Shown here piece after piece: positions 1-64,000 of a stretch of DNA of 64,000 nt (positions within the stretch are counted from its first letter, which is position 1; the number at the start of each line of letters is the position of its first letter). The translations under genes were made by a program, and so were the position numbers. Where the stretch lies: positions 62,001-126,000 of the forward strand of contig JALSIB010000043.1 of the NCBI GenBank assembly GCA_026981855.1, given 5' to 3'. The DNA is from Methylothermaceae bacterium (GTDB taxonomy: Bacteria; Pseudomonadota; Gammaproteobacteria; Methylococcales; Methylothermaceae). Below the pieces are notes generated by a model, which saw only the letters and a list, made by a program, of their open reading frames with translations, was not told the origin of the DNA and made no database searches.

Positions 1-288
1 CAAAAAAGAAACGGCAAGCCCTGCACTGCAGGGTCGACGAACAATGTGGTTATTTTGCCGACAGCTTGAAATGTCAACAAGGCGCTCCCGTTGTATAAAT
101 CCACGTCGTTCGGGCAGGTAACACCTTGATTCAGGAGGCGGGTGGTCCGATTCGAAAAACGCCGTAAATACCTCCTTGCAGGCTCCACGCCGGCGAGGCT
201 TTCGAATCGGACCACCCGCCTCACCCCCGGTAGATGACGGAGCCATACACCACTGGGTCAAGCGCCTCGATCCAGGATAAAGGCCGGG
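1..288. other. Intergenic region downstream of skp; no gene supported
   Basis: No convincing coding region is visible here. The region contains a 6-bp hairpin at 19-33 (CCCTGC/GCAGGG). Read on the minus strand it is followed, after about eight bases, by a T-rich tract, so it could be a weak terminator for the bamA-skp transcript. It also contains the large inverted repeat annotated separately. lpxD, which usually follows skp in Proteobacteria, is absent from these 288 bases. A 22-codon open frame from base 1 (+) ends at 66 and is too short to judge. Confidence 0.6.
135..222. repeat. 23-bp perfect inverted repeat with 42-bp loop
   Basis: Bases 135-157 (beginning GAGGCGGGTGG) are exactly complementary to 200-222. 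The 42-bp loop contains a second imperfect dyad of the type CGCCGTAAATAC...GGCTCCACGCCGGCG. The structure lies about 65 bp past the skp stop. No U-run follows it on either strand, so it is not a classical terminator. From memory, similar CGCCGTAAATAC/GGCTC palindromic elements are scattered through several gammaproteobacterial genomes, so this may be one copy of a dispersed REP-like family. I see no second copy in the window. Confidence 0.8.
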
Positions 289-795
289 TTATTTGAGGGA
301 TTTCAATTTCTTCTGCACCTTCTCTGTCACATCCACCCTGTCACTGGCATAAACGACGCCATCGGTCAAAAGCAAATCGTAGTTCTCCTCTTTCGCCAGC
401 GCCTTGATCGCTTCGAAAATCTTGCGTTGCAGCTTGCCGAGTTCTTCATTACGGCGGAGATTGAAATCCTCCCTGAACTCCTCCTGGGCACGCTTGATTT
501 CCCGCTGTTTCGCCAGAATGTCCCGTTCCAGTTTGCGCCTTTCGGCATCGCTCATCACCGCCGCGTCCCGGGCCAGTTTGTCCTCGAGTTTCTTCAATTC
601 CTTTTGTTGGGACACCAGCCGTTTGTCCCGCGGAGCGAACTCTTTTTCAAGACGCTTTTTGGCCTCCGCCGCCTGAGGCGCCTGTTGCAACACCTGGGCC
701 ACGTTGACGAAACCTATTTTGATTTCCGCCGCCCGGACCGCCGACCCGAAGATCATCAAGCCGGCAACCGCATACAGGAAAAAACGCGTTTTCAT
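289..795 (-). CDS. skp: Periplasmic chaperone Skp (OmpH family)
   Basis: The 168-residue product carries a signal peptide (about residues 1-22, cleavage after VRA). A short beta strand (KIGFVNVAQVL) follows, then a long charged helical hairpin (about residues 40-120), which is the OmpH/Skp layout and typical length. Skp trimers hold unfolded outer-membrane proteins in the periplasm and hand them to the BAM complex. The gene starts 30 bp downstream of the bamA stop on the same strand, the standard bamA-skp operon. lpxD does not follow directly, unlike in most relatives. Confidence 0.95.
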   Translation of the reverse strand: MKTRFFLYAVAGLMIFGSAVRAAEIKIGFVNVAQVLQQAPQAAEAKKRLEKEFAPRDKRLVSQQKELKKLEDKLARDAAVMSDAERRKLERDILAKQREIKRAQEEFREDFNLRRNEELGKLQRKIFEAIKALAKEENYDLLLTDGVVYASDRVDVTEKVQKKLKSLK

Positions 796-825
796 TCAAT
801 CACTCCTCAAAGTTGTGTACTAAAT

Positions 826-3129
826 TCAGAAAGCAGATCCAAACGAGAACTGGAAGATTTGCTTGTCATCACCGCTCTTGGCGTTCAACGGCTGGGCAAG
901 ACTCACACGCAACGGTCCGAAAGGGGACAGCCATTGCACCGAGATACCGGCGGAATAACGCAGCTGCCCGAACTGTATCTTATCCTCGAACACGTTACCA
1001 GCATCGAAGAAAATCCCCAAGCGGAATGCCGAGCGCATCTCCTCATCCAGAAAGGGGACAGGAAAGAACAATTCGGCGCTCCCCACCATCTTGGTCGATC
1101 CGCCGTATGGATCGTTGTTGGAATCTCTCGGCCCCAGCGTGTTTTGCCGGAATCCCCGAACCGATCCGATCCCCCCGGCGAAAAAATGCTCGAAAAACGG
1201 CAAGGCGTCGCTCTTCCCATAACCATCCCCATAGGCCACATCCCCCCGAAGTGAAAAGATCAGATCCCTGGCCCAGGGAAAATAACTCTGGCCACGATAG
1301 CGCACTTTATAATATTGAAGATCACTGAAGGGCATTGAGCCTTGCACGGAGAAGGTGTGACGCACCCCCCTGGTCGGAAATACAAGCTTGTCCAGGGTGT
1401 TGTGCACCCAACCGAACGAGAGATTCAAAACGCTGTAGGTCTTGCCCTGTTGATCGATGAAATCCTGGATTTCCTTTGAAGTGTTGTTGCTGGTGTTCAG
1501 CTTGGTGTATTCGTAATCCAGATTCCCGGTGATGCGGTTGTTCTCGTTCCAGGGAATACTCAGATTCAATCCCGCTCTTGCCGAGTCGGTGGTGTATCTT
1601 GCGATATTGGCGGCATTGGCGTCGATGCTGCGGTAACTGAGATCGAACCCGCCGCCGATGCCGTCCATGGTCAGATAGGGATTGTAATAGGCCACCCTGT
1701 AGATGGTGGATACCTGGCTGTTGTTGAACTCGAAGGAAACACGCTTGCCGGTCCCGAGAAAATTGTTCTGGGAAACACTGGCATTGAAGATCAATCCCTG
1801 CACCTGGGAAAAGCCGATACCGGCGCTGAGATTCCCCGAGGGCTGCTCCGTCACCGTGTAATCCACGTCTATCTGATCGAGGGTGCCGGGAACGGTGGGG
1901 GTTTCCACGTTGGTTTCCTTGAAAAAACCCAGCCGCTGCAGGCGGGTCTTGGATTGTTCGATCTTCGAGGTGGAAGCCATCGCGTCTTCCATCTGCCGCA
2001 TCTCCCGGCGGATGACCTCGTCCTGGGTACGTGAGTTCCCCTTGATGTGAATCCTGCGAATATAGATCCTGCGACCCGGATCGACGAAAAAGGTCAGTTT
2101 GACCGTCTTTTTCTCGTCATCGACCTCGGGCACCATGTTGACATTGGCGAAAATGTACCCTTCATCCCCCAAACGGGTACTGATGGCTTCGATCGTTTCG
2201 GTGGCACGCTTTCTGGAAAACACCTCCCCCGGCCCAAGCTTGAACAGGGGAATGAGCTCGCCGGGTGGAACGATCAACTTGCCCGTGAGCTTGACTTCCT
2301 CAAGCGTGTAGATGTCCCCCTCTTTCACATTGACGGTGACATAGATATCCTTTTTGTCGGGGGTAATGGCCACCTGGGTGGATTCGATATCGAATTTCAG
2401 ATAGCCCCGGTCCATGTAGAAAGAACGCAGGCGTTCCAGATCCGCGCCCAGCTTCTGTTTCGAATACTGATCGTTCTTGGTGTAGAAAGACAACCATCCG
2501 GTCGTTCCCAGTTCGAACTGCTTCAGCAGGGTCCGGTCGTCAAAGGCCTTGTTGCCAATGATGTTGATGCGCTTGATTTTGGCGGCCTTGCCTTCGGAAA
2601 TTTTGATCTCGATGGCGCGGCGGTTCTGGGTGATTTTGGTCACCTCGGTCTTGATCTCCACGCCATACTTGCCATGACTGAAATATTGCCGCCGCAGCTC
2701 GCTTTCGACCTTTTCCAGCAACCGGCGGTTGAATACCCGCCCTTCCGCCAGGCCGATACTCTCCAGAGCCTTGAGCAGATCATCGGTTTTGATGTCTTTG
2801 TTGCCTACGATCCGGATCCCGGCGATATAAGGGCGCTCGGTCACCTCCACGATCAGAACGTTACCGTCCCGAAGCAGCCGCACATCCTTGAAATAGCCAC
2901 TGCGATACAAGGCCCGGATGGCTGCGGCGGCGGTTTTATCATCCATCCTTTCCCCAGGCTTGACCGGCAACACGTTGAATACGGTTCCGGCAGTGACGCG
3001 CTCGAGCCCCCGTACCCGGATATCCTCCACCACGAACGGTTCAAGCGCCAGGGAAGTGCATACCCACAGCAAGGCAAGCCAGCACAGGGACTTGATCCAT
3101 CTCACGCAACCGCGCTCCAGGAAAGACAT
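826..3129 (-). CDS. bamA: Outer membrane protein assembly factor BamA
   Basis: The 767-residue product has a signal peptide (about residues 1-28). Five POTRA repeats follow, starting at FVVEDIRVRGLERV, then a 16-strand Omp85 barrel. The barrel carries the conserved VRGF motif (in SVRGFRQNTLGPRD) and ends in a C-terminal phenylalanine (FSFGSAF). BamA is the core insertase folding beta-barrel proteins into the outer membrane. I chose the ATG at 3129 because the signal peptide starts there; a longer in-frame reading to 3240 would overlap phoU and add an unlikely 37-residue N-terminus. The gene is followed by skp and preceded by phoU 28 bp away, whereas many relatives have rseP upstream. Confidence 0.97.
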   Translation of the reverse strand: MSFLERGCVRWIKSLCWLALLWVCTSLALEPFVVEDIRVRGLERVTAGTVFNVLPVKPGERMDDKTAAAAIRALYRSGYFKDVRLLRDGNVLIVEVTERPYIAGIRIVGNKDIKTDDLLKALESIGLAEGRVFNRRLLEKVESELRRQYFSHGKYGVEIKTEVTKITQNRRAIEIKISEGKAAKIKRINIIGNKAFDDRTLLKQFELGTTGWLSFYTKNDQYSKQKLGADLERLRSFYMDRGYLKFDIESTQVAITPDKKDIYVTVNVKEGDIYTLEEVKLTGKLIVPPGELIPLFKLGPGEVFSRKRATETIEAISTRLGDEGYIFANVNMVPEVDDEKKTVKLTFFVDPGRRIYIRRIHIKGNSRTQDEVIRREMRQMEDAMASTSKIEQSKTRLQRLGFFKETNVETPTVPGTLDQIDVDYTVTEQPSGNLSAGIGFSQVQGLIFNASVSQNNFLGTGKRVSFEFNNSQVSTIYRVAYYNPYLTMDGIGGGFDLSYRSIDANAANIARYTTDSARAGLNLSIPWNENNRITGNLDYEYTKLNTSNNTSKEIQDFIDQQGKTYSVLNLSFGWVHNTLDKLVFPTRGVRHTFSVQGSMPFSDLQYYKVRYRGQSYFPWARDLIFSLRGDVAYGDGYGKSDALPFFEHFFAGGIGSVRGFRQNTLGPRDSNNDPYGGSTKMVGSAELFFPVPFLDEEMRSAFRLGIFFDAGNVFEDKIQFGQLRYSAGISVQWLSPFGPLRVSLAQPLNAKSGDDKQIFQFSFGSAF

Positions 3130-3157
3130 TCGAGGGGAGAAGAGGGGATTGAAACGA

Positions 3158-3871
3158 TTATTGTCTGACTTCCTTTTCCAGCTGTTCCAGACTGATATGA
3201 CGAACATCCTTGCCCTTGACCAAATAGATGAGGTATTCACATATGTTACAGCTTCGATCGCCGATCCGCTCCAGCGAGCGTGCCGCCCACATGATGTCCA
3301 GGGATACCGGAATACTGCGCGGATCCTCCATCATGTAGGTGATCTGCTGACGAATGATGCTTTCGTATTCCCTATCGACGACCTTGTCCTCCTCCACCAC
3401 CTTCAAGGCCAATTCCACATCGATCCGGGCGAAAGCGTCCAAAGCGTTGTGCAACATCGCCCTGACCTGGCCAGCAAGCTGCTCCAGCTCGCTCAGTTGA
3501 TTGGTCTTCGGATAACGGCTGCTAAGGTCCAGGGATTGACGGGCGATGCGGCGCGCTTCGTCGCCGATACGTTCCAGGTCGGCGATGGTTTTGATCACTG
3601 CCAGAACCAGGCGGAGATCGCGGGCGGCAGGTTGGCGCCGGGCAAGAATCTCGGTGCATTTTTCGTCAATCTCCACTTCCATGGAGTTGACCTTGTAATC
3701 ATTGTCGATGACCTCGTCGGCCAGATTGACATCGCTCTCGAGCAAGGCCTTGACGGCATTGGCGACCTGATCCTCTACCAGCCCTCCCATCACCAGAACA
3801 CGGTGGCGAATGTGCTCCAGTTCCTGTTCGAATTGTTTGGATATATGGTGATGAACCGATTCTTCCGGCAT
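3158..3871 (-). CDS. phoU: Phosphate signalling protein PhoU
   Basis: The 237-residue product has two similar three-helix halves. Each contains the metal-binding ERIGDxxxxI motif (ERIGDEARRIA in the first half, ERIGDRSCNICEY in the second). PhoU couples the Pst phosphate transporter to PhoR and represses the Pho regulon when phosphate is plentiful. The usual pstSCAB-phoU or phoBR neighbours are not here; the gene sits alone upstream of bamA, 28 bp from its start. I see no clear Pho box in the 67-bp upstream gap. Confidence 0.95.
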   Translation of the reverse strand: MPEESVHHHISKQFEQELEHIRHRVLVMGGLVEDQVANAVKALLESDVNLADEVIDNDYKVNSMEVEIDEKCTEILARRQPAARDLRLVLAVIKTIADLERIGDEARRIARQSLDLSSRYPKTNQLSELEQLAGQVRAMLHNALDAFARIDVELALKVVEEDKVVDREYESIIRQQITYMMEDPRSIPVSLDIMWAARSLERIGDRSCNICEYLIYLVKGKDVRHISLEQLEKEVRQ

Positions 3872-3938
3872 ACGTCGAACCCCCTTGGGCCAGGCAAAAA
3901 ATTTGGTCCATTTTATGCCCTTCCCCCGGGTTTCTCAA

Positions 3939-6704
3939 TCAACGCATGACGGAATCAAGCAGTTTCCGGGCCCGCTGGCGCTGCGGAAAATCCGGATATT
4001 CATCGATTAGGCGTTTCAACTCCCTTTCCGCTTCGTCCCTCCTTCCCGTTTTGCTCAAAGCCTCCGCCAAGTGCAATCTGATCTCGGGAAGATGAGGCGC
4101 CTTCACGGCCGCTTCCTGCAATATCCGCAGCCCCTCCTTCAGGCGCCCATTCTGCAGATAAACCCATCCCACCGTATCCAGCAATTCAGGCTTGTCCTGC
4201 TCCAACGCGGCCAGACGCTCGACCGTCCCCAGTGCCCTGGCATCCCCCGTCTCTTGATACAGCCATGCCAGGTTGTTCAGGATCACGACATTGTCAGGTT
4301 GCAGCGACAAAGCCTTTTCATAGGCCGAAATCGCCTTCCCGTTTTCCTTCGCTGCCTGATACCCCATCGCCAACATCATCAAGCTACCCACATCATTGGG
4401 GGATTGCTCGAGCCAGGACTCCAAGATGGCCCGCCCCTTGTCAGCCTGGCCCGCCTGACGATACAACTGATACAGTCTTTGCGCGGTCGCCCTCGAAGGC
4501 GTGATCTGGTGGGATTTCCGATAGGACTCCAGGGCTTGTCGAAATTGCCCCCTCGCTAGATGGATTTCGCCTTCCAGGTAATAACCGGCGGCAAGATCCG
4601 GATTTCGTGCCTGGATTTTTCTGGCTCCCTCCAGCGCCTCGTCATAGCGTTTTTGTTTCACCAGCAACCTGACCCTGTTGGTCGCGGCGGGAATGAAATT
4701 TTCCTGCAGTCTCAAAGCCTCATTCCATGCTTCAAGCGCCCCCGATTCATCGCCGTTTTTCTCCAGGGCCAGTGCCAGAAGGTGCCAGGCCATGGGATTG
4801 TCGGGCCTGAGCGAAGTGAGCTTCCTGAAAGTGGCGGCAGCCGAAGCAGGCTGCTCCGCCGCCAGTTGGGCCTGTCCCAGAAGCTGGTACACGACGGGAT
4901 TTTGCTCGTGATACCCGGCCAGTTCCCTGGCAATGCTCAGCGCCTTCATCGCCTCTCCGGAAGCGAGAAAATAACGCACCAAGCTCGCGGCCGGCCCGAT
5001 TGCATCGGGATGCCGATCCAGCGCCCGTTGCAGATAGCCCACCATCTGCCCGTATTCCTTTCGGGCCTCGGCGACCTGGGCCAGGCCCACCAGGGCGGTC
5101 ACATGGCCGGGTTGTTTTTCGAGGACACTGCGGTAATATTTTTCCGCCTCCTCCCATTTCCCTTGCTGAAATTTCAATTTGGCCAGATTCAAGACTGCCG
5201 TCAGATACTCCGGATGATCTTGTAACAAGCGTTTCCAAATCCGCTCGGCCTCACCCTTGTCCCCCATCGCCAAATGGGTGCTGGCGACGAGATTCATGGG
5301 CATGGGGTTGCCCGGCATTTTTTCCGCCAGTTTTTTCGCCGTATCCAGGGCCTGCTGGTATTTTTTCTGCTTGATCTGGGCCAGAACGAGCAAAACATCG
5401 GCCTGCACCACACCCTGTTTCAAGTCAACGGCCTTCTCCAATTGCCCTTCGGCTTTGGCGAGATCCCCCGATGCAAGCTCCCCCAGGGCCAGCTGGGTAC
5501 GAATCGCGGCCACATCGGGTGCCAGTCTGGAGGCCTCCGTCAGGGCCTCGGTTCCTTCGTCGTATTGGCGGTTTTGCAGATACGCGCTGCCAAGCAGAGC
5601 GAGATATTGGGCATCACCGGCATGTTCGCGCTTGTAAGGTTCCAACAGGGAAACCGCTTCCTTGGGCCGGTTCAGCTTCATCTTCACCGCCGCCAACAGC
5701 TTGGCCACCGGGAACGAACCAGAACCTGGGCGGTATCCCTCCTCGAGATATTTCTCGGCGGTTTTCAAGTCATTTTGCCGATAACCGATAATCCCCAGGA
5801 GAATCTGGCTCTGGGGATGATCCGGAACCTTATACAGCACTTGTTCCAGCGCGGCTTTCGCGGCATCCAGGTTTTGCGCGCGAAATTCCAGCAGCCCGCG
5901 CAAATAAAGCGCCTGGGGATGCTCCTTGGCAATGCCATCCACTTTGTCCAGGGCCTTCCGGGACCGATCCAGATCCCCTTGCGCCAGATAAGCCGCGGCA
6001 CTTCCCAACAATGCCGGCACCGCCCGGGGACGACGTTTCAGAACCTCCTCATAAAACCTCACCGCCTCGGCAAAATCGTTTTTTTGCCGCAAGATTTCCG
6101 CCTGCAGCAAATAAGCGTCGGTATTTTCCGGATCCGTCTCGATCACCCTGGAGAGATGGGAGGAAGCGGTTTCGGCATCTTTGTCCTGCAAGGCCAGGCG
6201 CGCAAGCCCCAGATGGGCCGTTGAACCATCTGGTTCCAATCGCAAAGATTGCTCCAGGGCCTTCTTGCCCTCGTCAAGGTCCCCGAGCATCAACCGGGCG
6301 GTTCCGGTCATAGCGAGGAGTGCGGCCTTATCCTCCGGCGTTTGAGCTTGATCGGCGGAAATGTTGTCGAGCACTTTTCGCGGTTCGCCATTTTTCAGAT
6401 AAGCCTCCGCCAGCAGCTGTCGCCATCCCTCCATACCCAGATCGCGCGCCCGCTCCAGTTCCTTGACCGCAGAGGGATAATTTCCCAGTTGCAGATAGGT
6501 CTTGCCAAGCAACAGCCGCGCCTGTCCATCGTCCGGCTGCTCGCGGAGATAGTTCTTCAACTGGATGACCGCCGCCCTGCGCTCCCCTTTTTCGATATAT
6601 TGCCTGGCCTCTTGCAGCAAACGTCCGGAATCGGCCCAGACCACGGCGGTCAAAGCGATCCAGCACACAGAAACCAGCGCTAATCCTCGATACATCGTAT
6701 CCAC
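3939..6704 (-). CDS. prsT: PEP-CTERM/XrtA system TPR protein PrsT
   Basis: The 921-residue product is built almost entirely of tetratricopeptide repeats, well over 20 helix pairs of the form ALxxLGxxYLxxGxxxxA. An N-terminal hydrophobic signal ends near VVWA at residue 24. Length, repeat architecture and position next to prsR and prsK match the PrsT family of exosortase A/PEP-CTERM exopolysaccharide loci, where it is usually described as a TPR lipoprotein. Here the only cysteine in the signal (C14, in VSVCWIAL) is not in a convincing lipobox, so the protein may be periplasmic rather than lipidated. It starts 2 bp after the prsR stop, with a good AGGAG ribosome site. The function is inferred from the locus type. 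Confidence 0.88.
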   Translation of the reverse strand: MDTMYRGLALVSVCWIALTAVVWADSGRLLQEARQYIEKGERRAAVIQLKNYLREQPDDGQARLLLGKTYLQLGNYPSAVKELERARDLGMEGWRQLLAEAYLKNGEPRKVLDNISADQAQTPEDKAALLAMTGTARLMLGDLDEGKKALEQSLRLEPDGSTAHLGLARLALQDKDAETASSHLSRVIETDPENTDAYLLQAEILRQKNDFAEAVRFYEEVLKRRPRAVPALLGSAAAYLAQGDLDRSRKALDKVDGIAKEHPQALYLRGLLEFRAQNLDAAKAALEQVLYKVPDHPQSQILLGIIGYRQNDLKTAEKYLEEGYRPGSGSFPVAKLLAAVKMKLNRPKEAVSLLEPYKREHAGDAQYLALLGSAYLQNRQYDEGTEALTEASRLAPDVAAIRTQLALGELASGDLAKAEGQLEKAVDLKQGVVQADVLLVLAQIKQKKYQQALDTAKKLAEKMPGNPMPMNLVASTHLAMGDKGEAERIWKRLLQDHPEYLTAVLNLAKLKFQQGKWEEAEKYYRSVLEKQPGHVTALVGLAQVAEARKEYGQMVGYLQRALDRHPDAIGPAASLVRYFLASGEAMKALSIARELAGYHEQNPVVYQLLGQAQLAAEQPASAAATFRKLTSLRPDNPMAWHLLALALEKNGDESGALEAWNEALRLQENFIPAATNRVRLLVKQKRYDEALEGARKIQARNPDLAAGYYLEGEIHLARGQFRQALESYRKSHQITPSRATAQRLYQLYRQAGQADKGRAILESWLEQSPNDVGSLMMLAMGYQAAKENGKAISAYEKALSLQPDNVVILNNLAWLYQETGDARALGTVERLAALEQDKPELLDTVGWVYLQNGRLKEGLRILQEAAVKAPHLPEIRLHLAEALSKTGRRDEAERELKRLIDEYPDFPQRQRARKLLDSVMR

Positions 6705-6706
6705 TC

Positions 6707-8083
6707 CTAAACCTTCAAACCATATTTACCAAGCAAGGCGTACAGCGTAGGCCGCGTGATTGCCAAAATTTCCGCGGCTTTGGCAATCTTTCCACCGGCC
6801 TCGTTGAGGGCCGCGACAAGCGCCTCCCTTTCAGCCGTTTCCCGAGCCTCTCGCAGGGTTTTCAAACGTTGCCCGGTTTCCGTCGCAACCAAGCGCAGGT
6901 CTTTTGCCTCGACTTTCGGCCCCCTGGCCAAAGCAACCGCCGTTTTGACCCGGCCCTGCAGCTCTCTCACATTGCCCGGCCATTCATACTGCTCCATGGC
7001 CGCCAGGGCGGTGTCGGAAAAATCCAGCAAATCCCGCTTCATCTCCTGGTTATATCGATGCAGGAAAGCCCGCGCCAACACCGGAACGTCACCCATTCGT
7101 TCACGCAGCGGCGGAAGTTCGATCGTCGCTTCGTTGATTCGGAACAACAAATCCTGACGAAACAGACCTTCTGCGATCAGCCTTTGAATATCCTGGTGGG
7201 TCGCGCATATCACCCTGACATCCACTTCGATCACCCTGCGCCCACCGATCCGCTCTATGACCCGCTCTTGCAGGAAGCGCAGGATTTTCGGCTGCAGATT
7301 CAGCGGCATGTCACCGATTTCATCCAGAAACAGCGTTCCTCCGGATGCGATTTCAATCTTGCCTTTGGTCTGTTTGGCCGCATCGGTGAAGGCCCCTTTT
7401 TCATAACCGAACAGCTCGGCCTCGAGCAGGTTCTCCGGAATGGCTGCGGCATTGATGGCGACAAAAGGGCCGTCTTTTCTCGGGCTCAGATGATGAATCG
7501 CCCTGGCGATCACTTCCTTGCCGGTACCGCTCTCCCCCAACAGCAAGACGCTCAAATCGGTGGGCGCCAGCTGCTCGACCAGCCGGCAAACCTCATGCAT
7601 CTGTGGGCTGGAAGCGATCACGCCATCCAGCGGATGGTTGATGTGCATCCGGGCCAGTTTGCGGTTCTCCTCTTCCAGCTCGTGCAAACGGAACGCCCTC
7701 TCCACCACAAAGGAAAGCATATCCGGATCCACCGGCTTTTGATAGAAATCATAAGCTCCCATCCCCACGGCCCGCACCGCATTGTCCAGGGTGTCGTTCC
7801 CGGTGATGACGATCACCTTGGTAGCCGGCGCGATTTTCAACACCTCTTCCAGCACCGCGAACCCTTCACTGGCCCCACCCGGGTCCGGCGGCAAACCAAG
7901 ATCGAGTGTGATCACCGCAGGCTCGTTCTTCCTCACCAGGGCAATCGCTTCTTCACGATCCCCAGCGGTCGAGACTTTGTATTTTTCCGAGAAACTCCAT
8001 TTCATCTGGCTCTGCAGACCAGGATCGTCCTCTACGATCAATAGACTCCCAGCACTCAAACCGAAACCCCCGTTGACTGACAA
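6707..8083 (-). CDS. prsR: Sigma-54 response regulator PrsR
   Basis: The 458-residue product is an NtrC-family activator. It has a receiver domain (about 12-130, phospho-acceptor D61), an AAA+ sigma-54 domain (Walker A GESGTGKE at 183-190, Walker B FLDEIGD at 252-258), and a C-terminal Fis-type helix-turn-helix ending ITRPTLYALLGKYG. Position between prsK and prsT identifies it as the PEP-CTERM-box regulator. The sigma-54-contacting loop reads GAFTDA (230-235) instead of the consensus GAFTGA. The start at 8083 overlaps the end of prsK by 28 bp, suggesting translational coupling. Targets are probably sigma-54 promoters of exopolysaccharide and PEP-CTERM genes, none of which is evident in the window. 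Confidence 0.92.
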   Translation of the reverse strand: MSVNGGFGLSAGSLLIVEDDPGLQSQMKWSFSEKYKVSTAGDREEAIALVRKNEPAVITLDLGLPPDPGGASEGFAVLEEVLKIAPATKVIVITGNDTLDNAVRAVGMGAYDFYQKPVDPDMLSFVVERAFRLHELEEENRKLARMHINHPLDGVIASSPQMHEVCRLVEQLAPTDLSVLLLGESGTGKEVIARAIHHLSPRKDGPFVAINAAAIPENLLEAELFGYEKGAFTDAAKQTKGKIEIASGGTLFLDEIGDMPLNLQPKILRFLQERVIERIGGRRVIEVDVRVICATHQDIQRLIAEGLFRQDLLFRINEATIELPPLRERMGDVPVLARAFLHRYNQEMKRDLLDFSDTALAAMEQYEWPGNVRELQGRVKTAVALARGPKVEAKDLRLVATETGQRLKTLREARETAEREALVAALNEAGGKIAKAAEILAITRPTLYALLGKYGLKV

Positions 8084-10149
8084 GTACGTTCTTCACGCGT
8101 CACCAAAGGCAAAAGGAAACGGAAATAAGTCCCTTCCCCCAGGCGGCTCTCTACCGTAAGATCACCGCCCAACGCCCTGACATATTCCCGGCTTTCATAG
8201 GCCCCGATCCCCATGCCGCTCAATCCCTTGGTGGTTTCAAACGGCTTGAACAAGCGTTCTCGAACGAATTCGTCATCCATCCCGGGGCCATTGTCTTCCA
8301 CTTCAACTATAGCTTGAGATGCCGTGCTTGACAGCGTCACCTTCACCCAGCCTTGTTTGCCCGCCGCTTCCTGGGCGTTTTGAATGATGTGTTCGAAAGC
8401 CGAGGCCAGCCGGTCCGGTTGCGCCATCAGCGCCACTTGGTCATCCACCCGGCATACGAATCGAGGTCTTGGCAGCTGCCCTGCCCGGGCCGAAATCACC
8501 TCCTGGAGCAACTTGCGCAATACGATGAGCTTGTTGTTTTGTTCGCTTCCGATGTTTTTCAGCTGGGCCAGCAAACGCCCCATCTTGGCAACGGCATGAT
8601 CGACTGTGTTCATGGCATCGCGGACGAATTCCGGGTTATTGACGTGCTTGTCGGCATTGCGCACCACCAATGAAAGCTGGGCGACGATATTTTTCAAATC
8701 GTGAACGACGAAGGCGGACAAACGATTGAATCCCTCGAACTGACGGGCTTCGATCAGCCTGTTGGCAGTCTCCTCGACCACCAGGAAACTGGCTGCCTGG
8801 CAACCGGCGGTCTTCAACACGTCGAACACCTCCCAGTTACAGTCAAAGCTCGCCCTGGGACGATTCAACAATACCACCGCCCACAGCACCTCGCCATGAA
8901 ACAAGGGAATCACCAACCAGGCATCCTCACTGGATTCGAGCCACGCAGGCAAAGCAAGGTCGATGTATTTCTCGGGTATCTCTTTAAGTTCCTGCAGATC
9001 CACGATCCAGCCGGTTCGCTGCAAAAAAGCGACCAATGGATCTCCATCGGACATCCATGACAAGTCAGAAAAAGGATTGCCCCATTGCGCCTTGAGCAAA
9101 TACCTGCCCGAGTCATTCCTTGTCCAGAGGACGCCAGAAGGGCTTTCCACCAAATCCGCCAGCGCCTTGATGACTCTTTCCCCCAAGGGAACCGGACTGT
9201 CCGGCTGAGAGAGTTCGTGGGTGATACGCAGCCATTCCTTGCGGTAATCATACCGATAATTGAAAAAATGCTTGTTGAGGAAAACCCATAATCTCGCCCT
9301 GGCCTGCCCCGAAAAAAGTACCACCAGCAGAATCAACGCCCCACCCGCCAAGAGCGTCACCTGAAGCACTTCCCCCCATTTCCCGCCATACAACCTGACG
9401 TAGTAGCCAGCCGTCGCCATAAGCAACAGATACAATCCTGCCCCCAGCACCACGGTGGTATGAAAAACGAAATCACGGGAAATGAAGGCGTTCAGGGACC
9501 AATCAGGATTGCGGGCGGCGGTCACCGCAAGCAGGGGAACCAGCATGGCGCTGACGAATCCCCGCGCAGCCCACAACCTGGCATCCAGCTGTTTGAACAA
9601 CAATGCGTCGGCATACATGTAAAATTCATACGCAAACAGGCCACCCAGGCCGAAGCAAAGAAATTTGATATACCAGCGCATATCCGGGCGGGTATTGCGG
9701 TAGAGCTGCTCCAAAGTCACCATTCCCGCCAGCGACAAAACTAGCTGTCCGATCAAAGGCAGTTCCGGCAACAAAAACCCCGGCCGCCACCCTTGCAGCA
9801 TCGGACTCGCCCAACCATACAGAAACGATACGACAGCAATTCCATAACAACCCAGCAAAACGTACCGCCATGCGATCTGGCGGCGGATCTGGGGCGGCAC
9901 CAGCCGGATCAGAAACATCAGCCACAACAGCAGATGAAGAATCTCCAGCGACCAGATCAGGGGCATGGGGATGGACCGATACGCCAATTGCCACGCGTTG
10001 ACCCCGCTCCACATCACCATTCCCCCCACGGCGAACAACAACAACCCGCCCTCGAGGCGCCCGCGCCAGGAAACGGCCAACATGGCCAGCAGCAGCAAAT
10101 AGGCCACCGCGGCGACGGAGTAGCTGGTCAAGATGATGGCATCACTCAT
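8056..10149 (-). CDS. prsK: PEP-CTERM system histidine kinase PrsK
   Basis: The 697-residue inner-membrane kinase has about eight to ten transmembrane helices in residues 1-285 and a GAF-like sensing domain (about 310-460). The H-box is VVHDLKNIVAQ (H483), and the C-terminal ATPase domain shows DNGPGMDDEF and GMGIGAYESREYV. The HDLKN form of the H-box is typical of PrsK. It should phosphorylate PrsR, encoded immediately downstream with a 28-bp overlap. I used the ATG at 10149, one base before the stop of the preceding sugar transferase, rather than an upstream ATG that would extend into that gene. Confidence 0.92.
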   Translation of the reverse strand: MSDAIILTSYSVAAVAYLLLLAMLAVSWRGRLEGGLLLFAVGGMVMWSGVNAWQLAYRSIPMPLIWSLEILHLLLWLMFLIRLVPPQIRRQIAWRYVLLGCYGIAVVSFLYGWASPMLQGWRPGFLLPELPLIGQLVLSLAGMVTLEQLYRNTRPDMRWYIKFLCFGLGGLFAYEFYMYADALLFKQLDARLWAARGFVSAMLVPLLAVTAARNPDWSLNAFISRDFVFHTTVVLGAGLYLLLMATAGYYVRLYGGKWGEVLQVTLLAGGALILLVVLFSGQARARLWVFLNKHFFNYRYDYRKEWLRITHELSQPDSPVPLGERVIKALADLVESPSGVLWTRNDSGRYLLKAQWGNPFSDLSWMSDGDPLVAFLQRTGWIVDLQELKEIPEKYIDLALPAWLESSEDAWLVIPLFHGEVLWAVVLLNRPRASFDCNWEVFDVLKTAGCQAASFLVVEETANRLIEARQFEGFNRLSAFVVHDLKNIVAQLSLVVRNADKHVNNPEFVRDAMNTVDHAVAKMGRLLAQLKNIGSEQNNKLIVLRKLLQEVISARAGQLPRPRFVCRVDDQVALMAQPDRLASAFEHIIQNAQEAAGKQGWVKVTLSSTASQAIVEVEDNGPGMDDEFVRERLFKPFETTKGLSGMGIGAYESREYVRALGGDLTVESRLGEGTYFRFLLPLVTREERTCQSTGVSV

Positions 10150-10150
10150 T

Positions 10151-11542
10151 TCAGCGCGCCCCTTTCCCCCACAACACCACCTCAACGGTACGAATCATGA
10201 TCAGAAAATCCAGAAACAGGCTGTAGTTCTTCACGTAGTAGAGATCGTATTGCAACTTTTCCAAAGTGTCTTCCTCATTTTCCGCATAGGGATAGCAAAC
10301 CTGGGCCCACCCCGTGATGCCCGGCTTGACCCGGTGTCTTTCCGAATAATAGGGAATCGTTTCCACGAACTTGTCCACGAATTCGGGTCTTTCCGGCCGC
10401 GGTCCGACAAAACTCATGTCGCCCTTGAATACGTTCCATAATTGCGGCAGTTCGTCGATCCGAGTCTTGCGGATAAATTTGCCCACGCAGGTCACCCTGT
10501 CGTCATTGGCTGAAGCCATTTTCGCCCCTTGTTTCTCCGCATCCGGTCTCATGCTGCGAAACTTGACGACTTCGAAAAGCTTCCAGTCCTGGCCCACCCG
10601 GGTTTGGCAATAGAAAATGGGGTGCCGGCCACCACACTCGACGAAGATCGCCAAGGCAGTCACCAACATGACGGGCCAGGAAACGGCAAGCAGGATAGAG
10701 CTGGCCAGAATATCGATCAGGCGCTTGACCAGCATTCCACTTTTCATCCGGAAGCCGTCGGAGAAGACAAGCCAACTTGGATGCAGGCAATCTATCTTCA
10801 CGATCCCCGCCTCTCTTTCGAAAAAAGAAAGCAGATCGATGACATCAAAGCCACTCATCTTGCAATCGAGAATCTCATCGACGGGGAAACCCTGGCGGCG
10901 GTCGTCAGGCGCCACCACGATCTCGTCGATGTCTTTTTCGTTTGCAAACTGGTTGACGGGCCGATCCAGGGAAATCACCCGTTCGACCGGGACGACACAG
11001 GGATCGCATCCCATGGGCACGAAGCCGACGAATGTCAGATTCCAATAGGGCAGCCGCTGTTCAAATTCCAGGATTTTCCTGGCATTGTGCCCAGCCCCCA
11101 GCACCAAAGCCCGCCGGTTCAGCTGCCGGCGATCCACCCCATGAATGAACAGCCACCGCAGCATCAATGTCGACAACAGGGAAAACAGCACCGCGAAGCC
11201 GAAAATCCCCCTGCCGACGAACAATTCCGGCAGGGTGTAGAACACCACGCTCATGACGACAGTGGTCATCGTAAAGCTGATCAGCAAACGCAAAAACACA
11301 TTGGAAATATGGCTCTGGGATGAACGCTGATAGAGCCCGACGCTGATATGGGTGATCGATGTGATGATGGAAAAAAGCAGTGCGGTGAACCATAATTCAG
11401 GCTCCGCATTCCATTCTTCCGCCCACAAAAACCGGAGATGGCCACCAATGAAAATCGCTGAAAAGTAAAGGCCGAACTCGATCAGGAAAAGGCCCAGATA
11501 AGCGGTTGAAACGTAATGGCGAAAAATTCGTACGGTAGGCAT
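10151..11542 (-). CDS. XrtA/PEP-CTERM-type polyprenyl-phosphate sugar transferase
   Basis: The 463-residue product has four or five N-terminal membrane helices and a CoA-binding-like middle domain with an ALVLGAGHNARKI nucleotide motif. The C-terminal bacterial sugar transferase domain shows KRLIDI, KFRSM, KTRIDELPQLWNVFKGDM and FVGPRPERPEF. This is the family that loads the first sugar phosphate onto undecaprenyl phosphate to start exopolysaccharide repeat synthesis (the TIGR03013 subgroup linked to PEP-CTERM loci). The ATG at 11542 starts just before the first membrane helix; an earlier in-frame start at 11617 would cover an inverted repeat and is less likely. The gene is followed at once by prsK. 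Confidence 0.9.
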   Translation of the reverse strand: MPTVRIFRHYVSTAYLGLFLIEFGLYFSAIFIGGHLRFLWAEEWNAEPELWFTALLFSIITSITHISVGLYQRSSQSHISNVFLRLLISFTMTTVVMSVVFYTLPELFVGRGIFGFAVLFSLLSTLMLRWLFIHGVDRRQLNRRALVLGAGHNARKILEFEQRLPYWNLTFVGFVPMGCDPCVVPVERVISLDRPVNQFANEKDIDEIVVAPDDRRQGFPVDEILDCKMSGFDVIDLLSFFEREAGIVKIDCLHPSWLVFSDGFRMKSGMLVKRLIDILASSILLAVSWPVMLVTALAIFVECGGRHPIFYCQTRVGQDWKLFEVVKFRSMRPDAEKQGAKMASANDDRVTCVGKFIRKTRIDELPQLWNVFKGDMSFVGPRPERPEFVDKFVETIPYYSERHRVKPGITGWAQVCYPYAENEEDTLEKLQYDLYYVKNYSLFLDFLIMIRTVEVVLWGKGAR

Positions 11543-11576
11543 GGCGCTGTATCTTGTCGTATTGAATGGGTAGAGC

Positions 11577-11598
11577 GTCTCGTCCCAGGGGACGAGAC
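11577..11598. repeat. 10-bp perfect inverted repeat upstream of the sugar transferase
   Basis: Bases 11577-11586 (GTCTCGTCCC) are complementary to 11589-11598 with a two-base centre. The element lies 35-56 bp upstream of the transferase ATG, within the probable 5' leader or promoter of the prs operon. It could be an operator or a small dispersed palindrome. No U-run follows, so it is not a terminator. Confidence 0.6.
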
Positions 11599-11903
11599 AT
11601 CCTAACAAAAAACTCATCGCCCCTTCTCGGTATCAACCCTGTTTCAAAGAAGATGCGTTTCAGTCCCTGTCAAACAATCGCCCGCTTCATGACGGTTTTT
11701 CCCCGGGCGATGAAATTCGGTAAAATGACCGGGCGGGGCATTCAAAGGGTATTCTCTCAAGCAGTCGGGACTCAGACCTCCGATGCGGATTTGCTCCCTT
11801 CCCTTGATTTCACGGCACGAGCCATACTTGAATCAGTGTCTTTGGACTAAGCTTTGTCTTGAAAGCACCTGTTGTCAATCCCCCCGAATGTGAAGGAGAC
11901 CAC

Positions 11904-13181
11904 ATGCTGTCATTGGAAAACGCCAGAATCGCCGTCGTCGGACTGGGATATGTAGGCCTGCCCCTGGCAGTCGAGTTCGGACGCCGCTACCCGACCATCG
12001 GTTTTGACATTAACACTAACAGGATAGACGAACTCAAGCGGGGATTCGACCGCTCACTGGAAGTGGAAGCCGAAGCACTGCAGCGGGCGGAAATGTTGAC
12101 CTACACTTCTCAAATCTCCGAGTTGTCCCGGTGCAATGTCTACGTGGTGACCGTTCCCACCCCCATCGACAAGAACAAGCGCCCCGACCTCGGTCCGCTC
12201 GTTTCCGCCAGTACCAGCGTGGGCGGCATCCTCAAGCCAGGGGATGTGGTGATCTACGAATCCACCGTCTACCCCGGCGCCACCGAAGAAGTGTGTGTGC
12301 CCATTCTGGAGCGGCAGTCCGGCCTTACCTATAACCAGGACTTCTTCGCCGGCTACAGTCCGGAAAGAATCAACCCCGGCGACAAGTCCCACCGGGTCAC
12401 CAACATCGTCAAGGTGACTTCCGGCTCCACCCCCCAGGCCGCCGACTTCGTCGATGCGCTTTATGGCAGCGTCATCGAAGCGGGCACCCACAAAGCAAGC
12501 AGCATCAAGGTGGCGGAAGCGGCCAAGGTGATCGAAAACACCCAGCGTGACGTCAATATCGCCCTGATCAACGAGCTTGCGGTATTGTTCCATCGCCTGG
12601 GTCTCGACACCCTGGAAGTGTTGGAAGCCGCGGGAAGCAAATGGAATTTCCTGCCTTTCCGGCCGGGGCTGGTGGGCGGGCACTGCATCGGCGTCGATCC
12701 CTACTACCTGACCCACAAGGCCCAGGAAGCCGGTCACCATCCGGAAATCATCCTGGCGGGACGCAGAATCAACGACTCCATGGGTGAATACGTGGTCGCC
12801 CGGGTGGTCAAACTGATGACCCAACGCCGGATTCATGTCTGCCAATCCAATATCCTGATTCTCGGAGTGACTTTCAAGGAAAACTGCCCGGACATTCGAA
12901 ACACCCGGGTCATCGACATGATCCACGAACTGCGAACCTATCATGCCAACGTGGAAGTGTACGACCCCTGGGCCCACAAAGACGAAGCCCGGGAAGAACT
13001 GGGCCTGGAGTTGGTTGCCGAACCGGAAAAAGGACGTTACGAGGCCATCATCGTCGCCACCGGCCACGATCAATTCATCGAGATGGGAGCCGGGGGCATC
13101 CGGGCGCTGGGAACGCCCGACGCCGTGCTGTTCGATGTCAAGGGAATCCTGCCGAAATCCGAAGTGGACGGACGGCTATGA
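11904..13181 (+). CDS. tviB: Nucleotide-sugar dehydrogenase (TviB/VipA-like)
   Basis: The 425-residue member of the UDP-glucose/UDP-N-acetyl-mannosamine dehydrogenase family has an N-terminal Rossmann motif [10 protein letters not shown] (11-20) and the catalytic cysteine in [12 protein letters not shown] (C261). It also has the C-terminal UDP-binding domain ([15 protein letters not shown]). Length and the [17 protein letters not shown] block fit the TviB/VipA group, which oxidises UDP-N-acetylglucosamine (or galactosamine) to the uronic acid. The ATG at 11904 is preceded by a strong GAAGGAGAC site, so I reject the longer start at 11859. It overlaps the downstream epimerase by 4 bp (ATGA). 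The exact sugar is inferred. Confidence 0.9.
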
Positions 13182-14188
13182 AAATCCTCGTCACAGGCAC
13201 CGCGGGATTCATTGGATCAGCGCTGGCACACCGGCTGCTCGATCGCGGCGACGAGGTGGTCGGCATCGACAATGTCAACGATTACTATGACGTGAACCTC
13301 AAGGAAGACCGGTTGGCCCACCTCAAGCCCCGGGCCGGCTTCACGGAAATCCGCGCCAGTCTCGAAGACCGAAGCGTCATCGAACAGGCTTTCGCCGATC
13401 ACCGCCCCCAACGGGTGGTCAACCTGGCGGCCCAGGCGGGGGTGCGCTATTCGCTCGAGAATCCCCACGCCTACATAGACGCCAACCTGGTGGGTTTCTG
13501 TAACATTCTCGAGGCCTGCCGTCACCACGAAGTGGAACACTTGGTCTACGCCTCCTCGAGTTCGGTCTATGGCGCCAATACCCGGATGCCTTTTTCCGTC
13601 CATCACAATGTGGATCATCCGGTCAGCCTCTATGCCGCCACCAAGAAGGCCAATGAATTGATGGCCCACACCTACAGTCATCTTTACGGACTGCCGACCA
13701 CCGGCTTGAGATTCTTCACCGTCTATGGACCCTGGGGGCGGCCCGACATGGCCCTGTTCCTGTTCACCCGCAACATGCTTGAAGGCAAACCGATCGATGT
13801 CTTCAACTTTGGCAAACACCGGCGGGATTTCACTTACATCGACGATATCGTGGAAGGCGTGATCCGCTGCATCGACCAGATCGCCACCCCGAACCCCCAA
13901 TGGGACGGAGACCGTCCGGATCCCGGCAGCAGCAAAGCGCCTTACCGCCTCTACAACATCGGCAGCCACAATCCGGTCCCTTTGATGCGATTCATCGAAG
14001 TCCTGGAAAAAACCCTGGGAATCGAAGCGGAAAAGAATTTTCTGCCGATGCAACAGGGCGACGTACCCGCCACCTATGCCGATGTCGAGGATCTGATCCA
14101 CGATACCGGTTACGCGCCTTCCACGCCCATCGAGGAGGGAATCGCCAATTTCGTCCGTTGGTACAAGGAATATTACGGATACCGATGA
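13178..14188 (+). CDS. UDP-uronate 4-epimerase family protein
   Basis: The 336-residue short-chain dehydrogenase/epimerase has the NAD-binding GTAGFIG (7-13), a serine cluster (127-129) and the catalytic YAATK (Y152, K156). The sequence closely follows UDP-glucuronate 4-epimerases of the CapI/LspL type ([27 protein letters not shown]). Next to the TviB-like dehydrogenase it probably makes an epimerised uronic acid for the exopolysaccharide, although a role on N-acetyl uronates (TviC/WbpP) is possible. It is translationally coupled at both ends: ATGA overlaps with tviB upstream and with mobB downstream. Confidence 0.88.
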
Positions 14189-14697
14189 CCGACATCCCTC
14201 TACTGGGTTTTGCCGCCTTCAGCGGCAGCGGAAAAACCACATTACTGACCAGACTCATCCCCCTGCTCAAACAGCGGGGAAAAAAAGTCGCCCTGGTCAA
14301 ACACGCCCACCACAGTTTCGACATCGATCACCCGGGAAAAGACAGCCATCGCCTGCGGCAAGCGGGTGCCGCGCCCGTCATGGTGGTTTCGAAAAAACGC
14401 AGGGCGATCGTCTATGAATATCCCGAAGTGGAAGAAATCCGCCTTCACGACCAGTTGAAATATCTGGTTTGCCAGGATCTCGACCTGATTCTGGTCGAAG
14501 GCTTCAAACACGAAAACTTTCCCAAGATCGAACTCCACCGGCCACAACTGGGTTTTCCCCTGCTCTTTCCCGAAGACCCCGCCATCGTCGCCGTGGCCAC
14601 CGACCAACCCCTGTCCCGCCCCTGCCCTCTGCCGCTGCTGGACCTGAACGATCCGCTGCAAATCACCGATTTCATCCTCCATGAATTCCTCCGTTGA
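14185..14697 (+). CDS. mobB: Molybdopterin-guanine dinucleotide adapter MobB
   Basis: The 170-residue P-loop protein ([14 protein letters not shown] near residues 8-22) has the MobB blocks [10 protein letters not shown] and [21 protein letters not shown]. MobB binds GTP and assists MobA in attaching GMP to molybdopterin. The start is the ATG embedded in the epimerase stop (ATGA), and the end overlaps moeA by 17 bp. MobA is not in the window. Molybdenum or tungsten bis-MGD cofactor would be needed for formate and formylmethanofuran dehydrogenase-type enzymes, which fits a C1 lifestyle. Confidence 0.93.
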
Positions 14698-15931
14698 TCC
14701 CTGCCAGAACGGCCTGTTGTCTCTCGACGACGCGCTGGGGCGAATCCTGGGTTCGCTTTCCCCCCTGGAGGCCACCGAACAAGTGACCTTGAAACAGGCA
14801 ACCGGCCGGATCGTCGCCGAAACGCTTGCCGCACCTTTCGATCTCCCCCCCTTCACCAACTCGGCCATGGACGGCTATGCCCTGTTCTCGGAAGGGCTTC
14901 GCCCCGGGATGGGTTTGTCCGTGATCGGCAAGTCCATGGCCGGTCAACCCTTCGAAGGGCGCGTCAAAAAGGGAGAATGCGTCAGAATCTTTACCGGCGC
15001 CCCCCTGCCCGAAGGGGCCGATAGCGTCATCATGCAAGAGGAAACCCTTGTCACGGGCAACCGGCTCACCCTCAAACGCCTTCCCTCGAAAGGGGAAAAC
15101 ATCCGCCCCGCGGGTGGGGATGTGAAGAAAGGCGAGCAACTGTTCACCCGGGGAAAGCGCCTGAATGCTGCCGATGTGGGTCTGCTCGCCTCCCTCGGTC
15201 ACGCATCGATAACGGTGTTTCAACGCCCCCGGGTCGGTTTTTTCTCCACCGGCGACGAACTGCGCTCCCTTGGCAAGCCCCTGACGCCCGGGGCCATCTA
15301 CGAAAGCAACCGCTACCAATTACAGAGCCTGCTGACGGCGCTACCGGTCGAATCCACCGACCTGGGCCAGGTTCCCGACCGGCTGGAACCCCTCCTCCAA
15401 AGGCTCCACGAAGCCGGCCGGAACCATGACGTGATCCTCAGCACCGGCGGCGCATCGGTTGGCGAGGCCGACCTTCTGGAAAAGGCCTTGAAACGACTGG
15501 GCCAGCTCTATCTTTGGAAGGTGGCCATCAAACCCGGCAAACCCTTGCTATTCGGAAAATTGGGTAAGGCCTGGTTCTTCGGTCTGCCGGGAAACCCCGT
15601 TTCGGTCCACGTCACCTTCAGCCAGATCGTCCGCCCGGCCCTGTGGAAACTGGCGGGCGCCTCTTCCTTCAAGCCGCTGCGAATCCAGGCCCGCTGCACC
15701 CATGACCTCCACAAGACGCCGGGGCGATTGGAATTCCAGCGTGGCATCGTGCGCGTTGGGGAAAATGGCGAAGCAACCGTCAGAGGTCTGGCGGGGCAAG
15801 GTTCCCACCAACTCAAAAGCCTGAGCCAGGCCAATTGCTATATCATTCTTCCTCCGGAGAGCAAGGGGGCGAAGTCGGGTGAAACCGTGTTGGTCGAACC
15901 GTTCACCTGTCTTTTGACCAATGATGACTGA
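14681..15931 (+). CDS. moeA: Molybdopterin molybdenumtransferase MoeA
   Basis: The 416-residue product has the MoeA domain order. It opens with NSAMDGYAL near residue 60, then MQEETLVTGN, and the MoCF-binding core has FFSTGDEL and STGGASVGEADLL. A beta-barrel C-terminal domain includes WFFGLPGNPVSV. MoeA inserts molybdate into adenylylated molybdopterin. The gene overlaps mobB by 17 bp and bioD by 11 bp, so it is part of a tightly packed transcript. Confidence 0.95.
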   Translation: MNSSVDPCQNGLLSLDDALGRILGSLSPLEATEQVTLKQATGRIVAETLAAPFDLPPFTNSAMDGYALFSEGLRPGMGLSVIGKSMAGQPFEGRVKKGECVRIFTGAPLPEGADSVIMQEETLVTGNRLTLKRLPSKGENIRPAGGDVKKGEQLFTRGKRLNAADVGLLASLGHASITVFQRPRVGFFSTGDELRSLGKPLTPGAIYESNRYQLQSLLTALPVESTDLGQVPDRLEPLLQRLHEAGRNHDVILSTGGASVGEADLLEKALKRLGQLYLWKVAIKPGKPLLFGKLGKAWFFGLPGNPVSVHVTFSQIVRPALWKLAGASSFKPLRIQARCTHDLHKTPGRLEFQRGIVRVGENGEATVRGLAGQGSHQLKSLSQANCYIILPPESKGAKSGETVLVEPFTCLLTNDD

Positions 15932-16622
15932 TCTCAAAGGCTGCTTCATCACCGGCACCGATACCGGCGTGGGCAAGACACATTTCGCGGCGGCCTTGAT
16001 TCGTAACCTGAGGCGCCAGGGCGCGGCCGTCAGAGTCAGAAAACCGGTGGAAAGCGGATGCCGGCTGCAGGCGGGCAGACTCGTTCCCGAAGATGCGTCC
16101 CTTCTCAACCAGGCCGCCGGCAACCCGGAAGACCTGGATCTCGTCTGCCCCTACCGGCTGGCCGCCGCGCTTTCCCCGGAAAGAGCGGCGCGGCTGGAAA
16201 ACCTCAGCCTGTCCTTGCAGGCGCTGGTTTCCGCCTGCCACACCGACAAGGAAGCATTGCTCGTGGTGGAGGGCGCCGGAGGCTTCTACAGCCCCATCGC
16301 GGAAGGATGTCTCAACGCGGATCTGGCCCAGGCTTTGCGGCTGCCGGTCATTCTCGTCGCCGCCGACCGGCTGGGGGTGATCAATCAGGTATTGTTGGCC
16401 ACCGAAGCGGTCAGGAACAGGAAGCTGACGCTTGCGGCAGTCGTACTCAACCAGACCGCCCCCGGCCCGGCCACCAAAGGCATGAACAATGCCGAAGATC
16501 TGAAAAATTGGTTGAAAGATGTTCCTGTGGCGCAAATTCCTTTCGAAAAAGATTCCAGCGCCGATCGCCTGCCGGCAATCCTGGAGCCTGTCCTGAAATC
16601 TTTACTATCCGGCAGGACTTGA
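15921..16622 (+). CDS. bioD: ATP-dependent dethiobiotin synthetase BioD
   Basis: The 233-residue P-loop protein has GTDTGVGKTH at 12-21, the KPVESGC substrate loop and the VVEGAGGFYSPI motif. BioD carboxylates 7,8-diaminopelargonate to dethiobiotin, the penultimate biotin step. A start one codon later (second Met) is equally possible. The other bio genes are not here. It closes a run of five overlapping genes starting with tviB, an unusual partner set for biotin synthesis. Confidence 0.95.
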   Translation: MMTDLKGCFITGTDTGVGKTHFAAALIRNLRRQGAAVRVRKPVESGCRLQAGRLVPEDASLLNQAAGNPEDLDLVCPYRLAAALSPERAARLENLSLSLQALVSACHTDKEALLVVEGAGGFYSPIAEGCLNADLAQALRLPVILVAADRLGVINQVLLATEAVRNRKLTLAAVVLNQTAPGPATKGMNNAEDLKNWLKDVPVAQIPFEKDSSADRLPAILEPVLKSLLSGRT

Positions 16623-16703
16623 ACATCTAAGATATTGATTAAAAAGGTGCCCCAGGCATCCTTTCAGCCCGGCGCCGGATCCTCCATGGCCGCTCCCCCG
16701 CGT

Positions 16704-17708
16704 TCAAAACGCCTCGGGTTTCCGGTCCCGCAACAACAGGCTGCGCACCGCATCGGCAGCCGGTTTGCCATCGTAGAGCACTGCGTACACCTGTTCCACG
16801 ATCGGCATCTCCACCTTGAGTCTCCGCGCCAATCCATGAATCAAACGGGCCGTCACGATTCCCTCGATTTCCTGACCGATCTCGGCCTTGAGGGCGTCCA
16901 CCGTCTTGCCCTGTCCCAAACCGATACCCAACCGCCGATTCCGGGACTGGTCATCGGTACAGGTCAGAATCAGATCCCCGACGCCCGCCAACCCCATCAA
17001 AGTGCGGGCCTTGGCGCCCATCACTTCCCCCAGGCGCATCATTTCGGCCAATCCCCGGGTAATGAGCGCGGCTCTCGCATTGGCGCCAAACCCCATCCCG
17101 TCGGAAACGCCCGCCGCGATCGCCAACACATTCTTCACCGCTCCGCCCAGTTGCACACCTGGCAGGTCATCACTGGTATAAACCCTGAAAAACTCGTTGT
17201 GGAGCAATTCGGCGACAGCCGCCGCATAGGGCTCCTGCGGGGAGGCCACGGTGATCGCGGTGGGCAACCCCCGGATGACTTCGCGGGCGAAAGTGGGGCC
17301 GGAAAGCGCCGCCAGCAGGCAATCCCCCCCCAGCACCTCGCGGGCCACCTCGTGAAGGAGCCTGCCACTCTCGGGGTCGAGCCCCTTGGTTCCCCAGGCG
17401 ACATTGGCGCCACCAGGCAGCCTGGATTTCAAAGACTGGAGACAGGCCTTGAATCCATGGCTGGGAACGGCCAAAAGCACCAGATCCTTCCCCAACAGGG
17501 AGCGGTCCAGGTCACGCTCACAGCGAATGTTCCTCGACAACGCCAATCCCGGCAGATAGCGCTCGTTGCGGCCCGTCCGCTTCAATGATTCGATGCGGGC
17601 GGGATTCTTGTCCCACAGGCTGACGGAATAACCATTCTCGGCGATCAAATGCGCCAGGGCAGTGCCCCAGGAGCCAGCCCCCAGGACACATACGGAAGTC
17701 AACTGCAT
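16704..17708 (-). CDS. gpsA: Glycerol-3-phosphate dehydrogenase [NAD(P)+] GpsA
   Basis: The 334-residue product has the N-terminal GAGSWGTALAHLIAENG nucleotide motif, GTKGLDPESGRL, GPTFAREV and the catalytic-lysine block GAVKNVLAIAAGVSDG. It makes sn-glycerol 3-phosphate from dihydroxyacetone phosphate for phospholipid synthesis. It is the last gene of the rhodanese-secB-gpsA set, a conserved gammaproteobacterial arrangement, and starts 16 bp after the secB stop. Confidence 0.96.
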   Translation of the reverse strand: MQLTSVCVLGAGSWGTALAHLIAENGYSVSLWDKNPARIESLKRTGRNERYLPGLALSRNIRCERDLDRSLLGKDLVLLAVPSHGFKACLQSLKSRLPGGANVAWGTKGLDPESGRLLHEVAREVLGGDCLLAALSGPTFAREVIRGLPTAITVASPQEPYAAAVAELLHNEFFRVYTSDDLPGVQLGGAVKNVLAIAAGVSDGMGFGANARAALITRGLAEMMRLGEVMGAKARTLMGLAGVGDLILTCTDDQSRNRRLGIGLGQGKTVDALKAEIGQEIEGIVTARLIHGLARRLKVEMPIVEQVYAVLYDGKPAADAVRSLLLRDRKPEAF

Positions 17709-17724
17709 CGGCCGGAATCCGACA

Positions 17725-18183
17725 TCAATTGGGTTTGGAAGGCTGACCTGCCTGCTGCTCCTGCTGCATCTTCTGAGCGTAGATAGCCTCGAAGTTGACC
17801 GGGGGAAGGATCATCGGCATGAATCCTCCCTTGCCCGACAATTCCGATACCGCCTCGCGGGCATAGGGAAACAGCACATTGGGGCAATAGATACCCAGCA
17901 AGGGCCCCATTTCCTCCTTGGAAAACCCTTGGGCCGCAAAGATCCCCGCCTGGGCCACCTCGACCAGATAAGCCGTTTTCTCCCCCAGTTTCACCGTGAC
18001 CGTGACGGTCAACGTCACCTCATGAAGGTTTTCCTGTAACTCCCTGGCATTGCTGGATAAATTGAACTCGACCTGCGGCTCCCATTTCTCGGTGAATATT
18101 TGAGGGGAATTCGGGGTCTCGAAAGACACGTCCTTCACATACAGTTTCTGAATGGCAAATTGCTTTTCCTCTTGCTCGGCCAT
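17725..18183 (-). CDS. secB: Protein-export chaperone SecB
   Basis: The 152-residue product has the characteristic KDVSFETPNSP near the N-terminus and EVAQAGIF in the middle. The C-terminal block is LFPYARE...GGFMPMILPPVNFEAIY. SecB tetramers keep preproteins unfolded and deliver them to SecA. It lies between the rhodanese gene and gpsA; the glutaredoxin gene grxC, which often sits between the rhodanese and secB in Enterobacteria, is missing. Confidence 0.97.
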   Translation of the reverse strand: MAEQEEKQFAIQKLYVKDVSFETPNSPQIFTEKWEPQVEFNLSSNARELQENLHEVTLTVTVTVKLGEKTAYLVEVAQAGIFAAQGFSKEEMGPLLGIYCPNVLFPYAREAVSELSGKGGFMPMILPPVNFEAIYAQKMQQEQQAGQPSKPN

Positions 18184-18192
18184 GAATACTCC

Positions 18193-18627
18193 TTAGTTTT
18201 TCCTGGATTTGGTGACAGGCAGACCGGCATCGGTCCATGCCGCGGTGCCGCCTTTCAACATGTACACTTTCTCGAAACCCGCCTGAACCAGTTTCTTGCA
18301 TGCAGCCGGCGAGCGGGTACCCGACTGGCAAGTGACAATCAGGGGCTTTTGCTTGAGATCGCCAAGTTCATTCATACGCTTGTCCAGATCCCCCAGCGAG
18401 ATGAGCCTGGCATTGACGATGTGCCCCTTGGCCCATTCGGCAGGCTCGCGCACGTCGAGGATCTCGGCATCCTCCTGATTCACCAGCATCACCGCCTGCA
18501 AAGGCGTGACCACTTCGTACTTTCGCAGCAGACTCTCCAACAGATCTTTCACCAACAGCACCGCGATGACCACGAAAATGATCACCAGATACAGATGGTT
18601 TCCAACGAATTCAAACAAACGCTCCAT
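18193..18627 (-). CDS. Membrane-anchored rhodanese-like sulfurtransferase (YibN family)
   Basis: The 144-residue product has one N-terminal membrane helix (about residues 10-30) and a rhodanese domain with DVREPAEWAKGHI. The active-site loop CQSGTRS contains the catalytic cysteine. This matches YibN, which is encoded upstream of secB in many gammaproteobacteria. The physiological sulfur acceptor is not known from sequence. Confidence 0.9.
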   Translation of the reverse strand: MERLFEFVGNHLYLVIIFVVIAVLLVKDLLESLLRKYEVVTPLQAVMLVNQEDAEILDVREPAEWAKGHIVNARLISLGDLDKRMNELGDLKQKPLIVTCQSGTRSPAACKKLVQAGFEKVYMLKGGTAAWTDAGLPVTKSRKN

Positions 18628-18745
18628 ATATCTTTTCCCTTGGTATTCGAACTCAATCTACATTTCCGGATGAAAGTCCCCGCCACCTCCGCCTTGGCTT
18701 ACCCCCGAACATCACGAAACGGCCTTTATCTCAAACAGAGGGGAA

Positions 18746-18762
18746 AAGGTGTCTATCACCTT
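18746..18762 (-). terminator. Weak rho-independent terminator after the ArsR gene
   Basis: A 6-bp stem (18746-18751 with 18757-18762) lies 13-29 bases past the ArsR-family stop codon. On the minus strand it reads AAGGTG-ATAGA-CACCTT and runs into TTCCCC. The stem is short and the U-run poor, so efficiency may be low. Confidence 0.4.
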
Positions 18763-18774
18763 GACAAGGCTGTA

Positions 18775-19101
18775 TCAGGGCCGGGAGGGGGTTCCGGCAC
18801 GATGATGGCAAAAGACCTCGCGGATCTTTTCAATCAACTGAAGGGTGTTGGGGTCGTCTATCCGGTAGAAAACCCGGTTGGCATCCTTGTCGAAAGCCAA
18901 CAGTCCCTTTTCCCGCAAAATGGCCAAATGCTGGGAAACATTGCTTTGCGTCGTTCCAACCTGATCCACGATTTCCTGCACACTTGCGGCCCCTGTTCCC
19001 AGAATGCACAAAATCTTCAGGCGCAAGGGATGGGACATGGCTTTCAGGCAGCGTGCTGCATGTTGAATATCGTCTTCGTCGGCAATCAATTGATCGTTCA
19101 T
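18775..19101 (-). CDS. ArsR/SmtB-family transcriptional regulator
   Basis: The 108-residue winged-helix regulator has ALKAMSHPLRLKIL, the recognition helix TTQSNVSQHLAIL, and a wing (LLAFDKDANRVFYRI). No conspicuous metal-binding cysteine box (such as ELCVCDL) is present in helix 3, so the signal is unclear. It resembles the SqrR/BigR/YgaV-like or generic ArsR group. I placed the start at the ATG at 19101, where similarity begins; the frame stays open to 19236, so a longer N-terminus is possible. The gene occupies the slot between yibN-secB-gpsA and envC-ctpA where gpmI often lies. Confidence 0.85.
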   Translation of the reverse strand: MNDQLIADEDDIQHAARCLKAMSHPLRLKILCILGTGAASVQEIVDQVGTTQSNVSQHLAILREKGLLAFDKDANRVFYRIDDPNTLQLIEKIREVFCHHRAGTPSRP

Positions 19102-19414
19102 AGTTCCATCGCACGGCATCAAGGCCCCATCGTCGACATACGCGGCGACCATCCTTTCCGGCGTCCTCCCATTCAAGCGTGCCATTATAAACATTTTGCA
19201 AGATTTTATCCTTGTCAAAATCCCGCCTCTTACCACCTGTCACTTCTGCCGGAAGAGTCCGGGAAGGGTCCGTCAGCGGCATACATCGCCGGTCGTATCT
19301 TTTATAATGACACTTGATCAGAAGAAGCCCTTTGGGGCTTGATTTCGAACCCAAAGCAGCCCCCACGCCCTGCGAGCGAACCTTCGGCTCCAACATGAAC
19401 ACGGCCCATCAACG
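19102..19414. other. Divergent intergenic region between arsR-type gene and envC
   Basis: This gap of about 310 bp should hold promoters for both directions. A TATAAT hexamer occurs near 19304 on the plus strand without a good -35. An AT-rich stretch with TTGACA-like and TATAAT-like boxes faces the ArsR gene near 19185-19220, but the spacing is not ideal. A 6-bp hairpin (AAGCCC/GGGCTT, 19325-19340) has no U-run. A seven-codon frame starts with ATG at 19395, and its TGA overlaps the GTG start of envC. Confidence 0.5.
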
Positions 19415-20590
19415 GTGATCGGATTCTTTATCCCCGCGCCCCCCCTGCGTTGGCTTCATATCGCTTTACTGGCCTCCCTCTTATGGGTATGGGTACCCGC
19501 CAGCGCGGACAGCCGTGACGAACTGAAGACCCTCACCCGCAGGATCGATCGCATCGTCCAGGAGCTCAACAAACTTCACGGCAAAGAAGTTTCCGTTGAG
19601 CGATCCCTGACGGAGACCGAGCGGCGCATCGGCAAAACCGCTGCCGCCTTACGCCGGCTCGAACAGCAAATCCAAGAAGCAAAGCGGCGGCGCCACAGGT
19701 TGCAAGACTCACTTGACGAACACCGCATGCAACTGGAACGGCAAAGAAGCCGGCTCGCAGCACAGCTGCGGATCAGCTACGCCCTGGGAAGGAAGACACC
19801 GTTGCAATTTATGATGAATCTCGACGATCCTGCCACCCTCAGCCGCACCCTGACCTACCATCGCTATTTCCATCGGGCCCGCCTGGAACAGATCCGCGAG
19901 ACCCGACGGCGATTGCAGGAAATCCATGCCCTCACCCATGAAATCGAGCAGAACCAAAGCCGCCTGTCAGCCCTGTTGAAACAGAAGCACGACGAACTGG
20001 ATGCGTTGCGACACATGCGAAAGGAGCGAAAAAAAAACCTGGCCCTGCTCCGAAAACGAATGACCGACAAACGCCTCCGTCTGGCCAAAATGAAGCAAGA
20101 CAAGCAACGTCTGGGCAAACTTCTCGAATCCGTTTCCCGGGCCAGTGACAGTTTCGCATTTCCGGATGCGGGCGAGCGGCCATTCGAACAATACAAGGGA
20201 CGTTTTCATTGGCCCGTTTCCGGACGGATCAAAGTCCGTTTCGGGGCGCCGCGGGGCTTGGGGCGCTGGGAAGGGATGATCCTCAGCGCGCCGGAGGGCA
20301 GCCCGGTGAGAGCCATCCATTCCGGCAAAGTGATCTTCTCCGATTGGCTGCGTGGCTATGGGCAACTGATCATCCTCCGCCACGACCGCGACTTCATGAC
20401 GCTGTACGCATTCAATCAAACCCTTCTCAAACAGGTCGGGGAGCGGGTCAAGGCCGGGGAAATCATCGCGACAGTGGGTGACAGCGGGGGGCGGGATGAG
20501 CCGGGGGTCTATTTTGCGATCCGCTACCGTGGAGAACCGGTCAACCCGCTGCGCTGGTGCCGACGGCCACGAAAAAACAGGGTCAACTGA
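19415..20590 (+). CDS. envC: Murein hydrolase activator EnvC
   Basis: The 391-residue product uses a GTG start. It has a signal peptide ending near PASA (about residue 31), a long coiled coil (about 32-250) and a C-terminal LytM/M23 domain. The LytM domain lacks the zinc ligands of active peptidases: the HxH position reads VYFAIRY. That is the hallmark of EnvC, which activates the division amidases AmiA/B rather than cutting peptidoglycan. The gene is followed by ctpA, a conserved neighbour; gpmI, often upstream, is absent. Confidence 0.93.
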   Translation: MIGFFIPAPPLRWLHIALLASLLWVWVPASADSRDELKTLTRRIDRIVQELNKLHGKEVSVERSLTETERRIGKTAAALRRLEQQIQEAKRRRHRLQDSLDEHRMQLERQRSRLAAQLRISYALGRKTPLQFMMNLDDPATLSRTLTYHRYFHRARLEQIRETRRRLQEIHALTHEIEQNQSRLSALLKQKHDELDALRHMRKERKKNLALLRKRMTDKRLRLAKMKQDKQRLGKLLESVSRASDSFAFPDAGERPFEQYKGRFHWPVSGRIKVRFGAPRGLGRWEGMILSAPEGSPVRAIHSGKVIFSDWLRGYGQLIILRHDRDFMTLYAFNQTLLKQVGERVKAGEIIATVGDSGGRDEPGVYFAIRYRGEPVNPLRWCRRPRKNRVN

Positions 20591-20702
20591 ACCGCAAGGG
20601 TTCCATGCTGGAAAAATAATGTCATACTTAAAACATTTGGTTGACCGGTCAACAGGCCAACCCCTTTCGAAACAGATCTATATCAAGGAATAAGGAAGAT
20701 CG

Positions 20703-22010
20703 ATGCGCAAAACCACGAACCTGTTTCTCCTCGTTTTCGGCATTCTGGTGGGTATCACCCTGGGAACCTGCGGCAGCGTCCTTGCCGAACGGAACAACAA
20801 ACGAAACGAAACGATTCCCTTCACAGAGCTGCGCACTTTCACCGAAGTGTTCAGCCGCATTCAGGCGGACTACGTCGAACCGGTCACCGATGAAACGCTC
20901 CTGGAAAACGCCATCCGGGGAATGCTCACGGGGCTGGACCCCCATTCGACCTACCTCGACCCGGACGAATACAAGGAGTTGCGGATCGGCACCACCGGCC
21001 AGTTCGGTGGGCTGGGAATCGAGGTGGGGATGGAAAACGGCTTCGTCAAGGTGATCTCCCCCATCGACGACACCCCCGCCCAGCGGGCGGGCGTCAAGGC
21101 GGGCGATCTGATCGTCCGTCTCGATGACAAGCCCGTCAAGGGAATGACGCTCCAGGAAGCCGTCAAGATCATGCGCGGCAAGCCGGGAACCAAGATTACC
21201 CTGACCATCGTGCGTGAAGGTGAGGACAAACCGCTCAAGATCACCATCACCCGCGCGGTGATCAAAATAAAGAGCGTCAAGAACAAACTGCTGGAGCCAG
21301 GCTATGGCTATCTGCGGATCACCAGCTTCCAATCCCGGACCGGCGAGCAAATGCGCAAGGCCATCGCCGAAATGAAAAAAGAAGGCGGCCTCAAGGGGTT
21401 GATTCTGGATTTGCGCAACAACCCCGGCGGGGTGCTCAATGCCGCCGTTTCGGTCAGCGACGCCTTCCTCGACAAGGGATTGATCGTCTATACCGATGGC
21501 CGGATCGAGGAAGCGAAGATGAAGTTCGAAGCCACGCCGGGCGATCTCCTGCCCGGCGTTCCCATGGTGGTCTTGATCAATGCAGGCTCCGCCTCGGCAT
21601 CGGAAATCGTCGCCGGCGCGCTGCAGGATCACAAGCGGGCCATCCTCATGGGACAGAAGACTTTCGGCAAAGGCTCCGTGCAGACAATCCTGCCTCTCAG
21701 CAACGGCGGCGCCATCAAATTGACCACCGCCCGCTATTACACACCTTCGGGACGCTCGATCCAGGCAGAAGGCATCGTTCCCGACATCGTTCTCGGCATC
21801 GTGCGCCTGGAAACGGTCGCTGAAGCCGAAGAATTCGAACCATTGACCGAGGCCAGCCTGTCACGGCACTTGGAAAATGGAAAGAAAAAAGGGAAATCGC
21901 CCCAAGAGAAAAGCGACGGGGAAGGACGCAAGGAAAGCAAGGCGCTATTGAAGGATTACTACCTGCACGAGGCTTTGAACGTTCTCAAGGGAATCAATAT
22001 CGTCAAATAG
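20703..22010 (+). CDS. ctpA: S41-family C-terminal processing protease CtpA
   Basis: The 435-residue periplasmic protease has an N-terminal signal/anchor (1-29) and a PDZ domain (about 100-185). The S41 catalytic domain has the nucleophile serine within GSASASEIVAGAL (295-307) and the general-base lysine in TFGKGSVQ (K323). CtpA-type proteases cleave from C-terminal tails and often control cell-wall hydrolases, fitting its place directly after envC. A lysine/glutamate-rich tail follows the protease domain. Confidence 0.95.
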   Translation: MRKTTNLFLLVFGILVGITLGTCGSVLAERNNKRNETIPFTELRTFTEVFSRIQADYVEPVTDETLLENAIRGMLTGLDPHSTYLDPDEYKELRIGTTGQFGGLGIEVGMENGFVKVISPIDDTPAQRAGVKAGDLIVRLDDKPVKGMTLQEAVKIMRGKPGTKITLTIVREGEDKPLKITITRAVIKIKSVKNKLLEPGYGYLRITSFQSRTGEQMRKAIAEMKKEGGLKGLILDLRNNPGGVLNAAVSVSDAFLDKGLIVYTDGRIEEAKMKFEATPGDLLPGVPMVVLINAGSASASEIVAGALQDHKRAILMGQKTFGKGSVQTILPLSNGGAIKLTTARYYTPSGRSIQAEGIVPDIVLGIVRLETVAEAEEFEPLTEASLSRHLENGKKKGKSPQEKSDGEGRKESKALLKDYYLHEALNVLKGINIVK

Positions 22011-22018
22011 GCCAAAAA

Positions 22019-22050
22019 AAACCAAGGGGGCCTTCCGGCCCCCTTGGTTT
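22019..22050 (-). terminator. Strong rho-independent terminator between ctpA and the DUF934 gene
   Basis: A perfect 14-bp stem (22019-22032 with 22037-22050) closes on a TTCC loop. The A-run at 22014-22021 becomes a U-run on the minus strand, so it should terminate the sulfite/nitrite reductase transcript efficiently. For ctpA on the plus strand the trailing run is only TTT. It lies between the two convergent genes and probably serves both. Confidence 0.85.
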
Positions 22051-22072
22051 GCATTCCGCCCTGAAGCCGGGC

Positions 22073-22567
22073 TTATACGCTGCGGCCACGCTGCTGGATC
22101 AATCCCCCCCCATCGGCGGCAGGTTGGTATTTCACCGAAAACGTCGAAAAAGCGCGCAATGCCTCTTCCAGGGATTCACTCCCCCGATACTCAAAGGCAT
22201 CGACCCCCACCCGCTCGAGGTAGAAAATCTGATCATAGAGAAAATCCCCTAATACCCGGATCTCTTCCCGATAGCCATACCTCTCCCGCAACAGCCGGGC
22301 CAGGGAGAACACCCGGCCATCGGTGAATTTGGGCACTTCCAGCACCACCAGCTGGATCTTGCCCAAATCCCCCGCCAAGGCCTCGAGTTCTTCCGGTGAT
22401 TCGCCATTCAGACGCACACCGATCTCCCCATCACGGTCGAGCAGCACCTGCCTCTCCACCCGCCAACGATTGAATGGAACCGTCACCTTGCCATCCACAG
22501 GCAAGGCTTCGTCGCACAAATGCACCCAGGCGTCTTCGACGATCTGGCGATTTTTAATGATTCGCAT
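22073..22567 (-). CDS. DUF934 protein, partner of assimilatory sulfite/nitrite reductase
   Basis: The 164-residue protein matches the DUF934 family (MRIIKNRQIVEDAW at the start; QIFYLERVGVDAFEYR near the middle of the C-terminal half). It is regularly encoded directly after the siroheme reductase cysI in Proteobacteria, often called an oxidoreductase of unknown activity. The ATG at 22567 matches family N-termini and overlaps the end of cysI by 14 bp, implying coupled translation. No catalytic motif is recognisable. Confidence 0.88.
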   Translation of the reverse strand: MRIIKNRQIVEDAWVHLCDEALPVDGKVTVPFNRWRVERQVLLDRDGEIGVRLNGESPEELEALAGDLGKIQLVVLEVPKFTDGRVFSLARLLRERYGYREEIRVLGDFLYDQIFYLERVGVDAFEYRGSESLEEALRAFSTFSVKYQPAADGGGLIQQRGRSV

Positions 22568-24203
22568 ACACACGCTCCTTGAAAGGTTGCACCCCGATCC
22601 TCCGCACAGTCTCCAGGAAGGCTTCGTCTTCCTTCCGTTGCGCCACATAGGTTTCTATGATGGCTTCCACGGTATCTGCCACCTTGTCTTTGGCCACCGC
22701 AGGTCCTAGACGGGACCCGAGGGTGGCTTCATCGGCCGACGACCCGCCAAGAGTGATCTGATACCACTCCTCGCCTTTCTTATCGACTCCCAGGATTCCG
22801 ATATGGCCCACGCTGTGATGACCACAGCCATTCATACAGCCAGACAGATTGACCCGGATATCCCCCAGGTCGTACAGATAATCGAGATCCTCGAAGCGGG
22901 CATAGATATCGTGGGCGACGGAAATGGAACTGGCATTGGCCAGAGCGCAATAATCCAGCCCGGGGCAACAGATCATGTCGGTCAACTTGCCCACATTGGG
23001 CGTGGCCAGATTGAGTTCGCGCAAGGATTGCCACAACTCATACAGATCGGTTTGCCGCACATCGGCAAAGACCAGATTCTGGGTATGGGTGGTCCGGGTC
23101 ACACCGAAACTGTACCGTTCACACAACCGGGCCACGGCTTCCAGCTGTTCCGAAGTCATATCCCCCGGCGCCACCCCCGGCGGCTTCAGGGACAGGAAAA
23201 CCACGCGATAACCGGGCACCTTGTGGGCCGTGGTATTGTGTCGATACCACGCATCAAAGGCCGCCTCTTCCCGCCTGCGTTCGAGCCATTCTTCCTCACC
23301 TGCCTCCGGATCGTAGTCGGGCCGGACGAACCGGGCCTTGTACCAGTCGATGGTTTCTTCCTCGAGGGGAAACCGGTCGCGGATCTGCCGCCATTCGGTT
23401 TCCACCGCCTCGCGGAAGGCCTCCACCCCCATCTCCTTCACCAGAATCTTGATACGCGCCTTGAACTTGTTGTCGCGCCGCCCCTTGAGGTTATAGACCC
23501 TGAGAATGGCGTCCAGGTAGGAAAGCAGATGCCGCTTGGGCAGGAACCGGCGAATCACCTTGCCGATGATCGGCGTGCGCCCAAGTCCTCCGCCAACGAT
23601 GACCTCGAATCCGGTTTCACCGCTTTCGTCTTTCACCAGGCGAAGACCGATGTCGTGAACCCGCACTGCCGCGCGATCCACGGGGGCGCCTGTCACGGCA
23701 ATCTTGAACTTGCGGGGCAGAAAGGCGAACTCGGGATGGAGTGTCGACCATTGGCGGATGATCTCGCAATAAGGGCGCGGGTCTTCGACCTCGTCATGAC
23801 AGACACCCGCCAACGGATCCGAAGTGGTATTGCGGATGCAATTGCCGCTGGTCTGGATACAATGCATCTGAACGCTGGCCAGATCTTCGAGAATCGCGGG
23901 GCTGTCCTCCACTTTCGGCCAGTTGAGCTGGATATTTTGCCGGGTGGTGAAATGTACGTATCCCTTGTCGTAGGTGCGGGCGATGTGGGCGATCATGCGC
24001 AATTGTTTCGCCGCCAGATGGCCATAGGGAACCGCGATCCGCAGCATGGGTGCGTGGCGCTGGATATACAGGCCGTTCTGCAACCTCAGAGGCAGAAACT
24101 GCTCCTCGGTCAATTTACCTTCGAAATACCGGCGGGTCTGATCACGATATTGCGCCGCCCGCTCGTCCACCACCGTTTGGTCTTGCTCGTCATAACTGTA
24201 CAT
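22554..24203 (-). CDS. cysI: Siroheme-dependent nitrite/sulfite reductase (CysI type)
   Basis: The 549-residue product has two ferredoxin-like half domains and two siroheme/4Fe-4S domains. The cluster ligands are C413 and C419 (CCPGLDYCALANAS) and C456 and C460 (GCMNGCGHH). The block QTSGNCIRNTTSDPL is typical of the family. It performs six-electron reduction of sulfite to sulfide (or nitrite to ammonia); pairing with DUF934 favours assimilatory sulfite reductase. A separate flavoprotein CysJ is not nearby, suggesting ferredoxin or another donor. Confidence 0.93.
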   Translation of the reverse strand: MYSYDEQDQTVVDERAAQYRDQTRRYFEGKLTEEQFLPLRLQNGLYIQRHAPMLRIAVPYGHLAAKQLRMIAHIARTYDKGYVHFTTRQNIQLNWPKVEDSPAILEDLASVQMHCIQTSGNCIRNTTSDPLAGVCHDEVEDPRPYCEIIRQWSTLHPEFAFLPRKFKIAVTGAPVDRAAVRVHDIGLRLVKDESGETGFEVIVGGGLGRTPIIGKVIRRFLPKRHLLSYLDAILRVYNLKGRRDNKFKARIKILVKEMGVEAFREAVETEWRQIRDRFPLEEETIDWYKARFVRPDYDPEAGEEEWLERRREEAAFDAWYRHNTTAHKVPGYRVVFLSLKPPGVAPGDMTSEQLEAVARLCERYSFGVTRTTHTQNLVFADVRQTDLYELWQSLRELNLATPNVGKLTDMICCPGLDYCALANASSISVAHDIYARFEDLDYLYDLGDIRVNLSGCMNGCGHHSVGHIGILGVDKKGEEWYQITLGGSSADEATLGSRLGPAVAKDKVADTVEAIIETYVAQRKEDEAFLETVRRIGVQPFKERVYANH

Positions 24204-24404
24204 AGTGCCCTCGCAGCATCAATTCCCTACCAAGCCGGTCAATTATCACCCTTCTCCTTATGAAAAAAAATACTGGAAACGGGATATGACTAAAACTTTG
24301 TGAAATATATGACGGGAAAAGCTTCCGTCACAAGGTGAATTTTGCCTATCATATACGGCTGTTTGCCTTACATATAAAACAATCAAATTCGAAAGGGGGT
24401 TATC

Positions 24405-25775
24405 TTGTTTAGGTTCATACTCGTCTTGTTCGCCTTGCTGGCCCTGCCAGGCATCGCCGCCGCCTCCGAGTGGGAGACCCTGGATATGGTCACGACGGAG
24501 CGGGGACTCTACTGCGTCCTGATCTTCGTCATCGCCTATATCCTGGTGATGGCCGAGGAATTCATCGAGCTGAAAAAATCCAAGCCGGTCATCATCGCCG
24601 CCATCATCATCTGGGCGGAGGTCGCCTACATGGCCGCCACCAAAGGGCCGGAACAGGTCGAAATGCTCGATGGCGCCATCGTCCACCACCTGGCCGAATA
24701 TGCCGAACTGATGTTGTTCCTTCTGGTCGCCATGACCTATGTCAACGCCATGGCAGACCGAAACGTGTTCGAACGCCTCAGGTCCTGGCTTCTGAGCCGG
24801 AACTTCGGTTATCGCAAACTGTTCTGGATCACCGGGATCATCACCTTCTTCCTGTCCGCGGTCGCGGACAACCTCACTTCCGCCCTGCTGATCGGCGCGG
24901 TGGTTCTGGCGGTCGGCAAGGACAACCCCAAATTCATCGCTCTGGGGCTCATCAACCTGGTGATCGCCGCCAATGCCGGCGGTGCTTTCAGCCCCTTCGG
25001 CGATATCACCACACTGATGGTCTGGCAGGCGGAAAAAGCGACCTTCTTCGAATTTTTCGAGCTCTTCATCCCCTCGGTGGTCAATTACGTGATTCCGGCG
25101 GCGGCGATGCACTTCGCCATCCCCGACGAGCAACCGGAACAACCGGAAGGTCATCTGGTTTCGCTCAAGATCGGTGCCGTGACCGTTTGCGGCCTGTTCG
25201 CCCTGACCATCGCCCTGGCCGTCAGCTTCAAACAGTTGCTCCACCTGCCGCCTTTCATGGGCATGATGCTCGGCTGGGGAATTCTGGCCATCTTCGGTTT
25301 CTGGATCAAATTCCAGGAACACGATCTGCCCCATGAAAAACGTTTCGACATCTTCGACATGGTCAAAGACGCCGAATGGGATACCCTCTTGTTCTTCTTC
25401 GGGGTGATCTTCGCCGTCGCCGGCCTCGACCATATCGGCTATCTCGACGTCACCGCGAAATGGATGTACGGGTCGTTGGGCGACACCGGCGCCAACATCC
25501 TGGTGGGTTTCCTTTCCGCCATCGTCGACAACATTCCGGTGATGTTCGCCGTTCTGACCATGGATCCGGACATGGAGCTGTATCAATGGCTGCTGGTGAC
25601 CCTGACCGCAGGCGTCGGTGGTTCCATGCTTTCCATCGGTTCGGCGGCAGGCGTCGCGCTGATGGGAATCTCCAAAGGCAAGTACACCTTCTTCTCCCAC
25701 ATCCGCTGGACCCCCGCCATCATGGCAGGTTACTTCGCCAGCATCGTGGTTCATTACTGGCTCAACGCTTCCTGA
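24405..25775 (+). CDS. nhaD: Na+/H+ antiporter NhaD
   Basis: The 456-residue inner-membrane protein has an N-terminal signal-like segment and about twelve helices. Family motifs include AVADNLTSALLIGAVV, NLVIAANAGGAFSPFGDITTLM and SAIVDNIPVMFAVL. NhaD exports sodium at alkaline pH and is common in marine and halophilic gammaproteobacteria. Translation starts at TTG 24405, preceded by a GAAAGGGGG site; no upstream ATG fits. The 200-bp gap upstream (divergent from cysI) is AT-rich and probably holds both promoters. Confidence 0.95.
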   Translation: MFRFILVLFALLALPGIAAASEWETLDMVTTERGLYCVLIFVIAYILVMAEEFIELKKSKPVIIAAIIIWAEVAYMAATKGPEQVEMLDGAIVHHLAEYAELMLFLLVAMTYVNAMADRNVFERLRSWLLSRNFGYRKLFWITGIITFFLSAVADNLTSALLIGAVVLAVGKDNPKFIALGLINLVIAANAGGAFSPFGDITTLMVWQAEKATFFEFFELFIPSVVNYVIPAAAMHFAIPDEQPEQPEGHLVSLKIGAVTVCGLFALTIALAVSFKQLLHLPPFMGMMLGWGILAIFGFWIKFQEHDLPHEKRFDIFDMVKDAEWDTLLFFFGVIFAVAGLDHIGYLDVTAKWMYGSLGDTGANILVGFLSAIVDNIPVMFAVLTMDPDMELYQWLLVTLTAGVGGSMLSIGSAAGVALMGISKGKYTFFSHIRWTPAIMAGYFASIVVHYWLNAS

Positions 25776-25794
25776 CGCGGTCCAAGATGCCACA

Positions 25795-25816
25795 CCCCCG
25801 CTCCATCAAGCGGGGG
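25795..25816. terminator. GC-rich hairpin between convergent nhaD and ampG
   Basis: An 8-bp perfect stem (CCCCCGCT 25795-25802 with AGCGGGGG 25809-25816, loop CCATCA) lies 20 bp past the nhaD stop and overlaps the last codons of ampG. There is no U-run on either side. It may still act as a transcript end structure for both genes. Confidence 0.45.
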
Positions 25817-27047
25817 ATTCCACTCCCAGCCAACGCCTGAAACGCAGCAACAGCAACATGCCCGGCAAGGCGATCAGGGCGCAAAAAACGAAAAACCCCT
25901 CCCAACCCAACCATTCGGCGAAATAGCCCGTGGGCGAGGCCACGATCACCCGAGGAATCCCCATCAGGCTGGAAAGCAGGGCATACTGAGTGGCGGTGAA
26001 ACGCTTGTCCGTCTGGCTCGCCATGAAAGCCACGAATGCCGCCGTCCCCATTCCACCCGACAGATTCTCGAAGCTGATGACCAGCGTCAATCCTGACAAC
26101 GTGGGCCCGAAATGCGCCAGCAACGCGAACCCTGCCGTCGAAACCGCCTGCAACACCCCGAACAGCCACAGGGCGAAATACACCCCCAGCTTCAGGATCA
26201 AAACGCCTCCAAGCAAGCCCCCCACGACGGTCGCCCAGAAACCGAACAATTTGACCACCGCGCCGATTTCCGTCTTGCCAAATCCAAGATCCAGATAAAA
26301 AGGCATGGTCATGTTGCTGGCCATGGTGTCCCCCAGCTTGTAAAGCAGGATGAACATCAGGATCCAGATCGCATCCCTGCGGCGGAAGAATTCCAGAAAC
26401 GGCAACACCACAGCTTCTCTCAAGGTCTTGGGAGAAACCGGCGATGCCGGTTCCCTGGCCCAAAGCGTGACCAGCGCCCCAGTGGCCATGAGAAGCCCGC
26501 ATAAGCCGTAGACCCTCTGGAAACCGAGAAAATCGGCCAGAATCAGTCCCCCACCGGAAGCCAGCAACATTCCCAGGCGGTATCCATTCACATACAGAGA
26601 AGCACCCAGGCCCTGCTCCAGATCAAGCAGCGATTCACGCCGATAGGCATCGATGACGATATCCTGACTGGCCGAAAAGAAAGTCACCAACAATGCCGCC
26701 ACCGCCACCCCAAGAGGCGCACGCCCGGGATCCATCCAACCGAGGGAAGCAATCGCCGCGGCCAGCAGCAGCTGGATCAATAAAAGCCAGCCACGCCGCC
26801 TGCCGAACCAGGGAAGCGCGTAACGATCGAATATCGGTGCCCAAAGGAATTTCCCCGTATAGGGCAGGCCAACCAGGGCGAACAAACCAATGGTCGCCAG
26901 ATCCACACCCGCTTCCCGCATCCAGGCCTGCAACAACGAGCCGGTCAGGAGCAAGGGCAAACCACTGTAGAACCCCATCAACAGCGCCATCACCATCCGG
27001 CGACTGAAGACAGAGGCCGAGCGGGCGTCCTCAGAGGGGATAGTCAT
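25806..27047 (-). CDS. ampG: AmpG-like muropeptide MFS permease
   Basis: The 413-residue protein has about twelve membrane helices and the AmpG signature near the N-terminus (MGFYSGLPLLLTGSLLQAWM). The blocks GLPYTGKFLWAPIFDRY and SGGMGTAAFVAFMASQT also fit. AmpG imports N-acetylglucosaminyl-anhydro-muropeptides for cell-wall recycling. The gene overlaps xthA by 17 bp, an arrangement without obvious functional link. Confidence 0.92.
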   Translation of the reverse strand: MTIPSEDARSASVFSRRMVMALLMGFYSGLPLLLTGSLLQAWMREAGVDLATIGLFALVGLPYTGKFLWAPIFDRYALPWFGRRRGWLLLIQLLLAAAIASLGWMDPGRAPLGVAVAALLVTFFSASQDIVIDAYRRESLLDLEQGLGASLYVNGYRLGMLLASGGGLILADFLGFQRVYGLCGLLMATGALVTLWAREPASPVSPKTLREAVVLPFLEFFRRRDAIWILMFILLYKLGDTMASNMTMPFYLDLGFGKTEIGAVVKLFGFWATVVGGLLGGVLILKLGVYFALWLFGVLQAVSTAGFALLAHFGPTLSGLTLVISFENLSGGMGTAAFVAFMASQTDKRFTATQYALLSSLMGIPRVIVASPTGYFAEWLGWEGFFVFCALIALPGMLLLLRFRRWLGVESPA

Positions 27048-27828
27048 AATCGATGATCAAGGGGGCGTGGTCGGAGAAGCGCTCTTCTTTATAGATTTCC
27101 ACCCGCAGGATACGATCTTTCAAGGAAGGGGAAACCACCTGATAATCGATTCGCCATCCCACGTTCTTTTCCCAGGCACGCCCGCGGTTGGACCACCAAG
27201 TATATTGGCCGGCCTCCTGATTGATCACCCGAAAGGCGTCCACCCAGCCTTCCTGCTGGAAGAGTCTGTCCATCCAGGCCCGCTCTTGTGGCAGGAAACC
27301 GGAACGGTTCTGATTGGAACGCCAGTTCCTGATGTCGATTTTCCGGTGGGCGATGTTGAAATCCCCACAGAAGATGAAGTCACGACCGGAAGCCGCGCAT
27401 TGACGCATGAATTCAAGGAACCGGTCCATGAACTGAAATTTGAAAGCCTGGCGCGCTTCTCCCGAAGTGCCGGAAGGCACATAGACCGAAGCAACGCTCA
27501 AGTTTCCGAAACGCGCTTCCAGATACCGCCCTTCCTCGTCGGCGGGAGGCCAGCCGAAACCCTGAATCACTTCGTCCGGCAGCCTTCGCGAGTACAATGC
27601 GACCCCGGCATAGCCTTTCCTGAGTGCCGGATGATAATAACAATGATATCCTTGAGGCCAGAATTCCAGGGATTTCAGTTGCTCCAGATGCGCCTTGATC
27701 TCTTGCAGACAAACCACATCGGCGTCTTGCCCGGCCAACCAGTGGAAAAACCCTTTCCTGGCGGCGGAACGAATGCCATTGACATTGAGCGTGACGATCC
27801 TCAGGAATCCTTTACCGCAATTGGACAA
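27031..27828 (-). CDS. xthA: Exodeoxyribonuclease III
   Basis: The 265-residue product has the exonuclease III motifs LNVNGIRSA, LQEIKA (catalytic Glu43), YVPSG, GDFNIAHRKIDIRN, WRIDYQVVSP and SDHAPLIIDYD. It removes abasic sites and 3'-blocking groups in base-excision repair. The gene is read divergently from pilB across a 73-bp gap and overlaps the downstream ampG start. Confidence 0.95.
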   Translation of the reverse strand: MSNCGKGFLRIVTLNVNGIRSAARKGFFHWLAGQDADVVCLQEIKAHLEQLKSLEFWPQGYHCYYHPALRKGYAGVALYSRRLPDEVIQGFGWPPADEEGRYLEARFGNLSVASVYVPSGTSGEARQAFKFQFMDRFLEFMRQCAASGRDFIFCGDFNIAHRKIDIRNWRSNQNRSGFLPQERAWMDRLFQQEGWVDAFRVINQEAGQYTWWSNRGRAWEKNVGWRIDYQVVSPSLKDRILRVEIYKEERFSDHAPLIIDYDYPL

Positions 27829-27901
27829 ACCCGCCTCATCTTCTAATATTTACTAGACACGGCCAAAATCCTGACATACTCCGACTAAGAACTCAAAACC
27901 C

Positions 27902-29626
27902 ATGGCGACACCCACAGCAAGCCTTTCGAAACTCAGCGGTCTGGCCCGTTGCCTGATCGATGCGGGGCTGCTCACCGAGGAAGAAGCCACCAGGCACCAA
28001 CAGCAGGCTTCCAACCAGAAAGTCCACCTGGACAGTTATCTGGTGGCCAACAATATTCTCTCGTCCCTGACCATCGCCACCACGGCTTCGCGTCAGTATG
28101 GCGTGCCGCTGTTCGATCTCAGCGCCATGGATATGGGATTGATACCGAGCAAACTGGTCAGCGACAAATTGATTCAGAAACATCATGTGCTGCCCTTGTT
28201 CCAGCGCGGTAACCGCCTGTTCATCGCCGTTTCCGACCCCACCAACTTTCAAGCGCTGGATGAAATCAAATTCCATACGGGGTTGACCACGGAAACCGTC
28301 CTGGTCGAGAACGACAAGCTCAACAAGGCGATCGATGTCGTTCTCGAGGCCGCCGACAGCAGCATGCAGGATCTGCTCGACGAGAATCTGGAAAACCTGC
28401 AAGTCACCTCCGATGACGAAGAAAACGAAACCCCGCTGACAAACGACTCGGAACTGGAAGATGCCCCCATCGTCCGTTTCGTCAACAAGATCCTGTTGGA
28501 TGCGATCAAAAAGGGGGCTTCGGACATTCATTTCGAACCTTACGAGAAGAGCTTCCGGATTCGCTTCCGCAGTGATGGCATGCTGCATGAAATCGCCTCC
28601 CCGCCCATCACCCTGTCCAACCGGGTCATCTCCAGAATCAAGGTGATGTCGAGAATGGATATCGCCGAACGCCGGGTTCCCCAGGATGGACGGATCAAGA
28701 TGATCCTGTCGCGCAACAAGGCGATCGACTTCCGGGTCAACACCTGTCCCACGCTATTCGGGGAAAAGGTGGTGTTGCGTATCCTCGATCCCACCAGCGC
28801 CCAGATCGGAATCGACAAATTGGGATTCGAGCCGGAGCAGCAGGAACTGTTTCTGAAAGCGATCCATAAACCCTATGGCATGATCCTGGTCACCGGGCCC
28901 ACCGGCAGCGGCAAGACGGTGACCTTGTACACCGCGCTCAACATTCTGAACACACCCGACAAAAACATCTCCACCGCCGAAGATCCAGTGGAAATCACGG
29001 TTCCCGGCATCAATCAGGTCAATGTCCACCCCAAGGCGGGGCTCAACTTCGCCAGCGCCCTCAAGGCCTTTTTGCGCCAGGATCCCGATATCATCATGGT
29101 GGGCGAGATCCGCGATCTCGAAACCGCGGAAATCGCCGTGAAAGCCGCCCAGACGGGTCACTTGGTGTTATCCACCCTGCACACCAACGATGCACCCCAG
29201 ACCCTCAACCGGTTGGCGCAAATGGGGATCGAGCCCTTCAATATCACTTCTTCGGTCCTGCTCATCCTCGCCCAGCGTCTTGCGAGACGGCTGTGTGAAT
29301 ACTGCAAGCGCGAAGTGGAGCTACCACCGGATTTACTGCTCAAGGCAGGATTCCAGGAAGAGGAAATCGGGCAGCTGGAACTGTTCGGCGCCAATCCAGA
29401 AGGCTGCGATCATTGCACCAAAGGCTACAAGGGACGGGTAGGGATCTACCAGGTCATGCCCATTACCGAATCCATCAACCGTCTGATCCTGGAAGGCGGC
29501 AACGCCATGGAAATCGCCCAACAGGCGAGAGAGGAAGGCGTCAACGACCTCCGGGAATCGGGGCTCAACAAGGTCAGACAGGGTCTCACCAGTCTGGAAG
29601 AAATCGATCGAGTGACACGGGAATAA
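27902..29626 (+). CDS. pilB: Type IV pilus assembly ATPase PilB
   Basis: The 574-residue product has an MshEN-type N-terminal domain (about 1-150) and the secretion ATPase core. The Walker A is GPTGSGKT (332-339), the Walker B PDIIMVGEIRD (about 395-405), and the His box is HLVLSTLHTNDAPQTL. A zinc tetracysteine is formed by CxxC pairs C465/C468 and C502/C505. PilB drives pilus extension from the inner-membrane face. It is the first gene of pilB-pilC-pilD-coaE-hemW, spaced 6 bp from pilC. Confidence 0.97.
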   Translation: MATPTASLSKLSGLARCLIDAGLLTEEEATRHQQQASNQKVHLDSYLVANNILSSLTIATTASRQYGVPLFDLSAMDMGLIPSKLVSDKLIQKHHVLPLFQRGNRLFIAVSDPTNFQALDEIKFHTGLTTETVLVENDKLNKAIDVVLEAADSSMQDLLDENLENLQVTSDDEENETPLTNDSELEDAPIVRFVNKILLDAIKKGASDIHFEPYEKSFRIRFRSDGMLHEIASPPITLSNRVISRIKVMSRMDIAERRVPQDGRIKMILSRNKAIDFRVNTCPTLFGEKVVLRILDPTSAQIGIDKLGFEPEQQELFLKAIHKPYGMILVTGPTGSGKTVTLYTALNILNTPDKNISTAEDPVEITVPGINQVNVHPKAGLNFASALKAFLRQDPDIIMVGEIRDLETAEIAVKAAQTGHLVLSTLHTNDAPQTLNRLAQMGIEPFNITSSVLLILAQRLARRLCEYCKREVELPPDLLLKAGFQEEEIGQLELFGANPEGCDHCTKGYKGRVGIYQVMPITESINRLILEGGNAMEIAQQAREEGVNDLRESGLNKVRQGLTSLEEIDRVTRE

Positions 29627-29632
29627 ACAGCC

Positions 29633-30862
29633 ATGGCAGCAAAAGCGGAAAGAGAGGATCTGATCCTGTTCACCTGGGAAGGCCTGGACAGGAACGGCAA
29701 GCGCGTCAAGGGCGAACAGCCGGGACGGAGCGAAGTCCTGGTCAAGGCGCAACTTCGCCAGCAGGGCATCAAGCCAATCAAGGTCAAGAAAAAACCGAAG
29801 CCCCTGTTCGGGGCCAGAAAAAAGAAAATCACCACCAAGGATATCGCCATCTTCAGCCGTCAGCTCGCCACCATGCTTTCTGCCGGCGTGCCCCTAGTCC
29901 AGGCATTCGACATCGTCGGCAGAGGCCACGAAAATCCAAGCATGCAGGAGCTGCTCCTGAGCATCAAGGAAGACATCGAGGCAGGGAGCACCTTGACCGA
30001 AGCGCTGCGCAAACACCCGCTCTATTTCGACGACCTGTTTTGCAATCTGGTCGAAGCCGGGGAACAAGCGGGGGTTCTCGAAACCCTGCTCGACAAGATC
30101 GCCACCTACAAGGAAAAGACCGAATCGATCAAGGCCAAGGTCAAAAAAGCATTGACCTATCCCATCGCCGTGGTGGTGGTCGCCTGTATCGTCACCGCCA
30201 TCCTTTTGATCTTCGTGGTGCCCCAATTCGAAGAACTTTTCAAAGGCTTCGGCGCCGATCTTCCCGCCTTCACCCAGATGGTCATCGCCATGTCCCGCTT
30301 CATGCAGGCCAATTGGTATTACGTCTTCGGCGCGATCCTCGCCACGGTCTATATCTTTTTCTATTTCAAGAAACGCTCCAGAGCCTTCAACCGGGTTTTG
30401 GACCGCACGTTTCTGAAAATACCGATCATTGGCCCACAAATCCTGCACAAGTCCGCCATCGCCCGCTTCGCCCGTACCCTTTCCACCATGTCGGCCGCCG
30501 GCGTGCCGTTGGTGGAAGCCTTGGAATCGGTCGCCGGGGCCTCGGGCAACGCAGTCTACTCCGACGCCATCCTGGAGATGCGCGAAGCCGTCGCCACCGG
30601 GCAGCAACTTCAGCAGAGCATGCGCCAGACCGGACTGTTTCCTCATATAGTGGTGCAAATGGTCGCCATCGGGGAAGAATCCGGATCGATCGACAGCATG
30701 CTGTCCAAGGTCGCCGATTTTTACGAGGAGGAAGTCGACAATGCCGTCGATTCCCTCAGCAGCCTGATGGAACCGATGATCATGGCTTTCCTCGGGGTCG
30801 TTGTCGGGGGGCTGGTGATCGCCATGTACCTGCCGATCTTCAAGCTCGGCGCAGTGGTTTGA
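29633..30862 (+). CDS. pilC: Type IV pilus inner-membrane platform protein PilC
   Basis: The 409-residue product has two GspF-type helical domains (about 70-195 and 275-395), each with the FSRQLATMLSAGVPL or FARTLSTMSAAGVPL signature, and three membrane helices. It has the usual length and places the pilin on the growing fibre above PilB. Its stop overlaps the pilD start (TGATG). Confidence 0.97.
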   Translation: MAAKAEREDLILFTWEGLDRNGKRVKGEQPGRSEVLVKAQLRQQGIKPIKVKKKPKPLFGARKKKITTKDIAIFSRQLATMLSAGVPLVQAFDIVGRGHENPSMQELLLSIKEDIEAGSTLTEALRKHPLYFDDLFCNLVEAGEQAGVLETLLDKIATYKEKTESIKAKVKKALTYPIAVVVVACIVTAILLIFVVPQFEELFKGFGADLPAFTQMVIAMSRFMQANWYYVFGAILATVYIFFYFKKRSRAFNRVLDRTFLKIPIIGPQILHKSAIARFARTLSTMSAAGVPLVEALESVAGASGNAVYSDAILEMREAVATGQQLQQSMRQTGLFPHIVVQMVAIGEESGSIDSMLSKVADFYEEEVDNAVDSLSSLMEPMIMAFLGVVVGGLVIAMYLPIFKLGAVV

Positions 30863-31734
30863 TGGCCTATTTTCAATACCTGTCTCAAAATCCGGCCGTG
30901 TTTCTGTCTTTGGCCGGCATCGTCGGCCTGCTGGTCGGCAGTTTTCTCAATGTCGTCATCCTGCGCCTGCCCGTCATCCTCGAAAACCGCTGGCGCCAGG
31001 AATGTCTCGAGTTCCTGGAGCAGGACAGCGAAGAAACCGGAGAGCGCTTCGATCTCGTTTTCCCGCCCTCGCATTGCCCCCACTGCGGACACCGGATCGG
31101 TGCCTGGGAAAACGTTCCGATCCTGAGCTGGCTGCTGCTACGGGGGCGTTGTCGGGAATGCAAGGCGCCCATTTCGATCCGTTATCCACTCATCGAAGCC
31201 CTCAGCGCCGTCCTCTCGGTGACGGTCGCCTGGCATTTCGGCCTTTCCGCACAGACCTTGTGGGGTTTGATCCTGACCTGGAACCTCATCGCCCTGACGG
31301 TGATCGACATCGATCACCAACTGCTGCCGGACGCGATCACCCTGCCCTTGCTGTGGGCGGGATTGCTCCTGAGCCTGTTCGGAATCTTCACCGGTCCCCG
31401 CGCCTCCATTCTCGGTGCTGCTGCAGGTTATCTGATTCTTTGGAGCGTCTATCAGCTGTTCCGGCTCCTGACCGGGAAAGAAGGAATGGGCTACGGTGAC
31501 TTCAAATTGCTGGCCGTCTTCGGGGCCTGGCTGGGATGGCAGATGCTGCCTTTGATCATCCTGTTGTCCTCCCTCGTGGGTGCCGTAACGGGATTCGGCA
31601 TGGTCCTGCTACGGGGACGCGACAAGAACCTTCCCATTCCTTTCGGGCCTTACCTGGCCGCCGCCGGGTGGATCGCCTTGCTCTGGGGCGAGGATCTGAT
31701 CGCCTGGTACCTGAGGTTGAGCGGGCTCGGTTGA
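30862..31734 (+). CDS. pilD: Prepilin peptidase/N-methyltransferase PilD
   Basis: The 290-residue membrane enzyme has two CxxC pairs in the cytoplasmic loop (C72/C75 and C97/C100). The two catalytic aspartates are D149 (VIDIDHQLLPD) and D213 (GMGYGDFKL). It cleaves the short leader of type IV pilins such as PilA at 59848 and methylates the new N-terminal phenylalanine. The start ATG overlaps the pilC stop. Confidence 0.97.
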   Translation: MAYFQYLSQNPAVFLSLAGIVGLLVGSFLNVVILRLPVILENRWRQECLEFLEQDSEETGERFDLVFPPSHCPHCGHRIGAWENVPILSWLLLRGRCRECKAPISIRYPLIEALSAVLSVTVAWHFGLSAQTLWGLILTWNLIALTVIDIDHQLLPDAITLPLLWAGLLLSLFGIFTGPRASILGAAAGYLILWSVYQLFRLLTGKEGMGYGDFKLLAVFGAWLGWQMLPLIILLSSLVGAVTGFGMVLLRGRDKNLPIPFGPYLAAAGWIALLWGEDLIAWYLRLSGLG

Positions 31735-31751
31735 GGCGTTCGGCAACACGC

Positions 31752-32360
31752 ATGTTGAAAATCGGGCTGACCGGCGGCATCGGCAGCGGCAAAAGCACCG
31801 TTGCCGGAATTTTCCAGCAGTTGGGGATTCCCGTGATCGATGCCGACGAAATCGCCCACGAACTGGTGGAACCGGGAAAACCCGTTCTGGAAAAATTGGC
31901 AGCTGAATTCGGTCCCGGGATACTGACGCATGGCGGCGAACTGGACCGCAAGGCTTTACGAAATCTGGTTTTCCATGATCCTCGGGCCAAGTCCAAACTG
32001 GAAGCGATCATGCATCCAGCCGTCTTTGCCGAGATGAAGCGCCAGGCGGAAAAAATTCAGGCCCCTTATTGCATCTTTGCCATCCCGCTATTGATAGAAA
32101 CCGATTCCCAGGCCCTGGTCGACCGGATTCTGGTGGTCGACTGTCCCGAACGGTTACAGATAGAGCGGGTCAAAGAACGAGACGGCCTCGATGAATCCCT
32201 CATCAAGCGTATCCTTGCCACCCAGGCCACACGGCAGGAAAGAATCGCCCAGGCCCACGACCTCATCGTCAACACCGGCGACCTTTCCCTGCTGGAGAAA
32301 CAAGTGCGCGATCTGCATCAAAATTACCTGAACCTCAGCCGCCGGCGGAACGATCCATGA
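31752..32360 (+). CDS. coaE: Dephospho-CoA kinase
   Basis: The 202-residue product has the P-loop GLTGGIGSGKSTVA (residues 5-18), DADEIAHELVEPG and ATRQERIAQAHDLIVN. It phosphorylates dephospho-CoA in the last CoA step. It follows pilD by 17 bp, a classic gammaproteobacterial pairing; yacG and zapD, often next, are replaced by hemW, which overlaps the coaE stop by 4 bp. Confidence 0.96.
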   Translation: MLKIGLTGGIGSGKSTVAGIFQQLGIPVIDADEIAHELVEPGKPVLEKLAAEFGPGILTHGGELDRKALRNLVFHDPRAKSKLEAIMHPAVFAEMKRQAEKIQAPYCIFAIPLLIETDSQALVDRILVVDCPERLQIERVKERDGLDESLIKRILATQATRQERIAQAHDLIVNTGDLSLLEKQVRDLHQNYLNLSRRRNDP

Positions 32361-33508
32361 TGATCCAGCCCCCCTTGAGCCTGTACATACACCTGCCTTG
32401 GTGTGTACGCAAATGTCCCTATTGCGATTTCAACTCTCATGCCCTGCGTTCCGGGATTCCCGAAAGGCGGTACGTAAAGGCGCTCCTTGCGGATCTGGAG
32501 CAAGATCTCCAGTGGCATCAAAACCCCTCCCTGGTGAGTATCTTCGTCGGTGGCGGCACGCCAAGCCTGTTTTCACCGGAAAGCCTGAACGACTTGTTAA
32601 ACGGGATACGGCAACGTGCTCCCTGTGGGCAGGACATTGAAATCACGCTGGAAGCCAACCCCGGGACGGTGGAAGCAGGCAAGTTCAGGGAGTTCAGGGA
32701 TCTTGGAATCAATCGATTGTCTCTGGGGATTCAAAGTTTCCAGGATGCCAAATTGTCCGCCTTGGGACGGATTCATCGCGGCAGCGAGGCACTGAATGCC
32801 ATCGAGAGCGCCCAAAAATCCGGATTCACCAACCTCAATCTGGACCTGATGTTCGGCTTGCCTGGACAAAATCCGGCTGACGCCCTTTATGACCTAAGAA
32901 CCGCCATTTCCCAAAATCCCACCCATATTTCCTATTATCAGCTGACCCTGGAGCCGAACACCCTGTTTGCGAAATATCCCCCCCCGCTCCCGCCGGACGA
33001 TGAAATCTGGGAAATCCAGCGGCGTTGCCATGCCGTATTGGAGGAATCCGGCTTTCATCAATACGAGATCTCGGCTTTCGCCAGGCGAGGCCATCCATGC
33101 CGTCACAACCTCAATTATTGGCGGTTTGGAGATTATCTGGGAATTGGAGCCGGTGCCCACGGCAAGATCACGACGCCTTCGAAGGGAAAGATCCATCGCC
33201 AGTGGAAACTGCGTCATCCCGTGCACTACATGGACAAGGCCGCCGATGATTCCCGAATGGGCGGCAGACAAGAGGTATCCCCCTCTGAACGGCCACTCGA
33301 GTTTCTCATGAACACCCTGCGGCTTCGGGAAGGGTTCGGGCGGAAGCAATTCGAGTCCCATACCGGATTGCCTTTTTCCACCATCGAAGAGACGGTGACC
33401 GATTTGTGCGGCGAAGGGCTGCTCGTCGACGGCGCGCACGGATTCCACTGTAGCGACAAAGGATGGCTTTTCCTCGATTCCATCCTGGAAAGATTCACCG
33501 CGTCCTGA
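32357..33508 (+). CDS. hemW: Radical SAM heme chaperone HemW
   Basis: The 383-residue product has the radical SAM CxxxCxxC motif at C16, C20 and C23 (WCVRKCPYCDF), the GGGTPS motif and the C-terminal HemN-C domain. The residue pattern after the third cysteine (CDF) fits HemW rather than true coproporphyrinogen dehydrogenase HemN, so it probably binds and delivers heme. The start overlaps the coaE stop. A start three bases later (second ATG) is possible. Confidence 0.93.
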   Translation: MMIQPPLSLYIHLPWCVRKCPYCDFNSHALRSGIPERRYVKALLADLEQDLQWHQNPSLVSIFVGGGTPSLFSPESLNDLLNGIRQRAPCGQDIEITLEANPGTVEAGKFREFRDLGINRLSLGIQSFQDAKLSALGRIHRGSEALNAIESAQKSGFTNLNLDLMFGLPGQNPADALYDLRTAISQNPTHISYYQLTLEPNTLFAKYPPPLPPDDEIWEIQRRCHAVLEESGFHQYEISAFARRGHPCRHNLNYWRFGDYLGIGAGAHGKITTPSKGKIHRQWKLRHPVHYMDKAADDSRMGGRQEVSPSERPLEFLMNTLRLREGFGRKQFESHTGLPFSTIEETVTDLCGEGLLVDGAHGFHCSDKGWLFLDSILERFTAS

Positions 33509-33572
33509 TCATCTTTCGATCAAAACCCGATTCCCCTTTGCTATCATATGATTAGCGGCTTTCTTCGCCGGC

Positions 33573-33607
33573 TCTCCACATACTTGTCCACAGAATATGT
33601 GGATGAA
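33573..33607. promoter_or_regulatory. Cluster of three DnaA-box-like sites within an inverted repeat
   Basis: In 35 bases the core TCCACA occurs three times: CTCTCCACA (33572-33580), TTGTCCACA (33584-33592) and, on the other strand, TCATCCACA (33598-33606). They differ from TTATCCACA at two, one and one positions. The outer two form an inverted repeat TCCACATA-N13-TATGTGGA (33575-33603). It lies about 140 bp upstream of pyrE in a 238-bp gap after hemW. DnaA binding is an inference; another palindrome-binding regulator could use it. Confidence 0.45.
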
Positions 33608-33688
33608 TCCGGGATGTGATCCCTTGGAGGATCGATTCCGCCCTCGGCAAGAAGGCACCTGTGGCCGGCCCATACCCCCCTGCCATCA

Positions 33689-33706
33689 CGCCATTCTCCA
33701 ATGGCG
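33689..33706 (+). other. Stem-loop in the pyrE leader
   Basis: A perfect 7-bp stem (CGCCATT/AATGGCG) with a CTCC loop ends 40 bp before the pyrE ATG. No U-run follows, so it is not an attenuator of the E. coli pyrE kind as it stands. Confidence 0.35.
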
Positions 33707-33746
33707 GGGACAGAGGTTCCCGAAAACCCTTACAACCGGAGGTTCC

Positions 33747-34391
33747 ATGCTGGATTTCCAGATCCAATTCATCGAATTCGCCATCGCGTGCGGCGCCCTG
33801 CGTTTTGGAAATTTCACCCTGAAGTCAGGTCGCACCAGCCCTTATTTCTTCAATGCCGGACTGTTCAACAGCGGCGAGAAACTTCACAAACTGGGAAGGT
33901 TTTATGCCGACGCGCTTGCCAGCAGCGGTTTGGCGTGCGACATGCTGTACGGCCCTGCCTACAAAGGCATTCCTTTGGTCTGTGCCACGGCCATCGCCGC
34001 CGCCCGGTTTCATGGCAAGGACTACCCTTACGCCTTCAACCGCAAGGAGGAGAAGGCCCATGGAGATGGCGGACTGATCGTCGGGGCCCCTTTGCGAAAA
34101 AGAGTTTTGATCGTCGACGACGTGATCACCGCCGGCACCTCGGTGGGAGAATCGGTGGAGATCATCCGCCAGCATGGCGCCAGTGCCTGCGGAGTTCTGA
34201 TCGCACTGGACCGTCAGGAAAAAACCCCGGATGGTCGTTCGACCCTTGGCATGATAGAGCAGGTTTACGGCCTGAAGGTCAATGCCATCGTCACCATGGA
34301 TCAGATCATCGCCTATCTGGCGCAACAAAAAGGCTATCAAGAAGAGGTGGAAAAGATCCGCATCTACCGGGAGACATTCGGTGTTCAATGA
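33747..34391 (+). CDS. pyrE: Orotate phosphoribosyltransferase
   Basis: The 214-residue product has the PRPP-binding motif VLIVDDVITAGTS and the substrate blocks FTLKSGRTSPYFFNAG and YGPAYKGIPL. It converts orotate and PRPP to OMP in pyrimidine synthesis. The ATG at 33747 follows a GGAGG ribosome site; the frame is open further upstream but lacks similarity. pyrE beside argB-algC-dut-coaBC and radC recalls the Pseudomonas order, with pyrE here convergent to argB. Confidence 0.96.
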   Translation: MLDFQIQFIEFAIACGALRFGNFTLKSGRTSPYFFNAGLFNSGEKLHKLGRFYADALASSGLACDMLYGPAYKGIPLVCATAIAAARFHGKDYPYAFNRKEEKAHGDGGLIVGAPLRKRVLIVDDVITAGTSVGESVEIIRQHGASACGVLIALDRQEKTPDGRSTLGMIEQVYGLKVNAIVTMDQIIAYLAQQKGYQEEVEKIRIYRETFGVQ

Positions 34392-34418
34392 CACCTTGAT
34401 CAAACAAGGGTTGGTGCT

Positions 34419-34430
34419 AGGCTTAAGCCT
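34419..34430. repeat. 12-bp perfect palindrome abutting a start codon
   Basis: AGGCTTAAGCCT immediately precedes the GTG-ATG start of the DUF4124 gene, where a ribosome site would be expected. It may be an operator or chance; no ribosome-binding AGGAG is visible there. Confidence 0.4.
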
Positions 34431-34433
34431 GTG

Positions 34434-38766
<4,333 letters not shown>

Positions 38767-38776
38767 AACCCTGTTC

Positions 38777-39235
38777 CTATCGCCTCCCCGTATGACCGAA
38801 TCCCCCTTCACCGCGGTGACTGGGATCGAAACACTCCACCTGCTCGAAATCCACCTGAATCACGGGGACGAAAACCATTTGCGCGATGCGTTCCCCGACT
38901 TCGACAGAGAAAGGCGCCTTGCCCCGATTCCAGCACGAAACCATCACTTCCCCCTGATAATCCGAATCGATCAGTCCCACCAGATTCCCCAGTACGATTC
39001 CGTGTTTGTGCCCCAACCCGGAACGTGGCAGCAACACGGCGGCCAGAGACGGATCGGCGATATGAATGGCCAGACCGGTCGGAATCAGGACTGTTTCCCC
39101 GGGCGGCAGAGTGAGTGGCCTTTTCAGACAGGCGCGAAGATCGAGCCCCGCGGCACCCGCAGTGGCGTAATGGGGAAAAGGGATCTCCCCACCCAGACGG
39201 TCATCGAGAATCTTCAGTTGAATTTTTTTCCGCAT
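38777..39235 (-). CDS. dut: Deoxyuridine triphosphatase Dut
   Basis: The 152-residue trimeric dUTPase has all five motifs, including [36 protein letters not shown] and a final GEGGFGHTG arm. It hydrolyses dUTP to dUMP, limiting uracil in DNA. It overlaps coaBC by 35 bp and is followed 10 bp later by the algC start. Confidence 0.97.
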
Positions 39236-40424
39236 AGCGCTCCACGATCAATTCCATCAGCTTTCTTGCCAGGACCGGTTTGGGCGCTTTTTCCAAACGT
39301 TTTTCACCCCCCGCCCAGCACACCCACAAGGCATTGTCATCGACCTCGAACCCCAAACCGGGACCGACCCGATTGGCCGCGATCATATCCAGTTTTTTCC
39401 TTTCCAGTTTAGACCGGGCATACGCTTTCAGCTGCCCGGTTTCGGCGGCGAACCCCACGGTAAAAGGGGGATTTTCCCGAGCAGCCACCGCCGCCAGAAT
39501 ATCCCGGGTTCTGCTCAAAGCAAGCGTTATCGTCCCGGCACCTTTCTTGATCTTGTTTTCTTCGACCCTGACAGGCACATAGTCGGCCACCGCCGCGGCA
39601 GCGATGAAGATATCCTGCCCGCCAACCCGCTCCATCACCGCATCGTACATTTCCCCGGCACTCTCCACTTTCACCAGCTCGACCCCCGAGGGCGGCGGCA
39701 GAGACACCGGCCCACTCACCAGGATCACCTTCGCCCCGCAATCGCTGGCCGCTTCCGCAAGCGCGTACCCCATCTTGCCGGAGCTGCGGTTGGTCAGAAA
39801 CCGCACCGGATCGATGGCTTCGCGAGTCGGGCCCGCGGTGATCAGGAGATTCCGCCCCTTCAGCGGGCCACTGCACCATAGCGCGGCCAGTTTTTGAACC
39901 AACGCCTCCGGCGCCAGCATTCTGCCGGGGCCTTTTTCGCCACAGGCCTGCTCTCCTTCCCCGGGACCCCACACAACGACGCCCCGCCGCTCAAGCACGC
40001 GGATGTTCTCCCGCGTGGCGGGATGCCGCCACATCAGGCGGTTCATCGCCGGCGCCACGGTGATTTTGGCCTCGGTCGCCAGACAAAGCGTCGTCAGCAA
40101 ATCATCCGCTCTCCCGACCCGCAGCCGCGCAAGAAAATCGGCCGAGGCCGGAGCCACCAACACCCCCTCGGCCCAGCGGGCCAGCTCGATATGTCCCATG
40201 GCGGCCTCTGCCCGGGTATCCCACAAGTCACACCTGACCGGCTTGCCCGACAACGCCTGCAGGGTCAAGGGAGCGATGAAGCGCTTGGCGGCCGGCGTCA
40301 TGACAACCTGCACCTCGGCCCCGTTACCCTTCAGCAGACGTACCACTTCGGCGCTTTTGTAGGCGGCGATTCCACCCGTCACCCCCAGCAGGATACGGCG
40401 ATTTTGCAATTTTTTGCTGTCCAT
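39201..40424 (-). CDS. coaBC: Bifunctional CoaBC (phosphopantothenoylcysteine synthetase/decarboxylase)
   Basis: The 407-residue product has the flavin decarboxylase half ([33 protein letters not shown]) and the CTP-dependent synthetase half ([27 protein letters not shown]). A conserved cysteine lies in [12 protein letters not shown]. It makes 4'-phosphopantetheine for CoA. It is divergent from radC with 33 bp between start codons and overlaps dut at its 3' end. Confidence 0.96.
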
Positions 40425-40457
40425 CTACGCTTTAAGAAAATTCAACGGGCACAAGAC

Positions 40458-41138
40458 ATGAAGCCGATCAGTGAATGGCCGGATCAGGAGCGCCCCAGGG
40501 AAAAGCTGCTGGCCAGGGGGCCGGATGCCTTGTCCGACGCGGAGCTTCTGGCTATTTTCTTACGGACCGGGGTGAAAGGCAAAACCGCGGTCGACCTGTC
40601 CCGGGAACTGCTCTCCGAGTTCGGCAGCCTGCGCGCCCTCCTCGATGCCGACCAGTCCCGGTTCACTCGGGCCAAGGGGCTCGGCATGGCCAAATTCGTG
40701 CAGCTCCAGGCGGTTCTGGAGATGGCCAGGCGCCACCTGCAGGAACCCCTGAAGCGGGGAGACGCCCTCACCTCGCCCCAACTGACCCGAACCTTTCTGC
40801 AGCGTCAATTGCGCGATCACCCTTATGAGGTTTTCGCTGCCCTGTTCCTGGACACCCGCCACCGGCTCATCGCCTACGAACCCTTGTTCAAGGGAACGGT
40901 GGACGGCGCCAGCGTCTATCCCCGCGAGGTGGTCCGCCGGGCTCTCGAGCTGAATTGCGCGGCCATCATCTTCGCTCACAACCACCCATCCGGCGTCACC
41001 GAACCCAGCGCCGCCGACCGTGCCATCACCGACCGGCTGTCACAGGCGCTGAGTCTCTTCGAGATACGGGTGCTGGATCACATCATCGTCGGCGATGGCG
41101 CCTGTTTCTCATTCGCCGAGCATGGTTGGCTACCCTGA
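40458..41138 (+). CDS. radC: RadC-family JAB-domain protein
   Basis: The 226-residue product has an N-terminal helix-hairpin-helix region ([14 protein letters not shown]) and a JAMM metalloprotease-like domain ([20 protein letters not shown]). The C-terminal block is LDHIIVGDG. The protein was once thought to act in DNA repair; its function is unsettled. The ATG at 40458 matches family starts. Its last 61 bp are covered by the end of purC on the other strand, so the conserved LDHIIVGDG codons also contain the purC stop. Confidence 0.93.
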
Positions 41139-42022
41139 CCCATCAAGCGTATTTCCGCTTCCCGGTATTTTTCCGCGGTCCTGGCGATGATCTCCGGTGG
41201 CAGGGCGGGCGCCGGTGGTTTCTTGTCCCAGCCGATGGATTCGAGCCAGTCGCGCACGAACTGCTTGTCGAAACTGGGAGGGCTGATCCCCACACGATAT
41301 TGATCCGCCGGCCAGAAACGGGAAGAGTCGGGCGTCAGCAATTCGTCTATCAGGTACAACCGCCCCGCCTCGTCGAGACCGAACTCGAACTTGGTGTCAG
41401 CAATGATGATCCCTCGCTGGAGGGCATAAGACGCTGCTTTGGTATAGATCGTCAGGCTCACCTCACGCACTTTTTCCGCCAGCGTTTCACCAATCAGACC
41501 GGCCATCCGGCCGAATTCGATATTTTCATCGTGGGTACCCAGCTCAGCCTTGGTGGAAGGGGTGAAAATGGGGTGGGGCAGCTGCTCTGCCTGCCGCAGC
41601 CCCTTTGGCAATTCGATGCCACACACTCTGCCCGTTTGCTGATAATCCTTCCAGCCGGAACCGATCAGATAGCCCCTGACGATCGCCTCGACCGGCAAGG
41701 GGCGTAACTTTTTGACCACCACGGCACGGGAGGCCACCTGGTCCCGTTCCTCCGGATTCGGAAGCACGGAAGACAAAGGCAGATCCACCAGATGATTCGG
41801 AATCATATCCGCCATCCTGGCGAACCAGAAATTGGACAGGCGGGTCAGCACCTGCCCCTTTCCAGGAATAGGGTCGGGCAGAACCACGTCGAAGGCGGAC
41901 AGACGATCGCAAGTGACCAGCAACAGATGCCCTGCGTCTATCTCGTAGATATCGCGCACCTTGCCGCGGCCGATCAATTTCAAAGAAGTCAGGCTGGATT
42001 CGAACAGGGTGACAGGTGGCAT
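41078..42022 (-). CDS. purC: SAICAR synthetase PurC
   Basis: The 314-residue product has the family blocks [55 protein letters not shown] and [15 protein letters not shown]. It ligates aspartate to CAIR in purine synthesis. The usual C-terminus would be near RLMG (residue 293). About 21 extra residues follow, encoded entirely within the 61-bp overlap with radC, as if an original stop was lost. The start is unambiguous. Confidence 0.95.
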
Positions 42023-42089
42023 GGGTGTTTTTTCCTCTCACTGCAAACGTGTCATAATGCTGGCTTTTCGAAGGATTGGCAAGTCAGCG

Positions 42090-42923
42090 ATGGGGTGGTT
42101 AGGCAAGGTATTCGGCGGTACTTTCGGGCTCATGTTGGGGGGGCCGCTGGGCGCCCTTCTGGGCGCGGCGATCGGTCATCAGCTCGATCGGGGATTGGAA
42201 GGCTTCGAATCCTTCCCGCGCCTGGAACCAGGCCGCCACCAGCGGATCCAGATGGCTTTCTTCACCGCCACGTTTTCGGTGATGGGACATTTGGCGAAAG
42301 CCGATGGACGGGTCACCGAAGAGGAAATCGCCATCGCCCGCCGGATCATGGAGCGGATGGACTTGTCGCCCGACATGCGTGAAGCCGCCATCCGTCTGTT
42401 CCGGGAGGGCAAGTCGCCCGGCTTTCCCCTGGACGAGACCCTGGACCAGTTTCGCCGGGAAATCGGCCGCCGCGCTTCCCTGGTGCGGCTTTTTCTGGAA
42501 ATTCTGCTCCAGGCCGCCTATGCGGACGGCAGCCTGCATCCCAAGGAAGAGCGGCTGCTGTTGCATATCTGCAATCGGCTGGGTTTTTCACGCTTCGAGT
42601 TCCAGGCCCTCAGGGCCTTCATGGAGGCGCAACTTCGCTTCTCCCAGGCCCAATACCAATACCGTCAGCAAAGACGAAACCGCTATCGTGGCGCCCCGGG
42701 CAGACACCAGCCGAGCGTCAACGACGCCTACGCCGTCCTGGGCGTGACCCCCGCCGCCAGTGACGGCGAAATCAAAAAAGCCTATCGGCGCTTGATGAGT
42801 CAGCACCACCCGGACAAACTGGTGGCCAAGGGCCTTCCGGAGGAAATGGTCAAAATCGCCACCGAGAAAACCCAGAAGATCAGGGAGGCTTACGAAATCA
42901 TCCAACGACATCGCAAACGATGA
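42090..42923 (+). CDS. djlA: Membrane-anchored DnaJ-type co-chaperone DjlA
   Basis: The 277-residue product has a glycine-patterned N-terminal membrane segment (GGTFGLMLGGPLGALLGAAIG). The TerB-like helical domain (about 55-180) has two acidic motifs, KADGRVTEEE and YADGSLHPKE. The C-terminal J domain has the DnaK-activating HPD (QHHPDKLVA). DjlA stimulates DnaK at the inner membrane. I chose the ATG at 42090 (MGWLGKVFGG, the usual DjlA start); an in-frame ATG at 42057 is possible. Confidence 0.92.
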   Translation: MGWLGKVFGGTFGLMLGGPLGALLGAAIGHQLDRGLEGFESFPRLEPGRHQRIQMAFFTATFSVMGHLAKADGRVTEEEIAIARRIMERMDLSPDMREAAIRLFREGKSPGFPLDETLDQFRREIGRRASLVRLFLEILLQAAYADGSLHPKEERLLLHICNRLGFSRFEFQALRAFMEAQLRFSQAQYQYRQQRRNRYRGAPGRHQPSVNDAYAVLGVTPAASDGEIKKAYRRLMSQHHPDKLVAKGLPEEMVKIATEKTQKIREAYEIIQRHRKR

Positions 42924-43016
42924 AGGGTTTGTGCTAGATTGTTTTCGGGCTTGGACTGAAAATTTCGGTCACAGCGCCGACGCCCTGTCCGAATTTGAAG
43001 TTTCAGGAGAGATGGC

Positions 43017-43346
43017 ATGAATGAATTGGACCCCATCGAAGGCAATTGGTATCTGGATCTTGACAGTGGCCGGAAATTCCAGATATTGGTGGTCGACGAC
43101 ATTTCTGGAGGCATCGAGATCCAGTATTCCGACGGCGACATCGATCAAATCGATCTCGATGCGTGGGCCAGCATGAACCTCGAACCCATCGAGGAACCCG
43201 AAGACTGGACCGCCCCCCTCGACGACGTGGAACCAGACGACCTCCCTTATTCGGAAATGGGCCTGGAGGAAGGGAAAGAAGAATGGGAAGAAGGGGACTT
43301 CCCGGCCAAGGGAGACGAAGACGCTTTCCACGAGGAAAAGGAATAA
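43017..43346 (+). CDS. Small acidic protein of unknown function (possibly DUF6763)
   Basis: The 109-residue protein has two parts. The first 55 residues look like a small beta fold (GNWYLDLDSGRKFQILVV, then an IEIQYSDGDIDQIDLD strand pair) that resembles a gammaproteobacterial family I think is DUF6763. The rest is a low-complexity acidic tail (more than a third Asp/Glu) without predicted structure. It has a clear AGGAGAG ribosome site and lies 16 bp upstream of yajQ, so it is probably cotranscribed with it. Function unknown. Confidence 0.7.
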   Translation: MNELDPIEGNWYLDLDSGRKFQILVVDDISGGIEIQYSDGDIDQIDLDAWASMNLEPIEEPEDWTAPLDDVEPDDLPYSEMGLEEGKEEWEEGDFPAKGDEDAFHEEKE

Positions 43347-43362
43347 CCCGGGGAGGTCACCC

Positions 43363-43845
43363 ATGCCGTCATTCGATATCGTTTCCGAAGTCGATTTGCA
43401 CGAGGTCTCCAACGCCGTGGACCAGGCCAACCGCGAAGTGGCCAATCGCTTCGATTTCAAAGGCTCCGGCGCTCATTTCGATTTCGACCAGAGTCAGATC
43501 GTCATGCATGCCCAGAACGATTTCCAGCTTCGCCAGATGCTCGACATTCTGCAACTGAAATTGAGCAAACGCGGGGTGGACATCGGTTGCCTGGAAATCG
43601 GTCAGCCCCACGTCAGTGGCCAGGCGGCCAGACAGGAAATCACCCTGCGCCAGGGCATCGACAAGGAACTGGCCAAGAAAATCACCAAACTGATCAAAGA
43701 CAGCAAACTCAAGGTTCAGGCCAGTATCCAGGGTGACAAGATCAGGGTGAGTGGAAAAAAGCGCGACGACTTGCAAAAGACGATTCAGACACTTCGCGAG
43801 GCCAAATTGGACCTTCCACTGCAATTCATCAACTTCAGGGACTGA
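43363..43845 (+). CDS. yajQ: YajQ-family nucleotide-binding protein
   Basis: The 160-residue product with two ferredoxin-like folds matches YajQ throughout (MPSFDIVSEVDLHEV start, NRFDFKGS, GISI-like and DKIRVSGKKRDDLQ blocks). YajQ homologues bind cyclic di-GMP in some plant pathogens and may act as effectors or RNA/protein binders elsewhere. It precedes the sugar phosphorylase by 4 bp. Confidence 0.93.
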   Translation: MPSFDIVSEVDLHEVSNAVDQANREVANRFDFKGSGAHFDFDQSQIVMHAQNDFQLRQMLDILQLKLSKRGVDIGCLEIGQPHVSGQAARQEITLRQGIDKELAKKITKLIKDSKLKVQASIQGDKIRVSGKKRDDLQKTIQTLREAKLDLPLQFINFRD

Positions 43846-43849
43846 AGCG

Positions 43850-45544
43850 GTGCCGGAACGCTTTCCCCCCGCCACCACGAAACGCATCGAAACCCACCTG
43901 AAGTTTCTCTATGGAGAGAAAGCGCCACTTCTGACCAAGGCCCTGCTCGACAAGCTTGCCGCCTTCGCCCCGGATCTTCACGCTTCTCCCAGGAGGCTGT
44001 GGGACGAGCGCGACATTCTGCTGATCACTTACGGTGACAGCATTCACAGCCAGGGAGAAGCACCGCTCAAGACCTTGCATCGTTTTCTTCGCCGGTATCT
44101 CGCCGAGACCTTCAGCAGTGTCCACGTGTTGCCCTATTTTCCCTACAGCTCCGACGACGGCTTCGCGGTCATCGATTATCTGCAGGTCAACCCCGAGCTT
44201 GGCGAGTGGCCGGATATCGAGCGCATCGCCCTCGATTTCAAGCTGATGACGGATCTGGTGATCAATCATGTCTCGAGCCGGCACAGATGGTTGCAGAATT
44301 TTCTTCAGGATCTCGATCCCGGCCACGATTATTTTATCGAGGTCGACCCGGAAACCGATCTCTCCATGGTCGTCAGGCCCCGCACATCGCCCTTGCTGAC
44401 ACGCTTCGAGAGCATCAAGGGTCCCCGCTGGTTATGGACCACCTTCAGTGCCGATCAGGTCGATACCAACTTCCACAACCCCAAAGTCCTGTGCGAGTAC
44501 CTGGATATTCTGCTGGCCTATCTCGGCCGGGGGAGCCAACTGATCCGTCTCGATGCCATCGCCTATCTGTGGAAGGAAATCGGCACTCCCTGCATCCATC
44601 TTCCCCAGACCCATACGGTGGTGAAGCTGCTCAGGGAGGTCGTGGATCTGGTCGCCCCCGGCACCCTGCTGATCACCGAGACCAACGTTCCCCACGCCGA
44701 AAACATCCGCTATTTCGGGGAAGGCGACGAAGCCCATGTGGTCTATCAATTCCCCCTGCCGCCCCTGGTTCTGCAAACTTTCTACCGCCAGGACGCAACC
44801 CATCTGACCCGGTGGGCCCAGACCCTCGAACCGCCGCCACCGGGATGCACATTCCTGAACTTTCTCGCCAGCCACGACGGAATCGGCCTCAGGCCCCTGG
44901 AAGGGCTGGTTCCCGAAGCAGAGGTGATGGAGCTGGTGGAAGGCATGAAAACCTTCGGCGGCATGGCTTCTTTGCGCACCCGTGCCGACGGCGGTCAATC
45001 CCCCTACGAGCTCAACATCTCGTGGTTCAGCGCCATGCAAGGCAGCTGCAAGGGAAAAGACGATTTGGCGCTCGAGCGCCATCTTTGCGCCCATGCCATC
45101 ATGCTGGCCCTTCAAGGCATCCCCGCCTTCTATATCCTGAGCCTGCTGGGGACGGAAAACGACCTGGAAGGCGTGCGGCGAACCGGGGCACCCCGTTCGA
45201 TCAACCGCCACAAATGGGACGTTCAGGCTCTGGAAACCCTGCTCGCCGACCCCGATTCCATTCAGGCCAAAGCACTTCACGCACTGCTCGCTCTGATCTC
45301 CAGGCGCCGCGCCCAAGCGGCCTTTCATCCCGATGCCCGGCAGCACGTTCACGATCTGGGATCCCGAGTGTTCGCGGTGGAAAGACACTGCAGCCAGCAG
45401 ACCTTGCTGGCCATCCACAACGTCACCAGTGAAGCGCTGGAAATTCCCCTGCCTCAAGGCGAATGGACCGATGTGGCCACCGGCGCCGGCGTTGCAGGAA
45501 AGCTGGAACTGCCCCCTTACGGCATCGCCTGGCTGTCACGCTGA
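43850..45544 (+). CDS. GH13 sugar phosphorylase, probably glucosylglycerate phosphorylase
   Basis: The 564-residue product uses a GTG start 4 bp after yajQ. It is a GH13 subfamily 18-type phosphorylase. The catalytic nucleophile lies in LIRLDAIAYLWKE and the acid/base in LITETNVPHAENI, and NFLASHDGIGLRP holds the third acidic residue. The length suits sucrose and glucosylglycerate phosphorylases (about 480-590 residues). Next to it, convergent, is a glucosyl-3-phosphoglycerate synthase-like gene, so glucosylglycerate is the likely substrate, split by phosphate to glucose 1-phosphate and glycerate. Sucrose or glucosylglycerol specificity cannot be excluded from sequence alone. Confidence 0.85.
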   Translation: MPERFPPATTKRIETHLKFLYGEKAPLLTKALLDKLAAFAPDLHASPRRLWDERDILLITYGDSIHSQGEAPLKTLHRFLRRYLAETFSSVHVLPYFPYSSDDGFAVIDYLQVNPELGEWPDIERIALDFKLMTDLVINHVSSRHRWLQNFLQDLDPGHDYFIEVDPETDLSMVVRPRTSPLLTRFESIKGPRWLWTTFSADQVDTNFHNPKVLCEYLDILLAYLGRGSQLIRLDAIAYLWKEIGTPCIHLPQTHTVVKLLREVVDLVAPGTLLITETNVPHAENIRYFGEGDEAHVVYQFPLPPLVLQTFYRQDATHLTRWAQTLEPPPPGCTFLNFLASHDGIGLRPLEGLVPEAEVMELVEGMKTFGGMASLRTRADGGQSPYELNISWFSAMQGSCKGKDDLALERHLCAHAIMLALQGIPAFYILSLLGTENDLEGVRRTGAPRSINRHKWDVQALETLLADPDSIQAKALHALLALISRRRAQAAFHPDARQHVHDLGSRVFAVERHCSQQTLLAIHNVTSEALEIPLPQGEWTDVATGAGVAGKLELPPYGIAWLSR

Positions 45545-45581
45545 CCTCGACAACTCGGCAGCTGAACAAAAAAACGCTCCG

Positions 45582-46796
45582 CTAACCGGCGTTGTCCGCT
45601 TCCACCGCCTCGTAAAGCCGCTCCAGGAAATCGGGTACCGCGCTCACCACCCGGTTCCAGCTTGGAATGAACGGCGTTTCCATGGGATTTTCCAGAAACT
45701 GCTCTCCCGCCAGCCAGATGTTCTGGGCGAACAACTCCACCATCTTCTCTTCGTCATGGCGGTCGAACGCCAGACCATTGATCCGCGCCTCGCTGTAATA
45801 TCGGTCGACGAAATCCAGGGCGATACGGTAATAGGTGGCCTTGAGAGCGCGGAAGGTCTCCTGGTGGAACACCGATCCCTTGGTCGCCAGCTTGCGATAC
45901 AACGCCTTGGCGATGTCCATGCTCATCTTGGAAAGCCCCGCCTCGGGATTGTCTTCGGAGAGCGGCTGATGCTTGTGGTCGTAGGCATCGGCGATCTCCA
46001 CCTGACAGAAGTGACTGTGAGCCTGGTTGCGGTAGACCTCGGACAGCACCCCGATCTCCAGCCCCCAATCACTGGGGATGCGGATCTCCCGCACCACATC
46101 CACCCGCATCGAAAACTCCCCCGCCAGCGGATAACGGAAACTGTCGATGAAATCCAGATAATCCAGCGGTCCCATGACGGTCTTGAGCGCCCTGACCAGA
46201 GGTGTCAGAAGCAAGCGGGTGACCCGCCCGTGAATCCTGGAATCGGCCACCCGATAATAATAGCCTTTGCAAAATCTGAAGTTCAAGGCCGGATTGGCCA
46301 CGGGATAGAACAACCGCGCCGGCATCTCCCGGCTATAGGTCAGGATATCGCAATCGTGCAGGGCGATCACATCGGCCCGCCCCGACGCGATCACATAGCC
46401 GTAGCAATACCACACATTACGCCCCTTTCCCGGTTCTTGGGGCGCCAACCCCCGGGAAGCGAGCAGCTGGTCCAATTCACGCAGCCTGGGACCGTCATGC
46501 CAGAGAATCCGGTGATGCTGGGGCAGTTTGGAAAAGAATTCGCGGGCGAAGTGAAACTGGGCCTCGTCCGCGCGGTCGAGTCCGACGACGATCTCGCTCA
46601 GATACGGTATCCGGGTCAGTTCATCGACGATGGCGGGAAGCGCGCTCCCCTCCAGTTCCGAGAACAGGGAAGGCAGCACCAGAGACATGGGGCGCTGGCG
46701 GGAAAACCCCTGCAATTCCGCCTCCAGATCCTCCACCGAGCGGTTCGCCAGCCGGTGCAGACAGGTCACTTCACCGTTTTGAAAAAAATCCCCCAT
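45582..46796 (-). CDS. gpgS: Glucosyl-3-phosphoglycerate synthase-like glycosyltransferase
   Basis: The 404-residue GT-A fold enzyme has the opening SLVLPSLFSELEG and the metal-binding HDCDI motif (DxD type). The acceptor region includes FIDSFRYPLAGEFSM and DWGLEIGVL. This fits the GT81 family, which transfers glucose from NDP-glucose to 3-phosphoglycerate. The product phosphate is normally removed by GpgP to give the osmolyte glucosylglycerate; no GpgP gene is in the window. It is convergent with the sugar phosphorylase (37 bp between stops). Confidence 0.82.
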   Translation of the reverse strand: MGDFFQNGEVTCLHRLANRSVEDLEAELQGFSRQRPMSLVLPSLFSELEGSALPAIVDELTRIPYLSEIVVGLDRADEAQFHFAREFFSKLPQHHRILWHDGPRLRELDQLLASRGLAPQEPGKGRNVWYCYGYVIASGRADVIALHDCDILTYSREMPARLFYPVANPALNFRFCKGYYYRVADSRIHGRVTRLLLTPLVRALKTVMGPLDYLDFIDSFRYPLAGEFSMRVDVVREIRIPSDWGLEIGVLSEVYRNQAHSHFCQVEIADAYDHKHQPLSEDNPEAGLSKMSMDIAKALYRKLATKGSVFHQETFRALKATYYRIALDFVDRYYSEARINGLAFDRHDEEKMVELFAQNIWLAGEQFLENPMETPFIPSWNRVVSAVPDFLERLYEAVEADNAG

Positions 46797-46814
46797 TTTC
46801 GTTTCCCTCCGACC

Positions 46815-47378
46815 TCAGAAGACATCCTCATACAATCCGGCCATGCTGATTTCCAGCTCCAGGCAGTACAGGGGAATCGTCCGGTCGCCCTCACCGTAAC
46901 TGTGCAGCAGCCAATCGCCATCAAAACGACGCAGCACATCCACATGCATCGCGTTGGGATCAATGAGCCAGTATTCCTGCAGCACGCGTGCCTGCTGATA
47001 GATACGGAACTTGTGACCGCGGTCGAAGCTCTCGGTGGAAGACGACACCACCTCGGCGACAAACAGGGCATGGCGTTTATACAGGCGCTCGTCCTGGTCG
47101 TGGCGGTCGCAGGTAACAAACACGTCGGGATAGAAAAACGCGTCAGCCTCATCGATGCGCAGCTTCATGTCGGCCATGAAGGTTCGGCAGGAAGTACCAC
47201 GCAAATAACCCTTCAAGGTGCTGGCCAGATTCAGGGTGACGGTATTGTGGCGATCAGTCCCACCCACCCTGGCCCAGACCTCACCGGCCAGGTACTCATG
47301 TTTGATCTCGAAGCTCTTTTTTTCGAAATCCAGGTATTGCTCAACCGTGAGCCTGGATCTTTTTTCCACTGCTGTCAT
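46815..47378 (-). CDS. Uma2-family PD-(D/E)xK endonuclease-like protein
   Basis: The 187-residue protein is of the Uma2/DUF820 type: [24 protein letters not shown] near the start region, catalytic aspartate in YPDVFVTCD and glutamate in [13 protein letters not shown]. The family has a restriction-endonuclease-like fold, is abundant in cyanobacteria and occurs in Methylococcales; function is unknown and it is often carried by mobile DNA. It overlaps the uvrA 3' end by 38 bp and precedes gpgS by 18 bp. Confidence 0.88.
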
Positions 47379-50223
47379 GGGAGACCCCTGCGGTTTCCCG
47401 CCATTGTACCAGTTTGGGAAGAAGAAAACGGCCAGTGTGGGAATCCCTGCATTGGGCCACTTCCCAAGGGGCCCCCTGCACCACGATTCTGCCCCCGCCG
47501 CCGCCTCCTTCCGGCCCCAGGTCGAGAATCCAGTCGGCGGTCTTGATCACATCCAGATTGTGCTCGATCACGATCACGGTGTTGCCCTGGTCGCGCAACC
47601 GGTGCAAGACCTGCAACAACTGACGGATGTCGTGAAAGTGGAGTCCGGTGGTCGGTTCGTCGAGGATATAGAGGGTACGTCCGGTGTCACGCTTGGACAG
47701 CTCCCGCGCCAGCTTGACCCGCTGCGCCTCACCGCCGGAAAGGGTGACGGCGTTCTGCCCCAGGGTGAGATACCCCAGCCCCACGTCCATGAGGGTCTGA
47801 AGCTTGCGCGCCACCACCGGAATGGGATTGAAAAACGCCAGCGCCTCCTCCACCGTCATCGACAGCACTTCGTGAATGGTCCTGCCCTTGTAGCGGATTT
47901 CCAGGGTCTCGCGGTTGTACCGTTTCCCCTTGCAGACATCGCAGTGGACATAAATGTCGGGCAGGAAATGCATCTCCACCTTGATCACCCCGTCCCCCTT
48001 GCACGCCTCGCAGCGGCCACCCTTGACGTTGAAGCTGAATCGCCCGGGCGCATAGCCACGCGCCCGGGCTTCGGGGGTGGCGGCGAACAATTCGCGGATA
48101 TGGGTGAACACCCCGGTATACGTGGCGGGGTTGGAGCGGGGCGTGCGGCCGATGGGGCTTTGATCGATATCCACCACCTTGTCCAGATGTTCCAGCCCCT
48201 CGATGCCATCGCAGGGGGCGGGCCGGGTGGAAGCCCCGTTCAATTCCCTCGCCACCAGCCGGTACAAAGTGTCGTTGACCAGGGTGGACTTGCCCGATCC
48301 GGAGACGCCGGTCACGCAGGTCAACAATCCCAACGGAAAAGCCGCATCGATGCTTTGCAGATTGTTCCCCCGCGCGCCCCGAACGATCAGTCGTTTGCGT
48401 GGATCGGCCGGAGTCGGCCTCTCAGGCACCCCGATCCGCTCACCCCCGGACAGATACCGCCCCGTGAGTGAGTCGCTGCAATCCATGATGTCTTCGGGCG
48501 TCCCCTGGGCCACGATACGCCCTCCGTGGACACCGGCTCCCGGACCGATGTCGACCACATGATCGGCGGCCCGGATCGCATCCTCGTCGTGCTCCACCAC
48601 GATCACCGTATTGCCCAGGTCTCGCAGATGGATCAGGGTATCGAGCAAACGTTGATTGTCACGCTGGTGAAGGCCGATGGAAGGCTCGTCGAGCACGTAC
48701 ATCACCCCAACCAATCCCGCGCCGATCTGGCTGGCAAGCCGGATCCGCTGGGCCTCGCCCCCCGAAAGGGTGTCGGCGCTGCGGTCGAGGCTCAAATAAT
48801 CCAGTCCGACGTTGACCAGAAATTCGAGCCGGGCACGGATTTCCCGCACAATCTTGTCCGCCACCTCACCCCGGCGACCGCTCAAACGCAAGGCGGCGAA
48901 CCAATCCAGACACTCGCGGATAGCCAGTCGCGTCAGGGCGGGGAGATTGCTGCCGGCGACGAATACATTGCTGGCGGCCTTGTTGAGGCGATTGCCGCCG
49001 CACTCGGGACAGGGTTTGGTGGACAGATAACGCGCCAACTCCTCACGGACCATGTTGGAATCGGTCTCCCGATAGCGCCGCTCCATGATCGGCAACACGC
49101 CTTCGAACGGGTGACGCTTGACCACCCCTTTCCCCCGCCCGCCGAAGTAACGAAATTCTATCGTCTCATCGCCACTCCCATAGAGGATCACCCGCTGGAT
49201 TTCTGGGGGGAGCCGGTTGAAAGGCGTTTCAGGGTCAAAGCCGTAGTGCCCGGCCAGGGAGCGGATCAGGGAATAATAGTAGGCGTTGCGCCGGTCCCAA
49301 CCACGGATCGCTCCGCCAGCCAGGCTGAGGGCGGGATTCTGGACGACCCTGGAAGGGTCGAAGTAAGGCTTGACGCCCAATCCATCACAAGCCGGACACG
49401 CACCCTTCGGATTGTTGAAGGAAAAGATTCGCGGCTCCAGCTCCTCCAGCGTATAACCGCAGCGGGGACAGGCATATTGATCCGAGAAAGCCAGAACCTG
49501 GCCGGGATCGTCCATGTTGACCGCCCGCACCAGGCCATCCGCCAGCTTGAGAGCGGTTTCCAGCGACTCGGCCAGACGAATACCCAGATCCTGGCGAATC
49601 TTGAAACGATCCACCACCACCTCGATGGTATGTTTTTTCCGCAAATCCAGTTCCGGAGGATCGTCCAGCTCGTAGACCTCGCCATCGATCCGGGCGCGAA
49701 TGAACCCCTGGCCGCGCAGTTCATGGAGGAGCTGGACATATTCCCCCTTCCGGTCCCTGACCACCGGCGCCAGCAGCATCCAGCGGCCACCGGCGGGCAG
49801 GGCCAGGATGGCATCCACCATCTGGCTGATGGTCTGCGCCTCCAGCGGGATCTGATGTTCGGGACATCGAGGCGTCCCCGCCCGCGCGAACAATAGCCTG
49901 AGATAATCGTAGATTTCGGTGATGGTGCCGACGGTGGAGCGGGGATTGTGGGAAGTGGATTTCTGCTCGATGGAAATCGCCGGCGACAACCCCTCGATGT
50001 GATCCACGTCGGGTTTCTCCATCATCGACAGAAACTGGCGGGCGTAGGCCGAGAGGGATTCCACATAACGTCTCTGCCCTTCCGCATAGAGGGTGTCGAA
50101 GGCCAGGGAGGATTTTCCCGAGCCGGACAGGCCGGTGATGACGATCAGCTTGTCGCGGGGAAGATCGAGGTCGATGTCCTGCAGATTGTGGGTGCGGGCT
50201 CCGCGAATCTGGATGATATCCAT
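47341..50223 (-). CDS. uvrA: Excinuclease ABC subunit A
   Basis: The 960-residue product has two ABC ATPase halves with Walker A motifs GLSGSGKSS and GVSGSGKST and signature LSGGEAQR in each. Zinc sites include [21 protein letters not shown] and [14 protein letters not shown]. It recognises bulky DNA lesions in nucleotide excision repair. About 20 residues follow the usual C-terminus (TGRFLLPKL), and that tail lies over the start of the Uma2 gene. Confidence 0.97.
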
Positions 50224-50293
50224 AAGTTTACCGGGCTGAAAGGGAACTTGATAATATAGAACGTTTTAGATGGACAAAGCAAAGGAGAAAGCG

Positions 50294-51700
50294 TTGCGAT
50301 CGATCATGGAATCGGGACCCATGACCGCCACGGAAAAACGCGCCGCAGCGGGGCTGTCCCTGATCTATGCCTTCAGGATGCTGGGGCTGTTCATGATTCT
50401 GCCGGTGTTCTCCCTGCTCGCCGGAGATCTGGAAGGGGCCACCCCACAATTGGTGGGCCTGGCGATCGGCGCCTATGGATTCACCCAGGCTTTGCTGCAG
50501 ATCCCCTTCGGGCTGCTTTCCGATCGCATCGGACGCAAGACCGTCATCACCTTCGGCCTGATCCTTTTCGCCCTTGGCAGCATCGTCGCCGCCCAGGCGC
50601 AAGACATCTGGACCATCATCGCCGGTCGGGCGCTACAGGGCAGCGGCGCCATCGCCGCGGCGATCATGGCGTTGGCCGCCGACCTCACGCGGGAAGGTCA
50701 CCGCACCAAGGCGATGGCGATGATCGGCATGAGCATTGGCATGGCTTTCGCCGTTTCCATGGTGGCAGGCCCCTTGGTCGGCCACTGGCTGGGATTGTCG
50801 GGGTTGTTCTGGAGCACCGCCGGGCTGGCCGGACTGGGGTTGATCGTTTTGCTGACCATCGTGCCCTCACCGGTGACCCTCCGCTTCCACCGCGACGCCG
50901 AAGTTCAGCCCGCCCGCGTCACCAGCGTGCTCACCCACCCCGATCTGTTGCGACTCGACTTCGGCATTCTCAGCCTCCACCTGATTCTCACCGCCACTTT
51001 CGTTGCCCTCCCTCTGGCACTGAATGAATATACCGCCCTCCCCACTTTCAAACACAGTTATCTCTATCTCCCGGTGATGGGATTGTCATTGATTTTCATG
51101 GTCCCTCTGGTAATCGTGGCGGAGAAGAAAAGAAAGCTGAAAGCCGTCTTTCTGCTTGCGATCGTGTTGATCGGCCTTGCCCAGGCCGGACTGGCCCAAT
51201 TCCATACCCACTTGTATGGAATCGCTGCCTCCTTGCTGGTCTTTTTCACCGGTTTCAACCTGCTGGAGGCCCTTCTGCCTTCCCTCATCTCCAAAACGGC
51301 GCCGGTGGATCTGAAAGGCACCGCCATGGGGGTCTATTCGAGCAGCCAGTTCATCGGTGCTTTTCTGGGAGGCACCTCCGGCGGATGGCTGATCGCCCAC
51401 CACGGACTGCAAGGTGTTTTCTGGTTTTGTGGAGGACTGGCCGGATTGTGGTTGCTGATCGCGGGGGGAATGAAACCACCCCGACCCGTTTCCAGTCTAT
51501 TGCTGCATATCGAAACCGGCAGCCGTCGCCAGGCCGATCGGCTGGCCCGTAGACTGCGAAAATTACCCGGCGTGCAGGAAGCCCTGGTGGTGCCTGACGA
51601 AGGCGTGGCCTATTTGAAAATCGACAAGCAAAAACTTGATCGCGAACAGCTGGAGAGCCTACTCTCCAAATTCATCCAACCCCAACCCAAGGAGAATTGA
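50294..51700 (+). CDS. YajR-like major facilitator transporter with C-terminal YAM domain
   Basis: The roughly 468-residue product has twelve membrane helices with MFS motif A ([13 protein letters not shown]). A soluble ferredoxin-like tail of about 70 residues ([15 protein letters not shown] ... [13 protein letters not shown]) matches the YAM domain of E. coli YajR. Substrate is unknown. I propose TTG 50294, because AAAGGAG at 50281-50287 is ideally placed for it. ATGs at 50270 (no ribosome site), 50306 and 50321 are alternatives. The region before it carries an AT-rich TTGATAATATAGA element that may include a -10. Confidence 0.85.
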
Positions 51701-51704
51701 AATC

Positions 51705-52190
51705 ATGGCATCAAGAGGCGTCAACAAAGTGATTCTCATCGGCAACCTGGGCGCCGACCCGGAAGTCCGTTACATGCCCAGCGGCAGCGCGGTGGCCAAC
51801 TTGCGCATCGCCACCACCGAAAGCTGGAAGGATCAGCAATCGGGCCAAATGCAGGAACGCACCGAATGGCACCGGGTCGCCCTGTTCGGCCGCCTGGCGG
51901 AAATCGCCGGCGAATATCTGCGTAAAGGCAGCCGGGTATATATAGAAGGTTCCCTCAGAACCCGTAAATGGCAGGGCCAGGACGGGCAGGACCGCTATAC
52001 CACCGAAATCGTGGGGCGCGAGATGCAGATGCTCGGCGGCAGAGGGGGTGACAGCGGCGCGGCATTCGACCAGGGCGCGGCCACTTATCCGGAAACCTCG
52101 CCGGCACCCCGGACGGAACCTGCAAAACCGGCCCCCAGCAAACCCGCGCCGGAAACCCTGGACGATTTCGACGACGATATTCCGTTCTAA
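51705..52190 (+). CDS. ssb: Single-stranded DNA-binding protein
   Basis: The 161-residue product has the OB fold ([49 protein letters not shown]). A proline/alanine-rich linker follows, and the acidic interaction tip is DDFDDDIPF. It coats single-stranded DNA in replication and repair. The ATG at 51705 has an AAGGAG site and lies 4 bp after the transporter stop. Confidence 0.97.
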
Positions 52191-52264
52191 AAACACCCCG
52201 GCGGGACAATTGACTCGGCAAATGCGCAGCCGCAAGACCTGCCCCCCTTATAGGTTTTAGAGCG

Positions 52265-52951
52265 ATGGAAATCCAGGCAATCCCCGGCTTCACCCATCCG
52301 GTCAGTTCCCTGACCCACCTCATCGGCGCAGGCGTCTTCGCGCTTTTGGCCATCCCGCTTTGGCGCCGTTGCAGCGGCTGCAACCTTTGCCGCATCACCA
52401 CCACGGTGTTTTCCTTCACGGTGGTGGTGCTGTTATCCATGAGTGGGGTCTATCATCTGCTTTCGACCAGGGGAGCCGCGCACGAAGTGTTCGTCAGGCT
52501 CGATCACGCCGCCATCTTCGCGCTCATCGCCGGCAGTTTCACGCCCTTGCAACCGCTGTTTTTCCGCAGCGGGTGGGGGCGCTGGGGCGTGCTGGCGCTG
52601 GTCTGGACTCTGGCGCTGGCCGGCATCGTGTTGAAGGTGATTTTCTTCACCGAGATTCCCGAGCTGCCGGGGCTGGCTCTATATCTGGGGCTCGGTTGGC
52701 TCGGACTGGGATCGGGGATCGTCCTCGGCCGCCGCCGGGGGGTGAAATTCATCTCGCCATTGCTCTGCGGCGGAATCGCCTACACCCTCGGCGCCATCGC
52801 CGACTATGCCCGAAAGCCGGTCCTGTGGCCGGGGATCGTCGGGGCCCACGAACTCATGCACATAGGGGTGCTCGTTGGCATCGCCAGTTTCTGGTGGTTC
52901 TTCTACAGCCGCATCAGGCCACACAACACCCCAACATCCGGCTTCCGGTAA
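52265..52951 (+). CDS. Hemolysin III/PAQR-family membrane protein
   Basis: The 228-residue protein has seven membrane helices and the family's conserved histidine/aspartate sites: SSLTHLIGAG near the N-terminus, SGVYHLLS and RLDHAAIFALIAGSFTP in the middle, and GAHELMHIGV near the end. PAQR members may act as metal-dependent hydrolases; the hemolytic activity of the namesake is not established for most homologues. A cysteine pair (CSGCNLC) in the first loop is unusual. Confidence 0.88.
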   Translation: MEIQAIPGFTHPVSSLTHLIGAGVFALLAIPLWRRCSGCNLCRITTTVFSFTVVVLLSMSGVYHLLSTRGAAHEVFVRLDHAAIFALIAGSFTPLQPLFFRSGWGRWGVLALVWTLALAGIVLKVIFFTEIPELPGLALYLGLGWLGLGSGIVLGRRRGVKFISPLLCGGIAYTLGAIADYARKPVLWPGIVGAHELMHIGVLVGIASFWWFFYSRIRPHNTPTSGFR

Positions 52952-52972
52952 CCGTTTGCCGGTTTGCCCCAC

Positions 52973-54604
52973 TCATCGTTTGCCGGGCCTGAAACCGTTG
53001 GTGATCGGATAACGCCGGTCGCGGCCGAAAGCGCGCCTGGTGATCCTGACACCGGGCGGCGCCTGGCGACGCTTGTATTCGTTCCGGTCCACCATATTGA
53101 CCACCCGAAGCACCATATGCTCTTCGAAGCCTGCGTCGATCATTTCGCCGATGGAGCAATCCCGTTCCACATACATCTCCAGGATGGCATCGAGGATCGA
53201 ATAAGGTGGCAGACTGTCCTCGTCTTTTTGATCCGGCGCCAGTTCGGCCGAGGGGGGGCGGGTGATCACCCGCCTTGGGATGACTTCCCGCCCGCGGTTG
53301 AGGTATTCGGCCAACGCATAGACTTTGCCTTTCAGCACATCCTTCAGCGGGGAGAAACCGCCGGCCATGTCACCATAGAGAGTCGCGTACCCCACGCTCA
53401 TCTCGCTCTTGTTTCCAGTCGAAAGCACCAGGCGGCCGAATTTGTTGGAGATCGCCATCAAAATGATCCCCCGGCAACGGGCCTGGATGTTTTCTTCGGT
53501 GACATCCCAGGGACGGCCGGCGAATTCCCCTTCGAGCAACCCCAGAAACGACTGAAACGCCGGTTCGATGGGAATGACACGATACTTGACGCCCAGATTG
53601 TCGGCCAGCGCCCTGGCATCCTCGAGGCTCATTTCAGCGGTGAACCGGGAAGGCATCATCACCGCCTCCACCTGATCGGCCCCGAGCGCTTCGGTCGCCA
53701 GGGTCAGCACCACAGAGGAATCGATGCCACCCGACAAACCCAGCACCACCCCGTCAAAACGGTTTTTCCTGGTATAGTCGCGGATCGCCAGCACCACGGC
53801 CTTGGCGATGCTCGCCGATTCGTCGTCGACGGGATCGACCGGGCCCTTCACCGGAGTCACCCTTTCCCCGTCCCACTCGAATTCCACCACATCCATCGCC
53901 TCTTCGAACTCAGGCAGACGACTCACCACCTCGCCCCGCCGGTCCATCACGAAGGAAGCCCCGTCGAACACCAACTCGTCGTGGCCGCAAATTTGATTGA
54001 CATAGATCACCGGCACTTCGGCCACGGCGATTCGGGCATGGACCGCCGCCTCACGCTCGGCGACCTTGCCAATGTGGAAGGGAGAGGCATTGAGATTGAT
54101 CACCAGACGCGCACCGGCCCTGACGCACTGTTCCACAGGCCCCGGATGCCAGATGTCCTCGCATACCGACAGCCCCACCGGAATGCCCCCCAGAAGGAAA
54201 AGGCCCGGCGCATCCCCCGGCTGGAAATAGCGCTTTTCGTCGAAAACCCCATAATTGGGCAGGTGGTGTTTGCGGTAGATCAGCTTGATCCGGCCATCTC
54301 GAAGCACGGCCGCACTGTTGTAGATCCTGCCTTCGCAGCGTTCGGGAAAGCCGACGACCACCTCGATTCCCGAAACGCTCCGGCGGATGCTTTCCAACCC
54401 CCGCCGGCAAGCGTCGAGAAAGTCCTGGCGCAACAACAGATCGTCGGGCGGATAACCGGAAACGGCCAGTTCGGTGAAGACGACGGCGTCCGCTCCCAGC
54501 TCATCCCGCGCCCTTTGGGCGGCGGCGACGATCTTGTCCACGTTGCCATCGATATCCCCCACCATGTAATTGAGCTGGGCCAGGGCACAGCGGAGCCGGG
54601 TCAT
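52973..54604 (-). CDS. nadE: Glutamine-dependent NAD+ synthetase
   Basis: The 543-residue product has an N-terminal nitrilase domain (Glu in [11 protein letters not shown], Lys in YRKHHLPNY, Cys in [11 protein letters not shown]) supplying ammonia. The C-terminal synthetase has the P-loop [11 protein letters not shown]. It amidates nicotinate adenine dinucleotide to NAD+. The ATG at 54604 overlaps the sucD stop (ATGA); a GC-rich in-frame ATG at 54613 is less likely. Confidence 0.96.
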
Positions 54605-55470
54605 GTCAGGCAATCCTTCACCTTGTCGCCCATCTCCGTCGGCAGTTCCACCACTTCCACGCCGGCACGGCGCAACGCGGCGACCTTGGCCTGCGCCGTC
54701 CCCCGGCCGCCGCTGACGATCGCCCCGGCATGGCCCATGCGCCGTCCCGGCGGGGCCGTTCTCCCGGCAATATAAGCCACCACCGGCTTGCTGACGTGAT
54801 GACGGATGTATTCGGCGGCCTCTTCCTCTTCTTCACCGCCGATCTCTCCCACCAGGATGATGCCCCGGGTCTCGGGGTCGGCCTCGAAAAGCGCCAGCGC
54901 GTCGATGAAATTCATTCCGTGAACAGGATCTCCGCCGATGCCGATACAGGTACTTTGCCCCAGGCCTTCCCGGGTGGTCTGCCACACCGCTTCATAGGTC
55001 AAGGTGCCCGATCGAGACACCACCCCCACACAACCCCTCGTGTGGATGAATCCGGGCATGATACCGATCTTGCACGCATCGGGCGTGATGATGCCGGGAC
55101 AGTTGGGACCGATCAGAACACAATCGTGATCCTTCAGTGCCGCCTTGACCTTGAGCATGTGCAAGGTGGGAATGCCCTCGGTGATACAGACGACCAACCG
55201 CAGTCCGCAATCGGCCGCCTCCACAATGGCATCGGCGGCAAAAGGAGGCGGAACGAAAATGATGCTGGCCTCGGCACCGGTTTCGCCAACCGCCTGGCGG
55301 ACCGTATCGAACACCGGAAGCCCCAGATGGGTCTGGCCTCCCCGGCCCGGGGTGACGCCTCCGACCAGACAGGTTCCGTATTCCAACGCCTGCCGGCAAT
55401 GAAAGGTCGCCTGCTTGCCGGTAAACCCCTGACAGATCAATTTGGTATTCCGGTCGACCAATACGCTCAT
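54601..55470 (-). CDS. sucD: Succinate-CoA ligase alpha subunit
   Basis: The 289-residue product has the CoA-binding block [23 protein letters not shown] and the phospho-histidine loop [15 protein letters not shown]. With SucC it interconverts succinyl-CoA and succinate in the TCA cycle. Malate-CoA ligase (MtkB) of the serine cycle is a close homologue and should be kept in mind for a methylotroph, but the paired beta subunit reads as SucC. It overlaps sucC and nadE by 4 bp each. Confidence 0.93.
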
Positions 55471-56636
55471 CTTTCCTCCCGCGCCGCGGCCACGGCTTTT
55501 CCGGCAGCCTCCAGCAAATCGTTGGCGGCGATGATCGCCAGGCCGGAATTCGCCAGCAAGGCCCGTCCTTCCCCGGCATTGGTGCCCTCGAGCCTAACCA
55601 CCACCGGAACCCCCACATGCACTTCCTTGACCGCCTCGATGATTCCCCGGGCGATCAGATCGCAACGGACGATGCCACCGAAAATATTCACCAGGATCGC
55701 CTTGACCTTGGGGTCGGACAGAATGATTTTGAATGCTTCAGTGACACGCTCGGTCGAAGCCCCCCCTCCCACATCGAGGAAATTGGCGGGTTCTCCGCCG
55801 CATTGTTTGACCAGATCCAGGGTCGCCATCGCCAGACCGGCGCCATTGACCATACAGCCGATGTCGCCGTCGAGGGTGACATAACTCAGGTCGTGTTCCC
55901 TGGCGCGGCGTTCTTTCTCGTCCTCCTGGGAAGGATCACGCAAAGCTTCCACGTCGGGGTGGGCATAGAGGGCATTGTCATCGAAATTGAGCTTCGCATC
56001 CAGCGCCACCAGTTCCCCCCCGGCGACCACGGCCAATGGGTTGATCTCTATCTGGCTGGCGTCTTTTTCCACCAGCAGGCGGTACAGACCCTCGAGAATT
56101 CTGACGAACATGCCGATCTGCCCGCCTTCCAGGCCCAGCCCGAAGCCTATCTCGCGCCCCTGGTAAGCGAAGATCCCGGTTGCAGGGTGAACCTGGAAAC
56201 GCAGGATCGCTTCCGGTTGTTCACTGGCCAGCCGCTCGATTTCCACGCCTCCGGAGGCCGAAGCCACCGCCGCGACCCGTTCGCTTCCCCGGTCGATCAG
56301 CAGGCTGAGATACAACTCCCGTTCGATATCGCTGGCGGCTTCGACCAGCACCGCTTCCACCGGAAGCCCTTCCGGCCCTGTCTGTGCGGTCACCAGCCGC
56401 CTTCCCAACATTTCCCCGGCCGCCTCCGCGACCGACTGCGGCGAATCCGCCAACACCACTCCACCCGCCTTGCCTCTCGCCCCGGCGTGGATCTGGGCCT
56501 TGACCAGCCAGCGCCCGCCGCCCAGCCCGCTTGCCGCCGACGCGGCTTCTTCGGGTGTGCGGGCGACTTTCCCCGGCGGTACCGGCACAGCGTAACGGGA
56601 AAGCAACGCCTTGGCCTGATATTCATGGATGTTCAT
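55467..56636 (-). CDS. sucC: Succinate-CoA ligase beta subunit
   Basis: The 389-residue ATP-grasp protein has the start [52 protein letters not shown] and [14 protein letters not shown]. These match SucC closely. It is divergent from pilS with almost no gap; sucCD next to pilSR is also seen, to my recollection, in Xanthomonadaceae. Confidence 0.94.
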
Positions 56637-56661
56637 CAGATACGGCTATAATTTCGTGGAG

Positions 56662-58323
56662 ATGAACACTATTCTAAGTCAACTGTCCGGTCGAGGCGAA
56701 TTCACGCCCATGGAGGCGACCTTCCAACCTTGCCCGCTGTCCGGATTCCGGATCCAGGCGGATCAAGGGTGGCGGTTGTTGCTGACCTTCAGCGGCTATC
56801 AATTGCTGCTGGGGGGACTGCTCACATTCCTTTTTCTGACCTCCTGGGGCCCTTCGCTCCTTGGCCGCTTCTCCAGCCAGGGATTCCTCGTCACCAGCCT
56901 TTGCTATACCGCCGGCGCCGCGCTCTCTTTCCCTTTCGTCTTCTGGCGAAGGCCCGATTACCGGTGGCAGGCCGGACTGCACATACTCCTGGATCTCATC
57001 GCCCTCCCCCTGATCATCTACGCCTGCGGCGGATTGGAAAGCGGTTTTGGAATCCTGTTGGCGGTTTCGGTCACCGCCGCCGGGCTACTCATAGGCGGCC
57101 AGTGCGCCATCGGCTTCGCCGCCCTGGCGAGCCTCGCCATCCTGGGGATGGAAAGTTACGCCGATTTGCGCCATGCTTTTCCCACCACCCATTATTCCTA
57201 TGCGGGAATGCTGGGCATGAGTTATTTCGCCATCGCCCTGTTGGCCATCAGCCTGGCCAGAATGGCCGAACAAAGCGAAGCGCTGGCCAGGCAACGGGGC
57301 AAGGATCTCGCCTATCAACGGCAGCTGAACGAGTTCATCATCCAGAACCTGCAATCGGGTATCATCGTCCTGGACGCGCAGCGGCGGATCTTGTTGACCA
57401 ATGATTCCGCCAGGCGTCTGCTGGCCTTGCCCGGCCGGCCCCACCGGCTGGAGGAGCTGCCCGACTCCCTGACCCAGTCCTTGCTTCAGTGGCCGCAACA
57501 GGCCCAGGAGCTGTCCACGACCGTCGCCAACGGCGATTCCCCTCCGCTTCATGTCCGCTTCAGCCGGCTGCAGATTCAGGACACCCCTCTGACAATGATC
57601 TATCTGGAGGACGATACCCTGCATCAAAAACGGGTTCAGGAAGGCAAACTCGCCTCCCTCGGCCGCCTCACCGCCGGCATCGCCCACGAAATCCGAAACC
57701 CCCTGGGCGCCATCAGCCATGCCGCCCAGCTGCTGGCCGAAAACGATCACCTGCCCCCCCAGGATCAAAGGCTGGTCCATATCATCGGCAATCAGGCCCG
57801 AAGGCTCGACGACACCATCGGAAACGTGCTTCAGCTGTCGAGGAGAAACGCCGCCAAGCGGGAAAAAGTCTGCCTCAACACCTGGCTGGAAACGTTTTGC
57901 CGGAACTTTCAGAACGAGACCCGGGGAAATCACGCCCCCCTCCAGCTGCAGACCTCCCCTTCGCCGATGAGAGCCTGGGCGGACCCGAGCCATCTCGAGC
58001 AAATCGTCTCGAACCTGTGTCACAACGCGCTCAAGTACGGAGGGGGGGGAGACACCCCCATACAGATCCGGCTTTCCAGGGATGAGGAAAAGCGCCCGCG
58101 GATCGAAGTGATCGATCACGGCCGCGGGATCCCTCCGCAACAGATTTCACAGGTCTTCGAGCCTTTCTTCACCACCTCGTCCAGCGGCACCGGCCTGGGA
58201 CTGTATATTTCCCGCGAGCTGGCGCAAATGAACCAGGCGCGGCTGGTCTATGACAACGGCCCTGCCGGCAGCCGTTTTTCCCTTGTCCTCGAAGACGCCG
58301 ATCAAGTCACGGTACAGCTATGA
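56662..58323 (+). CDS. pilS: Type IV pilus sensor histidine kinase PilS
   Basis: The roughly 553-residue product has six N-terminal membrane helices (about 35-215) and a PAS-like linker (NEFIIQNLQSGIIVLDAQ). The H-box is GIAHEIRNPLGAISHAAQL, and the ATPase domain has DHGRGIPPQQ and GTGLGLYIS. It controls PilR phosphorylation, in Pseudomonas by sensing pilin in the membrane. A TATAAT box at 56647-56652 lies close upstream. If that is the promoter, the in-frame ATG at 56710, preceded by GAGG, is the better start. pilR overlaps the 3' end by 4 bp. Confidence 0.92.
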   Translation: MNTILSQLSGRGEFTPMEATFQPCPLSGFRIQADQGWRLLLTFSGYQLLLGGLLTFLFLTSWGPSLLGRFSSQGFLVTSLCYTAGAALSFPFVFWRRPDYRWQAGLHILLDLIALPLIIYACGGLESGFGILLAVSVTAAGLLIGGQCAIGFAALASLAILGMESYADLRHAFPTTHYSYAGMLGMSYFAIALLAISLARMAEQSEALARQRGKDLAYQRQLNEFIIQNLQSGIIVLDAQRRILLTNDSARRLLALPGRPHRLEELPDSLTQSLLQWPQQAQELSTTVANGDSPPLHVRFSRLQIQDTPLTMIYLEDDTLHQKRVQEGKLASLGRLTAGIAHEIRNPLGAISHAAQLLAENDHLPPQDQRLVHIIGNQARRLDDTIGNVLQLSRRNAAKREKVCLNTWLETFCRNFQNETRGNHAPLQLQTSPSPMRAWADPSHLEQIVSNLCHNALKYGGGGDTPIQIRLSRDEEKRPRIEVIDHGRGIPPQQISQVFEPFFTTSSSGTGLGLYISRELAQMNQARLVYDNGPAGSRFSLVLEDADQVTVQL

Positions 58324-59690
58324 CCAAGCCTCTCGCCCTGATCGTCGATGACGAACCCGACATCCTCGAATTGCTGGAACTGACCCTGTCGCGCATGGAC
58401 ATCGACGTCCGCACCGCCGCCAGCGTCGCCGAAGCGGTTCAGTGGTTGAACCGCCAATCTTTCCATTTCTGCCTGACCGATATGCGCCTGCCGGACGGGA
58501 ACGGACTCGATCTGATCGCCCGCATCCAGGAACAGGCCCCGGGCCTGCCGGTTGCCGTCATCACCGCCCACGGCAATATGGACATTGCCGTCAAGGCCCT
58601 GAAACAAGGCGCCTTCGATTTCGTCTCCAAGCCGGTGGATCTGGGCATTCTGCGCCGCCTGGTGGACAGTGCCCTGCGGGTCACCCAGGAAAAAGGCGTC
58701 AAGGACCGGCGATCCCGCGACGTTCTGCTTGGCGAATCCGAATCCATGCGGGACATCCGCTCCAAGATCGTCAAGCTGGCCCGTACCCAGGCCCCGATCT
58801 TCATCAGCGGTGAATCGGGGACGGGCAAGGAACTGGTCGCCCGCCTGATCCACGCCAAGAGCCCCAGAGCGAACATGCCTTTCGTCGCCATCAACTGCGG
58901 CGCGATTCCCTCCGAACTGATGGAAAGCGAGTTTTTCGGTCACAAAAAGGGCAGTTTCTCCGGCGCCGTCGCCGACAAACGCGGCCTGTTTCAGGCCGCC
59001 GACGGTGGAACCCTGTTTCTGGACGAAGTGGCCGATCTGCCTTTGCCGCTGCAGGTGAAGCTGCTGCGGGCGATCCAGGAGAAAAAGGTCCGCCCGGTGG
59101 GGGCCGAGCGCGAAATCCCCATCGATGTGCGCATTCTCAGCGCCACCCACAAGAACCTCGGGAAAATGGTGGAGGAAGGCCGCTTCCGTCAGGATCTCTT
59201 CTACCGTATCAACGTCATCGAGCTCCCCGTCCCCCCTCTCAGGGAAAGGCGCGAGGACATCCCCCTGCTCACCAAGCGCATCCTGTCCCGGCTGGCCCGG
59301 GACAACGGACTGGAATCGCTCGAAATCTCTCCCCAGGCATTGGAGGAGCTTTGCCGTTACGCCTTTCCCGGCAATGTTCGGGAACTGGAAAACATCCTCG
59401 AAAGGGCCGCCGCTTTGTGCGACGATCAACACATCGAACTCGGCGACCTCAACCTTCCCAAAAGCCAGAGCGATGAGACGGCACACCGCCCCATCCCATT
59501 GAATCTTCCTTCTCCGGAGGGCGGATTTTCGCTGGAAGACTATCTGGGGGAAATCGAACGCCACACCATCCTCAATACCCTGGAACAGACCCGCTGGAAC
59601 CGTTCCAAGGCGGCCAGGCAATTGGGGATGACCTTGAGGCAACTGAAGTACCGGTTACAAAAATGGGGGCTTGACGGCGAGGCCCATTGA
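58320..59690 (+). CDS. pilR: Sigma-54 response regulator PilR
   Basis: The 456-residue product has a receiver domain (D54) and AAA+ domain (Walker A GESGTGKE at 164-171, Walker B LFLDEVADL). The Fis-type HTH is at the C-terminus (NRSKAARQLGMTLRQLKYRL). The sigma-54 loop reads GSFSGA (210-215) rather than GAFTGA. PilR activates pilA transcription from a sigma-54 promoter, and one lies 95 bp downstream of this gene. Its stop codon is inside an 18-bp palindrome. Confidence 0.95.
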   Translation: MTKPLALIVDDEPDILELLELTLSRMDIDVRTAASVAEAVQWLNRQSFHFCLTDMRLPDGNGLDLIARIQEQAPGLPVAVITAHGNMDIAVKALKQGAFDFVSKPVDLGILRRLVDSALRVTQEKGVKDRRSRDVLLGESESMRDIRSKIVKLARTQAPIFISGESGTGKELVARLIHAKSPRANMPFVAINCGAIPSELMESEFFGHKKGSFSGAVADKRGLFQAADGGTLFLDEVADLPLPLQVKLLRAIQEKKVRPVGAEREIPIDVRILSATHKNLGKMVEEGRFRQDLFYRINVIELPVPPLRERREDIPLLTKRILSRLARDNGLESLEISPQALEELCRYAFPGNVRELENILERAAALCDDQHIELGDLNLPKSQSDETAHRPIPLNLPSPEGGFSLEDYLGEIERHTILNTLEQTRWNRSKAARQLGMTLRQLKYRLQKWGLDGEAH

Positions 59691-59703
59691 CAATATTGTC
59701 AAT
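59686..59703. promoter_or_regulatory. 18-bp perfect palindrome, candidate PilR binding site
   Basis: ATTGACAATATTGTCAAT is perfectly self-complementary, overlaps the pilR stop and is centred about 115 bp upstream of the predicted pilA transcription start. That is the usual distance for a sigma-54 enhancer site. It contains GACA/TGTC, like the TGTC cores described for Pseudomonas PilR sites. A further dyad, AATG-ACAGG-CATT (59712-59724), carries another GACA. Confidence 0.55.
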
Positions 59704-59784
59704 TTCGGACGCCAATGACAGGCATTCGGCCCGTTATCCTTCCTGGAAACCGCTCGTCCCGTTTAAAATCAATCAGATAGAAAC

Positions 59785-59800
59785 TGGCACGAGACCTGCA
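59785..59800 (+). promoter_or_regulatory. Sigma-54 promoter of pilA
   Basis: TGGCACGAGACCTGCA has the invariant GG and GC elements exactly ten bases apart (-24/-12), one mismatch from TGGCAC-N5-TTGCA. Transcription would start near 59810, about 38 bases before the pilA ATG. This agrees with PilR control of the pilin gene. Confidence 0.85.
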
Positions 59801-59847
59801 ATAAGTTTTATGCAAACTTTTCATCAACCTCGAACGGAGACAACATC

Positions 59848-60261
59848 ATGAGGAAACACGCACAACAAGGCTTCACCCTTATCGAATTGATGATCGTGGT
59901 CGCGATCATCGGGATTCTGGCGGCGATCGCGATTCCGGCGTATCAGGATTACACCGCCAGGGCGCAGGCGGCTGAAGCCACCACCCTCCTCGGCGGCTTG
60001 AAAAGCTCGATCGCGGAATATTACAACACCGAAGGCGCGGCTCCTACCATGGGCGCACTCGGAAACGCGGTCACCACAGGGAAATATATTTCCACGATTG
60101 CCCAAAGCGGCTTCTCCTATACAGCGACTTTCAAAAACAGCGGCGTGAGCTCGAAGCTGAAGAGCAAAACCGTTTCCATGACCTTCAACAGTTCCACCGG
60201 GGCATTCTCCTTCTCGTGCACCGGTATCGACAGCGCCATTCGACCGAAAATCTGCCAATAA
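59848..60261 (+). CDS. pilA: Type IV major pilin PilA
   Basis: The 137-residue prepilin has a short basic leader MRKHAQQG cleaved before phenylalanine by PilD. The conserved helix [20 protein letters not shown] (with Glu5) and YQDYTARAQ follow. Two C-terminal cysteines (FSCTGID and RPKICQ) close the D-region loop. It is the main fibre subunit, with a good GGAGA ribosome site. A membrane GT-C-like gene begins 13 bp after its stop. Confidence 0.95.
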
Positions 60262-60274
60262 ACTCATAAATCGT

Positions 60275-62167
60275 ATGGAATTGTCCGCCATCAAGCGCCG
60301 CCTCCCGGGCGGCGCTTTCCTTTGGACAGCTTTTGCCGCTCTGATTCCACCCCTGGCGCTTTATCTTCCGGGGCTAGGCGGCGGCTTTTACCTCGACGAT
60401 ATTCCAAATCTCGGCCCTCTATCCCAACCGGACCTATCATGGCAGCAATACATACTCAACGGCTTCTCCGGCCCGCTGGGCCGACCGCTTTCCTACCTGA
60501 GTTTCTACCTGCAGCACGCCAGCTATCCGGCACATCCGGCCCATTTCAAGGCGGTCAATCTGGCCATTCACCTTCTCAATACCGCTTTGGTATATTGGCT
60601 AACTTCGAATCTATGTAAAGCAAGAGGGATCGCCGTCACTTGGAAAACCGCTCTCTCCTGTACAATCCTGTGGGGTATTCTGCCGGTTCATATCAGCACG
60701 GTTTTGTATGTCGTGCAGCGGATGACCCTTCTATCCGCTTTTTTCGTCCTGCTTTCCTGCGCCGCATATGTCCATATCCGCCTCAAGCGCATTCCCTGGG
60801 GCAAAATGGATTATATTCTCGCAACCGGATGGGTAGGAGTCGGGTATTTAGGCGTCTTCGCCAAAGAAAACGCCATTCTGACAGGGCTGGCCTTGGCGAG
60901 CCTGGAAGCATTCTTTCTGTCAACACTACCTTGGCGGCCCGCCAGATTATGGCGGTGGATATGCTTTTACTTCCCTTTCCTGATGCTTGTCATACATCTG
61001 ACGGTGCTCCGTGACATCACTGCAGGCTATGCCTCGAGAGATTTCACACTATCTGAACGTCTGCTTACCCAAAGCCGGGTCATATTCGACTACCTCAAAA
61101 TCATCTTGGCGCCCGACCTCAACGATTTGACGCTGTATCATGACAACTTCCCCGTCTCAAGATCGGTCGGTCTTCAAGAACTGTGGTCTCTGACAGGTCT
61201 GGCCACATGCCTCACGCTGATCATCAAGGGACGCCACAGATGGTGGTTTCCCCTTTCCTTCGCATTGACTTGGTTTTTTTCCCTGCACCTTCTGGAATCC
61301 ACCATCATTCCACTTGAAATCTACTTTGAACACAGAAATTATCTGCCATCGGTCGGACTGATTGTGGGACTGTTCTTTCTGGCCAAAGAAGCCATACGAC
61401 GCGCCCAGAAACGGGTTCGCCCCTCTATCCCCCATACAGCCTTAGGTATCATGATGGCATGGATGGCCACCATAACCGCCGTGGAAAGCAAAACCTGGGG
61501 TAATCCTCTGCAATTCGTCAGCGCGGCATGGTACAAAAACCCTGACTCGCTGCGCACCATGCAAGAGCTCTCATCTTTTTATCTCGCCCATAACAAGATA
61601 GGAGTCGCCTATCAACTACAATCCCGATGGAAGCAGGCACATCCCGAAAAATACACGCCGGGCATTGACCTTCGTATTTTGATGCTTTCCTGCCTGGATC
61701 CAAAAATACCCTTTCAATGGGACGAGAACATGCGGCATGCCTTCCTGACCGGCAAACTCGATATGTCCGTTGACGTACTCCAAGAAATCTTGGATCGGAA
61801 AATAGCAGGTCAATGCGAACATTTGAGGTGGCAAGACTACCAAGACATCCTCGACAGCTTTGCCAATAACCCCAATTACCGGAAGAACGGCCGCGTTTTT
61901 CTGTTTCTGAAAAAATTCAAAACCATCTCATCCTACGTAACCGGGGATCTGGAACAGGCCCTGACCACTGTCATCTCAGACATCAATCTGGAAACCGTGG
62001 ACTTCGATTACCTGTTACTGGCGGCCAGTATCGCTTATGAAGCGAATGCAAAGGCCGAATTCAGGAAAGTGGCCACAATCATTCGGGCGCGTTATCCCTA
62101 TGAATGGATAAAATTGGGAAAACACCAAAGGGATCTCGTGCAAAAAATCCACTCCGCTCGACTCTGA
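60275..62167 (+). CDS. TMTC-like polytopic membrane protein, candidate pilin glycosyltransferase
   Basis: The 630-residue product has about ten to twelve membrane helices up to residue 400 and a soluble helical tail of about 220 residues with TPR-like pairs. Features typical of GT-C enzymes are the early FYLDDIPNL (D41, D42) in the first outer loop, GRPLSYLSFYLQ, YVVQRMTLLSAFF and FEHRNYLPSVGL. These recur in TMTC/Wzy-like proteins. Position directly behind pilA suggests it glycosylates pilin, analogous to TfpO/TfpW, but the sequence is not those families. Codon use looks more AT-rich than its neighbours, a hint of transfer. Function is inferred. Confidence 0.65.
   Translation: MELSAIKRRLPGGAFLWTAFAALIPPLALYLPGLGGGFYLDDIPNLGPLSQPDLSWQQYILNGFSGPLGRPLSYLSFYLQHASYPAHPAHFKAVNLAIHLLNTALVYWLTSNLCKARGIAVTWKTALSCTILWGILPVHISTVLYVVQRMTLLSAFFVLLSCAAYVHIRLKRIPWGKMDYILATGWVGVGYLGVFAKENAILTGLALASLEAFFLSTLPWRPARLWRWICFYFPFLMLVIHLTVLRDITAGYASRDFTLSERLLTQSRVIFDYLKIILAPDLNDLTLYHDNFPVSRSVGLQELWSLTGLATCLTLIIKGRHRWWFPLSFALTWFFSLHLLESTIIPLEIYFEHRNYLPSVGLIVGLFFLAKEAIRRAQKRVRPSIPHTALGIMMAWMATITAVESKTWGNPLQFVSAAWYKNPDSLRTMQELSSFYLAHNKIGVAYQLQSRWKQAHPEKYTPGIDLRILMLSCLDPKIPFQWDENMRHAFLTGKLDMSVDVLQEILDRKIAGQCEHLRWQDYQDILDSFANNPNYRKNGRVFLFLKKFKTISSYVTGDLEQALTTVISDINLETVDFDYLLLAASIAYEANAKAEFRKVATIIRARYPYEWIKLGKHQRDLVQKIHSARL
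60293..60323 (+). terminator. Rho-independent terminator for pilA inside the next gene
   Basis: A perfect 10-bp GC-rich stem (AAGCGCCGCC 60293-60302 with GGCGGCGCTT 60308-60317, loop TCCCG) is followed by TCCTTT. It lies 32 bp past the pilA stop, within codons 7-17 of the following membrane-protein gene. It should end most pilA transcripts and let limited read-through into that gene. Confidence 0.7.
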
Positions 62168-62241
62168 AAAGCCATAAGCACTATACAATAATTTCCTGAA
62201 TTCTGAGCCGTATTAAATCAATAGGTTACCCTCAGCAGAGC

Positions 62242-62272
62242 TTGGACAATTTATACTCTGGTGCTTTATACT
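62242..62272 (+). promoter_or_regulatory. Possible sigma-70 promoter for the coiled-coil gene
   Basis: TTGGACA (62242-62248) and TATACT (62267-62272) are spaced about 18 bases within the AT-rich 139-bp gap after the GT-C gene. A start near 62279 would give a leader of about 28 bases. No ribosome site stronger than CGCCCA is visible before the ATG. Confidence 0.4.
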
Positions 62273-62306
62273 GACTCATCACGACGCGTTTTGATTTGGC
62301 CGCCCA

Positions 62307-62798
62307 ATGTCCGTCATCGAGCTTTACGAAAAACTCTCCTCCGCCCCGGACGACAAAACCCGGGCACGCATCATCGCCGAGGCGTTCGAAACCCTGGAAG
62401 AACGTTATCCACGCCTGTCCGATGTCGCGACCCGTCAGGATCTGAGCGAGGCAGAACTCCGCCTGATCAAGGAAATCGAGCAAGTTCGGGCCGAAATCAA
62501 GGAAACCGAACTCAACCTGCAGAAGGAGATCGAGCAGGTACGCGCCGAAATCAAGGAAACCGAACTCAACCTGCAGAAGGAGGTCGAGCAGGTACGCGCC
62601 GAAATCAAGGAAACCGAGCTCAACCTGCAGAAGGAAATCGAGCAGGTTCGGGCTGACCTCCGTCTGGAGATCAAGGCGGTGGAAGTCCGCCTCACGCAGG
62701 CGATCCATCGTCAGACGCTCTGGGTCATCGGGTCAGTTGGCGCCATCATCACCCTGATCCGCTTGATGGAATGGTTCCTGAAGCATCTACCGAACTAG
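62307..62798 (+). CDS. Repeat-containing coiled-coil protein with C-terminal membrane helix
   Basis: The 163-residue product has an N-terminal helical domain (about 1-54), three and a half copies of an 18-residue coiled-coil unit KEIEQVRAEIKETELNLQ (55-117), and a C-terminal membrane helix (about 138-158, LWVIGSVGAIITLIRLM). It resembles DUF1640/CCDC90-like bacterial proteins, whose role is unknown. The 18-residue period equals 7+11, compatible with a continuous coiled coil. Gain or loss of units would change only rod length. Confidence 0.75.
   Translation: MSVIELYEKLSSAPDDKTRARIIAEAFETLEERYPRLSDVATRQDLSEAELRLIKEIEQVRAEIKETELNLQKEIEQVRAEIKETELNLQKEVEQVRAEIKETELNLQKEIEQVRADLRLEIKAVEVRLTQAIHRQTLWVIGSVGAIITLIRLMEWFLKHLPN
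62469..62657 (+). repeat. 54-bp in-frame tandem repeats (3.5 copies)
   Basis: Units at 62469-62522, 62523-62576 and 62577-62630, with a half unit to 62657, are nearly identical at DNA level (few third-position changes, one Ile/Val swap). High DNA identity indicates recent slippage or recombination, so copy number probably varies between strains. Confidence 0.9.
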
Positions 62799-62827
62799 AT
62801 TCTACAGGCGACAGGCGCAGACACCCG

Positions 62828-62854
62828 CCCCCCTTCTGATTTTGAGAAGGGGGG
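62828..62854. terminator. Hairpin between convergent genes
   Basis: A perfect 10-bp stem (CCCCCCTTCT 62828-62837 with AGAAGGGGGG 62845-62854, loop GATTTTG) lies between the coiled-coil gene and the anchored protein gene, which converge here. U-runs are poor on both sides, but position and strength suggest a shared transcript end. Confidence 0.65.
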
Positions 62855-62869
62855 AGATAAAGATAATCG

Positions 62870-63283
62870 TCAGGCCCAGTATTTTCTCAAGGCCTTGAAT
62901 TTTTCCAATGCCTCCTTGACCTTGAGGTTGATCGCCTCGTCCTGGAGTTCGTTGTTCTTGTAGATACGATCCAACAGCCCTTCCTTGACCAAGGCCTCCT
63001 TGAGCCAGCGCTTGGCGAAGCGGTAATTGGTGGGAACTGCCGCGGTTTCACCCGTGTCGGGATGGCGGAACTGCTTCACCCGGGCGATCTCCTCTTCACT
63101 CGGAGCCGCCTCGGCGGTGGTTTCGGCCTCTGCCCCGGGCGCCTGTTCGGCCTGGACGGGAGCCGCCTCCGGTTGGCTTGCGGTCGGTTGCTCGTCACAA
63201 CCGGTTCTCAAGGTGGTGACCACGATGTAAAGGATATACACTACGAACAGGATGGTCAGTCCGGTCATCAATGTCACAATCAT
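62870..63283 (-). CDS. Small membrane-anchored protein of unknown function next to fhcC
   Basis: The 137-residue product has one N-terminal membrane helix (about 1-27), a cysteine just after it (TGCDEQ), a low-complexity Ala/Glu/Pro/Gln linker (about 31-65) and a compact helical C-terminal domain. That domain (about 68-137) contains FRHPDTGETAAVPTNYRFAKRW and several lysine/glutamate helices. I do not recognise the family. It lies 54 bp downstream of fhcC on the same strand and may be cotranscribed with the C1 genes. Confidence 0.7.
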   Translation of the reverse strand: MIVTLMTGLTILFVVYILYIVVTTLRTGCDEQPTASQPEAAPVQAEQAPGAEAETTAEAAPSEEEIARVKQFRHPDTGETAAVPTNYRFAKRWLKEALVKEGLLDRIYKNNELQDEAINLKVKEALEKFKALRKYWA

Positions 63284-63337
63284 CGGTTTCCTCCCCTTTG
63301 CACTGCTGAATGGATCTTATATTTTTACTTGGGTTGG

Positions 63338-64000
63338 TCAATCGACTCTGACCAATATCTCCCCTCTGCCGACCGATCCCAGATCACCTCCATAGCGGTG
63401 AACGCGGTTGAAAGTGTTTCCAGGTTCCGAAAAACGGCTGCCGAGCGGCCTCAACGCCGCGAACCACAAAGGCAGATAGGACAGCGTATGGGTACCGCAA
63501 TCTCCGAAGGTGGGTGGAATGTGCCTGGGCCTTTGCCACAGGAGCAAAGTTCCACGGCGCAAGGCGTATCCTGGATAATCACCGGTCGTCCCCATCACTG
63601 CAATCGTACCAGCAATCATCCGTGAGGCACAGTAATGACCCACATTTCCTTCGACCAGGATGATGCCCCGCCGCATTTCATCGCCACAACGATCTCCGGC
63701 GTTTCCTTTCACCAACACGACCCCGCCGCGCATCCCCCGTTTGTTTCCAGGGAGGGCCGCGCCCAAGAAATCACCGGCGTCCCCATCGATCCGGATCGTT
63801 CCACCCCGCATCTGGCAGGCGGAAAAGATACCGGTGTTTCCGGTCACCTCGATGGAACCGGATTTCAGCCCCATTCCAAGATACGCCCCGGCATCCCCTT
63901 TCACTTTGATGTCCATCTCCGAGGCGTCCCTGCCGATGTAGTCCAGCCGATCACAGGCACGTTCGATGGTCAGCCTGGAAGGATCGCCCGGCTGAATGTC
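63338..64000 (-). CDS. fhcC: Formylmethanofuran formyltransferase/hydrolase complex subunit C, partial
   Basis: The frame stays open to the window edge, so the N-terminus is missing; 220 residues are visible (an internal ATG at 63916 is not the start). Repeated beta-helix turns of the GxxGxxxG kind are seen: KGDAGAYLGMGL, TGNTGIFSACQM, DGDAGDFLGAALPG, KGNAGDRCGDEM and EGNVGHYCASRM. This is typical of FwdC/FhcC and glutamate synthase alpha C-terminal domains. GDPSRLTIERACDRLDYIG near the visible start is FhcC-like. The Fhc complex releases formate from formyl-H4MPT via methanofuran in methylotrophs. Its subunit A, B and D genes probably lie beyond the edge. Confidence 0.92.
   Translation of the reverse strand, partial: DIQPGDPSRLTIERACDRLDYIGRDASEMDIKVKGDAGAYLGMGLKSGSIEVTGNTGIFSACQMRGGTIRIDGDAGDFLGAALPGNKRGMRGGVVLVKGNAGDRCGDEMRRGIILVEGNVGHYCASRMIAGTIAVMGTTGDYPGYALRRGTLLLWQRPRHIPPTFGDCGTHTLSYLPLWFAALRPLGSRFSEPGNTFNRVHRYGGDLGSVGRGEILVRVD

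Follow-up and report, generated by a model that had tools for sequence, protein, structure and literature searches.

Pilin glycosylation influences phage attack, adhesion, and pilus dynamics. In the literature that we examined, few enzymes dedicated to it are described, namely TfpO, TfpM, PglS, PglL, and TfpW. The genes of TfpO, TfpM, and PglS often lie near that of their pilin (PMC12645811, in part), and TfpO/PilO, TfpM, PglS, and PglL are WaaL-like O-oligosaccharyltransferases, i.e., proteins of the Wzy_C or O-antigen-ligase type. TfpW of Pseudomonas (Pa5196/PA7) is a GT-C pilin arabinosyltransferase that is encoded directly behind pilA in an exchangeable cassette and makes an Araf modification from a polyprenyl-phosphate donor (PMC11127046, in part). 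Pilin-accessory cassettes of Pseudomonas and of other genera commonly have a terminator behind the pilin gene (PMC11841053, in part). Two systems with other acceptors are also relevant. Three-component Gtr-type/GT136 systems, composed of a GT2 or PPPRS donor synthase, a flippase, and a GT-C enzyme, modify O antigen (PMC11127046, in part), and the animal O-mannosyltransferases TMTC1-4, which act on cadherins, join a membrane GT-C half to a C-terminal TPR part on the far side of the membrane (PMC7801869, in part). We found no description of a TMTC-like pilin glycosyltransferase in the open-access literature searched, outside which most subscription papers lie.

We analyzed a window of 64,000 nucleotides, positions 62001-126000 of contig C43 in genome G000, a 2.75-Mb draft (G, C, L, and g numbers designate genomes, contigs, loci or genes read, and genera of the comparison set). 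A preliminary description of this DNA had proposed that the ORF starting 13 bp behind pilA encodes a candidate new pilin glycosyltransferase. Its coordinates and the gap were as described: the ATG lies 13 bp past the pilA stop on the same strand, in the gene order pilS-pilR-pilA-GT-C (Table 1), and PilA carries a prepilin motif (19 residues, not shown). The gene was also said to be more AT-rich than its surroundings, and indeed it has 51.2% GC against 55.1% for pilA, 60.5% for pilS, 60.8% for pilR, and 57.8% for the whole window; in 33 of 36 homologous loci, the GT-C gene is likewise lower in GC than pilR and pilS. As a GC-rich hairpin overlaps the first codons, the exact start of the GT-C gene is uncertain, and the TTG at 60281 is the sole alternative in-frame ATG, GTG, or TTG ahead of the first membrane helix. 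The tail of the hairpin (60317-60324) is T-poor. A stricter terminator scan of the window did not have the hairpin at 60294-60316 among its listed terminators; therefore, an attenuator at this place is tentative.

Table 1. Features of the pilA-GT-C locus, in window coordinates, with the evidence for each.
Feature	Position	Strand	Evidence
pilS, sensor kinase, cassette flank	56629..58323	+	Pfam 6TM_PilS E 1.7e-25, HATPase_c, HisKA
pilR, sigma-54 response regulator, cassette flank	58320..59690	+	Pfam Sigma54_activat E 6.2e-70, Response_reg
pilA, major type IV pilin, presumed acceptor	59848..60261	+	Pfam Pilin PF00114 E 1.4e-14, N_methyl 1.4e-10
TMTC-like GT-C glycosyltransferase, predicted pilin O-glycosyltransferase, 630 aa	60275..62167	+	ORF, alignment, model, gene linkage
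GC-rich hairpin, attenuator-like, 9-bp stem, 5-nt loop, overlapping the first GT-C codons	60294..60316	+	Hairpin scan
D41-D42, DD motif, first periplasmic loop, position of TMTC motif M1	60395..60400	+	Invariant 61/61
R70 of GRP motif, first periplasmic loop	60482..60484	+	Invariant 61/61
Q148-R149-M150, start of TM4, position of TMTC motif M3	60716..60724	+	Invariant 61/61
K197-E198-N199, TM5-TM6 loop, KE of TMTC motif M4	60863..60871	+	K, E invariant; N 57/61
E352-H353-R354-N355-Y356, loop before TM10, place of TMTC motif M7 ERxxY, presumed lipid-phosphate contact	61328..61342	+	EHRN invariant; Y 52/61
C-terminal helical-repeat (degenerate TPR) tail, predicted periplasmic	61550..62164	+	Model helices, repeat-type matches, TPR_19 in 43/61 homologues

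Taken alone, the window protein has no Pfam family at E <= 1, and searches against Pfam, NCBIfam, and PDB sequences returned no useful family or match. An alignment of 61 full-length homologues, all from the order and counting the window protein itself, served to build an AlphaFold2 model (pLDDT 90.2, pTM 0.91). Reading of the model helices gives 11 membrane helices, bearing out the polytopic membrane protein suggested earlier. Foldseek alone found no match for the model at E <= 0.001. When its candidates were aligned with VIA-align, GT-C enzymes filled nearly all of the first 32 rows, with Z of 18.5 for STT3/OST, 17.6 for Pmt1-Pmt2, 17.1 for both AglB and ALG12, and 15.1 for both ArnT and PglB over residues ~5-435, while residues ~490-630 aligned to helical-repeat chains of TPR type with Z about 10. 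At the sequence level, the profile of the whole family matched TPR and similar repeat proteins only, among the PDB matches listed, and a profile of the GT-C half gave two chance matches only. The TPR-like tail that had been noticed is thus real, considering the repeat helices of the model and the TPR_19 matches of the homologues, and is degenerate in the window member, in which Pfam finds none.

The other aligned homologues are 23-30% identical to the window protein, and 21 columns are invariant across all 61, among them D41, D42, R70, Q148, R149, M150, K197, E198, E352, H353, R354, and N355. The early DD motif pointed out before corresponds to D41-D42. The window protein deviates from the family at some conserved sites, such as L136 (H in 54/61) and L337 (G in 56/61). 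With a membrane fold of this kind (pLDDT 90, Z up to 18.5) and a DD in the first extracytoplasmic loop of all 61 proteins, two features of the GT-C(A) superfamily are present, and the gene product is, as modeled, a GT-C(A) glycosyltransferase with a TPR tail and not an enzyme of the WaaL/PglL type. A WaaL/PglL-type ligase was rejected on two grounds, as the window protein has no Wzy_C hit (PF04932) and hhalign of the family against one PglL-type and one Wzy_C-type protein gave a probability of 0.2 each. These two control genes, L200 and L214, do match Wzy_C and do not align to the family.

We also compared the protein with TMTC1-4, taking the positions of motifs M1, M2, M3, M4, and M7 from PMC7801869 (in part). 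Invariant residues of the family fall at these loop positions. In both groups, DD follows TM1, KE follows TM5, the M3 site precedes TM4, and R precedes TM10, and both continue into C-terminal TPRs on the far side of the membrane; the 11 membrane helices of the model also agree. On the contrary, the QRM-T of the family lacks the acidic residue of M3, EHRNY stands instead of the ERxxY of M7, and the expected acceptor is a pilin instead of cadherins. In addition, DUF1736 is absent from the window protein (no Pfam family at E <= 1) and from the 25 most frequent Pfam families of the 61 members. Close membership of the TMTC group was rejected because of the missing DUF1736 match and the differences in M3 and M7; of the earlier label TMTC-like, the layout, the motif positions, and the TPR tail hold.

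We further compared the family with TfpW. A gene encoding 641 aa behind pilA in a Pseudomonas-like genus (L263) is TfpW of strain PA7 by gene order (PMC12369383, in part). It matches the family profile at E 2.9e-14, and hhalign aligns it to the family with a probability of 98.5 and E 1.7e-15 over 400 aligned columns at 17% identity, while BLASTP covers 118 residues only, at 24%. This remote homology extends over columns 22-446 with the WDD, RP, and SKE motifs, i.e., the whole GT-C domain. Therefore, the earlier view that the known pilin modifiers belong to other families is right for TfpO/PglL but not for TfpW. The 2 also share the position directly behind pilA in an exchangeable cassette and a polyprenyl-phosphate sugar donor, described for TfpW in the literature and predicted for the family. 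TfpW is not an orthologue, however: it is without the invariant QRM and EHRN of the family, no GT2 partner of the family's kind is found in the stretch read around it, and it uses D-Araf from a separate island (PMC12369383, in part). Given this homology, TfpW is the closest experimentally studied relative that we found, and because it is a remote homologue we class the family with it: as judged from sequence, its members would be a newly recognized and widespread form of TfpW-type pilin glycosyltransferase, TfpW-like in position and remote ancestry and TMTC-like in layout, with a predicted donor enzyme of their own. Two other species of the same Pseudomonas-like genus (L261, L262) carry pilA, a family gene, and a GT2 gene in a row, so that both kinds of cassette occur behind pilA within one genus.

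Clustering of the neighbours revealed a single conserved gene outside the pilus genes, encoding a GT2 (PF00535). Its best NCBIfam matches, all below cut-off, include AglJ, a dolichyl-phosphate hexose transferase, and undecaprenyl-phosphate 4-deoxy-4-formamido-L-arabinose transferase, suggesting an enzyme like polyprenyl-phosphate-sugar synthases that is probably the maker of the sugar donor. Among the 146 family genes with at least 1 kb of downstream sequence, 64 have the GT2 within 2.6 kb downstream. Conservation of the GT2 is much stronger than that of the GT-C gene, 24 copies being 52-63% identical to the first row of their alignment. We searched for it in the same 151 genomes of the order that had been searched for the family and found it in 56; both genes occur in 52 genomes, the GT-C gene only in 1 (G003, with two family genes), the GT2 only in 4 (G010, G018, G064, G137), and neither in 94 (Fisher 1.6e-34, with kinship ignored). 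Genera that vary in presence mostly have or lack the two together. Both are absent from G007 and G009 in the genus of the window and from G082 in g16; in g17, G054 and G063 are without both and G039 has both, and in g8, G091 is without both and G016 and G124 have both. Moreover, the coupling holds at a distance, as in G059 with the genes at 0.35 and 2.05 Mb, and the genome of the window has one intact GT2 copy on another contig (C34:2072-2938), not adjacent to the GT-C gene. This coupling points indirectly to a polyprenyl-monophosphate sugar as the donor, likely made by the GT2. It would be the same pairing of a lipid-phosphate donor synthase with a GT-C enzyme as in Gtr-type/GT136 systems, with a pilin instead of O antigen as presumed acceptor.

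The same data allow another donor. The protein could be an en-bloc oligosaccharyltransferase for pilin that takes a lipid-linked oligosaccharide, as AglB, PglB, and TfpO do, the GT2 starting a chain that GT4/GT2 enzymes extend before flipping. This would fit the top fold matches, STT3/OST and AglB, the closeness of the GT2 to AglJ of the Haloferax N-glycan pathway, the GT4-type glycosyltransferases found after the GT2 in several loci, and the LPG_synthase_TM flippase-like gene of one locus (L165). We nonetheless regard it as rather unlikely, considering that the GT2 is alone in most loci within the stretch read, that PMT, ArnT, and TMTC-type enzymes of the same fold take single-sugar donors, and that TfpW uses a polyprenyl-phosphate donor for Araf (PMC11127046, in part).

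Family matches are present in 8 of the 10 genomes searched from the genus and in 53 of the 151 from the order. In the class, 112 of 369 genomes have one at E <= 1e-10, and in the phylum 24 of 398, where the cut-off was far stricter (E <= 1e-60). The GT-C gene is thus not the lone new candidate that it had been taken for; it belongs to a large family with many members that has not been described so far. The named-genome collection gave one near relative, a Methylothermaceae MAG whose homologue is cut off by the contig end; this nearest named relative agrees with the Methylococcales mentioned in the preliminary description. Carriage of the gene by mobile elements is not supported, since tblastn with the window protein against 72,556 records of plasmids and 50,697 of phages found no match.

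The linkage to pilin genes was counted over family genes that scored at least 250 bits and encoded at least 400 aa, 160 in number once duplicates among 173 had been merged. Only loci fetched for the family gene itself were used; loci fetched for a pilin or a GT2 were dropped because of bias. From the class, about 70 stretches were read, the best-scoring of many matches. The upstream side was readable (at least 700 bp) for 146 genes, and in 102 of them a major pilin gene lies directly upstream on the same strand: 43/53 in the order, 44/71 in the class, 13/20 in the phylum, and 2/2 in one Pseudomonas-like genus. Eight of the 102 reach the pilin through a tandem copy of the family gene. Another 11 of the 146 have a prepilin-type gene within 3 kb, and 33 have neither by a strict pattern, which missed pilins seen by clustering at a few of them (L082, L105, L152, L163). 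Homologues are therefore not mostly located away from pilins, the finding that would have spoken against the preliminary description, and, given the 102/146 linkage, we rejected a chance neighbourhood with pilA. In the 99 direct cases, the family gene nominally starts a median of 67 bp after the pilA stop, and 85 of these loci have a terminator-like hairpin within 130 bp of that stop, an arrangement like that described for Pseudomonas pilin-accessory cassettes (PMC11841053, in part). Of 99 control stretches taken inside the gene, 17 had such a hairpin, and shuffled sequences gave 5.3 on average.

Comparison of relatives showed that pilin and GT-C gene also move together, as expected for the exchangeable cassette proposed earlier. 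Between the window and G005, PilS is 53% and PilR 75% identical, while PilA is 93% and the GT-C protein 97% identical (first 105 GT-C residues available). The opposite is seen with G008, in which PilS (76%) and PilR (84%) are close and PilA (38%) and the GT-C fragment (42%) are distant. Immediately ahead of pilA, the DNA is 63% identical to that of G005; from mid-pilA onward, the value is 96-97%. These opposed identities, together with the jump in DNA identity, indicate that pilA and the GT-C gene were replaced together. With pilR controlled for in a partial Mantel test, pilA and GT distances were positively but weakly correlated (25 loci, partial rho 0.22, p 0.002); a FastTree tree of 145 rows has many open branches and long-branch joins, and we draw no conclusion from it. 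We also read the slot behind pilA in 20 stretches from order genomes without the family. In G015 it is taken by a PglL-type gene, in G116 by a gene of the Wzy_C ligase type, and in G007 by one for a small three-helix protein; in others nothing obvious was seen. In G053, another genome without the family, it is occupied by a divergent TMTC-like TPR protein of 587 aa (L206, 2839-4599, minus strand; hhalign 99.4).

Linkage and exchange bear on whether the acceptor is a pilin at all. ArnT and Gtr-type GT-C enzymes with GT2 partners act on glycans or lipids, and the 33 of 146 family genes away from pilins, such as the homologue on contig C4 of the window genome, could suggest that this enzyme, too, serves O antigen, lipid A, or capsule and came to lie behind pilA by historical accident. 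We find this improbable. The linkage recurs in the order and, beyond it, in several families at the class and phylum levels, tandem copies occur behind pilA, members that lack an adjacent pilA lie next to prepilins of the PilV-like or GspG-like type, and relatives exchange the 2 genes as one piece.

Taken together, the predicted fold, the motifs shared by all homologues, the position behind pilA, the exchange of both genes at once, the co-occurring GT2, and the remote homology to TfpW make it quite probable that the gene encodes a membrane O-glycosyltransferase of GT-C(A) fold that is dedicated to pilin and acts on the neighbouring one, which is the function predicted at the outset. In the proposed mechanism, the GT2 would load a sugar onto polyprenyl monophosphate on the cytoplasmic side, and a flippase would turn the charged lipid across the membrane. 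The arginine of EHRNY in the GT-C protein would bind the lipid phosphate and the DD, QRM, and KE residues the sugar, which would be moved to Ser/Thr of the membrane-anchored pilin before pilus assembly. Recognition of the pilin may depend in part on the periplasmic TPR tail. Together, pilA, the attenuator hairpin, and the GT-C gene would be exchanged as a cassette in the manner of pilA-tfpW and pilA-tfpO in Pseudomonas, and the modification may protect pili, for instance from phages that bind them.

Several points count against our reading. Not every protein encoded behind pilA is a glycosyltransferase, TfpY being an example (PMC11841053, in part). Of the 146 family genes, 33 are away from pilins by the strict pattern; the GT2 is not adjacent in the window, and G003 has family genes but no GT2 match; the window protein differs from the family at some conserved sites; and the GT-C half has no sequence match of value in Pfam or PDB, nor did Foldseek alone find one for the model at E <= 0.001. 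Since non-catalytic pilin accessory proteins fill the same slot in Pseudomonas (PMC11841053, in part), the protein might be an assembly or stability helper like TfpY, TfpZ, or FimB whose GT-C fold is no longer catalytic. Yet a dead enzyme is very unlikely because DD, KE, QRM, and EHRN are kept in 61/61, and the strong genome-level co-occurrence with a donor-making GT2 also argues against it. Finally, that the protein is a true orthologue of the animal TMTC enzymes and transfers mannose is highly improbable despite the shared layout and a GT2 partner that resembles dolichol-phosphate-mannose synthase in kind, as DUF1736 and the M3 and M7 residues differ as described and no result indicates mannose.

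A pilin-dedicated transferase of this kind would add an enzyme class for pilin in roughly a third of the sampled Gammaproteobacteria (112/369), with a predicted donor route that is directly testable. It would also set TfpW in a wider context, and the bacterial relatives offer the TMTC-type layout of membrane GT-C and TPR with a single small acceptor. For annotation, a testable function replaces "TPR repeat protein" or "hypothetical". Taking all parts jointly, we tentatively propose that pilA, the TMTC-like GT-C/TPR transferase, and the polyprenyl-phosphate-sugar synthase may constitute an unnamed pilin-dedicated O-glycosylation system. It could be among the commonest in Gammaproteobacteria, more widespread than TfpO or TfpW, fast-evolving, and exchanged in one piece with its pilin, with phages that bind pili as the probable selective force; TfpW might then be a specialized offshoot, and the animal TMTC enzymes might descend from, or share a root with, such bacterial enzymes.

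We also noticed several other arrangements around the family. The genome of the window has a paralogue (C52:16401-17525; L002, L019) that is not behind pilA and lies beside three opposite-strand GspG-like prepilin genes; the arrangement is similar in G001, G002, and G006 and suggests a pseudopilin-linked branch. A third, more distant homologue in the same genome (C4:184-1521; L260) has clear TPRs, is followed by a GT4-like ORF, and has no pilin nearby. In one genus, family genes stand behind unusually long PilV-like minor pilins of 588-667 aa (L058, L066, L067, L078). Two or three tandem family genes followed by a GT2 gene were seen at L137 (G297:C47) and L149 (G195:C18), possibly reflecting successive or site-specific sugar additions. 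In G066 (C1:1687057-1688598), a single frame of 578 residues has four Pilin (PF00114) matches, as if pilin domains had been fused in tandem. In the window itself, positions 62307-62798 encode a small coiled-coil membrane protein with internal repeats of ~30 residues and weak CCDC90/DUF1664 matches only, paralogues of which are found repeatedly in the vicinity of family genes and of the GT2 gene (L022, L026, L254, L259).
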